Below are positions 1 through 40,980 of a stretch of 40,980 nucleotides of DNA, in pieces (within the stretch, counting starts at the first letter, position 1; every line of letters starts with the position of its first letter). Below the pieces are notes generated by a model. The model did no database searches, had not been told where the DNA came from, and worked only from the letters and a program-made list of their open reading frames with translations. Both the position numbers and the translations under genes were made by a program. Source of the DNA: a virus; the IMG/VR virus record IMGVR_UViG_3300025030_000226, positions 1 to 40,980 of that record. One strand, 5' to 3'.

Positions 1-1470
1 GAGCCCGGCTACGTCCTGTTGGATGAGTACGGCGACCAGACGGTTATCGATGAGGCGCTGATCTCGGATGAGGAGATTGTTGCCAAGCTCCAGACGGACG
101 AAGTGAGGATTATCGAGAAGAGGATCTCCAAGATCCGGCGAGCCATCTTTACCCATGAGAATTTCTTACTGGACGAGCCGGTAGATTTTCGGCACCGCCA
201 ACTTCCCTTTGTGGTGATCTGGTCCAAGAAGTATCACACTGGAGAGCCGGTAAGTCCCATCCGCTCCTTGCGAGACCCCCAGCGCGAAGTCAACCGGAGA
301 AAAGCCTCCTCACTTCTGGAACTGATCGCCAATCAGTGGATTCTGCGGGGGACGACCAACGAGAGCATCGACAAGCTTAAAAAAGATCTTGGTAATCCAT
401 TCGCCCTGATCAAAGAGCCGATCGGGACTCGTCTGGAGCGGGTTGAGCGGGCAGCCGCCTCCCAGCTCCACTTTAACCAGATGAAAGAGTCCCAGAACAT
501 GATCCGACAGCTATCCGGGGCCAATGACGAGATGCGCGGTCTTGGCGGACAGTACCAGTCCGGGTTGGCCATCGGCATGAAGCAACAGCAGGGAACGACG
601 GTAATCGCCCGCTTCTTCGACAATTTAAGAAGGGCTAGAAAACAACTAGGCTATCAGCTTCTCTCATTGGTTGAACAATACATGCCCCTCAAGAAGAAGA
701 TTCGGATTGCCGAGAAAGAGGGGATCACTGATAACTGGCGGTTTGAAAACAAATTGCATTTATTCGATCTAGTTGTTGATGAGCAGAATATGTTGGCGAC
801 AGACCGCCAAACCCAACTCTCAATGTTAACTCAGTTAATGCAGTCACTGCCGCCGGAGGCGCAAAGCCAGCTACTGCCTATAATCGCCGGATATTTCGAC
901 GTTAAAGATAAGGATAAATTAGTTCAAGCTGCTCAGCGCGTGGCAGATGTCATGATCGGTAATTTGGAACTCCAAAAGATGCAGGCTCAGATGGGAATTG
1001 CCCAGATGCAGCAGCAAATGCAGCAAGCTGAAGTTCAGAGTCAGATGGCCGCCCAGAGCCAAGAGCAGCAGGGCCAGGCTAATCAGCAAGCGCAGGTGCA
1101 ACAAGCTCAGCAGGCCGATCAGCAAGCTCAAGCTGCACAGGCCCAAGCTGACCAAAAACAGGCTGAGCAGCAACAGAAAGTTCAGTTGGCCCAGGCTCAA
1201 GCCCAGATGAATCAGGAACAGGCGGATCGACGACTGCAACTGGAGCAAATTAAAGCTGACCGGCAATTTCAACTTGAGGAGGCAAAGCTACAGCTCGAAA
1301 GGGAGAAGATGATTCAGGCCGGTAGAGAACGCGAGGCCGAGGGCGGGCCTAGAGAATCCGCAGAATTAACTGCTATTCGTCAATATTTGGCCGAAAATGG
1401 AAGATCTGATCTTGCCAGCCTCGATGCTTCTATTCTCATCCCGTTCTTACAACAAGCTCAAATTATCTAA
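1..1470 (+). CDS. Portal protein, P22-like (5' end outside window)
   Basis: The portal is the dodecameric ring at the capsid vertex through which DNA is packaged and ejected. The reading frame is open from base 1, so the N-terminal part lies outside the window and the visible 489 residues are the C-terminal portion. Residues about 183-215 (SGLAIGMKQQQG, then FDNLRRARKQLG) match the pattern I know from P22-type portals. Residues about 325-445 are extremely Gln/Ala-rich and helical, rich in short QAQ and AEQQQ runs, which fits the long C-terminal barrel of P22-type portals. The gene ends 12 bases before the next one, which has its own AGAGGG ribosome site. The head-gene context downstream (scaffold, major capsid protein) supports the call. 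The identification rests on family pattern memory; no alignment was run. Confidence 0.85.
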   Translation, partial: EPGYVLLDEYGDQTVIDEALISDEEIVAKLQTDEVRIIEKRISKIRRAIFTHENFLLDEPVDFRHRQLPFVVIWSKKYHTGEPVSPIRSLRDPQREVNRRKASSLLELIANQWILRGTTNESIDKLKKDLGNPFALIKEPIGTRLERVERAAASQLHFNQMKESQNMIRQLSGANDEMRGLGGQYQSGLAIGMKQQQGTTVIARFFDNLRRARKQLGYQLLSLVEQYMPLKKKIRIAEKEGITDNWRFENKLHLFDLVVDEQNMLATDRQTQLSMLTQLMQSLPPEAQSQLLPIIAGYFDVKDKDKLVQAAQRVADVMIGNLELQKMQAQMGIAQMQQQMQQAEVQSQMAAQSQEQQGQANQQAQVQQAQQADQQAQAAQAQADQKQAEQQQKVQLAQAQAQMNQEQADRRLQLEQIKADRQFQLEEAKLQLEREKMIQAGREREAEGGPRESAELTAIRQYLAENGRSDLASLDASILIPFLQQAQII

Positions 1471-1482
1471 AGAGGGTATTCA

Positions 1483-2121
1483 ATGTCAGAGAGTCTATTC
1501 GGCCCGGCCCTTGGAACTTTAGTCCAAAATGATTCTAGTAAGGATGATTCCAAAAAGGATTATCTAAATATAACTTTCATCGAGCCATTAGAGCCCAAGC
1601 CCCTCTTCTTGCCGGGTCATGCCGCCAGTTTTATCAATGATGCTATTCTCCTCAAGCGTCATATCTCAGGAAATTTTTCAATCTCGCACCGTGATGACTT
1701 TCTTATGCCCGGCGGGTATCAGTTTGATCTGTACAAATGTCTAGACAATTTGCGAAACGTCATGTACGAGGAGCTTCCGGCCCGCAAATTTAGTATTGAA
1801 TTTCCTATTGATAAGACGCCCTTCTGGTTTAAAAAGTACGGGAAGGTAGATTTAGTAACCACAGATGATGTAGGCAATGTTGAAACAAGCGAGGTCGATG
1901 GGTTTACAACGATCGAGTTTAGACAGTCGGATACTCCCAAATCTTACCCCCTGATCCCCCTCCTCTTTATCGATACCCTCTACCGGCTGAAGAACCTGGA
2001 ACCGGAAGAGGAAGCCTTTATTGCCGAGCGAATGTTTGAAGTCGCTCGAAAACGAAAACAGGGCTGGCAGATTAGTAACCAGGATTTTGGCAAGAGTCGC
2101 CAGACATTTAAAAATTTCTAA
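1483..2121 (+). CDS. Unknown protein between portal and scaffold genes
   Basis: This 212-residue protein starts at ATG after AGAGGG (spacing about 6). I do not recognise the family. It is acidic and soluble, with no signal peptide or membrane helix. The N-terminal 20 residues are rich in Ser/Asp/Lys and probably disordered. Residues about 30-150 are mixed alpha/beta with many Phe and Pro, and the C-terminus (about 170-205) looks helical and charged (EPEEEAFIAERMFEVARKRK). Its position directly behind the portal gene suggests a role in head assembly or packaging, which is inference only. The gene is followed by the TnpB insertion, so the operon is interrupted here. Confidence 0.75.
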   Translation: MSESLFGPALGTLVQNDSSKDDSKKDYLNITFIEPLEPKPLFLPGHAASFINDAILLKRHISGNFSISHRDDFLMPGGYQFDLYKCLDNLRNVMYEELPARKFSIEFPIDKTPFWFKKYGKVDLVTTDDVGNVETSEVDGFTTIEFRQSDTPKSYPLIPLLFIDTLYRLKNLEPEEEAFIAERMFEVARKRKQGWQISNQDFGKSRQTFKNF

Positions 2122-2127
2122 ACTACT

Positions 2128-2143
2128 TTTACAAACTTGTAAA
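2128..2143. repeat. Short inverted repeat (TTTACAA-AC-TTGTAAA)
   Basis: A 7-bp perfect inverted repeat with a 2-base centre lies just after the stop of the unknown gene at 1483-2121 and outside the TnpB element. It could be part of a weak transcription end or a binding site. No T-run follows it. Confidence 0.3.
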
Positions 2144-2168
2144 TACTCTACTTTACGATAAGAGTATT
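2142..2168. repeat. 8-bp inverted repeat spanning the TnpB element right boundary
   Basis: AATACTCT (2142-2149) and AGAGTATT (2161-2168) are perfect reverse complements separated by 11 bases. The right arm runs into the TTGACAC that I take as the element end. The repeat therefore covers most of the sequence that would be the TnpB guide. Its role is unknown. Confidence 0.6.
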
Positions 2169-2300
2169 GACACTCTTCCTCGGTTTCCCTAAGAAGATTC
2201 TTGGTTCAGTGAGTCAACTTACCCTAAACCACCACTGGTTTAGAACAGAGGTCGTTCTCTCCCCAAGCGTTACTTTCGGTGTGCCCCACCGTAGTTTTTA
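2167..2300 (-). ncRNA. Predicted omega-RNA (reRNA) of TnpB
   Basis: Known TnpB proteins use an RNA made from the 3' end of their own gene and the element right end, with the guide just beyond the boundary. Here two hairpins stand in the right place on the minus strand. One is TAAACCA-CCAC-TGGTTTA at 2225-2242, overlapping the tnpB stop codon, and the other is the right-end hairpin at 2174-2197. The guide would be read from base 2166 downward, about 20 bases (2147-2166). The 5' limit is not visible from sequence. Position and hairpins are seen; the RNA itself is inferred. Confidence 0.5.
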
Positions 2301-3399
2301 AATTAATTTGCTGTATAGCCCGATTCAAAATCACAATCGCTGAATTATGATCTCGATCCAGGAGACACCCGCAGGAACATTGATGAGTCCTTTGGGAAAG
2401 ACTCTTCTTAACAATGTTTCCACATTTGGAACATTCCTGAGTGGTATAAGCAGGGTTGACAAGAATCAGAGATTTACCAAATACTTTAGAGTAGTGGGTA
2501 AGTTTCTCCCTAAACAACCCCCAACCAGCGTCAGAAATACTCTTAGCCAAGCAATGATTCTTGACCATATTCTTAATATTCAAATTCTCAATAGCGACCA
2601 AATCGTGAGATTGGTATACGCACCTTGCCAGCTTAGTAACAAAGTCTTTACGTTGCCTCTGAGTCTTCAAATATCCTCTTTGAAGTTTCTGAATAGCTTT
2701 CTTTCTATTGGAAGATCCTTTCTTTTTCTTAGAAACTCTCTGATGAAGCTTCTTAATCTTCTTTTCAGAGACTTTGAAGAATTTCGGATTAGGTTCTTCC
2801 TTACCATTAGAGTCTGTATAGAAGGATTTCAAACCTACGTCCAGACCAATCATAGAGCCAGTAAAGGGAGCGCCCTCTGTCTTATCAATGTCGATAACGA
2901 ATTGGACATAGTAACTCCCCGCCCTCTTGACGATCCGAACGCGCTTAATTTTCTCTTTGGGGTACTGGTTGAGCGGGATCGTCCCGATCAACTTGAGTGT
3001 ACCAATCCCCTTTTTATCACTGAAAGTAATATACCTGTAATCAACCGATATTTTCCAACCATAAGTCTTATACTCGACCGAACGACTATTATGCTTAAAC
3101 CCTGGCTTGTTGTTCTTACTTATTTTTCTATCTTTACAATTAGCATAGAACTTAGAGATTGCTCTCCAAGCCCTCTCACATGCCGCTACTCTAGCTGTAG
3201 AATTGAGAGCGCTAACAAAGGAGAACTCGGCGGCCAAATTCTTAGACAGACGACTCAAGTCATACTTATCGGCACCCCAGTGGTCCATCCAATATTGGAT
3301 GGCTTTATTCCGAATGAATTGAGCAGTCTTGATAGCCTCATCAACCGCATGATATTGGGCTATTTTTCCACGAAGTTTAAACTCTACAGTTATAGTCAT
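2224..3399 (-). CDS. tnpB: TnpB RNA-guided nuclease
   Basis: This 391-residue protein has the normal TnpB length and all three RuvC motifs: GLDVG with D187, AIENL with E271, and LDRDHNSA with D350. The zinc ribbon is present between motifs II and III (C323, C326, C341, C343/C345). The C-terminal VGHTESNAWG is typical of this family. The nuclease therefore looks catalytically intact. TnpB proteins cut DNA next to a short TAM using the omega-RNA guide, which helps the element persist at its site. The gene is antisense to the surrounding head genes and has its own promoter, with TATAAT only 6 bases before the ATG, so the mRNA would be leaderless. No TnpA partner lies in the window. An antisense open frame of 412 codons (2347-3585) is a shadow. 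Confidence 0.93.
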   Translation of the reverse strand: MTITVEFKLRGKIAQYHAVDEAIKTAQFIRNKAIQYWMDHWGADKYDLSRLSKNLAAEFSFVSALNSTARVAACERAWRAISKFYANCKDRKISKNNKPGFKHNSRSVEYKTYGWKISVDYRYITFSDKKGIGTLKLIGTIPLNQYPKEKIKRVRIVKRAGSYYVQFVIDIDKTEGAPFTGSMIGLDVGLKSFYTDSNGKEEPNPKFFKVSEKKIKKLHQRVSKKKKGSSNRKKAIQKLQRGYLKTQRQRKDFVTKLARCVYQSHDLVAIENLNIKNMVKNHCLAKSISDAGWGLFREKLTHYSKVFGKSLILVNPAYTTQECSKCGNIVKKSLSQRTHQCSCGCLLDRDHNSAIVILNRAIQQINLKTTVGHTESNAWGENDLCSKPVVV

Positions 3400-3434
3400 A
3401 CCTATATTATACCATATTTTTTAAGTTTGAAAAG
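3400..3434 (-). promoter_or_regulatory. tnpB promoter, extended -10, leaderless arrangement
   Basis: On the minus strand TGG-TATAAT occupies 3414-3406, directly followed by six bases and the ATG at 3399. A weak -35 (TTTTCA, 3433-3428) lies 16 bases upstream. Transcription would begin at or next to the A of the ATG. No ribosome binding site fits between. Confidence 0.6.
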
Positions 3435-3637
3435 CCACACCGTTTCATTTTATTCAAAAGTTGCGGCACCCTCCTTTTATAGTGAAGGTAGAAAGTCTTT
3501 ATATATAGCGCGGGATACGCAAGCGACACAGCGTTCTCTGATTCTGTGCATCAGGTTACTTAGTACAGCTCACCTTCGGGAGTAATCGGAAGTATTCTCA
3601 TTTCCTTATTGAGTTAACAAGGAGAACCCCCCAGTCT

Positions 3638-4651
3638 ATGTCAATTGAAGTTGCGGAAAGTACTGACCAAGAGTCAACCTCAGAGGAGTATTCCTTTGAA
3701 GCTCTGGAAAGGTTGTTGATGTCCGATGACGAAACGGAAACCGAGGAAGCCCCGTCAGCTCCTCCTGAAGCACTTCCTGAACCCGCGCCGGAAGCAGCAG
3801 CTCCCGTCCAAGCGCCACTCCCTGTCGAGACGGTTGAAGATCCTCGCAAGGTCTCTTTAGTCGCCCTCCAGGCGGAGCGCCAGGAAAAGGCCAAGCTGCG
3901 TAACTCTTATAATCAGCTCCTTCAGGAGTTTGAAGAGTTCAAACGGCAGGCCCAGGTTCAGCCCCCTCCCGCAACCCCTACCGTTCCCGCAACCCCGCAG
4001 GTTCCGGACAAGGAGGAAGACCTTCTAGGCTGGGTCGAGTACGAATTTAAACGGCGCGATGCCGAGATCGAAGCCGCCAGACAAGAAGCGGCAAGGGTCG
4101 GTCAAGAAGCGTCTGCCCTGGCTAATCAGGCCAAGTTTGAAGTCATTCAAGCCGAGACGCGGCGGCAGATCGGCGAGTCCGAGTTCGATGCCGCGATCAA
4201 CGCCTTCAACGCCTACGACGCCGAGAACCCGGGCCGGATCAACATGTACGAGGTCTTCTCGACCGCTAACCCGGCCTACACCGCCTATGAACTAGGTAAG
4301 ACGATTCTCGACGCTCAGCGGGCCGCCGCTCCTCAACCTCCGATGGACTTGGAGGCGATGAAAGCCCAGCTCCGCCAGGAGTTGATTAATGAGTTGACGC
4401 CCTCCTTGAAACAGGAGGCGCTGCGCGAGGCGGCGACCGAGATCGCGGCCAAGCTGAAGGGGGTTCCGGCCCCGCAAGTGACCCCACAAGGTCGAAGTAT
4501 TGTCTCTATTCCCTCTGCCACGCAGGGGGTTGAAAAAGCCTACACGGCAGTAGATGTCCCGAAAGAGGTTCTTCAGAACACCAGTCGGGATGGCCTACGA
4601 AAGTATATTGAACAACTCTGGGAACTGGAACAGGTTGATCTAACCTCCTAG
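3638..4651 (+). CDS. Putative capsid scaffolding protein
   Basis: Scaffold proteins guide capsid shell assembly and then leave. This 337-residue protein sits directly before the major capsid gene, the usual place. The start is ATG behind AAGGAG. The first 70 residues are very acidic and Pro/Ala-rich. Residues about 75-105 and 125-185 are charged, heptad-like helices (for example QAERQEKAKLRNSYNQLLQE), and a Pro/Gln linker lies between. Residues about 240-280 form another helix rich in Glu, Ala and Lys. The C-terminus (KYIEQLWELEQVDLTS) is a short amphipathic helix that could bind the coat protein. No protease motif is seen. The function is inferred from position and composition. Confidence 0.72.
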   Translation: MSIEVAESTDQESTSEEYSFEALERLLMSDDETETEEAPSAPPEALPEPAPEAAAPVQAPLPVETVEDPRKVSLVALQAERQEKAKLRNSYNQLLQEFEEFKRQAQVQPPPATPTVPATPQVPDKEEDLLGWVEYEFKRRDAEIEAARQEAARVGQEASALANQAKFEVIQAETRRQIGESEFDAAINAFNAYDAENPGRINMYEVFSTANPAYTAYELGKTILDAQRAAAPQPPMDLEAMKAQLRQELINELTPSLKQEALREAATEIAAKLKGVPAPQVTPQGRSIVSIPSATQGVEKAYTAVDVPKEVLQNTSRDGLRKYIEQLWELEQVDLTS

Positions 4652-4684
4652 TTTCTTAGTTAAAACGAGGTTTAAACACGAAAA

Positions 4685-5809
4685 ATGGCTACTACGACAG
4701 TAGCGACGGGTGCGGCCCAAACGGTCAAGAAGTTTCTTGAGAAGTTGCTGGCCTCCGAAGTCGAAAAGAAGATGTCCTCGAAGCAATTCATGGGCAACAG
4801 TGCCGACTACGCCATCCAGAAGCTCGATGCCCTTGCCAAAGGTAAGGGGGACGCGGTTAACTTCCAAATCCGCTTCAAGCTCTCCGGTCAAGGCGTCACC
4901 GGCGACAATACCCTAGAAGGCAACGAAGAGACGATCACCGTTTCTAATGCCAGTGTCGTCATCGACCAGTTGCGGAATGCGGCTGGTAAACACAGCCGGA
5001 TGACGGCCAAACGGACTTATGTTGATTACACGACCGATACGATTGATCTCTTGTCGGTCTGGTTTGCAGAATGGTGCGACGAGGCGCTTTTCCAGTACCT
5101 CTCGGGTGTTCGGGGAACGAATGATACGTCAGGTAAGTTCGCCGCCAGTTGGAACGGCCACGCCGGGAATACCCTGGCGACCCCTGACGCCAATCACTTG
5201 CGCTACTGTACCGATACGGGCCTCTCCAGCACGATCGGCGACATGAACGACACCTTCGATGTTCTCCACCTCGATCTGGCTAATGTCCTGATCAAGGAAC
5301 TCCAGAACACCAGCGGCAACGCTGGGATGCGGAAGGTTCGCTTTGGTTCTCGCCCCAAGTTCATCCTGATGTTGAGCCCCCGGCAACGGACGCACATGAT
5401 GCAGACCAATGCCAGCAACCTCTTCGAGAAGATCAACATCGGTAAGATCCAGGGCGGCAACACCACGGACTACATCTTTGACGACGGGATCGACTACACC
5501 GATTTCGCCATCTATGAGAATGTCAACGTCCGCCGGATCGCTACCGCTGATTATACCGGCATTGACTCCGGCATGGCTTCGGTTCACCGTGCTCTGATCC
5601 TGGGGGCTCAAGCGGCGGTGGTCGCTTACGGCGACTCTAATGGTGGTTTCGACAATATCCAGGTGGATACCGAGACCTTCGATTACGGGAATATGACCGC
5701 TTACGCCGGTTCGGCCATTCTGGGGATGCGTAAAGTAACCTTTAACGATCCTGCGGGAACGGCCAGAGACCTTGGCGTCTACTGTCTTGATTCCCAGGCT
5801 GAAGTGTAG
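4685..5809 (+). CDS. Major capsid protein, N4-gp56/DUF4043 family
   Basis: This 374-residue protein would form the HK97-fold shell. Diagnostic pieces are LEGNEE at 77-82, IDQLRNA at 93-99, then a Tyr/Asp-rich helix (LLSVWFAEWCDEALFQYLSG) and the later KVRFGSRPKFILMLSPRQRT. This order is the one I know from the N4-gp56 capsid family, and the length fits. The gene lies 33 bases after the scaffold gene and 15 bases before the next one. GC content and codon use are richer in GCC/ACC/ATC than in the accessory genes on the right, as expected for a highly expressed gene. Confidence 0.9.
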   Translation: MATTTVATGAAQTVKKFLEKLLASEVEKKMSSKQFMGNSADYAIQKLDALAKGKGDAVNFQIRFKLSGQGVTGDNTLEGNEETITVSNASVVIDQLRNAAGKHSRMTAKRTYVDYTTDTIDLLSVWFAEWCDEALFQYLSGVRGTNDTSGKFAASWNGHAGNTLATPDANHLRYCTDTGLSSTIGDMNDTFDVLHLDLANVLIKELQNTSGNAGMRKVRFGSRPKFILMLSPRQRTHMMQTNASNLFEKINIGKIQGGNTTDYIFDDGIDYTDFAIYENVNVRRIATADYTGIDSGMASVHRALILGAQAAVVAYGDSNGGFDNIQVDTETFDYGNMTAYAGSAILGMRKVTFNDPAGTARDLGVYCLDSQAEV

Positions 5810-5824
5810 GAGGAGTAAAATAAA

Positions 5825-6274
5825 ATGGCTACTTTAGCAACTGCCGCCGCCTACAGTAATGTCCTGGCGAAGAACTTGACGGGGGGAGTTTTCTCCATCG
5901 TTGAAACGCTGGAAATCGATACCGATACCCTGACCAATACTTCAACGGCTGCAACCACTACGGCTGTCGCTCAGAATGACATTGTTCGGATGGTTCGGAT
6001 CGACGCCGGAGTTACAGTTCTTGATGTGAGGATTGTTTATGATGCCCTGGGTGGTTCAACGACTGTAGATGTTGGTGATGGGGATAACGATGACTACTAC
6101 ATCGCTGCCCAAGACACCAGCTCCGCTGGAACGACCCGCGCGGCTGCCGCGACCTTCTTCCCCAAGACTTACAGCTCGGCGGATACGATCGATATTGTCT
6201 TCGAGGGGGGCAACCCTTCCGGAACGATTACCTTGATTGTTCTTTGTACGAGCGACGTAAGTGACGTAACTTAG
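5825..6274 (+). CDS. Small capsid-associated protein (possible head decoration)
   Basis: This 149-residue protein starts at ATG after AGGAG in the gap behind the capsid gene. It is rich in Ala, Thr, Val and Asp and looks all-beta. Residues about 45-80 alternate hydrophobic and polar (IVRMVRIDAGVTVLDVRIVY), and the acidic loop VGDGDNDDYY at about 81-90 could bind metal. No Cys-based or enzyme motif stands out. Co-transcription with the capsid gene and the terminator just behind it suggest high expression as a head component such as a decoration protein. This is inference; the family was not recognised with certainty. Confidence 0.7.
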   Translation: MATLATAAAYSNVLAKNLTGGVFSIVETLEIDTDTLTNTSTAATTTAVAQNDIVRMVRIDAGVTVLDVRIVYDALGGSTTVDVGDGDNDDYYIAAQDTSSAGTTRAAAATFFPKTYSSADTIDIVFEGGNPSGTITLIVLCTSDVSDVT

Positions 6275-6293
6275 GGAATAGTCACCCACCCGT

Positions 6294-6345
6294 AGGGGAG
6301 GCGGGGGAAGAGTCTGGAAAAGACATCCCCGCCTCCTCTTATTTT
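6294..6345 (+). terminator. Strong intrinsic terminator after the capsid genes
   Basis: A GC-rich stem (GAGGCGGGG at 6298-6306 with CCCCGCCTC at 6327-6335, extendable by three more pairs outward) contains an inner GTCT/AGAC stem and is followed by TCTTATTTTG. It lies 20 bases after the small capsid-protein gene. Confidence 0.8.
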
Positions 6346-6362
6346 GTCTCAAGGAGAGCCAA

Positions 6363-6542
6363 TTGGCAAAGAAGAAAAAATCCCACCCGGGGTTTAAATC
6401 TGTGGCACAAAAAATCAGCCAGGAGCAGGGGATACCCTTGGAAAATGCCAATGCCATCTTGGCAAGCTCTTCGCGGAATGCCTCGAAAAAGGCTAAAGCT
6501 AAAAATCCCAATTTGAATAAGGTAAGAGGAAAATCAAAGTAA
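6363..6542 (+). CDS. Small basic phage protein (KKKKSHPGFK type)
   Basis: This is a 59-residue protein with a TTG start, chosen because AAGGAG stands 6 bases before it. It begins MAKKKKSHPGFK and contains AILASSSRNAS and a Lys-rich tail ending NPNLNKVRGKSK. Small proteins with this pattern recur beside capsid genes in many phages; their role is not known. It overlaps the next gene by one base (TAATG), so translation is probably coupled. The high Lys content would suit nucleic acid binding, which is inference. Confidence 0.8.
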   Translation: MAKKKKSHPGFKSVAQKISQEQGIPLENANAILASSSRNASKKAKAKNPNLNKVRGKSK

Positions 6543-6673
6543 TGGCCGGAAAGAAATGTTCCCCCGGAAAAAAGATGAAGCAGAACGAGATGATGATGCC
6601 GATGAACACGGTAGCGGCTCCCCCTAAGAAGCCGCCCAAAGGCCCTAAGAAGCCTGTGAAGAAGGGGTATTAA
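6542..6673 (+). CDS. Very small Lys/Pro/Met-rich protein
   Basis: This is a 43-residue protein starting at the ATG that overlaps the preceding stop (TAATG). It has a lone Cys near the N-terminus (KKCSPGKKM), a Met-rich middle (NEMMMPMN) and a tail of PPK/KKP repeats. It is strongly basic. Similar tiny basic proteins with a CSPGKK start occur in phage head regions, but no function is established. Two bases separate it from the next gene. Confidence 0.65.
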   Translation: MAGKKCSPGKKMKQNEMMMPMNTVAAPPKKPPKGPKKPVKKGY

Positions 6674-6675
6674 CT

Positions 6676-7158
6676 ATGGGTAAGATCAGTCAAAACTCTA
6701 CACAGAAATTCGGCAAAGTCTCGGAGACGGCCCGGACACGCATTGGTAAAATCGGGTTGAAATATGGCAAGCGGGATCAACCCCGCTACGCAAGCGCCCT
6801 GGAGTACAAACTAAAACAGGAGATTAAACCCGGTTCTGAGAATGAGAATTATATCCGTACGGTCGGAAAGCTAGATAAAAAACCCAAGAAACGCTTAGAG
6901 ACCGGGGCTCCTATTGAGCCGGTGCCAACGAAAGCTCCCCCCAAAGTTAAGGTTGTACCTATAGAGGTACAAACTAAACCTACCTGGGAAGCGACCAGCG
7001 AGGCCGAGATCTCGATTACCCTTCCGGAACCGGAAACCAAGATTGGTCGTCCGCCCAAGTCAAAGATCAGTGAAGAGCTGGAAGGATTTACTGGTTCCAA
7101 GATCAGTAAGAACCCGACTCTGAATAAACTAACCGAACTCTTTCAACGGAACCAGTAG
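6676..7158 (+). CDS. Basic unknown protein
   Basis: This 160-residue protein follows two bases after the previous stop, with AAGGGG upstream as ribosome site. The first 95 residues are rich in Lys/Arg and Gly and resemble the two small basic proteins before it in charge. Residues about 75-130 are Pro/Glu/Lys-rich and likely disordered, and the C-terminus carries two short KISE and SKISKNPTLNKLTELF segments. No enzymatic motif was found. The three basic genes in a row behind the terminator form one group that may act on DNA in the head, which is speculation. Confidence 0.7.
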   Translation: MGKISQNSTQKFGKVSETARTRIGKIGLKYGKRDQPRYASALEYKLKQEIKPGSENENYIRTVGKLDKKPKKRLETGAPIEPVPTKAPPKVKVVPIEVQTKPTWEATSEAEISITLPEPETKIGRPPKSKISEELEGFTGSKISKNPTLNKLTELFQRNQ

Positions 7159-7174
7159 GTTAAATTGATCTAAA

Positions 7175-7879
7175 ATTACCACTGCTGCGGCGCTCATTAC
7201 CAGGGCAAGGACATTTCTCCAGGACGCTGATAGCGCGGCCTATCGTCATACAGATGCGGACCTGCTCGTCTTCCTGGCGATGGCAATCAATGAGTACCAT
7301 CGGGATGTCACAGATACAAGAAGTTCAGCTTCAGCATTGATTACTTCGGCAGGGGATGGAACAGTCACCTTCTCTTCTTCCATTGCAAGCGGGGCCGGTC
7401 TGAATAAGACGGATGTCCATCAGATCCTCAACGCTTACTGGGACGGGGTGCCGATCACGCCCACCTCGATTTCCGAGCTGGAGACGGAGGACGGAACCTA
7501 CACCAACTTCGACTGGGAGGCACAGACTGGCACGCCAGAATGGTATTCTCAGGAGACAACCGGCCCGATGGGGTTGAGGCTGTATCCCCAACCTACCTCT
7601 TCCGGGACGTTAAAGATCTGGTATACTTCAATTCCGGCTCAAGTTACCGCCTCGGCCTCGACGGTCGATATCCCCTACGCTTTTGAGGACGCTCCGATGT
7701 ACTTGATGATCTCGATGGTTTTCGCCCGGGAAATTGATTCTCCGGGCGGAAATAACTACTTGGAGTACTCAAAGAAGTACCGAATGGAGTACGAACGGCT
7801 GGTAGCGATTGCCAAGGATCAGATGAGCTGGGGCCAAAACCGCTCTCAACAGTTTATTATCCGTAACCAACACCTGTAG
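7175..7879 (+). CDS. Head-tail connector (gp6-like adaptor), apparent ATT start
   Basis: The adaptor binds under the portal and joins it to the tail. The frame has no ATG until 7280, yet it is open back to 7169. The upstream part encodes ITTAAALITRARTFLQDAD and then TDADLLVFLAMAINEY, which is the conserved first helix pair of this connector family (RAR.LLQD.....WTDAELL..). The real start must therefore be one of two ATT codons, 7175 or 7196. I chose 7175 because its upstream context (GATCTAAA before the start codon) resembles that of the gene at 36997. Residues about 60-170 are beta-rich (YLYPQP-like, LKIWYTSIPA), and the C-terminus is a Tyr-rich helix. The protein is about 234 residues from 7175. 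Confidence 0.75.
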   Translation: MTTAAALITRARTFLQDADSAAYRHTDADLLVFLAMAINEYHRDVTDTRSSASALITSAGDGTVTFSSSIASGAGLNKTDVHQILNAYWDGVPITPTSISELETEDGTYTNFDWEAQTGTPEWYSQETTGPMGLRLYPQPTSSGTLKIWYTSIPAQVTASASTVDIPYAFEDAPMYLMISMVFAREIDSPGGNNYLEYSKKYRMEYERLVAIAKDQMSWGQNRSQQFIIRNQHL

Positions 7880-7888
7880 AGGCTCAGT

Positions 7889-8263
7889 ATGTGGGAATTT
7901 TTATCGCCTGAATTGGTAGACGCGATATCTAAGCTAGGATTTCCAGCCGTCGGTTTCTTATTGCTCTGGTTCTCGTTCGTCAAGTTTGCCGAGAGGTGGA
8001 TGGTTGGAAATGAGCAGCGAGCGGAACGTATTACTAATGCTACCGTTCTGATTTCTGAGAGACAATCTGTGATGGATGGTAAATTAGATAAGTCTCTACA
8101 GGTTTTCAGCGACAAACATGATGATCTGCACGGGCTAATGAGCCAGATTGCTCAATCTGCTTATGAAAGCAAGGCGGCCTCAGAAACTTCCGCCAAGAAA
8201 TCGGAAGAGGCGATGTATCTGATGCAACGCCTTTATACTCTAGTCGAAAACAAGGAGAAATAG
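7889..8263 (+). CDS. Small membrane protein with coiled coil
   Basis: This 124-residue protein has one strong membrane helix at about residues 16-31 (GFPAVGFLLLWFSFVK) and then a long polar helix with heptad character to the end. The start ATG has GAGG 6 bases upstream. One membrane helix followed by a coiled coil is seen in some holin-like proteins and in tail tape or injection accessories. The gene lies among tail genes and not beside a lysin, so I do not call it a holin. It ends 6 bases before the next gene. Confidence 0.7.
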   Translation: MWEFLSPELVDAISKLGFPAVGFLLLWFSFVKFAERWMVGNEQRAERITNATVLISERQSVMDGKLDKSLQVFSDKHDDLHGLMSQIAQSAYESKAASETSAKKSEEAMYLMQRLYTLVENKEK

Positions 8264-8269
8264 TAAGTC

Positions 8270-9358
8270 ATGGCCTCCAATCTTGAAGATGCCTACAGCA
8301 AGTTTTTGGCGATGGCCAAACAGAACGGATGGCTGGGAGATGAAATAACTACCGGGTCTATGGCTCCTAGACCGGATGATCCTGGTCTTATCCGCCCGAC
8401 TGACGGAAGTATGGCCTATTCTGCTACTCCCTTGGCCGCTCCTAATGCTGTTGGAACCGGAAGTTATACACGAGAGCCAGGAGCCTATAACCCTCTTGTG
8501 GGGAGTGAGGTTGAGCGGGCCTTGACAATGGGACAAGAAAACATCCCACAGAGCCGGTTGGACGCGTATTTTCAAACTTTAATAGAACAAGAAAAGCAAC
8601 GGTTGATTCAAAGTGGAGAAGCCAAGGACTGGTCTCCCGAACAACTACATGAGGTAGCCTCTCAAAACATGACCCGGGCGCATGTGGACAAAAATAAAAA
8701 AATGCCCAAGGTAGAATTAGGGCTTCATCTACAAGACATCCGAGAAAAGATGGGGCAAAACGATCCTGATACTGAGTATTTACTTAGTCTTTTAAACACG
8801 CCTAACCTCTCTGAGGCAGCCGGTTCCATGACCCGTCAAGGACATCAACTAATTCCTGAACCCTCACTTCCCGGGGCTAATGCAGATAGGATGAACGCAG
8901 GACAATACGGATCAACTATGATGCCCCCTATCGTAGCCGAAACTACTATAACTAAGAAGTCTTATAAAGATCCAGCCTCTGTTGCTCGAAAGCAGCCACC
9001 TCCCGTAGGGAAACCCTCAATGGTGGCAACATACAGACCAACTGCTCACTCTTCCGGGGGCCAAAAGAGAACGGAAGGCTACGAATCCGACAATGCAGGA
9101 AGCAGCAAAAACAAAGTTGTTATACAGGGAACTAATATCCGGTCTGCCTCATTACCAATTGATCCAAGGCAGACGCAAAATTTAGGCCCCTACGGCTCCT
9201 TTAACCCGAGACGGCCTTCAATTGCCCCTCCCGGAAACGCTGGGGCGAGCTTAAACGCCTTAAATTGGTTTAAAGATCAGTTAGGACTCTTTAATCAGAG
9301 TAGGAGAAGCGGCCCCGGAATTCAAAATTTAGGCCCATACGGAACCTTTCCGCGATAG
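8270..9358 (+). CDS. Unknown virion-region protein with NLGPYG motifs
   Basis: This 362-residue protein has an N-terminal helix (EDAYSKFLAMAKQNGWLG), then Gly/Pro/Ser-rich low-complexity regions and a central helical part (about 85-165) with many Gln and Glu. The C-terminal third is Pro/Ser/Gly-rich and carries the motif QNLGPYGSFNPR, repeated at the very end as QNLGPYGTFPR. It may be a disordered internal or tail protein with short binding motifs. I do not recognise a family. The gene is embedded in the head-tail operon with no gap. Confidence 0.68.
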   Translation: MASNLEDAYSKFLAMAKQNGWLGDEITTGSMAPRPDDPGLIRPTDGSMAYSATPLAAPNAVGTGSYTREPGAYNPLVGSEVERALTMGQENIPQSRLDAYFQTLIEQEKQRLIQSGEAKDWSPEQLHEVASQNMTRAHVDKNKKMPKVELGLHLQDIREKMGQNDPDTEYLLSLLNTPNLSEAAGSMTRQGHQLIPEPSLPGANADRMNAGQYGSTMMPPIVAETTITKKSYKDPASVARKQPPPVGKPSMVATYRPTAHSSGGQKRTEGYESDNAGSSKNKVVIQGTNIRSASLPIDPRQTQNLGPYGSFNPRRPSIAPPGNAGASLNALNWFKDQLGLFNQSRRSGPGIQNLGPYGTFPR

Positions 9359-9363
9359 TTACT

Positions 9364-9579
9364 ATGCCAATCAGACTATCCTCCAGCTCAAACCTTGAAG
9401 CCTTGACCCCCTGTCTCTGCGCCTCTGAATTAACAACTCGTAAAATCAAATGCAACCGCTATGCCCAGGACTGCCCCCTCAAAACTGAGTCCGGCCCTGT
9501 TTTAAAGATAAATTGGTTTTGTAAATACTTCCCGACCTTCTACTTCTGGTATACTTATCTGAAATCTTTCTTGAGGTAA
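9364..9579 (+). CDS. Possible small Cys-rich protein
   Basis: This is a 71-residue open frame after the unknown gene at 8270-9358. It carries five Cys (two as CLC near residues 18-20, then C34, C41 and one in NWFCKYF) and an aromatic hydrophobic end (FPTFYFWYTYLKSF). No ribosome binding site is visible before the ATG. Its last third coincides with the promoter-like TGGTATACT of the next gene. It could be a real zinc-binding peptide or a chance frame over an intergenic region of about 230 bases. Confidence 0.35.
   Translation: MPIRLSSSSNLEALTPCLCASELTTRKIKCNRYAQDCPLKTESGPVLKINWFCKYFPTFYFWYTYLKSFLR
9547..9555 (+). promoter_or_regulatory. Extended -10 promoter element before the tail hub gene
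   Basis: TGG-TATACT matches an extended -10. A convincing -35 is not present at 16-18 bases. It lies 31 bases before the start codon at 9586, and GAGG follows for translation. Confidence 0.45.
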
Positions 9580-9585
9580 ATCTAA

Positions 9586-11613
9586 ATGCCAGTGGCCGTC
9601 TACGGTCCAATCTCAGGACAAAATTCATTCATAAACCGGAGTAAGCTGCCTTTAACGGTTGCTCAGACCCTCAAGAACTGCGTCACGAGTGCTCATGTCG
9701 CCGCTACCACAGTTGCCTCCGCCACGGCCTCCTTGACGATCCAGACCCCGACCGTCTCCTCCAACTCCGATAAGTCCGGCTACCTGATCAAGAACGGTAC
9801 CTCCTACTTCCGCATCCCTGCCTCTTCTGTTGCCTCTGAAGAAGTGATCTCGACTGAAACTCGTGTCTACTTTACCAATCCCCAGACCGGCACCACGACT
9901 GATAGCTTTGCCATTCGGGGGGCGCACAGTGCCAACAACGGCAACTTCTACTCTCTGGCGCTTATCCCGCCCCCGAACAATGTGACTTTAGCCACTGCCG
10001 CCACAGGCTCTGTTGCCAACGGCACCTACAAGTATGTCTTTACCTATGTCGATCGCTTTGGTAATGAGTCTGGCCCTTCAGTCGCTACCTCCACCGTCAC
10101 TGTCTCTTCCGGCCCCAAGAAGATTCAGATTACTAATTTGCCGCTCGGCCCAGTTCATGTCTCAGCTCGAAATATCTACCGGATCAACGACGGTGTGACT
10201 GTGGCTTATCAGTTCGTCGCCCAGGTCTCGGACAACACAACCACCTCCTATGATGACAAGCTGGCTAACGCTGATCTAGGGGATGATATCCTAACTGATG
10301 GGTTTACCGTTCCTTCCCATGCTCAACTCAAGCCTATGCAATCAGCAATCTTTACAGCAGCCTCCAGTGGCGCAGGAGATGTCGATGGAAGAGTTCATTA
10401 TGTTATCGTCTCCTCGGTCGATACGACTACCGCCCCTTATGAACAGTGGGCAATCAGCGATACGGTCGGTTTCGTCGCTGCTACGGATACTGTGACTCTG
10501 ACTATTTCAAACTACCAGTCGGCCATTTCGTACTTTCTGTACAGATTGGATGAGGATACGGCTAGCCGTAAGTGGCGCTATGTGGCAACATTCGCCGCAT
10601 CGACCTACGCTGATAACATTGCCCCCGCGACTTTAGCTACCGCCGCTTACTACGGCAGCCGGGCCGAGACGCAGGACTTTGAATTTATCGCCGGTCCCCA
10701 TCACGGGATGCTCTTTACCGGCTGGCGAAACACGGGGAGCTGGAGTAAGCAAGGGAACTATACCCTGTTTAATCCTACTGAATACTATCAAAAATTCAAT
10801 GGTCTAGTCAGAAACGCCATCCCCTTCAACGGCGAGATGGTCTATCTCACAACTCAGGGGCTGTCAAGATTGGTCGGAGATGAAGAGTTAAACCTAACTC
10901 GGATCGATGTCCCCAATACTGCTGGGGCGATCTCTCCTTATGCCGTCGCCACGCCGGTCGGCATCGTCTACTTCGATGTCTTTGGTTATGTCTCTTTGTG
11001 GCCGGGGGGAGACAGCCCGTCGATTCCCATCGGCAAGGAAGTGATGGCGGCAGGAACAATTACCCCGGCTCGTATGACCTATATTAATGGTCAGGTCTAT
11101 ATCGCTGGGAATACAGGGAACTGGGTAATTGATGTTCTCTCTAGCCCGCCCAACTGGATGCAATTCGACTACGGCTACAACATCGCTCACTGGTATCACG
11201 ACCAGACAAGGCTCTACTTCGTCCTGTCTGACAACGGCGGGACTACCTACCAGTTCCCCACAGCCAACGACGAGCCCGCCAGAGTCTCTGGAGCTGGCCC
11301 CGCGCTCACTTTGACGGGAGCAGAACTAATGGGCTCCAATCCAGAAGCTCACAAATACTTCCGCCGATGGATAATTGATTATCAAAGTGACGGAAATGTA
11401 TCAATGGAGTGGTTCAAGGACGGAAGTTCATACCAGACGTACACTCTACCAACTACCAGCTCCACGAGAACCCGAACCTCTGTTTGGTTCCCAGTCAGCT
11501 CGACCAAGACTTGCCGGGGCAGAGGAATTTACCCCTCCATTACAACAGCCAATGGTATAACTGCAACTATTTTTGAATTGTTAGTTTACTGGGATGAAAA
11601 CGAAAAGCCGTGA
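9586..11613 (+). CDS. Tail hub/stabilisation-like protein
   Basis: This 675-residue all-beta protein has an N-terminal segment, then domains of immunoglobulin/fibronectin type marked by NGTYKYVFTYVDRFGNESGP (about 145-164) and a second similar unit with YFLYRLDEDT (about 310-320). The rest has regular blades with repeated GMLFTGWR, MVYLTTQGLSRLVG and QVYIAGNTGNWVID patterns, suggesting a beta-propeller. P22 gp10-like stabilisation proteins and related podoviral tail hubs have this kind of composition, but I cannot prove homology. The stop overlaps the next start (GTGA), so the two genes are translationally coupled. Confidence 0.65.
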   Translation: MPVAVYGPISGQNSFINRSKLPLTVAQTLKNCVTSAHVAATTVASATASLTIQTPTVSSNSDKSGYLIKNGTSYFRIPASSVASEEVISTETRVYFTNPQTGTTTDSFAIRGAHSANNGNFYSLALIPPPNNVTLATAATGSVANGTYKYVFTYVDRFGNESGPSVATSTVTVSSGPKKIQITNLPLGPVHVSARNIYRINDGVTVAYQFVAQVSDNTTTSYDDKLANADLGDDILTDGFTVPSHAQLKPMQSAIFTAASSGAGDVDGRVHYVIVSSVDTTTAPYEQWAISDTVGFVAATDTVTLTISNYQSAISYFLYRLDEDTASRKWRYVATFAASTYADNIAPATLATAAYYGSRAETQDFEFIAGPHHGMLFTGWRNTGSWSKQGNYTLFNPTEYYQKFNGLVRNAIPFNGEMVYLTTQGLSRLVGDEELNLTRIDVPNTAGAISPYAVATPVGIVYFDVFGYVSLWPGGDSPSIPIGKEVMAAGTITPARMTYINGQVYIAGNTGNWVIDVLSSPPNWMQFDYGYNIAHWYHDQTRLYFVLSDNGGTTYQFPTANDEPARVSGAGPALTLTGAELMGSNPEAHKYFRRWIIDYQSDGNVSMEWFKDGSSYQTYTLPTTSSTRTRTSVWFPVSSTKTCRGRGIYPSITTANGITATIFELLVYWDENEKP

Positions 11614-13997
11614 AGACAGGTTATGACAGATTCATAGTTCCGGTCAAGAATCTGATTGATGCCTTGACGGAGCAGAAGAAAGAGCTGGTTCCCAAGATTC
11701 GGGCCTCGTTAGCGACCTTTACAAATCTCGTAGTTAATAGAACGATCAAAATGACTAGCGTTTCTGCTCCCCCGAGTGATTTAACACAGGGTTCCATACT
11801 TTGGCCGGACGAGGACTTTGATCCAGTAAACAATACAGGGAAAGTCCCAGTAGCCTATACCGGCCTCCATTATATACCCTGGGGTGGGTATGAAGTAGTG
11901 GGGAAAGACGCTATTCCTACTTCAATGGCTTTGACAAATCTTTCTGTTATTTACAACGGTGGAACAGCCCGCTATTTATCGACGATGATGGATCTTGGTA
12001 CTGCCTTTGGTCTTGATTTTATGGATGCGGCCCTTAAGCAGTACAGTCCCTCCGGCACTCTAATGACCAACAGGATCTTTTCTGTTACCGCCACTGGAAA
12101 TGTTGAGGCAATTCATACTGCCTCGACGGGAGGGAGCGCAATAGGCATTTCCAAAACTTCTTACACAACTGGCGGCTATATGGTTGCTTATGTTGTTACG
12201 GATAGCAACAATACTTATTTAAAGGCACGTATTGTTGATGCTTTCTTACGGGATGCCACAACTAGCGAAATCATTATTGACATCGGAAGTGGGATCAAGT
12301 CTCCTTATGTAGTCCACAACGCTACCGCTAATCAGTTTATGGTAAGTTGGATAGTTCAATCCGGTGCAGATGTTACTGCCTATGCAGCTCTTTATAATAA
12401 CGCTGGAGAAGTCGTTGTAGACAAAACTGCAATTAGTACCCTTGTAACAGGCGATACCACTAACTCAGCTAGTCTTAAAGCGGTTCATAACAATACGGAT
12501 AACCGTTATTGTTATGTCTTTTCAGTCTCAATCGGCGTCAATACTTATACTGTCTTCACAGTTTCCAGGGCCGGGGCCACACTAGCGTCAGTTGCTGGAA
12601 ATACATCTGTTGCTACCGGCACCCTTGGTAAGTTTCATATAGCCTTTAACTCTTTCGACGGAAATTATCAAATTATTTATAGCCGTCTAGCCGCCGCCAC
12701 ATATTATGTGACCGCTAAAACCCTTGCGGCAGACGGGATAACCCTTACCAATACCGTTGATCTTACCTCAACAGCCTCCGTTATTACCTTTCCCCAAAAT
12801 AGTTTTGACGCGACTAATACCCGTTTTGCCATTACTTGGGTTGAAAATGACGGAACTTATGAGGACATCAAAGCAGTTCGAGCAACAGCGGTTACGAATG
12901 TTGTATTTGGTTCGCCTGTCGCCCTTGGGTTGATCAGTATTCCAGTAACTGTGGCAGACCCGCATATTTTTTATAATTCCACTCTTTCTCGTTATGTATT
13001 ATTCTACTTATACGGAATTGACAGAGGAGAAGAAGTCCGTTACGCAGCGACTGATTTTGTCACTGTTTTTGGTGCGTCGGGCGTAACTTCTCTAAATTCT
13101 TTGACGGGAGATGTTAAAGTTAGCGCCGGAGCTGGGATATCCGTAGCTACGGCGAGCCCGACTATTACGGTGACAAACACAGGAGTCAGGTCAGTAAATG
13201 GAATGTCTCCCACGGTTTCCATCGTTGCCGGAACCGGAATTTCTGTTGTGGATACCAGTCCTACTATTACAATCTCCTCATCTGTAGCAACTAACTCCAA
13301 TTCCGGGTTTCAAGTGTTTGATGACTTTATTGGATTTTTAAAAAACGATGTCGCTACTAATACCAATCAAGGCTCTACAGGCTCATTTTTTGCACAGGTG
13401 CAGGGAACGGGAACCGTCAAATCATACCCCGGCACAAGAGTTGATGCTGACCATCCAGGTGTTATCACAATCGGGACAGGGACTTCGGCGGGGGCATATG
13501 GGGCAGGAATCTTTGGAAATGGCGGCTCCTTTTTAATTGGCGGAGGACAAATCTCTTTCGAGACTTTAATTTATATTACATACCTTAGTATACTCTTGGA
13601 CGAGTATGATCTCAGGTTTGGTTTGTTAGATGCATTATCTACAGGATCGGCCATAGCAGATGCTGTGGATGGTGTTTATTTTGAATACGATCGTAACAGT
13701 TCGGTAAACTGGAGAACTTGTTCTGCGAATAATAGTGTGAGAACTAAAACAAATAGTTCTACCGCAGTAGTGGCTGGAGCCTGGACTAAATTAAAGATTG
13801 TTATTAATGCCGCCGCCACATCGGCAGAATTTTTTGTTAACGGCTCATCGATTGGAACAGTTACAACAAATTTACCAACCGGGGCAGGTAGAGTCTGCGG
13901 CCCCGAGATTCACATTGTTAGTTCAAACGGGGCGAGCGATAAGACAGTATCGGTTGATTACTTCGATCTGAACCACACTCTGACGACGCCGCGCTAA
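11610..13997 (+). CDS. Tail fibre protein
   Basis: This 795-residue protein begins with GTG inside GTGA. The N-terminal part (about 1-90) should attach to the tail. Residues about 90-480 are a beta-rich region, probably propeller or solenoid-like. Residues about 490-556 carry two copies of the fibre motif GVTSLNSLTGDVKVSAGAGI and VRSVNGMSPTVSIVAGTGI, common in phage fibres. The C-terminal 230 residues look like a concanavalin/LamG-type lectin domain, with DGVYFEYDRNSSVNWRT and TKLKIVINAAATSAEFFVNG. It would therefore contact a host surface glycan. The domain names are from pattern memory. Confidence 0.78.
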   Translation: MKTGYDRFIVPVKNLIDALTEQKKELVPKIRASLATFTNLVVNRTIKMTSVSAPPSDLTQGSILWPDEDFDPVNNTGKVPVAYTGLHYIPWGGYEVVGKDAIPTSMALTNLSVIYNGGTARYLSTMMDLGTAFGLDFMDAALKQYSPSGTLMTNRIFSVTATGNVEAIHTASTGGSAIGISKTSYTTGGYMVAYVVTDSNNTYLKARIVDAFLRDATTSEIIIDIGSGIKSPYVVHNATANQFMVSWIVQSGADVTAYAALYNNAGEVVVDKTAISTLVTGDTTNSASLKAVHNNTDNRYCYVFSVSIGVNTYTVFTVSRAGATLASVAGNTSVATGTLGKFHIAFNSFDGNYQIIYSRLAAATYYVTAKTLAADGITLTNTVDLTSTASVITFPQNSFDATNTRFAITWVENDGTYEDIKAVRATAVTNVVFGSPVALGLISIPVTVADPHIFYNSTLSRYVLFYLYGIDRGEEVRYAATDFVTVFGASGVTSLNSLTGDVKVSAGAGISVATASPTITVTNTGVRSVNGMSPTVSIVAGTGISVVDTSPTITISSSVATNSNSGFQVFDDFIGFLKNDVATNTNQGSTGSFFAQVQGTGTVKSYPGTRVDADHPGVITIGTGTSAGAYGAGIFGNGGSFLIGGGQISFETLIYITYLSILLDEYDLRFGLLDALSTGSAIADAVDGVYFEYDRNSSVNWRTCSANNSVRTKTNSSTAVVAGAWTKLKIVINAAATSAEFFVNGSSIGTVTTNLPTGAGRVCGPEIHIVSSNGASDKTVSVDYFDLNHTLTTPR

Positions 13998-13999
13998 TC

Positions 14000-14022
14000 T
14001 TGTATTCTAAACAGTTTAAAAT
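14000..14022 (+). promoter_or_regulatory. Promoter-like motif TTG-N14-TAAAATAA
   Basis: TTG at 14000 and TAAAAT at 14017-14022, followed by AAGGAT. The same arrangement precedes the genes at 26746, 30108 and 36997. It lies 24 bases before the GTG start at 14046, with GGAGG between. Confidence 0.5.
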
Positions 14023-14045
14023 AAGGATGGAGGCCATATCCAGAC

Positions 14046-16838
14046 GTGCCGTTCAATTCTCTCTCGAATAAACTAAAAACTTTGAAGATGACCCCCGGAC
14101 TGAACCAGCCCAAGGGGTATCCCGCCATTGGCGGAATGAATTCTCAAAACAAACCTCCTTCTTTAGATCCTAAGCAGTTAGCTTTTATGCAGGGGGGTCA
14201 TCAAGGAAATCCCATGGGACGGGGTGGGTATCCTTCACCCGGTAAACCTCCTTTCTTAGAAGATAAACCTAAGCCTCTATTTCCCGGTGGGAAATTCCCT
14301 CAAATTGGGGTTCCTGATACCAAGATTCAACCTGTCCTCCCGCAACCCACCAAACCGGGAATCCCCACTCTTCCAGGTAGTATGACGCAAAACGGACAAC
14401 CCTGGAATTTTGGTGGTAAACCTCCTTGGGTTCCTGAAGGCTATCAACAATACGTCCCACCCGATCCTTCTCAGATGAGTCCAGAAGAGAAGGCCAAGTG
14501 GGATCAGAAACAGAAGTATAGAGATGCTCAAGGGGCTTTTGTTCCACAACAGATCGATCCTAACGCCAACACAGTTGGAAATCTACAATTCCCCCAACAA
14601 GCGGTAAATCAACCCGCTACAATCGCTAATCACATGCCTCAAGATCAAGCGGCGGGTGTTCCGTCCTCTCCACAACCGCAGGCCCCTTCTCAGCCCTCTC
14701 AAGCTGTTCAAGCTCCTCCACAGCCCTTTTTCAGCTCTGCAAAGCCCAGTAATCCCAATGCTATAGAACAAAACGGGATGTGGTTTGATTTTAGTGATGT
14801 AAAACCGGCCCCAAGGGGAGAAATTGACTTTGGTGGTCAACGAGATATAGACTCGTACATCAAAAGTAAAATACCGGGGTCAGAAAAATATAGGAACATA
14901 GACGCAGCGAAGGCTGCCTATAATACCGACCCCGTAGCTAAACAATATTATAACGCCTATAACGCGCTTCAATATGTCTATATTCCTAAAATAGATCAGA
15001 GGCACATGATTGGAGCCTCAGCTAGTCAAAATCAAGGGCTGACGCCCGGTGATACAAGTGTTATTTCAGACGCTCAATTAGCGGCGGCACGGGGACAGAC
15101 TCTTTCTACAGGGGCCACTAATGTCTTTACTGGAACTGGAGAACCAGTTCAGTACGGCGAAGCAGATCCAACCGGAGATACGACCCGTGGTAGAGGAACC
15201 GGATCAACAGCTTCCACATCCGAGCCGAAGCCTTTTCATACAATGGCAGGACAAGCTTCCAGCACTGCGACGGTTCAGCCTCCTGGTATCTTTGCTCAAT
15301 CAGAGGGGGTCTGGAACTACCTGACCGATCCCAACACGAATATTCATCAGAGGTATACAGCTTTCAAAACTTGGGCAGATGGACTAGGACTAAACGAGGC
15401 CCAAAGTACCGACGCCTGGAATCAGGTTGCTACAGGGATGTCCGGTGCCGGAACAGCACAAATTGGCGGGGAAGTTCCTATGCCTCTGCCTGGCGCTCAA
15501 CCTGCTATTTCTCAGGGAGGCACCTATACACCCCCGGCTACCCAACCATCTACGCCTCCTGCTCCTGGGACCGCACCTACGGCGAGCGGGAAATTCCCCG
15601 GCTTCGATCCTCGGGCAATGATTGACAGTGGAAACAGCAGTGACTACATTAAACAATACGCCGAGGCCCAAGACATTACCAAAAATGGAGTTGTTGTACC
15701 GGGTAGAGAACAAGATTTTAAAGATCTCTATGCTTACGCTCAGGGGTACTCAGTAGATAAAGATGGGAATAGAATTACGATTCCTATTCCTGAACTAACT
15801 CCTGCCCCTGCTGGGGGCGTTGGAACCAGGCCAGGAGAAGAGACGGATATAGAAACCTCTTCTGGTGTAATCCCGGCAGCAGCTCCGCCTCCTCCAGCAG
15901 CTCCGCCTCCTCCAGCAGCTCCGCCTCCTCCAGAGACTCAGCCCTCTCCAGAGACTCAGCCCTCTCCAGAGACTCAGCCCTCTCCTATAGCCCCCGCCGC
16001 CATAGGCTCTCTACCTCCAGAGCGCAGACCAGAGGATTACGGGCTAGGCATCAAATCGGTTAATCCTTTTGACGATGTAGGATCATTAGTCGATAAATAC
16101 AATAAGTATTTTGGCGTTCAAAATCCTTATAAAGATACCGGCCCCAATTCGCTCTACCAACAATTTATGGATAATCAACTCTCGGGAATTACCTCTGAAT
16201 ACTCTCGCCTTAAGGATCAATCCAGGGCCCAGGGTTACAGAGGCTCCGGTTTGACTAATGCTCAGATCAATCAACTGGGAATGCGGGAGGCTGGGGATCG
16301 CGCCAACGCTCGCATGTCCCTGGCAAAAGAATTCTTGGATAAGGGCTACGCAGCGGATGTCAATGACGCTAAGATGAAGTCAGACATGGTTAGCACTTTT
16401 GCTTCTGCCATTATGAATCGAGATGATGCTTCCTGGAATAGACTCCAGCAGATGTCAGTACAAGATCTAGAGCGGTTCAAAGTCTTTGAAACTTTGAAAC
16501 AGTCCGGAGCGATGAACGATGCTCAAATTGGGCAAATTAAGCAAGGAATTAATCAATCCCAAGCATTGATTGAAGAGACTAGGGCAAAATTAAAACTGGC
16601 AGAAGATAGATTTAAGCTAGATAAGTCAAGAGATGCGTGGCAGGAGAAAGCTTATTACGAAAACCTCAACCAACAAGCACAAATTGCTTGGGTAGCTCTC
16701 GTCACTGGGCTGGGAGAGAAAATGATGAACGCCGTAAAGGAACTAATTCCTAAAGGATTACCGGGATTAGGTACTAGCGGCGGGGCCGGAGCAGGTACTA
16801 TGATGGATGTGCCTACTGCTGCGGTTGCCCTAGCGTAG
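14046..16838 (+). CDS. Large internal/ejection-type protein with Pro-rich repeats
   Basis: This 930-residue protein starts at GTG after GGAGG (spacing 12). Residues 1-230 are Pro/Gly/Gln-rich and disordered-looking. Residues about 611-646 are six 6-residue units, three AAPPPP-like and three ETQPSP, encoded by 18-bp DNA repeats at 15876-15983. Residues about 700-900 are a long helical region (SRLKDQSRAQGYRGSGLTN, ETLKQSGAMNDAQIGQIKQ) ending in a hydrophobic helix (IAWVALVTGLGEKMMNAV). It is followed by two more huge genes. Three successive large helical proteins after the tail genes resemble the P22 gp7/gp20/gp16 or T7 core arrangement. The ejection role is inference. Confidence 0.65.
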   Translation: MPFNSLSNKLKTLKMTPGLNQPKGYPAIGGMNSQNKPPSLDPKQLAFMQGGHQGNPMGRGGYPSPGKPPFLEDKPKPLFPGGKFPQIGVPDTKIQPVLPQPTKPGIPTLPGSMTQNGQPWNFGGKPPWVPEGYQQYVPPDPSQMSPEEKAKWDQKQKYRDAQGAFVPQQIDPNANTVGNLQFPQQAVNQPATIANHMPQDQAAGVPSSPQPQAPSQPSQAVQAPPQPFFSSAKPSNPNAIEQNGMWFDFSDVKPAPRGEIDFGGQRDIDSYIKSKIPGSEKYRNIDAAKAAYNTDPVAKQYYNAYNALQYVYIPKIDQRHMIGASASQNQGLTPGDTSVISDAQLAAARGQTLSTGATNVFTGTGEPVQYGEADPTGDTTRGRGTGSTASTSEPKPFHTMAGQASSTATVQPPGIFAQSEGVWNYLTDPNTNIHQRYTAFKTWADGLGLNEAQSTDAWNQVATGMSGAGTAQIGGEVPMPLPGAQPAISQGGTYTPPATQPSTPPAPGTAPTASGKFPGFDPRAMIDSGNSSDYIKQYAEAQDITKNGVVVPGREQDFKDLYAYAQGYSVDKDGNRITIPIPELTPAPAGGVGTRPGEETDIETSSGVIPAAAPPPPAAPPPPAAPPPPETQPSPETQPSPETQPSPIAPAAIGSLPPERRPEDYGLGIKSVNPFDDVGSLVDKYNKYFGVQNPYKDTGPNSLYQQFMDNQLSGITSEYSRLKDQSRAQGYRGSGLTNAQINQLGMREAGDRANARMSLAKEFLDKGYAADVNDAKMKSDMVSTFASAIMNRDDASWNRLQQMSVQDLERFKVFETLKQSGAMNDAQIGQIKQGINQSQALIEETRAKLKLAEDRFKLDKSRDAWQEKAYYENLNQQAQIAWVALVTGLGEKMMNAVKELIPKGLPGLGTSGGAGAGTMMDVPTAAVALA
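15876..15983 (+). repeat. Tandem 18-bp repeats, six copies in two types
   Basis: Three units of about (C/G)CAGCAGCTCCGCCTCCT are followed by three CCAGAGACTCAGCCCTCT units, in frame inside the 930-aa gene. They encode a Pro-rich linker. The perfect copies suggest recent slippage expansion. Confidence 0.85.
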
Positions 16839-16847
16839 GATCAAGTC

Positions 16848-18851
16848 ATGCCTGTACAATTTCCTCAACTAAACTCTGCTTACGGAAATCTCGGTGCCGC
16901 AACCATGGCCGGGGGTTTGGCTGGACTGGCCGGTAAGTTTTTAGATACTTTCGTAACAGACGAGGCCAAAGCATCCAAGAGCTATTATGACCGCGCCTTT
17001 AACAAAGCTCTGGAGATGAAAAAAGCCGGGCTCAGCGATAGCCTGATTAATCAGTACTTAAAATCTGCTATTGACGCTCCTGCTGCTAACATCATGAAAC
17101 AAGAAGCTCCGTTTCTCAATATGCTAGGGGTCAATACAGTTCAAGAACCCGATTATCTCCCCGCCCTAAGAGCCTCCCTGTCTCCCCAAGCAGTTCTTGA
17201 ACCCACAAGTGTCGCGCCGGATTTGGCCAGTACCAGAATTAATGAAATACAAAGTGATCAAGATAAGTTAAAGGGTGCTCGACAAGAGGCTTTGTCAACC
17301 TTACCCGGCATGAAGCCAAATGCTCAGTTAAAGTGGTATGACATTGAGCAGGGAAAAAATAAAAAATTAGTCGATCAGTTAGACACCACATGGAAGCAGA
17401 TGGCGGCTACCAAAGCTCAACAAGATGAGGCCGACCCGGAGTATCAAACTGATCTCCAACTAGCCCAGACCGATCAAAACCTCATCGCCCTTAACCAGCA
17501 GCTTCGCCAGGCCGAGACCGGGCTCTTTTCAACTGATAGATCCAAAATTTGGGAGCATATCAAATCAACTCAAGAGATCCGGAAGCAATTGATGGATACC
17601 AAGAAACTGATCCAGGAATTGAAGTTCGCTCCAACTGATAAGGTTATCGATACTCTCCAGAAGATGTCGGATCAGAACCCATCTGCTGTTGCCCCGTTAG
17701 TTGGCCTGTTGACACAAAGAACAAATGATCCCAGAATTCTTCAAGCATTACAAGGAATTCAGTCTACCTCTGTCCCCTACATGCGCCTTCAACTGGACGC
17801 CCAAAGGCAGCCTTATGAGATCGGTAAACTCCAGTCAGGGATGGCCTCTGACTACGCCTCCGCCGGAAGGGCGGGCATCGCAGGCCAAAAAGATCTCTAT
17901 GAGATGTTGACAGGCGGTGCCTCTGGTGGGGCGGATCTTAAAGAGATTAGGAAAACACCCGGCCAAGTTAAAAAAGAGACTGAGCAAGCGTATAACACTG
18001 CTAGAACAAATGTCGAACAAATATACAAAGCAGATCCTAATTATAAAATGATGAAACCGACGGATCAAAATAAACTGATTGATTTTCTGACCGTTCAAAG
18101 ACTCAATGGTGCCCCCGACATACCTGGAGAATACCGCAAAAACTACTCCGATCCAGTAACGTTCTGGAATAGCCCGGAAGGGAAACAGTTTTCGGAAACG
18201 TTTGATTATACTAGATCAAAAAATATCTATATTAACCGCGAAACAGAAAATCGGTTGAAGGAATTAGGTGCCGGGCTGCCAGGAGTTTCCGCAGTCATGT
18301 CACCTCAACAATTTTCTCAGCAGTATCTAGGGGTTCAACCTCCCGGGCAACAACAAACTAAAACTTCTGGTATTGATCTCTCCTCCATCAAAACCCAGGG
18401 TAAAGTAGACCTCAAAAATCTGACTCCTAAAACACAGCAGATCCTCTACCTCATGGCGCAATCTACCAAGGACTTTTATGTTCCTGATGAAGGCGGGGCC
18501 AGAACCTACCAACAGCAGGCGGGCATTAAGGCTCGGCATGGAAATAAACGAGGCGAGGACGGAGGGCTATTAGCTGCCGATCCTGATTATGGTTTCCATG
18601 TCAATAAAAATAAGAGCAATTCAGAGGGCGGGACTGCCTTTGATATATCGGGGAATGATGCGGCAGCGGCACGTTGGGAGACGATTATTGAAAAGGCGGG
18701 GGGCCGAGTAAGTAAACACGGTCCCAACTCCTGGCATTTTACCGTCAAAGATGTGGACATGGACAAACTTTCTGGCCTGCTTAATATTCGCTCCGCCTCA
18801 GCCGGGTCAGGTTTCTCGATTACAGATACTCTCAACGCAGCCAGAAGGTAG
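16848..18851 (+). CDS. Internal protein with M15-like peptidase fold (one metal ligand missing)
   Basis: This 667-residue protein starts at ATG after AGGA. The N-terminus has a small Gly/Ala-rich hydrophobic stretch (AATMAGGLAGLAGKF). Residues about 130-460 are long helices rich in Gln and Lys. The C-terminal domain (about 525-660) resembles VanY/D-Ala-D-Ala peptidase M15: ARTYQQQAG at 551-559, SEGGTAFD at 592-599 where the family has HxxGxAxD, and SWHF with H630. The first His of the HxxGxAxD motif is Ser here, so zinc binding may be lost or rebuilt from another His (for example one near 584). A murein-cutting job during DNA entry is plausible if it is still active. Confidence 0.65.
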   Translation: MPVQFPQLNSAYGNLGAATMAGGLAGLAGKFLDTFVTDEAKASKSYYDRAFNKALEMKKAGLSDSLINQYLKSAIDAPAANIMKQEAPFLNMLGVNTVQEPDYLPALRASLSPQAVLEPTSVAPDLASTRINEIQSDQDKLKGARQEALSTLPGMKPNAQLKWYDIEQGKNKKLVDQLDTTWKQMAATKAQQDEADPEYQTDLQLAQTDQNLIALNQQLRQAETGLFSTDRSKIWEHIKSTQEIRKQLMDTKKLIQELKFAPTDKVIDTLQKMSDQNPSAVAPLVGLLTQRTNDPRILQALQGIQSTSVPYMRLQLDAQRQPYEIGKLQSGMASDYASAGRAGIAGQKDLYEMLTGGASGGADLKEIRKTPGQVKKETEQAYNTARTNVEQIYKADPNYKMMKPTDQNKLIDFLTVQRLNGAPDIPGEYRKNYSDPVTFWNSPEGKQFSETFDYTRSKNIYINRETENRLKELGAGLPGVSAVMSPQQFSQQYLGVQPPGQQQTKTSGIDLSSIKTQGKVDLKNLTPKTQQILYLMAQSTKDFYVPDEGGARTYQQQAGIKARHGNKRGEDGGLLAADPDYGFHVNKNKSNSEGGTAFDISGNDAAAARWETIIEKAGGRVSKHGPNSWHFTVKDVDMDKLSGLLNIRSASAGSGFSITDTLNAARR

Positions 18852-18858
18852 GTGACAT

Positions 18859-21800
18859 TTGCCAACTACCGATTATCTCAAAAATCTCACTTCCTCTACC
18901 CCTTTAGATCAACTCACACAACACTATAATGATGTTTTAACCAGTCCTGAATTTACTCAACTTTCTCCCCAGGAACAGATCAAGGTTCGACAAAATCTTG
19001 CAAAGAACCTTCATTATAATCCCGAATTTGAAAGCTTGGGTAATGATGTCTCTAGTCCAAGCTTTGCTCAGAAAGCTGGGCTAGTTAATTGGACGTTAGG
19101 AACGAGGCCCGAGCAACATCAGGTAGGGGAGGTTGCCACAATTCCAACGCCCTCCGCCAGCCTCCTTAACGCCCTTAAATCGGGCGTAAATCAATGGCTC
19201 CCGGCCCTTGGTTATCAGGCTCTTTACCAGCAGGCCCCCCTTCAGGCCGAAGAAACCGCCCCTGGACTTCCCACCTTCCTTGCCTCAACGGTTGGGATGG
19301 CTGATCCTACTATGATCCCAGCGGCCAAGCCTCTGGCCGCTCTAAGTAAGGCGGCACTAGGACGTGCTTTAGGAGCGGCGCTGCCGCCTGCTGCCGGTGA
19401 AGCAGCCAGACTGATTCCAAGACAGGGGTGGCGGGACGCGCTTCCTCTTTTTGGTCGCTCGGCATCAGAGAAGGTTGGTACTACAGCCGTAAGACCATTA
19501 GGAGAGCAGATTTACCGCTATGCAGACCCGGCATTGCAACTTGGGGCCATGACCGGCACGGTCGCCGCCCTGGCCGACCCGTTGCAACGTGAGATCGCCG
19601 GGGAAGAGCAAACAATTCCTGAGGCGCTGGGACATGCCGCTACGGCAGGGTTGGAAGGTTATGTTCCCGGTTTCTTAGGCGGAGGTGTTGGTGGCCTGGC
19701 TGGTCGGCTGGCAGCCAGGGGGCCCGGAGTCGAGGCCATCCCCGGCGTAGGTCAGACGCTCAAAGGGTTTACCGAAAGACATCCCCTTGCAACAGATATC
19801 GCTCAGACTGTCCCCGATCTTGCCGGAACGGTAGCAGGCTTTACTGCTGGGAAGGCGTTGACAGGGCAACCCGTTAGCCCAGAAGATGCGGCCCAAGAGT
19901 TTGCTTCTTTTGGCCTGTTAAAAGCGATGCCGCATGTCCGCTACCCGTTCAGGCGTCCGCCGGTCCCGAAAAAAATTCTTGAAGAGTCCCCGGCATTTCT
20001 TTGGAACCGAATAGATAAAAAAACAGGAGCGCCTGTCTCAACTGAGTATACAATTACAGGCTACGATCCAGGCACTAAAAAATTAGATATTATCAAGGGC
20101 GACGGCAGCCAAACGACACCAGAGAAGATGGATATTGCTGTATTCAATCACTGGTATCGCAAAGGGAGTATTAAATTTACTGAGGCTATACCAGAATCTT
20201 CCTCAGAAATTCCGCCCATTGATGCCGCCGCCCCTCCCCCTGAATCTAAAGCTAATCTAACACCAGAACAACCGGCGATCCAGGAGCGGGCCGAGGCCGA
20301 AGCCAATGCTGTTCTTGATACTGAGCTACTTAACGCCAAAAGAGCAAGACTTACTCAACTCACTCAGAATCGAACCGACTTTCTACACTCCCTGATACAA
20401 ACTGGAAAAGGAAAGAGCAGCACGGGCGGGGACGTATTTACTTTAGATTCTACACGCATCCCAGAGACAGACCGATTAGGTTTTGGTCATTTTGCTTTCG
20501 GAGAATTTGTTGATCGCCCATTACAGAGGGCCGCTGATAAGCTGAAGACGGCCAAAACACTGGAACAGGTCAACAATGAACAATCCACCAGAGGACTGGT
20601 TAACAAAGGAGTTCGAGAATCTATTCCTGGCTCTGGCGGAAAAAAGGGGGGCAACCAAGAACTCCTTGATCATTTGTCCGATCAGTGGGCAGGGCTACCG
20701 GAAGAGAAAAAACAGTGGTTCCGAAAGCTTGGAGAACAGGCAGATGTTGAAGGAAAACCCCTTCTTCCTCAATACCGCAAGATTAACTTGCCTGGTGAGC
20801 AAGATAAAGCTGCTGAATCAATCCGTTTGGTTGACCAAACTCCCCCCGCTGAAAAACCCGTTGTCCCTCCAGAGATTAGTCAACAGCCAGAGCCCGCGCC
20901 ATTTGTAAGCCCTGAACAAAGACTAAATTCCCTTATCAAACAATACCATCAGGGCTTGGTCGCTTTTCGGAAAAATCCCAACAGAGAAACCTATTCAGCC
21001 CTGGCTGAAGTAAATCGTAGTCTGGGACGGATCAAGCGCGATGAAGCGGGCCTTGGCCCGAAAGAACAAAAAAGCCGGGAAATTTTCGAGAGGTCAATGG
21101 AGACCTCTTTCCGACGGCTGCCCAAAGAAGCCCAAAGAGAGATTTTAACAACAACTTCGGGAGAACAAGGGAAAGACCCTCTCCACCCTGCCCTAGCCAA
21201 ACTACAGTACATGACGGCTGAAGATAGAATTAAGACTTACCTTCAACAAACCGGAAAGAAGAAAGAAGAACTACCTCTAACCAAGGACGGTAAAAGAGTT
21301 GACACGAATGCGCTTAAGAATGAGCTGATGGACTTAAAGCGCCAAGAACTATTAGAAAAATACAACCTCATAGAAAAGGAAGATCAGAAACCTACGGAAG
21401 TGGTACCGGCCAGCAAGAAACAGCTCCCCTCCATGCCTGCCGAGAAAAACAAAAAAGCCGCCGCTCCCCCAACTGAGAAAAAACCAGAAATTAAAAAAGA
21501 GCCTCGTCCTCCGGAAGAGAATCCCTTCGTTGCCAAATTCGACAGCCCAGAAGTTGACGTAGAGAAACTCGCGCTGAAGTTATCTGCCAACGCCTACAAG
21601 AAGATTGTTAAGCTCGTCGATAAGCCGGGCGATCTGACAGAAGCGGAGAAAGCAGAGGGCGGGGCCCTTATGGTAGAGCTTAATCAGATTGCCTCCGGGT
21701 ATACTAAGGTAACATCACCTCAAGCAGCCAATCAGAAGATCCGCAGCAAATCTTTAGTTACGACAGCCATCCGTGCATTAAAACTCTGGCAGGATAAGTT

Positions 21801-24800
21801 GAACAGCCAGAAAAAGAAACCAGATCCCGCCCCCAAGCCTGAAGAAAAGAAGCCTCCCGCCCCAAAAGTCAGCAAAAAACCTGAAAAACCAACTAAACCT
21901 CCTGTCACCAAAGCTCAAGAGAGGCCATCTGAGGTATCGTCCGATCCATACGCAGCCTTATCAGAAGAGGCCCTTAAAAAGAAAGCCGCACAAGGCGATC
22001 CAATTGCTAAACTCTGGTTAGAAAAGCTCCAAGAAGTTAAGGGGCAGGCCCTTTCTCAAACTGGTAAAGGTTCAGAACGTGCTCTTCCTGAGCAAGAGTT
22101 CCAGGTTTCAGACAGAAGCTCCTTCCGGGAGGCCATAAAACAGGCTTTTGGACTTAAGGAAGAGTCCAAAAAACTCCCCTTCTGGAAATCCTGGCTGTCC
22201 AAACTAGGAATAAAGTTTAAGCCGGGCGGAGAGTTGGATGCGGTCATGAAGATCGCCGATCTAGCAGCAGATGCCTGGGCGGCTGTTCATGGAAAGACAC
22301 GGGATGACTGGTATCGGGAGAGTCTCCGCTCCTTCAGGCGCGGAGGGTTGCCCAAAGAAGAAGCCTTGAAGCAGCTTTTCCACGAGTGGAGCGGAAAGCC
22401 GGAAAAGCTAGACGACGCCATTGAAGTAACCAAAATGAAGATCGACGGACTGACCCAAAGAAATAAAGGTCTCGCCGCCGACCTCAAAATGCACGGCTCC
22501 GTTAAAGAACTACTCAAAAAATACACAAAATTTGAGAGACTAACTGAGGAGGAACAAAATCGTCTGCTAGATTTTGAAACCTCCTATCCTCTAACCACCG
22601 AGAAACACAACGAGGCACATAGGCTGTGGAAAAAACTCTTTACAGACCCTGAGATGGATCTTCAAGTCTCGGAGATGCTTGCCAAGTACAAACGTAACGA
22701 AACTGTCCTTGAGGGGTTAGATAAACATCTGACCGATCTCTATATTCTGAAAAAATCTGGCCTTCTTTACCAAAAAGAGGGGGCAGTCAAGGGTCAGGTT
22801 GAATTTCTCCAGGACGGGCGGGCCATTATTACGGCCTTCCAATCTGCTGATGTCTCCACCCTCGTTCACGAGTTGGCTCACGTCTACCGCCGCCAATTAT
22901 CCGGCAAAGAACTAAAGATTGCAGAGCAGTGGGCAGGAGTCAAGGATGGGGTCTGGACTGTAAAAGCAGAAGAAAAATTTGCTAGAGGATTTGAACGCTA
23001 CCTGGCGGACGGCCAAGCTCCGCTCCCAACTCTGAAAAAAGTATTTGAAAAATTCAAAGTCTGGCTGACTGAAATTTATAAGGGACTAGTTGGCTCAGAG
23101 ATTGACATTGAGCTAAATGATAATATCCGTCAGGTCTTTGATAGCCTTTTGATTGGTCAAGTCAAAGCTCAGTATGTTCGGAGTCTGCGGCGACAGGCTA
23201 ATATTGAGAAGATTATTGGGGGCAGAAGCGACAACTATACCGCCCAGGATTTGAATGACTACGGGCGCTCCCTGGCCTTCCGGGCGCTGATCAATGCTAA
23301 GAATAAGCTCCCTAATAACGATCCTCTTAAGGTCGAGATGACCGACCTGGCCAATCAAATTAAAAATGCTGAGACATATAAGGGGCCAACAATTCTTCGG
23401 CAGGAGTCTAAGGCCAAGGAAACAGAAGACGCCAAGCTCAAAAGCTATCAAAAATACGTAGAAGACCAAACGGCAAAGGTAAAGGACGGAGAACAGCAGA
23501 TCCAGGAACTGTCCGACAAGCTCAAAGCTATAAAAGAAAAGAAACCGGCCTCAGCAGAAGACGTTAAGACACAGAAGAAGTTCAATAAGGAACTGAGTGA
23601 ACTCAAAAGCCAGCAAAAACGAGATCGGGACGACCTACAAAGGGCGATCGAAAGCCAAGAATATTACACCATGTTAACCGAGGCCCATCAGGAGATTCCC
23701 CTTAATCGTCCCGAAGGATGGCTCTTCAAGAACCCAACCAACCTGATGGTGCAGACTGTAATCCCTTATCTCAAACAGAACAAGTTCGACAAGTCTCTGA
23801 AATTACTAGAAGGAACTAGAAAATATCTAGGAAAAGAACTAATTGGTAACGAAGCAACTCGTGTCATTACTGATCGGGTAGACAATTTCTACGATAAGGT
23901 GATCGGAGAAGCGCGGGCCAAGATCCGTCATGATCTCAATCTGGCGAACGGTGATTTCTCTACTATGAGGGTCGCGCTGGATGCGGCGCTGGAGCTAAAA
24001 AACAAACTTCCTCAAACAGTCAATGAGCTAGTCCATAAAGCACTAGAAGACAAGACTCCCTGGGAAGCCTTAAAGGAGGAGAAGGCTATTGCCGATCTCT
24101 CTGTCGCAAAACGAAAGATCGTTGAAAATACTCTGGGGGTTTTACAGAGGTATCTGAAAACCTACGGAAACAGGATCGCACTCGCTCCTGATCGTTTACC
24201 GACTCGAATTATCAATGGATTGAAACGGCTGATCTACAATAACATGGCCAGGCTCCCCATGTTCCTTAAGGCGGTACAGAAACTGATGCGGGAGTCCAAA
24301 TTCAATATCGATAAGATCAACACCCTCGCCAGTCAAATCGAGCAGTATGATCAACTGGATCAGATCAAGGCCGGTCAGATGCTGACAGAAATATATGCAG
24401 GAACCGGAAAACCAGAATTAAACAAGCTTGTCAACTCCTTGAAAACCCAGCTTCATCCGGTTCTTGTTGAACTTTCTAGAATCAAACATTCTGTTTTCAA
24501 AAACGCCGCCGGGGAAATACTTGATCCTTCTGAAGTCTCCTTCAAGGAGTTGATTGGTGAGGCTTTAGTCCACGTTAAAGATGACCCTCGTATTCAAGAT
24601 ATGATTACTCAAATTGATAAAAGCTTCTCCTCCTTCAAAGAAGAGGGACTAAAGTTAACTGTCTCTAAAAGTATCTGGGGGAAGATGAGGCAAAATTGGG
24701 AGGTGGTCTCCTATGACGAGGCGACGGATTTCTACACCCTGAAAAATGACAGGGGCGAGGATATGAACGTCCGGGGGATGGACTATTACAATTGGGTTCG

Positions 24801-26349
24801 CCCCTCTGGAAAACCTTGGAAAGCCAAATCAGTAGGGGGAGAGATGGAGATCCAACGTCTTCTCGATCCCAGTGAATTAGCTGAGCTGGAAAAGTACCGG
24901 AACCAGACCATCACAATTATGGCTCTCGCGCGTGAAACCGCCGTTGCGGTGCAAAAGGGCAAGGTCTATGGAATGATCAAAGCTCTCAACACCAGCCCGC
25001 GCAAGACTGAATCTATGAAGATGAAAATCCCGGACGAGCCCCGATTTGGGGATCTCCGGGGCCTGTGGACGGATTGGGACACCTACCGCTATCTGAATAT
25101 CTTCGACGCCGGGAGCGTCAAGATGCTGCTCGACCCCGCCAACAAAGCAACTGATTTCTGGAAGTCTCTTCATACCATTCACAGTACCGGAACGGGAATG
25201 ACCAACATCATCTCCAACACGGTTCTCATGATGGCGAATGGCGTAAATCCTTATAAGTTAAAAAGAGCGGGCGAGATCTACTACAAAGCCATAAAAGATA
25301 AAACTTCTTTAGCAGAGGCGGCGGGAGATCCGAATATCTCTCACACCGACGCCGTAAATTGGCAAATAGCGCACGGTCACAAGAATAAATTATCCGGACA
25401 AGAACTAGAAAACTGGAAAAAGATGTGGGATAAACTTGTTCACGTCGCCCAGCAGGGGAGGGTCTTGGAGACCCCCATGCAATTTTGGAGAACCCTCACA
25501 CAAGTTTCTTCCGATTTCTATCAAGGCTCCGATGTTATCTTCCGTCTGGCGCATTACCTGGACATGAAAGAAAAGCTGGAGAAGGCCAACCCCGCCTGGA
25601 AAACCAACCCCAAAATTGCTGAGGAGATCGCTTTTACAGCCGCAGAAGAGGCGAGGAAGTCCTACGTTGATTATCAGGATCAGAACTCCACTCTGAGTTA
25701 TGTCTTCAAGAACATAAAAGTTATTCCCTTCTGGGGGTTCTTCGCGGGCATCGTTCCGCAAATGATGCGGCTTCTGAAAGAGCGGCCCATCCCGGCCATG
25801 CTGTTGTTGGGCGGATTCTCTTTTGCTCAGGCCATGACTGACCCAGACAATCAGGAACAACTTGATCCATTCTTCAAAGAGGCATCCCAGGGAAGAATCT
25901 TGATTGGAAACCAGAAATTGGGCGGGCTTGAGATGCTTTTCCCCAGGAAACTATTAAAAATTCCCCTGTTAAAGGGAAAGCAGGGGGAGCCCCTCTACGC
26001 CGATATTGGCAAGTATTCGACCTTTGGCACTCTATTAACCCCCAACAAGTATACCGCCATTCCGCTATTTCCCAAGTGGTTGGAAGCTTATGGCCCGTAT
26101 AGTCAGGTTTTGCAGCTTTACTTCAACTCCAAATACGGGATCGGTTCGGCCAAGATCGTGGATAAAGAGAAGGACACAACACTAGAACAGGCCGGGAAAT
26201 ATTTTAACTGGACTTGGAGCCAGTGGGCTCCTCCTTACTGGGTCTTGTATAGCAGGGGGGATAAGCGAGACGTTCTGACCAGATTCCAAGAGGCCATAAA
26301 TAATATTTTTGGGGTTACCATTCATACTCCAGGAGAAAACATAAGATGA
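18859..26349 (+). CDS. Giant internal virion protein with zincin domain
   Basis: This 2496-residue protein starts at TTG (chosen because AGGTGA precedes it by a few bases) and ends overlapping the next ATG (ATGA). The N-terminal part (about 60-360) has hydrophobic Gly/Ala-rich segments. Residues about 820-1060 are Lys/Glu/Pro-rich linkers. A zincin-type motif HELAH lies at 1337-1341, with candidate third ligands E1372 or E1379 in EEKFARGFERYLADG; this block resembles the large polyvalent protein-associated peptidase-like domain. Residues about 1530-1610 are coiled coil. The C-terminal 500 residues include HSTGTGMTNIISNTVLMM and membrane-like stretches near 2290 and 2315. Large proteins of this kind are ejected with phage DNA. 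RNA polymerase motifs were not seen. Confidence 0.7.
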   Translation: MPTTDYLKNLTSSTPLDQLTQHYNDVLTSPEFTQLSPQEQIKVRQNLAKNLHYNPEFESLGNDVSSPSFAQKAGLVNWTLGTRPEQHQVGEVATIPTPSASLLNALKSGVNQWLPALGYQALYQQAPLQAEETAPGLPTFLASTVGMADPTMIPAAKPLAALSKAALGRALGAALPPAAGEAARLIPRQGWRDALPLFGRSASEKVGTTAVRPLGEQIYRYADPALQLGAMTGTVAALADPLQREIAGEEQTIPEALGHAATAGLEGYVPGFLGGGVGGLAGRLAARGPGVEAIPGVGQTLKGFTERHPLATDIAQTVPDLAGTVAGFTAGKALTGQPVSPEDAAQEFASFGLLKAMPHVRYPFRRPPVPKKILEESPAFLWNRIDKKTGAPVSTEYTITGYDPGTKKLDIIKGDGSQTTPEKMDIAVFNHWYRKGSIKFTEAIPESSSEIPPIDAAAPPPESKANLTPEQPAIQERAEAEANAVLDTELLNAKRARLTQLTQNRTDFLHSLIQTGKGKSSTGGDVFTLDSTRIPETDRLGFGHFAFGEFVDRPLQRAADKLKTAKTLEQVNNEQSTRGLVNKGVRESIPGSGGKKGGNQELLDHLSDQWAGLPEEKKQWFRKLGEQADVEGKPLLPQYRKINLPGEQDKAAESIRLVDQTPPAEKPVVPPEISQQPEPAPFVSPEQRLNSLIKQYHQGLVAFRKNPNRETYSALAEVNRSLGRIKRDEAGLGPKEQKSREIFERSMETSFRRLPKEAQREILTTTSGEQGKDPLHPALAKLQYMTAEDRIKTYLQQTGKKKEELPLTKDGKRVDTNALKNELMDLKRQELLEKYNLIEKEDQKPTEVVPASKKQLPSMPAEKNKKAAAPPTEKKPEIKKEPRPPEENPFVAKFDSPEVDVEKLALKLSANAYKKIVKLVDKPGDLTEAEKAEGGALMVELNQIASGYTKVTSPQAANQKIRSKSLVTTAIRALKLWQDKLNSQKKKPDPAPKPEEKKPPAPKVSKKPEKPTKPPVTKAQERPSEVSSDPYAALSEEALKKKAAQGDPIAKLWLEKLQEVKGQALSQTGKGSERALPEQEFQVSDRSSFREAIKQAFGLKEESKKLPFWKSWLSKLGIKFKPGGELDAVMKIADLAADAWAAVHGKTRDDWYRESLRSFRRGGLPKEEALKQLFHEWSGKPEKLDDAIEVTKMKIDGLTQRNKGLAADLKMHGSVKELLKKYTKFERLTEEEQNRLLDFETSYPLTTEKHNEAHRLWKKLFTDPEMDLQVSEMLAKYKRNETVLEGLDKHLTDLYILKKSGLLYQKEGAVKGQVEFLQDGRAIITAFQSADVSTLVHELAHVYRRQLSGKELKIAEQWAGVKDGVWTVKAEEKFARGFERYLADGQAPLPTLKKVFEKFKVWLTEIYKGLVGSEIDIELNDNIRQVFDSLLIGQVKAQYVRSLRRQANIEKIIGGRSDNYTAQDLNDYGRSLAFRALINAKNKLPNNDPLKVEMTDLANQIKNAETYKGPTILRQESKAKETEDAKLKSYQKYVEDQTAKVKDGEQQIQELSDKLKAIKEKKPASAEDVKTQKKFNKELSELKSQQKRDRDDLQRAIESQEYYTMLTEAHQEIPLNRPEGWLFKNPTNLMVQTVIPYLKQNKFDKSLKLLEGTRKYLGKELIGNEATRVITDRVDNFYDKVIGEARAKIRHDLNLANGDFSTMRVALDAALELKNKLPQTVNELVHKALEDKTPWEALKEEKAIADLSVAKRKIVENTLGVLQRYLKTYGNRIALAPDRLPTRIINGLKRLIYNNMARLPMFLKAVQKLMRESKFNIDKINTLASQIEQYDQLDQIKAGQMLTEIYAGTGKPELNKLVNSLKTQLHPVLVELSRIKHSVFKNAAGEILDPSEVSFKELIGEALVHVKDDPRIQDMITQIDKSFSSFKEEGLKLTVSKSIWGKMRQNWEVVSYDEATDFYTLKNDRGEDMNVRGMDYYNWVRPSGKPWKAKSVGGEMEIQRLLDPSELAELEKYRNQTITIMALARETAVAVQKGKVYGMIKALNTSPRKTESMKMKIPDEPRFGDLRGLWTDWDTYRYLNIFDAGSVKMLLDPANKATDFWKSLHTIHSTGTGMTNIISNTVLMMANGVNPYKLKRAGEIYYKAIKDKTSLAEAAGDPNISHTDAVNWQIAHGHKNKLSGQELENWKKMWDKLVHVAQQGRVLETPMQFWRTLTQVSSDFYQGSDVIFRLAHYLDMKEKLEKANPAWKTNPKIAEEIAFTAAEEARKSYVDYQDQNSTLSYVFKNIKVIPFWGFFAGIVPQMMRLLKERPIPAMLLLGGFSFAQAMTDPDNQEQLDPFFKEASQGRILIGNQKLGGLEMLFPRKLLKIPLLKGKQGEPLYADIGKYSTFGTLLTPNKYTAIPLFPKWLEAYGPYSQVLQLYFNSKYGIGSAKIVDKEKDTTLEQAGKYFNWTWSQWAPPYWVLYSRGDKRDVLTRFQEAINNIFGVTIHTPGENIR

Positions 26350-26702
26350 GAAAACTTTTAATCCTCCCCCTTCTATTACTCCTCCAATCTAGCGCCTACT
26401 ATCACATCCAAGTTATCGAGAAGGGCCTCCTAAAGACCGTCTCCGAACAGGTAGAGGAAGTAAACGACGGAGTAGGCGTCATCAACATTGACACAGGAAT
26501 AACTGGGATGAGCGAGGGGGCAGTAAGAATACAGACTCAAGACTCGGATATATTAGTACTTGGTGGTGAGAGTTATCAAAAATCGATTATTTCTTCTGAT
26601 AATTTTGTCTACCAACTCAAAGTAAACAAAGTAAAAGATAAGGCAAAAGGCGATGAGCATGTCATCATCCAGATACTTGTCTACCCCTATAAGAGTCGTT
26701 AG
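26346..26702 (+). CDS. Small exported protein with signal peptide
   Basis: This 118-residue protein overlaps the giant gene by ATGA. It begins MRKLLILPLLLLLQSSAYY, a classic positively charged and then hydrophobic signal sequence with likely cleavage after SSA. No lipobox Cys is present. The mature part is beta-rich and acidic with no known motif (VIEKGLLKTVSEQVEEV, then KDKAKGDEHVIIQILVYPYK). Coupling to the giant gene suggests that it acts with it. It could also be an early-acting membrane factor such as superinfection exclusion, but there is no direct support for that. Confidence 0.72.
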   Translation: MRKLLILPLLLLLQSSAYYHIQVIEKGLLKTVSEQVEEVNDGVGVINIDTGITGMSEGAVRIQTQDSDILVLGGESYQKSIISSDNFVYQLKVNKVKDKAKGDEHVIIQILVYPYKSR

Positions 26703-26730
26703 TTGCCCCTCAAAAAGCTAAAATAATACT
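26703..26730 (+). promoter_or_regulatory. Promoter-like motif TTG-N13-TAAAATAA
   Basis: TTG at 26703-26705 and TAAAAT at 26719-26724, followed by AATACT. It lies just behind the stop of the signal-peptide gene and 22 bases before the next start. AGAGGA follows as ribosome site. Confidence 0.5.
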
Positions 26731-26745
26731 AGAGGAACCCCTAAA

Positions 26746-27981
26746 TTGGCCGATACAATAGGTAAAAAATCCCGCGTTCAATCCCTTCTTGGAGGGATTA
26801 CTTCGGCTGGAAAACGGGTCACTCAATTGATGACCTCGGCAGGGACGACCACAACCGGGGATGATTACGGTCAGGCCCAAGTGATTGTCACGGCCATGCC
26901 CGCTACTGCCGTCGAGGTCAACCTAGATTCGACCAACGACGAAGTAGCTGTTTACGGATCGGATGACGGGGGGACAACCAGAAGAATTATCAAGACGGAC
27001 TCCGGCGGGACGGTTCAGACCGATATCGAATCCTATCCGGCAGCGAGTGCGTCAGTTCAGGTAACAAGTTTTCCCAGCACTTCTGCCACCGTTACAGTAA
27101 ATAATAGTGTCACGATTGGCGCTTTCCCTGCTACCTCTGCGACGGTTACCGTTAACAACAGCCCAACGATTACTTTTCCAGAAGCCTCCGGCTCTGTTCA
27201 GATAACTGGTTTTCCGGCAACCTCAGCCACTGTCACGGTTAATAATTCAGTTACTGTCGCATATCCTTCCACTAGCGCCACCGTAATAGTTAATAACTCT
27301 GTAACGATCGGGTCTTTCCCCGCTACTTCAGCAACAGTTACAGTAAATAACAGTCCTACGATTACTTTTCCAGAAGCTTCTGGCTCTGTTCAGATAACCT
27401 CTTTCCCTGCTACTTCAGCGACAGTAACGGTTAACAACTCTCCAACAATTACTTTCCCAGAAGCCTCCGCCAGTGTTCAGATAACCTCTTTTCCGGCTAC
27501 TTCAGCCACGGTAACTCTTAACAATTCCGTAACAGTCGGAAGCTTCCCAGCTACCTCGGCGACTGTCACAGTTAATAGTTCCGTAACTATTGCTGGATTT
27601 CCCGCCACTTCTGCGACTGTCACGGTTAATAATAGCCCTACGATTACTTTTCCTGCTGCTAGTGTCAGTGTAAATCTCGTTACCAATAATACAGGAAACT
27701 ATACAACAGCAGCTCATACGACAGTCTCAGTTTCTACAGTTTCAACACAGGCCCTTGCTAATAATGGCAGTGCGAAATACAGACTTTTTATTAACGATTC
27801 TGATACAGTCGTCTATCTAGCAATAGCTACTTCTGCAACCGCTAATCAAGGAATCAGGCTCAACGCCAGTGGGGGCAATTACGAAATGAGCCGGGAAATT
27901 GGAAATCTTATTTCTAGCACAGTGAACTGTATTCATGGCGGAGCCGGAAATAAAACAATGCTTGTTTTAGAGGGGACCTAA
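26746..27981 (+). CDS. FPATSATVTVNNS repeat protein, appendage-like, paralogue A
   Basis: This 411-residue protein has a TTG start with AGAGGA 9 bases upstream. The first 45 residues (MADTIGKKSR, GGITSAGKRV) are shared with the protein at 30108. Residues about 100-310 consist of 18-residue units of the type SFPATSATVTVNNSVTIG, alternating with 11-residue FPEASGSVQIT units. This suggests a beta-solenoid or trimeric beta-strand rod. The C-terminal 90 residues (AHTTVSVSTVSTQALANN, NYEMSREIGNL, VNCI) form a domain also shared with the paralogue. A rod with a conserved base and cap fits a tail or head appendage. The function is inferred. Confidence 0.72.
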   Translation: MADTIGKKSRVQSLLGGITSAGKRVTQLMTSAGTTTTGDDYGQAQVIVTAMPATAVEVNLDSTNDEVAVYGSDDGGTTRRIIKTDSGGTVQTDIESYPAASASVQVTSFPSTSATVTVNNSVTIGAFPATSATVTVNNSPTITFPEASGSVQITGFPATSATVTVNNSVTVAYPSTSATVIVNNSVTIGSFPATSATVTVNNSPTITFPEASGSVQITSFPATSATVTVNNSPTITFPEASASVQITSFPATSATVTLNNSVTVGSFPATSATVTVNSSVTIAGFPATSATVTVNNSPTITFPAASVSVNLVTNNTGNYTTAAHTTVSVSTVSTQALANNGSAKYRLFINDSDTVVYLAIATSATANQGIRLNASGGNYEMSREIGNLISSTVNCIHGGAGNKTMLVLEGT

Positions 27982-27982
27982 A

Positions 27983-28012
27983 ATGACAATTAAACTATTT
28001 AGGCATTTCTAA
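27983..28012 (+). CDS. Nine-codon bridging mini-ORF (MTIKLFRHF)
   Basis: ATG at 27983 follows the previous stop by one base, and its TAA directly abuts the ATG at 28013. It would keep ribosomes moving from one gene to the next. It may be only a coupling device, and no peptide function is implied. Confidence 0.3.
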   Translation: MTIKLFRHF

Positions 28013-29572
28013 ATGTGTGCAATTTACTACGTTGACCCGACTAGTGGCTCGGATGCTGGAGCGGGAACATCTGGAGATCCCTGGAAAACTCTCAATGGTC
28101 ACTCCTATGCCGATGGTGACGAGTTCCGCATCGCCAAGAGTCCGGCACCGACTACGTATTCGGCAGGGTTGGATTTTACCAATAATTCGGCTACAGTCAA
28201 CCGCAATGCAGGAAACGCAGATGATCTTTCGGTGCAGTTCGCAGTCGGGGATTTAATTGAAATCACCGGAGAGGAATCTTGGGGAACTAATAGGCCGAAG
28301 CAGTATTACATCATCACCGCCAGAACGGTCTCAACGCTAACTATAGCGGAGTCGTACCTAGGCAGCACAGGAACAAACAAAACAGTTACAAGGACAACGC
28401 CCCACACACTGGGTGCTACAACAATGTACAATCTCCAGACTGCGAGTAGAAATATTACAATATCTGGTGGTTGGGACTTGTCTGGACCAACACAAGACTC
28501 CAGTATCAGTTTTATTTACAACAGCAGCGGATCGGATGCGATAGGCGCATCTACCAACAACAACTCGGCTTTTACAATAAGCCAGATCGGGATTATAAAA
28601 AGTGGAAGCTCAATGTCGTGGCGACTAGACAAAGACAGTACTTTTACTAATTTTTATGCATTTCACATATCTGCCGGATCTTCTCCAATAACTTTTCAAA
28701 CTTCTTCAGCGGCCACTGCCGAAGCAGAGGTTACATTCACTACCTGCCTTTTATCAGCGCCGAATCTAGGATTTTCATCAAGAAAAATGAAAATAGTTAA
28801 TTCCGCTCTTCTATACAATACCACCACTGGCAATAACTCTTTGTTTTCGAGATATGCCGTGCTTAGCAACTGCTTAATTGCTTCCCGCTCCGGGCCAACC
28901 GCGAACCTTATCGTTATACGAGCCGGACTTTATAACTGTGATTTCAAAGCGCCTGGCGGCGCCGGGCCATTTTACTATGGATTTCATAACAGGGGCGGCG
29001 TTATTCATTTATTTAATTGCAGTTTCAAAACTTTTGGCGGAGTCGATGTAACAGCAAATCTCCCAGTTAAAAATATTGTAGACGCAACATACGGGCGAGA
29101 TTACAGTCACATATCTTACCAGAATTATCAATCAGATAGCTTTATATCTTGCAATGCAATTTCAAAGGAGACTGCCAGAATTAGGTTAAACAGCAGCATA
29201 GAGAGAACGGCGGGGAAACCCTCTGTCGCTTTCACCTTATTAGCTGCGCAGACTAATATTTTCAACTCTCTCAGCCCGCTCCAGCGCATCAAATTCGCGG
29301 TCAACGCCTCTACCCAATACACGGTCACGGTCTACTGCCGCAAAAACACCTCCTACGGTTCGAATAACCGGCCAAAGATCCGGGTGTACTACGATCAGGA
29401 CACTGTGGCGGACGCCTACGTCGAGACGACCATGGCGGATACGACGGATACATGGAGCGCTGTTACGGCACAGTTTACCCCTGCTGCTGCCGGTGTAGCG
29501 GAGTTGGATTTTATGTGTTTCTATAACGCCGCTGGCGCTATTGCCTATTTTGCAGATTGGAGCGTTGCTTAA
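28013..29572 (+). CDS. Beta-helix appendage protein (pectate-lyase-like fold)
   Basis: This 519-residue protein begins MCAIYYVDPTSGSD, with AGAGTSGDPW following, an N-terminus often found on parallel beta-helix proteins of phages and polysaccharide enzymes. Residues about 60-370 show irregular beta-helix rungs with repeated Ile/Phe/Asn/Ser positions (ISGGWDLSGPTQ, FTISQIGIIKS, LYNCDFKAPG, LFNCSFKTFGG). The last 125 residues form a jelly-roll-like domain (YTVTVYCRKNTSYGSNNRP, WSAVTAQFTPAAAG) that could bind carbohydrate. Catalytic residues cannot be assigned. It is likely a tail spike or secondary appendage and is flanked by the two repeat paralogues. The stop abuts the next ATG (TAAATG). Confidence 0.72.
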   Translation: MCAIYYVDPTSGSDAGAGTSGDPWKTLNGHSYADGDEFRIAKSPAPTTYSAGLDFTNNSATVNRNAGNADDLSVQFAVGDLIEITGEESWGTNRPKQYYIITARTVSTLTIAESYLGSTGTNKTVTRTTPHTLGATTMYNLQTASRNITISGGWDLSGPTQDSSISFIYNSSGSDAIGASTNNNSAFTISQIGIIKSGSSMSWRLDKDSTFTNFYAFHISAGSSPITFQTSSAATAEAEVTFTTCLLSAPNLGFSSRKMKIVNSALLYNTTTGNNSLFSRYAVLSNCLIASRSGPTANLIVIRAGLYNCDFKAPGGAGPFYYGFHNRGGVIHLFNCSFKTFGGVDVTANLPVKNIVDATYGRDYSHISYQNYQSDSFISCNAISKETARIRLNSSIERTAGKPSVAFTLLAAQTNIFNSLSPLQRIKFAVNASTQYTVTVYCRKNTSYGSNNRPKIRVYYDQDTVADAYVETTMADTTDTWSAVTAQFTPAAAGVAELDFMCFYNAAGAIAYFADWSVA

Positions 29573-29836
29573 ATGTTTACCAAAGAGAAACAATCACAGG
29601 AGATATCTGATTTCAGCTCAATCATTGTGCAATATGTTTTGCGGGATGATACGAGAGTGAATAAGTCTGGTGCTCAGGTGTTTTATGGGCATCAGTGTGT
29701 CGTCACAGTTCAGAATCCGGAAACCAAGACTGTGGCTGAAATACAAGCTGAGGTTGACGCCTGCTGGAACGCTGAGGCGGATAAGCGGATCGCTCAGTAC
29801 GAGGCACTTTGGCAGGCTCAAGAGGCTTTGGGATAA
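29573..29836 (+). CDS. Small unknown protein in the appendage operon
   Basis: This 87-residue protein starts at the ATG directly after the beta-helix stop (TAAATG). Residues 1-50 are beta-like (SIIVQYVLRDDTRVNK, FYGHQCVVTV), and residues 55-87 form a charged helix with two Trp (ACWNAEADKRIAQYEALW). It may be a chaperone or connector for the appendage, which is inference. It abuts the next gene in the same way. Confidence 0.65.
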   Translation: MFTKEKQSQEISDFSSIIVQYVLRDDTRVNKSGAQVFYGHQCVVTVQNPETKTVAEIQAEVDACWNAEADKRIAQYEALWQAQEALG

Positions 29837-30043
29837 ATGCCTGCTCCCGATACCGACAATCCATATTTCGTTGGCCCTCCGCCGATGACGGGGAGCATTG
29901 CGCCGGATACCGACTACCCGTTCTTTATCGGCCCGCCGGATTTCTGGTTTACAGTATCTGCGGCGGAAGAACGAACAGTAGGAGTTCTTAAATATTTTGG
30001 GGGTATGTCAGATGGATACTCCAGCCGAGGCTTGGTTAACTAA
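29837..30043 (+). CDS. Small protein with internal duplication
   Basis: This 68-residue protein starts directly after the previous stop (TAAATG). It contains a tandem duplication, APDTDNPYFVGPPPM followed by APDTDYPFFIGPPDF, so it may be two copies of a short binding element. The rest (WFTVSAAEERTVGVLKYFGG) is too short to classify. It ends 65 bases before the next gene, and the gap holds the promoter-like motif at 30046-30067. Confidence 0.6.
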   Translation: MPAPDTDNPYFVGPPPMTGSIAPDTDYPFFIGPPDFWFTVSAAEERTVGVLKYFGGMSDGYSSRGLVN

Positions 30044-30045
30044 AC

Positions 30046-30073
30046 TTGATCGGTAAAATTATATAATAAGAAT
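30046..30073 (+). promoter_or_regulatory. Promoter-like motif TTG-N13-TATAATAA
   Basis: TTG at 30046-30048 and TATAAT at 30062-30067, followed by AAGAAT, with the same geometry as at 14000, 26703 and 36893. It lies 40 bases before the GTG start at 30108. AAGGA stands 10 bases upstream of that start. Confidence 0.5.
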
Positions 30074-30107
30074 AGATCCCTCATACCTATAAAAGGATAA
30101 ATAGACC

Positions 30108-31340
30108 GTGGCTGACGGAATTTCTAAAAAATCTAAGCCGACCATTACAAATGGCGGTATAACCTCTACAGGGCAGCGCGTCTCCCAACAGATGACGATC
30201 TCCGGGACACATGCTGCTACAGGAGATAGTTACGGCTCCTCCAATATTACTGTTGTTAATAGCCCCACTGTCACTTTTCCGTCTGGTTCAGCCACTGTCA
30301 CAGTCAATAACTCAGTAACTATTGGGGCTTTTCCTAGCAGTTCCGCTACGGTTACGGTTAATAATAGCGTAACAATTGGAAGTTTTCCAGCTACTTCCGC
30401 CACAGTCACCCTTAATAACAGTGTAACAATTGGAAGCTTCCCTGCTACTTCAGCTACCGTTACAGTAAATAACTCTCCAACAATTACTTTCCCAGAAGCC
30501 TCCGCCAGTGTTCAAATAACGAGTTTTCCAGCTACTTCAGCCACCGTCACACTGAATAATTCCGTAACGATTGGAAGCTTTCCTAGTTCTAGCGCCACAG
30601 TTATAGTCAACAACTCTCCCACTATTACCTACCCAAGCGGCAGCGCCTCCGTCCAAATTACCTCTTTTCCAGCCACTTCAGCTACCGTTACAGTAGATAG
30701 CAGTGTTACCGTGGCGTTCCCAGCAACTTCGGCAACTGTTACAGTAAATAACTCTCCAACTATCACATTCCCATCCGCGTCTGGGTCTGTTAAAATTACT
30801 GATTGGCCTGCCGCTTCGGCCACAGTAACTGTTAATAGTTCAGTAACTGTTGCTTTCCCGGCGGCAAGCGGAAGTGTTAAAGTAACTGAGATGCCAGTGG
30901 CAGGCGTGACTGTTACCTATCCGAGTGCGTCAGCATCGGTGAAGGTTACGGAGATGCCGGTTGCCGGAGTTACAGTAACTTACCCATCTGCATCTGCTAG
31001 TGTTAAAGTAACAGACTGGCCCACTGCATCCGTATCAGTTAATTTAGTCACAGATGGGACTGGATCTGGGACAATGGCTCATTCCTCAGTCTCGGTCAAT
31101 ACAGCTTCTACTGAATTACTAGCTTCTGATGCTACCCGAAAATACGCCCTATTCCAAAATACCTCTGCTGTTACTGTGTATATACATGCTGGGCAAACTG
31201 CTGTGTCTACATCTGGTGTAAGATTATTAACTAATGAAAATTATGAGATGAGTAATAAATTTGGAAATCTAAGCACAGCAGCCATTAATTGTATCGCCGC
31301 TAGTGGATCAGGTAATAATATATTCGTAACTAAGATTTAA
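30108..31340 (+). CDS. FPATSATVTVNNS repeat protein, appendage-like, paralogue B
   Basis: This 410-residue protein has a GTG start. The N-terminus (MADGISKKSK, GGITSTGQRVSQQM) and C-terminal domain (AHSSVSVNTASTELLAS, NYEMSNKFGNL, AINCIAASG) match the paralogue at 26746. The middle is again 18-residue FPATSATVTVNNS units. It adds a segment absent from A: two 21-residue units VKVTEMPVAGVTVTYPSASA+S, identical in protein at 30876-30938 and 30939-31001 but with 19 of 21 codons different. The protein is probably a beta-rich rod. Two paralogues may build hetero-oligomers or alternative appendages. Confidence 0.72.
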   Translation: MADGISKKSKPTITNGGITSTGQRVSQQMTISGTHAATGDSYGSSNITVVNSPTVTFPSGSATVTVNNSVTIGAFPSSSATVTVNNSVTIGSFPATSATVTLNNSVTIGSFPATSATVTVNNSPTITFPEASASVQITSFPATSATVTLNNSVTIGSFPSSSATVIVNNSPTITYPSGSASVQITSFPATSATVTVDSSVTVAFPATSATVTVNNSPTITFPSASGSVKITDWPAASATVTVNSSVTVAFPAASGSVKVTEMPVAGVTVTYPSASASVKVTEMPVAGVTVTYPSASASVKVTDWPTASVSVNLVTDGTGSGTMAHSSVSVNTASTELLASDATRKYALFQNTSAVTVYIHAGQTAVSTSGVRLLTNENYEMSNKFGNLSTAAINCIAASGSGNNIFVTKI

Positions 31341-31351
31341 AGACTGATTAA

Positions 31352-32113
31352 ATGTCGCCTTTTGTTCAGCCCGCTACCTTTGCCCGCCTAAATAAACGGG
31401 GTGGGTTTAACAAGCCCACAACTGCCGCCGAAACTACCATGATTAATGATACAATCTGGGATGCTAAAGGGGATTTAGCAGTTGCCACGGGGGCAGACGC
31501 TAGCGCAAGGCTTGCCGCCTCAACAAATGCACAATTTCAATTAGCCAAGGATTCAACCACATCGACAGGCTTGGCCTGGGTCTCCCCGTATCAATTATTC
31601 ACAGTAGCTACAGGAGCGATTTCCGAAACAATCCCACGCCATGTTGTAGATCTGGAACCAAGCGCTAACGAAGGGTCAGGAACTCTTTTATTGGCCGGAA
31701 TATATCTTCCGAATAACGTAACAATAACTAGCATCACATTCGTAAGTGACAGCACCGCTGCAACATCTCCTGTGAACCAGTGGTTTGCTTTATATAATTC
31801 TGCATTAGATCTTTTGGGACAAACAGACGATGATGGAGTTATAGCTTGGGGGGCCTGGACTGCGAAGACATTAAATCTAGCCTCTCCATATACAACCACT
31901 TCAGCCGGACTCTATTATCTTGGGGCCATGGTAAAAGCCACCACCTCCAACGGCTTTGCTTGTCATACAGCAGGGAGCATAACTAGCTTCCTATCCGCTA
32001 AAACATCCCCCATCCTAAGCGGGTCGTCTACTTCCGGCCTAACTGGAGCTGCTCCAGACCCTGCGAACGCCATTAGTGCGACGAGAGATTATTTCTATGC
32101 CTACTGTAGTTAG
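31352..32113 (+). CDS. Tandem adhesin-like protein, copy 1
   Basis: This 253-residue protein has an N-terminal extension of 35 residues not found in copies 2 and 3. It then has the module DTIWDAKGDLAVATGADASA and STTSTGLAWVSPY, known from many phage receptor-binding proteins. Residues about 95-250 form a beta-sandwich-like domain with NQWFALYNSALDLLGQTDDD and SGLTGAAPDPANA, ending in AYCS. The gene is followed by two relatives with short gaps. It is likely a tip or side adhesin that binds host glycan. No clear ribosome site was seen before the ATG. Confidence 0.72.
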   Translation: MSPFVQPATFARLNKRGGFNKPTTAAETTMINDTIWDAKGDLAVATGADASARLAASTNAQFQLAKDSTTSTGLAWVSPYQLFTVATGAISETIPRHVVDLEPSANEGSGTLLLAGIYLPNNVTITSITFVSDSTAATSPVNQWFALYNSALDLLGQTDDDGVIAWGAWTAKTLNLASPYTTTSAGLYYLGAMVKATTSNGFACHTAGSITSFLSAKTSPILSGSSTSGLTGAAPDPANAISATRDYFYAYCS

Positions 32114-32220
32114 GAGTTAGAAATGGCTATTTCAACTGATACGATTTGGGATGCTAAAGGGGATTTAGCAGTTGCCACGGGGGCAGATGCAGCGTCTCGT
32201 CTTGCAGTAACGACCACGGC
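32096..32220 (+). repeat. 125-bp perfect direct repeat, first copy
   Basis: The block runs from the end of copy 1 through the intergenic ribosome site (TTAGGAGTTAGAA) into the first 30-odd codons of copy 2. It recurs base for base at 32777-32901. The offset is 681 bp, equal to one gene unit. Confidence 0.9.
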
Positions 32221-32794
32221 TGGTCAAGTATTGGTGAAAGACTCTGCTACTTCTACAGGAGTTGCGTGGGCCAGCCCCTGGGAAGGGGCGCTTGCACCAA
32301 CAGGGGCTCTGGCCGAGACATACCCTCGATGGATGGGGTCAGGAAATTCTGTAACACTGTCTTCGGGAAGACTAATGTTGCAGGCAATATACTTACCACA
32401 AAATATAACACTTACTAGCATTAGTATACGTTCCGGTGCAACCGCATTAGCTTCAGGATCAAACCAATGGTTCGCTTTATATAATTCTGCATTAGATTTA
32501 TTAATGCAAACAAATGACGACACCTCAATAGCTTGGGCTGCTAATACAGTAAAAACTCTTAACCTGACCTCTACTTATACCACAACAGCCTCCGGACTTT
32601 TTTATGTAGGAGTAATGGTAAATGCCACAACAACTCCCACCTTAACAGGGTGGACTGAAAATGATGATAACGTAGCAGCAAATATCGCCCCCGTTATTAG
32701 AGGAAATTCTACTACCGGCCTAACTGGAGCCGCTCCAGACCCGGCGGGTGCTCTTACTGTCACTTCCTATAGTCTGTATGCCTACTGTAGTTAG
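32123..32794 (+). CDS. Tandem adhesin-like protein, copy 2
   Basis: This 223-residue protein starts at ATG after TTAGGAG. It has the DTIWDAKGDLAVATGADAAS module, then a divergent stretch (about 35-110, including WEGALAPTGALAETYPRWMG), then a conserved block NQWFALYNSALDLLMQTNDD and again GLTGAAPDPAGA near the C-terminus. Compared with copy 3, the DNA alternates between perfect or near-perfect patches and strongly diverged patches, which suggests gene conversion or mosaic shuffling. The predicted role is receptor binding. Confidence 0.75.
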   Translation: MAISTDTIWDAKGDLAVATGADAASRLAVTTTAGQVLVKDSATSTGVAWASPWEGALAPTGALAETYPRWMGSGNSVTLSSGRLMLQAIYLPQNITLTSISIRSGATALASGSNQWFALYNSALDLLMQTNDDTSIAWAANTVKTLNLTSTYTTTASGLFYVGVMVNATTTPTLTGWTENDDNVAANIAPVIRGNSTTGLTGAAPDPAGALTVTSYSLYAYCS

Positions 32795-32901
32795 GAGTTA
32801 GAAATGGCTATTTCAACTGATACGATTTGGGATGCTAAAGGGGATTTAGCAGTTGCCACGGGGGCAGATGCAGCGTCTCGTCTTGCAGTAACGACCACGG
32901 C
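32777..32901 (+). repeat. 125-bp perfect direct repeat, second copy
   Basis: Identical to 32096-32220 and spanning the copy 2/copy 3 junction. Recombination between the two would add or remove exactly one gene. Confidence 0.9.
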
Positions 32902-33475
32902 GGGAAACATTCTCCTACCAGATTCCACCACCTCAACCGGAATCGCTTGGAATACGCCCTGGTATCGAGCCGCTGCCCCCACTGGAGCTTTGGCAGAATC
33001 CTTTCCTAGAGCTTTCCACAAGGGGGACCATGGGGCCTTCACATCCGGGACACTTAGGCTTCAAGCTATATATCTTCCCAAAGATTTAACAATCACCAGT
33101 ATCTCGTTTGTTTCGGGCCTGACCGCCCTAGCTTCAGGATCAAACCAGTGGTTCGCTTTATATAATTCTGCATTAGATTTATTAATGCAAACAGATGACG
33201 ACACCTCAATAGCTTGGGCTGCCGGAACAGTAAAAACTCTTAACCTGACCTCTACTTATACTACCACTTCAGCCGGACTCTACTACATAGGTATTTTAAT
33301 TGTGGCCTCGACTATGCCAACTATAATGAGACTGTCATCTACCAACTCGAATTTAAACAATCTTGATCCTAAATTAAACGGTAATTCTACTACCGGCCTA
33401 ACTGGAGCCGCCCCAGATCCCGCCGCCGCCATTAGTTCGGCCACGACCTCTTTCCACTACTGTTATGTGTCTTAA
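32804..33475 (+). CDS. Tandem adhesin-like protein, copy 3
   Basis: This 223-residue protein is the same length as copy 2. The first 32 residues are identical to copy 2 at the DNA level. The middle (WYRAAAPTGALAESFPRAFH) and the segment around 165-195 (MPTIMRLSSTNSNLNNLD) differ fully. The block NQWFALYNSALDLLMQTDDD is nearly identical. The C-terminus ends FHYCYVS. It is likely an alternative or additional receptor-binding tip. AAAGGAG of the next gene follows the stop. Confidence 0.75.
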   Translation: MAISTDTIWDAKGDLAVATGADAASRLAVTTTAGNILLPDSTTSTGIAWNTPWYRAAAPTGALAESFPRAFHKGDHGAFTSGTLRLQAIYLPKDLTITSISFVSGLTALASGSNQWFALYNSALDLLMQTDDDTSIAWAAGTVKTLNLTSTYTTTSAGLYYIGILIVASTMPTIMRLSSTNSNLNNLDPKLNGNSTTGLTGAAPDPAAAISSATTSFHYCYVS

Positions 33476-33487
33476 AGGAGAAAATGC

Positions 33488-33868
33488 ATGAGGCCCATTG
33501 AAGAAATTTATCCCCAGAAACCAGAAACAATCGATCATAGCCCAATGATCGATTCTATTGGAACAGTCTTAGTCAAGGCAATAAATATAACTAATCCCAA
33601 TAACGGATGGGTACTCTATCAAGATGTGGATTTATATGGCTATCTAATTTACGGGTGGGACACTAGATTTTGTGAGATTCCTCTTGTTCGCTGCAAAGAC
33701 TACCCAGCGCTTGGTACTCTAAGAACTACCCTTAAAGAAAATACCAAGTGGGGTACAAAATTAGAATTATCTGAGTTTTTTAACACCAACGACTGGACAA
33801 GAGATTATAGCTATCAATTTCAAGAGTTCCGAGATTTTATTGAGGCCGCAAAACTTGCCCTGATATAG
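33488..33868 (+). CDS. Unknown protein before the modification genes
   Basis: This 126-residue protein has AAAGGAG upstream. It is mixed alpha/beta and rich in aromatic residues (GWVLYQDVDLYGYLIYGWDT, FFNTNDWTRDYSYQFQEFRD). I do not recognise the family. The stop lies 22 bases before the methyltransferase start, and the promoter of that gene overlaps its 3' end. It may belong to the adhesin operon or be a small accessory of the glycosylation genes. Confidence 0.62.
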   Translation: MRPIEEIYPQKPETIDHSPMIDSIGTVLVKAINITNPNNGWVLYQDVDLYGYLIYGWDTRFCEIPLVRCKDYPALGTLRTTLKENTKWGTKLELSEFFNTNDWTRDYSYQFQEFRDFIEAAKLALI

Positions 33869-33883
33869 CCCTTGTGGTATACT
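33855..33883 (+). promoter_or_regulatory. Promoter of the methyltransferase/glycosyltransferase pair, leaderless arrangement
   Basis: TTGCCC at 33855-33860, 17 bases, then TATACT at 33878-33883 preceded by TGG (extended -10). The ATG follows 7 bases later at 33891, so the transcript start would fall on the start codon. GGAG lies only 3 bases before the ATG, too close to be typical. Confidence 0.65.
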
Positions 33884-33890
33884 GGAGAAC

Positions 33891-34484
33891 ATGGACAAGC
33901 ACTATACTTCTCGGTATATATTGAAATCAGATGAACATAAAAATACCTTTATCACAAAGCTCCCTGAAACATGGTGGTCCAGACCTTACGAATACGCCTG
34001 GGCCGCTAATTTTATGGGGAAAGATCTTACTGTCTTAGACGCTGCCTGTGGGATCGAACACCCCTTCAAATACTATCTGGCCGAAAACTGCCAATTCGTT
34101 GACGCCACAGACCACGATCCCAAAATTAAGGACGTAGCTCATAACTATTCCAATCTCACCCTCTACCACACCGACCTTACCGACACCCCAAGTCAAGAAG
34201 GCACCTATGATCGGGTCTTCTGCATCTCCGTCCTGGAGCACCTTAATCCCATCGAACGAATTGACACCTTGATGGAGTTTTATCGAGTCTTGAAACCAAG
34301 CGGCTTGGCCGTCATTACTTGCGATATTCCCTTAGTTACCCCAGTTAAATTAATCACACACGCTTTACAGATTGGCTTCTCCCTGCCCGGTCCCGCCTAC
34401 CCTCAAGCCCCCGATCCTTCTTACACCATTTATTCAGAGGAATATGGACTATATTGTTACAGACTTCTCCTGCAAAAATCTTAA
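33891..34484 (+). CDS. SAM-dependent methyltransferase (class I)
   Basis: This 197-residue protein has the class I fold. Motif I is VLDAACGIEHP (about 47-57), followed by an acidic residue pair in VDATDHDP. The motif near 100-110 is YDRVFCISVLEHL and the post-motif is FYRVLKPSGLAVITCDIP. This is the Methyltransf_11/FkbM-like type that modifies small molecules or sugars and not DNA; no DNA methylase motif (DPPY or PC) is present. The 3' end overlaps the next gene by 31 bases, so the two are coupled. A sugar or glycan O-methylation role is inferred from the glycosyltransferase neighbour. Confidence 0.82.
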   Translation: MDKHYTSRYILKSDEHKNTFITKLPETWWSRPYEYAWAANFMGKDLTVLDAACGIEHPFKYYLAENCQFVDATDHDPKIKDVAHNYSNLTLYHTDLTDTPSQEGTYDRVFCISVLEHLNPIERIDTLMEFYRVLKPSGLAVITCDIPLVTPVKLITHALQIGFSLPGPAYPQAPDPSYTIYSEEYGLYCYRLLLQKS

Positions 34485-36889
34485 TTGGCAGCCCGATTCG
34501 GCAACATCCTCGGATATTAACTGAATTTATTAAGGGACTTCAGAACCTGGATACGACCGGGTTAGAGATCTCTTTCTGTTTTGTCGATGACTGTGAAAAT
34601 ACAGAACTGACGGATACATTAGAAAAGCTACCCCTCGATCCCGTTCACATTATTACCCCTGCTAATGGTCTAAAAGAGACGTATATTTGTGATGAGCAGA
34701 CCCACCACTGGGCTGGAAAAGACTCCCTAGTTTGGCGAGTCGCCAGTCATAAGAATATACTGATTCAGGAGGCGCTGAATGGAACCTTTGACTACTTGTT
34801 TCTCGTTGATTCTGACATCATACTTGATCCCCGGACTCTACATCACCTCGTCCAACAGCAGGAAGATCCTGGAAATGAGGGGGTCAGAATTTATTCTTCG
34901 ACATTCTGGACGAAGTGGGAACCTCACCTGTCAGAACTACCCCAAGTCTGGGAATCGGGACAATACAACCTCTCGCCGGAGTTTATCGAAAAACTAAAAA
35001 TTCCCGGAATCTATGAAGTAGGAGGGCTGGGCGCATGTACACTTATATCGAGATCAGTTCTGGAGGCCGGGGTGACCTTCAATCAAGTCTCCAATTTGGA
35101 TCTCTGGGGGGAAGACCGCCACTTTTGCCATTCTGCCCGACAAATGGGGTTCAAATTATATGCCGATACTACACTCCAACAGAAGCATATTTACCGATTG
35201 AGCGACCTACCCCAGAAGATCCTCCTCAGTATCCTCGTCCGAAATGAAGCTGATCGTTATCTAAAGGAAGTGTTAGAACATGCCAAACAGTACGTCGATG
35301 AGATCATGGTCCTGGATGACGGCTCAACCGATAGGACCGTTGAGCTATGCAGGAGCACCTTGGCAGGATATCCCCGCACTATTCATCTTTCTGCACAATC
35401 CTCTTTTTCAAGAGAGAGCGAACTTCGGAAACGACAGTGGAACTTGGCTCAACAAAGTGATGCTGATTGGATTCTGGTCCTCGATGCCGACGAGATTTTG
35501 GAGGGCCGGATCATCACCGAGATCCGGGAACTGGTAAAAGAGACCAACTATGATGCCGTTGCCTTCCGCCTCTACGATATGTGGGACAAAATCCACTACC
35601 GGGAAGACCCCTACTGGGAAGCCCACAAACATTTCCGGCCCTTTTTAGTCCGGGCCAGCGCCGTCAAAGACCCGGCATTTGCCGATCAGAACCTTCACTG
35701 CGGCAGGCTTCCTCTGGCGGTTAATTCTCTCCCTACGCGACTCAGTTCAATCCGGCTCAAGCATTACGGGTGGGCCAAGGTTGCAGATCGGGACGAGAAA
35801 TACTGGCGCTACAAAACCTTAGACCCGGACGCTAAGTATGGTATACAAGCCCAATATGACAGCATTAAGGATAAAAATCCAAAATTAAAACGATTTGATC
35901 CCTTGCCGGGGCTTTCTCTCTGCATGATTGTCAAGAACGAGGAGAAATATTTACAGGACTGTCTGGACTCCGCAAGGGGCCTGGTAAATGAAATTATTAT
36001 TGTGGATACGGGCTCAACAGATTCTACAGTTAAAATTGCAAAACGAAACGGGGCTAAAGTCTTTAACTTCGCTTGGATCAACGATTTCTCTGCCGCTAGA
36101 AACTACGCCCTCGAACAAGCCCACCACCAGTGGATCTTAGTCCTAGACGCCGATGAAACCCTTGATCGGGGCAGTCACACAATCATTAAAGAGGCGATAA
36201 AATCAGAACGAAAATTTATCTATAGCGCCACCGTAGTCAATGAACTAGTTAATAAAACTACGGAGCATCTCACAGCCAGGCTCTTTCCTAACAGTGATCT
36301 GATCCGCTATAAAAATGTCATACATGAACAGCCAGTAGACCAACTTAACGAAGTAACGGACCTCCCCCTGACGGCCTTTGTAATTTACCATAAGGGCTAT
36401 CATGCCGATATGGTCATTTCTAGACAGAAGAACAAACGGAATCTAGATCTTCTCCAAAAACGAATCTTCGATAATCTGCTAGATCCATTACCTAGAATGT
36501 CCGTAGCTCAAGAACTAGAGGGCGTTGGCAATATCTTTGAGGCGGTCGATCAGCTTCGCATCGGCCTCCATCTCTGCCGACTCATGAACTCTCCACCCGC
36601 CCTTCTGGAACAGATTGCTTCAGATTTGGTCAACTTGGGAGCGCGCCATGAGAATCATAATCTTGCTTATCATGAGGCAAAGATGTTTCTTCTGACCTAT
36701 CCTAATCCAACTCACCCAGGATTTTGGATCGGCTATGCTGAATCTCAATTAAAAATGAACGATGGTGGAGCAAAAGACAGTTGGCAGAAAGCCGTTAAAT
36801 ACGGAAATACTCCGATCGTCTACGGAAGTCTTGAAGAGATTAAAACCAGGGCCGAAAAACTAAAGGCTCAACTTCTTCAACCTGTTTAA
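34454..36889 (+). CDS. Triple-domain GT-A glycosyltransferase
   Basis: This 811-residue protein has a TTG start (AGAGGA 12 bases upstream). There are three glycosyltransferase units. Residues about 1-230 have FVDDC near 43 and the DxD-like VDSDIIL near 117-122. Residues about 255-470 have LSILVRNEADRYL, LDDGSTDRT and LVLDADEIL. Residues about 485-640 have LSLCMIVKNEEKYL, VDTGSTDST and LVLDADETL. The last two are typical GT2 domains with the DxD metal site. Residues about 650-811 are helical and TPR-like, which could hold an acceptor protein. It would transfer sugars, possibly onto phage adhesins or a host surface polymer. The fusion of three domains is unusual in a phage. Confidence 0.85.
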   Translation: MLQTSPAKILIGSPIRQHPRILTEFIKGLQNLDTTGLEISFCFVDDCENTELTDTLEKLPLDPVHIITPANGLKETYICDEQTHHWAGKDSLVWRVASHKNILIQEALNGTFDYLFLVDSDIILDPRTLHHLVQQQEDPGNEGVRIYSSTFWTKWEPHLSELPQVWESGQYNLSPEFIEKLKIPGIYEVGGLGACTLISRSVLEAGVTFNQVSNLDLWGEDRHFCHSARQMGFKLYADTTLQQKHIYRLSDLPQKILLSILVRNEADRYLKEVLEHAKQYVDEIMVLDDGSTDRTVELCRSTLAGYPRTIHLSAQSSFSRESELRKRQWNLAQQSDADWILVLDADEILEGRIITEIRELVKETNYDAVAFRLYDMWDKIHYREDPYWEAHKHFRPFLVRASAVKDPAFADQNLHCGRLPLAVNSLPTRLSSIRLKHYGWAKVADRDEKYWRYKTLDPDAKYGIQAQYDSIKDKNPKLKRFDPLPGLSLCMIVKNEEKYLQDCLDSARGLVNEIIIVDTGSTDSTVKIAKRNGAKVFNFAWINDFSAARNYALEQAHHQWILVLDADETLDRGSHTIIKEAIKSERKFIYSATVVNELVNKTTEHLTARLFPNSDLIRYKNVIHEQPVDQLNEVTDLPLTAFVIYHKGYHADMVISRQKNKRNLDLLQKRIFDNLLDPLPRMSVAQELEGVGNIFEAVDQLRIGLHLCRLMNSPPALLEQIASDLVNLGARHENHNLAYHEAKMFLLTYPNPTHPGFWIGYAESQLKMNDGGAKDSWQKAVKYGNTPIVYGSLEEIKTRAEKLKAQLLQPV

Positions 36890-36892
36890 TTC

Positions 36893-36921
36893 TTGTTGAT
36901 TCCCCCAATTAAAATAAGAGT
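36893..36921 (+). promoter_or_regulatory. Promoter-like motif TTG-N14-TAAAATAA
   Basis: TTG at 36893 and TAAAAT at 36910-36915, followed by AAGAGT. It has the same geometry as at 14000, 26703 and 30046. It lies behind the glycosyltransferase stop and about 80 bases before the Gly-rich gene. Confidence 0.5.
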
Positions 36922-36922
36922 A

Positions 36923-36964
36923 GGGATAACTCTGTCCCGAAGTTCTTTAAGCGCATAAGAACTT
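36923..36964 (+). promoter_or_regulatory. Structured 5' leader of the Gly-rich gene
   Basis: A small GGGA/TCCC stem (36923-36938) is followed by a perfect 8-bp hairpin AAGTTCTT / AAGAACTT (36940-36947 with 36957-36964, 9-base loop). AAAAGGAATT and the ATG at 36997 follow. The hairpins could stabilise the mRNA. GTTTCC after the stem is too poor in T for a clear terminator. Confidence 0.45.
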
Positions 36965-36996
36965 GTTTCCATTTAGCTAAAAGGAATTAATCTAAA

Positions 36997-39255
36997 ATGA
37001 CCCAAACCAATGACCTCTTAAAAGGGGGCAAATGGTCGTACGATTTAGGCGGAGCCGGTCTTATCAACATCGGCGACGGAAATCCTAACAGTACAGGATC
37101 TCCTGGCACTGCTTCTGCGGGCGTAATCACTGGACGCAAAGAACGGGCTTTAACTATTTCCGTCGCTACGACGACGACCGCCGCGACAGCGGGCGGAGCT
37201 TTAAATCTGACTGCCGGTGCCGGAGCGACTTCCGGGGCAGGCGGTGCTGTCGTTATGACTGGTGGCGTCGGCGGTACAACTGGTACTGGCGGCGCTTTAA
37301 CTTTGAGATCCGGTGCTGGCGGTACTACCTCTGGTGTTTCCGGCGCTGTTACTCTCGCGACGGGGGCTCCTACGGCCCTCTCTGGTTCCGCTTCTGGTAC
37401 GCTCTCAATTAACACGGCTGCTGGCGCGACCTCCGCCGCTGCTGGCGGCTCTACCGGCGGCGCTTCTGGTGCCCTTACAATTGAATCTAACAACGGCGGT
37501 ACAGGAACTACGACTGGTACTGGTGGTGCCTCTGGTGCCCTTACACTACAATCTGGTCTTGGTGGTGCTTCTGGTGCTGCTGGTACAGGTGGTGCTTCAG
37601 GCGCAATTATTCTTCGGTCACAAGCTGGTGGCGCCGTCACTACTTCCGGTACGGGCGGTGCTTCTGGTGCAGTAACCATTAGTTCTGGTGTTGGCGGTAC
37701 GTCAGCAACTGGGACGGGGGGAGTTTCCGGTAATCTCAGCGTTCGGACAAGTGCTGGCGGTGCTGCTACTGGAGCTGGTACAGGTGGTGCTTCCGGTACG
37801 GCCTCTTATGGCTCGGGTGCTGGTGGCGCCACGGTTGGCTCTGGTACAGCGGGAGCGGCTGGTGCGGTTACTCTCTCGGGCGGAGCCGGTGGAGCAGCTA
37901 CTACAGGCACAGGCGGCGCCGGTGCGACTGTAAATATTACAGCCGGTGCTGGTGGTAACGGATCTGTGGCCTCTGGTGCTGCCGGTACGATTGCTATTAC
38001 GGCTGGTGCTGCTGGTACGGGAGGAAACGTCGCGGGTGGTGCCGGTACCTTCGTAGGTGGTGCTGGCGTTGGAACGGGTGCCGGTGGCGCTCTGACCTTT
38101 ACAGGCGGTGCTTCTGGTGCCGGGGCTACAGGTGTCGGCGGTGCCGTCGCACTGGTTGGAGGCGCATCCGGCGCTACCAATGACGCTGGCGGTGCAGTCT
38201 CCTCGACGGGCGGTGCTGGTGCCGGTACGGGCGCTGGTGGTGCTGCAAGTCTAATTGGCGGTGCGGCTGGTGCTACTGGTACTGGTGGCGCGGTTACCCT
38301 TACTACTGGTCTTGGTGGAGCTACTTCTGGCGTATCCGGCGCAATAACAGTCGAAACAGCAGCCGGAGCAGCCGGTCTTGGTTCTGCTTCTGGTGTCGTT
38401 CTCATTAACTCTGGAACTGGCTCAACCTCTACGGCTGGAACTGGTGGTGCTTCTGGTACGGTTACAGTTCGGTCTAACGCGGGCGGTGCTGCGATTGCAT
38501 CTGCACAGACAGGCGGGGCTTCCGGTGCCATCACTGTAGAGTCTAGTGTAGGTGGCGTTGGCATCACGACTGGTACTGGTGGTGCCTCTGGTGCAGTAAC
38601 GATTCAATCTGGTATTGGTGGAGCCTCTGGAGCTGCTGGTACTGGTGGGGCGTCAGGCGTTCTGACTCTCCGCTCGCAAGCTGGTGGTGCAGCCACAACC
38701 AGTACCGCAACGGGCGGCGCTGGTGGTAACGTCCTCATTACGGGCGGCGACGGCGGTGCTGTCACTGCGGCTGGTACAGGGGGTAAGGGCGCTAATGTTA
38801 TCCTGACTCCTGGTACGGGCGGGACAACCTCCGGTGGTACGGCTGGCGTTGATGGTGTTATCCTGCATCGTGGTACTAGCCTAGGTAAAACGACTGTCAC
38901 AGCTATGACCACAACCGCTGCTATCACAGTCGCCGCCCTTCGCGGAGGTTTGATTACAGCCAATCAAGGTGGTGGTGGCGCTGCTACTTACACCATGCCC
39001 ACAGGTACTGCGATTGATACAGCCTTCGGAGGTTCCGCTAATCTGGCAGTTGGGGATAGTTTTGATTTTGTCATTACTAACATCTCAACCAACGCTGCTG
39101 AAGATGTCACGGTTGCCGGTGATACTGGGTCTACGATGACGGATGGTGGTAGCTTAACGGTTGCTTCTAACGATGGTGTTACTTCAATCTCTTCGGCTAC
39201 TTTCAGAATGGTACGGACTGGTACGAATGCTTGGCAGGGATACCGGATGTCCTAG
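36997..39255 (+). CDS. Gly/Ala/Ser-rich repeat appendage protein
   Basis: This 752-residue protein has ATG after AAGGAA. The first 45 residues (LLKGGKWSYDLGGAGLINIG) form an anchor. Residues about 50-625 are almost entirely Gly, Ala, Thr, Ser and Val in short units of the type GGASGAVTIQSG and GGTGTGGALTL. A long internal duplication is visible: the units at 37324-37640 resemble those at 38320-38690. The C-terminal 120 residues form a normal globular domain (TVTAMTTTAAITVAAL, VGDSFDFVITNISTNAAEDV, WQGYRMS). Repeats of this kind may fold as a flat beta-solenoid or polyglycine bundle. It is probably a fibre or adhesin. Reverse-strand open frames over it are shadows. Confidence 0.72.
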   Translation: MTQTNDLLKGGKWSYDLGGAGLINIGDGNPNSTGSPGTASAGVITGRKERALTISVATTTTAATAGGALNLTAGAGATSGAGGAVVMTGGVGGTTGTGGALTLRSGAGGTTSGVSGAVTLATGAPTALSGSASGTLSINTAAGATSAAAGGSTGGASGALTIESNNGGTGTTTGTGGASGALTLQSGLGGASGAAGTGGASGAIILRSQAGGAVTTSGTGGASGAVTISSGVGGTSATGTGGVSGNLSVRTSAGGAATGAGTGGASGTASYGSGAGGATVGSGTAGAAGAVTLSGGAGGAATTGTGGAGATVNITAGAGGNGSVASGAAGTIAITAGAAGTGGNVAGGAGTFVGGAGVGTGAGGALTFTGGASGAGATGVGGAVALVGGASGATNDAGGAVSSTGGAGAGTGAGGAASLIGGAAGATGTGGAVTLTTGLGGATSGVSGAITVETAAGAAGLGSASGVVLINSGTGSTSTAGTGGASGTVTVRSNAGGAAIASAQTGGASGAITVESSVGGVGITTGTGGASGAVTIQSGIGGASGAAGTGGASGVLTLRSQAGGAATTSTATGGAGGNVLITGGDGGAVTAAGTGGKGANVILTPGTGGTTSGGTAGVDGVILHRGTSLGKTTVTAMTTTAAITVAALRGGLITANQGGGGAATYTMPTGTAIDTAFGGSANLAVGDSFDFVITNISTNAAEDVTVAGDTGSTMTDGGSLTVASNDGVTSISSATFRMVRTGTNAWQGYRMS

Positions 39256-39275
39256 TAACAAACCTCAATAACTGG

Positions 39276-39281
39276 TACAAT
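39276..39281 (+). promoter_or_regulatory. Possible extended -10 (TGG-TACAAT)
   Basis: TGG at 39273-39275 and TACAAT at 39276-39281. No good -35 is present and the hairpin begins immediately after it, so this may be a chance match. Confidence 0.25.
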
Positions 39282-39320
39282 AGAAGCTGAGAACCAAAAC
39301 CTCTCGGCTTCTATTATTAT
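39282..39320 (+). terminator. Intrinsic terminator-like hairpin after the Gly-rich gene
   Basis: AGAAGCTGAGA (39282-39292) pairs with TCTCGGCTTCT (39302-39312), 11 pairs including one T-G, with a 9-base loop, followed by ATTATTATTGG. The tail is only moderately T-rich. Confidence 0.55.
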
Positions 39321-39337
39321 TGGAGACTTTAGCTCAG

Positions 39338-39655
39338 ATGTCTAGAAACAAACCCTTTGCAGAACTGCTGGAAGCAGGTCCGTCCCAGAATGGAGCGGAC
39401 GAAGAAAATAATATGACGGGAATTACCATTACCTACACAGCTCCGGAGAACAAACTCCCCAAACTACGGGAACTCTACGCCGCAGCAATGGCCGCCGATG
39501 AAATTAGTAGGGCCACGTACCAGACAGCTCAAAATATTGCAGACCGCTATAGTTCGCAACTCAACCTAGCGGCAGAAATTTCAGGCATCAAAGAGGGTAC
39601 TCCCTTTACCTTTGATCTACAAACTGGCGTCTTCACTGTCTCTTTGGGTAGTTAA
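39338..39655 (+). CDS. Small helical unknown protein
   Basis: The ATG at 39338 is preferred, with GGAG 12 bases upstream; a TTG at 39320 would add six residues. The protein is about 105 residues. Residues 25-65 contain YTAPENKLPKLRELYAAAMA and then a second helix (EISRATYQTAQNIADRYSSQ), and the end is beta-like (GTPFTFDLQTGVFTVSLG). It has no recognised family. It lies between the fibre-like gene and the phosphoesterase. Confidence 0.6.
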   Translation: MSRNKPFAELLEAGPSQNGADEENNMTGITITYTAPENKLPKLRELYAAAMAADEISRATYQTAQNIADRYSSQLNLAAEISGIKEGTPFTFDLQTGVFTVSLGS

Positions 39656-39678
39656 ACTCTACCAAATAGGATGACTAC

Positions 39679-39707
39679 TTGCTCTATACCTCTTTATTTG
39701 ATATACT
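39679..39707 (+). promoter_or_regulatory. Promoter of the phosphoesterase gene
   Basis: TTGCTC at 39679-39684, 17 bases, then TATACT at 39702-39707 (TGA before it). The gene starts 34 bases later, with GAGAGGA as ribosome site. Confidence 0.65.
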
Positions 39708-39740
39708 AATCGTGGTGAATCGGAACAGAGAGGATGGAGC

Positions 39741-40520
39741 ATGATCCAAAATGTGCCGAAGATGGTACGCATCAAAGTAGAGGACACCAAAGAACTCAAG
39801 TTTATGCCTATCGGCGACTGTCATATTGGTGCCTCAACCCACGATCCTAAGACTCTCAAAAAAGTTATCAACAGGGCCCTCGAAGAGAGAGCCTACGTAC
39901 TTTTATGCGGGGATCTGGTTAATTTAAACCTGCGTAATAGCAAGGGCTCTGTCTATGAGGATACTCTATCTCCTGAGCATCAGCTAGAAGCAGCGATTGA
40001 AACTTTCATGCCTCTGGCTGATGCTGGCTTGCTCTTAGGTAGTTTATCAGGGAATCATGAGGACAGATGCACGCGCGAGGTTGGCATTTCAGCCATGAGG
40101 TACATCGCCAAAGGACTCCGCACAGAGGATCTTGGGCCGAACGCCATCATTCAAATAGTCCTCCCCGATTCCACCTGGAATATTTTTGCGGCCCATGGAT
40201 CTGGCGGGGGCGGTACACAAGCTAGTAAAGCCAGTAAATTAGAAAAACTTGCTTTACTTTGCCCCCTAGCAGATATTATTTTAGTCGGTCATGTACACGC
40301 CGACGTTAATTTTACCAGCCAGACGTTCAGGCCCAATAATTCCGGTGTGGGTGTCCACCTGAGGCATCACTTCGTAACAGGGTCTACACAAAGCTGGGGA
40401 GGCTATGCAGCAACCAATAACATGCAACCTAACCGAACAGGTTCTTGGCTCTTAACGTTATCCTGTCGGGACAAAGACAAGAGTCAACCTAAAAAGCTCT
40501 TCTCTGAGTTTATTTATTAG
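39741..40520 (+). CDS. Calcineurin-like metallophosphoesterase
   Basis: This 259-residue protein has the full metal-binding set in order: GDCHIG (D26, H28), CGDLVN (D58), GNHE (N105, H106), AHGSGGGG (about 155) and GHVH (about 190). It therefore should be an active two-metal phosphoesterase. The family cuts phosphodiester or phosphomonoester bonds. In phages, members range from nucleases to nucleotide hydrolases, and the substrate cannot be told from sequence. The start ATG follows GAGAGGATGGAG. It has its own promoter and is not co-transcribed with the structural genes. Confidence 0.85.
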   Translation: MIQNVPKMVRIKVEDTKELKFMPIGDCHIGASTHDPKTLKKVINRALEERAYVLLCGDLVNLNLRNSKGSVYEDTLSPEHQLEAAIETFMPLADAGLLLGSLSGNHEDRCTREVGISAMRYIAKGLRTEDLGPNAIIQIVLPDSTWNIFAAHGSGGGGTQASKASKLEKLALLCPLADIILVGHVHADVNFTSQTFRPNNSGVGVHLRHHFVTGSTQSWGGYAATNNMQPNRTGSWLLTLSCRDKDKSQPKKLFSEFIY

Positions 40521-40683
40521 ACTTCTCCTCTCTCTCCCACTGTAACTCTCCTTCCCAACTCATCTGCCGCCCGCGAGGATGTGTCGCAAGCCCCCACTCC
40601 AGATCTCTGTGCCACCAGCCACAATAAGGACACCCCTCAATCATCTTTTTCCCGTTATTAGGACAAGGATCATCTGCTCTCAT
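40510..40683 (-). CDS. Possible small zinc-ribbon protein on the minus strand
   Basis: This would be 57 residues from the ATG at 40683, chosen because GAGGGAG precedes it (a GTG at 40707 would lengthen it by eight). It contains CPNN, then CPYCGWWH, which could bind zinc, and ends Lys/Glu-rich. It overlaps the end of the phosphoesterase gene by 11 bases in convergent orientation. If real, it is the only minus-strand gene besides tnpB. It could be a chance frame, since the reverse strand is purine-rich. Confidence 0.4.
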   Translation of the reverse strand: MRADDPCPNNGKKMIEGCPYCGWWHRDLEWGLATHPRGRQMSWEGELQWEREEKSNK

Positions 40684-40759
40684 CTCTCCCTCTTTTCTCT
40701 CTTGCACTCAATCAAGTTCATAATAATAGTATAAGATAATTGGGAAGGAGATTCAATCC

Positions 40760-40980
40760 ATGGCCAAAACGTTAGAAGAGGCCAAAGAGACAGCAGCGAA
40801 TATTACCGCCGCCTTCGAGGGCGGAAAAGGTTACTGTACTTTAGCAGGTAATCGAGACGGTCAGATTATATCTTTTGGGTTTATCCAATTTGCTGCCGGG
40901 CAAGGGAAGTTACAACCTGTCATCAAGGCGATGAACAAACGAAACCCCGAACTCTTCTCTAAGTGTTGTACTGTCTATGT
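40760..40980 (+). CDS. Lysin/glycosidase-like protein, N-terminal part (3' end outside window)
   Basis: ATG at 40760 follows GGAAGGAG. The 73 visible residues read through ITAAFEGGKGYCTLAGNRDG and then ISFGFIQFAAGQGKLQP. The pattern FEGG...LAGN.DGQ.ISFG..Q is known from phage endolysins of a chitosanase/lysozyme-like family, where the Glu of FEGG is the likely acid. It would degrade peptidoglycan for lysis. The gene runs off the right edge, so the catalytic domain and any binding domain cannot be judged in full. A TTGCAC at about 40703 and TA-rich sequence upstream could be its promoter. Confidence 0.72.
   Translation, partial: MAKTLEEAKETAANITAAFEGGKGYCTLAGNRDGQIISFGFIQFAAGQGKLQPVIKAMNKRNPELFSKCCTVY

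What the first reader, a model, noticed from the sequence alone, without database searches (positions are those of the whole stretch)
2167..3480. Intact lone TnpB inside the phage head operon
The element sits between the portal and scaffold genes on the opposite strand, has all RuvC residues, no TnpA and a well-formed right end. TnpB nucleases re-cut sites that lack the element, so here it could act like a homing nuclease that spreads through related phages by cutting their head operon. The guide would be the sequence at 2147-2166. Family function is established; the phage homing role is inference.
Basis: partly seen in the sequence, partly recalled or inferred. Interest (0 to 1): 0.72.

Follow-up and report, generated by a model that had tools for sequence, protein, structure and literature searches.

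The report
RNA-guided TnpB nuclease in phage
A probable cyanobacterial virus carries, between two of its head genes, an intact mobile-element nuclease with its guide RNA aimed at the uninterrupted version of the same site; such passengers are already known in cyanobacterial viruses, and whether this one actively spreads between viruses is untested.

Summary
An intact 391-aa TnpB lies at 2224-3399 (-) in a phage contig, between a 212-aa hypothetical gene and the putative scaffold gene, with all RuvC and zinc-finger residues and no TnpA. An omegaRNA model built from 52 cyanobacterial and viral relatives, without the window, hits 2276-2167 (-) at E=1.1e-17 and stops exactly at 2167. The left end is weaker: no TTAY motif lies beside it, and the family left-end profile does not match. 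Its relatives are cyanobacterial. TnpBs are already known in cyanophages, so this is a new member of a known kind. The homing role is not shown here: no empty-site relative exists in the collections, because the phage is a singleton there; the three near-identical contigs are all occupied. Three insertions of the same element family in cultured Nodularia phages do have uninterrupted sites in relatives, each TTAT plus the exact guide; one is an omegaRNA-only mini-element. That makes cleavage of empty alleles plausible. But there the same element sits at different sites in different phages, which is transposition, not same-site homing.

The parts
2224..3399 (-). tnpB, 391 aa, intact RuvC (D187, E271, D350) and zinc finger
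2167..2276 (-). omegaRNA scaffold (right end), overlapping the tnpB 3' end; terminal hairpin 2175-2196; ends in conserved GTGTCAA at 2167
   Evidence: E 1.1e-17; covariation in family
2147..2166 (-). guide: TACTCTTATCGTAAAGTAGA (phage flank read out as the omegaRNA 3' extension)
   Evidence: boundary; unique in window; exact 18-mer only in the three occupied contigs of IMG/VR
3400..3478 (-). left end: imperfect hairpin GCCGCA/TGTGGC and leader; not matched by the family left-end profile
3406..3433 (-). sigma70-like promoter TTTTCA-16-TATAAT just upstream of the tnpB ATG (consensus match only)
3479..3482 (-). TAM position: reads CTAT (family TTAY); alternative TCAC at 3482-3485
   Evidence: inference
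1483..2121 (+). 212-aa hypothetical gene on the guide side of the element
3638..4651 (+). putative scaffold gene (by position between portal and capsid; no family match)
1..1470 (+). portal gene, 3' part (P22-type)
4685..5809 (+). major capsid protein (Phage_capsid_3)

Best explanation
This is a lone-TnpB element of the IS200/IS605 superfamily, of the clade found in cyanobacteria and their phages, inserted in the intergenic gap between two phage head genes. TnpB and its omegaRNA come from one minus-strand transcript that runs from the element's own promoter through the right end into the phage flank, so the guide is the flank itself (2147-2166). The complex should cut any DNA that carries the uninterrupted site next to a TTAY motif: a sister genome that has lost the element, or a co-infecting related phage without it. 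Repair from the occupied copy would then restore or copy the element. Shown here: intact nuclease, conserved omegaRNA, exact guide boundary, no self-target in the contig, no TnpA. Inferred: expression, cleavage, and above all copying between phages.
For: Intact TnpB with aligned D-E-D triad. 81 of 88 positions that are at least 97% conserved in 76 cyanobacterial TnpBs are kept, against 55% agreement at other positions, on a long branch of 0.97 changes per site, so the protein has been under constraint. OmegaRNA hit E 1.1e-17 with the window left out of the model; the family structure is 94.8% paired with 371 two-sided changes against 97.5 in shuffles. The window's terminal hairpin has a different sequence but keeps its pairing (CUUCUU/AGGAAG). 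The guide occurs once in the window. In cultured Nodularia phages three insertions of this family have uninterrupted alleles in relatives, each TTAT + exact guide, with the right end cutting after GTGTCAA. TnpB elements act as gene drives on plasmids (PMC11870625).
Against: No empty-site relative of this phage exists in the collections, so target and TAM are not observed. The nucleotides beside the left end are CTAT (or TCAC), not TTAY, and the family left-end profile does not match the window, though it matches only 41 of 88 family members. Apart from the near-identical contigs, none of the loci found by capsid protein holds a TnpB beside its capsid gene. In the Nodularia phages the same element sits at different sites, which shows transposition, not same-site homing. 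No RNA data.
Confidence: 0.6

Rival explanations
1. A passive passenger: a lone TnpB element dropped into a harmless gap by a TnpA acting in trans (from the host or another element) and inherited with the phage. TnpB serves only the element's own retention after excision; nothing is driven between phages.
For: The same lone element lies at two different sites in two related Nodularia phages, one genome (kac65v151) also holding a full TnpA+TnpB copy. Phage TnpBs fall in several places among cyanobacterial ones, at least 6 label changes forced by well-supported branches. The insertion lies between genes.
Against: Does not by itself explain how TnpB and omegaRNA stay intact over a long branch, though retention in cis would.
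Confidence: 0.33
2. A domesticated TnpB used by the phage itself, for example to exclude co-infecting relatives or to regulate a gene through its guide.
For: Phages have exapted TnpB-derived TldR proteins as RNA-guided regulators (PMC13418256, abstract); the left end here is not recognisable as a family end.
Against: RuvC is intact, unlike TldR; the guide equals the adjacent flank, as in an unmodified element; the right end is canonical.
Confidence: 0.12
3. A decaying remnant without activity.
For: Left end not recognisable by the family profile and no TTAY at the left boundary.
Against: No stop or frameshift, constraint at conserved positions, omegaRNA structure kept with compensated stems.
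Confidence: 0.07

Closest known systems
Lone and paired TnpB elements of cyanophages (Nodularia phages 2AV2/kac65/kac68, Anabaena phage A-1(L), Microcystis phages LMM01 and MaMV, Pseudanabaena phage PA-SR01)
   Same: Same TnpB family (47-52% identical), same omegaRNA model; several without TnpA beside them
   Different: Those lie elsewhere in their genomes and several have near relatives; here the site is in the head operon of a phage with no close relatives
Cyanobacterial IS200/IS605 (IS1341-type) TnpB elements
   Same: 49-58% identical in the scan; right end AAGAATC-hairpin-GAGTGTCAA; all 80 best genome loci cyanobacterial
   Different: Typical left end CRAAAA..GGGTCTAAAGCCCCG after TTAY is not found in the window
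ISDra2 TnpB (PDB 8BF8, 8H1J)
   Same: Catalytic residues align, E 1.3e-30; omegaRNA at the tnpB 3' end
   Different: Different omegaRNA sequence; ISDra2 carries TnpA and uses another TAM (own knowledge)
TnpB gene drive of IS200/605 on plasmids (PMC11870625)
   Same: Mechanism proposed here: cutting copies that lack the element
   Different: Shown on multicopy plasmids, not phages

Membership tests
TnpB (OMEGA nuclease) | OrfB_IS605 and zinc-ribbon/RuvC domains with D-E-D triad | tested here: met
TnpB (OMEGA nuclease) | omegaRNA encoded at the tnpB 3' end, ending at the element boundary | tested here: met
   E 1.1e-17, ends at 2167; window not in the model
TnpB (OMEGA nuclease) | RNA-guided cleavage of TAM + guide target | not testable with these tools
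   needs biochemistry
IS200/IS605 element of the cyanobacterial clade | right end with AAGAATC, hairpin and cleavage site TCAA | tested here: met
IS200/IS605 element of the cyanobacterial clade | left end hairpin next to a TTAY target motif | tested here: inconclusive
   profile misses the window but also 47 of 88 upstream regions searched; motif beside the end is CTAT or TCAC
IS200/IS605 element, autonomous | Y1 transposase TnpA in the element | tested here: not met
   lone TnpB
TldR (RuvC-dead TnpB regulator) | loss of catalytic residues | tested here: not met
   D187, E271, D350 present
homing endonuclease-like element of phages | uninterrupted target site in related phages | tested here: inconclusive
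   no related phage available for this site; met for three insertions of the same family in Nodularia phages
homing endonuclease-like element of phages | biased transmission in mixed infection | not testable with these tools
   experiment needed

The most novel reading that the evidence does not exclude
The element is an RNA-guided homing element of phages: in mixed infections it cuts the head operon of relatives that lack it and is copied in by recombination, so that it and the linked head genes sweep through a phage population; omegaRNA-only mini-elements such as the one in Nodularia phage kac65v151 would ride on the same nuclease.
Probability: 0.27. Interest if true: 0.68.

Novelty: new member of a known kind. 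Interest (0 to 1): 0.4.

Why it matters
Lone TnpBs recur in cyanophages, yet what they do for themselves or for the phage is unknown. The work gives a precise guide, RNA boundary and family TAM (TTAT in three insertions compared with empty alleles), and names cultured phages (kac65v151 against kac68v161 and 2AV2) in which the homing idea can be tested directly.

Tried and rejected
Rfam found nothing at gathering scores, and weak hits (RAGATH-18, E 1.3, over the omegaRNA region) are chance level. Search for the guide in 2.9 million viral contigs: only the occupied copies. Capsid relatives in cyanobacterial genomes: one of 386, 30% identical, no help for the empty site. Unconstrained folding of omegaRNA plus guide is no better than shuffles (z -0.33), so the structural claim rests on the family model and covariation, not on folding energy. 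The left-end profile was tried and does not match the window. RuvC-dead TldR was rejected on residues. The TTAY count is conditioned on a pattern that asks for TTAY; the independent evidence for TTAT is the three empty-site comparisons. No structure prediction was run, since the sequence match to solved TnpBs already places the catalytic residues.

Full report
Observation. The minus-strand ORF 2224-3399 encodes a 391-aa TnpB without stops. Pfam gives OrfB_IS605 and Cas12f1-like_TNB. The best natural solved relative is ISDra2 TnpB (8BF8, E 1.3e-30), whose D191/E278/D361 align with D187/E271/D350 here (that these ISDra2 residues are the catalytic triad is own knowledge). No Y1 transposase is found in the 41-kb record while the controls ring. 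The record is a virus record with portal, capsid and other virion genes. The element lies between a 212-aa hypothetical gene (1483-2121) and the putative scaffold gene (3638-4651). Its GC is about 0.40, against 0.51-0.60 in most of the neighbouring structural genes.

Right end and guide. All 80 best genome hits of the TnpB are cyanobacterial. Their downstream regions share AAGAATC, a variable hairpin and GAGTGTCAA, after which the sequences diverge. A covariance model from 52 such regions, window excluded, has one match in the window, 2276-2167 (-), 71.8 bits, E 1.1e-17, ending exactly at 2167. On 69 aligned matches the model's 25 pairs are 94.8% paired, with 371 two-sided changes against 97.5 in shuffles (that alignment is fitted to the model). 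The window's terminal hairpin differs in sequence yet pairs fully (CUUCUU/AGGAAG around GG-GAAA-CC), and a second stem is present as UAAACC/GGUUUA.

Left end. Family left ends read TTAY|CRAAAA..GGGTCTAAAGCCCCG (the pattern asked for TTAY). The window reads CTTCACTAT|AAAAGGAGGGTGCCGC on the minus strand. Compared with the Nodularia element (TTAT|AAGGAAGGCAGG) the likeliest boundary is 3478, with CTAT in the TAM place; TCAC with a boundary at 3481 is the alternative. A left-end profile misses the window, but it also misses about half of the family (41 of 88 upstream regions match). A sigma70-like promoter precedes the ATG (consensus only).

Constraint and origin. Of 88 positions at least 97% conserved in 76 cyanobacterial TnpBs the window keeps 81, against 55% agreement elsewhere. 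In the tree the window is a long branch (0.97) near the base; phage TnpBs fall among cyanobacterial ones in several places (at least 6 changes forced), so phages have taken them up repeatedly (quick method, long branches placed unsurely). A cyanobacterial host for this phage is inference from the TnpB alone.

Empty-site test for this phage. Its 212-aa gene and its scaffold gene have relatives only in three contigs from two metagenomes, 99.9-100% identical and all occupied. The guide 18-mer occurs in IMG/VR only in those. Flanking DNA has no match in 50,697 phage records. The nearest other capsid protein is 36% identical; of the loci found by capsid protein, only the near-identical contig holds a TnpB nearby. 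The test is therefore not failed but impossible with these collections.

Natural experiment in the same family. Cultured Nodularia phages 2AV2, kac65v151 and kac68v161 carry related TnpBs. One lone-TnpB element, 99.4% identical over 1572 bp, is at site A in kac65v151 and at site B in kac68v161. Site A is uninterrupted in kac68v161 and 2AV2 as (G/T)TTAT|AATCACTGCTAAATTGCTG (GCTTAT and GTTTAT), while the occupied copy reads GCTTAT|AAGGAAGG...GAGTGTCAA|AATCACTGCTAAATTGCTG. Site B is uninterrupted in 2AV2 and kac65v151 with TTAT directly before the guide ATCAATTTAAGTG; the occupied copy also lacks the 75 bp to the left of that guide. A third insertion, 437 bp in kac65v151, has a left end and a full omegaRNA (101 bits) but no TnpB; its empty alleles in the other two phages read GAATTAT|TATAAGGTGTTTGATTATGCC, again TTAT + exact guide. 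So related phages with uninterrupted, TAM-bearing sites exist for this family. Two cautions: a guide identical to the empty allele is what any clean insertion gives, and one element at two sites shows transposition, not same-site homing.

Mechanism. TnpB matures its omegaRNA from its own transcript (PMC10278001, title and abstract) and cuts targets under RNA guidance (PMC8612924, title and abstract). TnpB acts as a gene drive on plasmids by removing copies without the element (PMC11870625). Transferring this to a replicating pool of phage genomes is the most likely reading, but expression, cutting and copying are inferred. Whether the effect reaches beyond retention in cis to spread between phages is open; I put same-site spread between phages at about 0.27.

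Known or new. TnpBs are on record in cyanophages CL 131, PA-SR01 and Mic1 and in many phage records. The case is a new member of a known kind. The head-operon position is of special interest only if homing is shown.

Noticed in passing
L186:21557-21993 (Nodularia phage kac65v151, 119557-119993): A 437-bp insertion with a left end and a full omegaRNA (101 bits) but no TnpB ORF; empty alleles in kac68v161 and 2AV2 show TTAT + exact guide. An omegaRNA-only mini-element that a TnpB elsewhere in the same genome could serve in trans.
   Followed up: partly
L186:16164-17730 and L189:7862-9432: The same lone-TnpB element (99.4% identical) at two different sites in two related Nodularia phages; the copy at site B goes with a 75-bp loss between two TTAT motifs.
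   Followed up: yes
window 2175-2188 (-) and 3736-3749 (+): 14 identical bases shared by the 3' part of the omegaRNA hairpin and the putative scaffold gene (about 0.01 expected by shuffles); probably chance, same sense so no pairing.
   Followed up: partly
window 2138-2172: The guide side of the insertion is an inverted repeat (TGTAAATACTCT/AGAGTATTGACA, 11-nt loop), so the element sits at the edge of a stem-loop downstream of the 212-aa gene and the guide's first bases could pair with the sequence just after it.
   Followed up: partly
window 2347-3585 (+): A 412-aa open frame antisense to tnpB; probably a by-product of tnpB codon use.
   Followed up: no
window 34454-36889: An 811-aa protein with several glycosyltransferase domains in a phage structural region; a 2496-aa ORF lies at 18859-26349.
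   Followed up: no
TnpB tree: Several phage TnpBs (window, LMM01, PA-SR01, MaMV-CH02, L090) sit on long end branches (0.6-1.0) compared with a median of 0.1, as if they evolve faster in phages or come from unsampled hosts.
   Followed up: no
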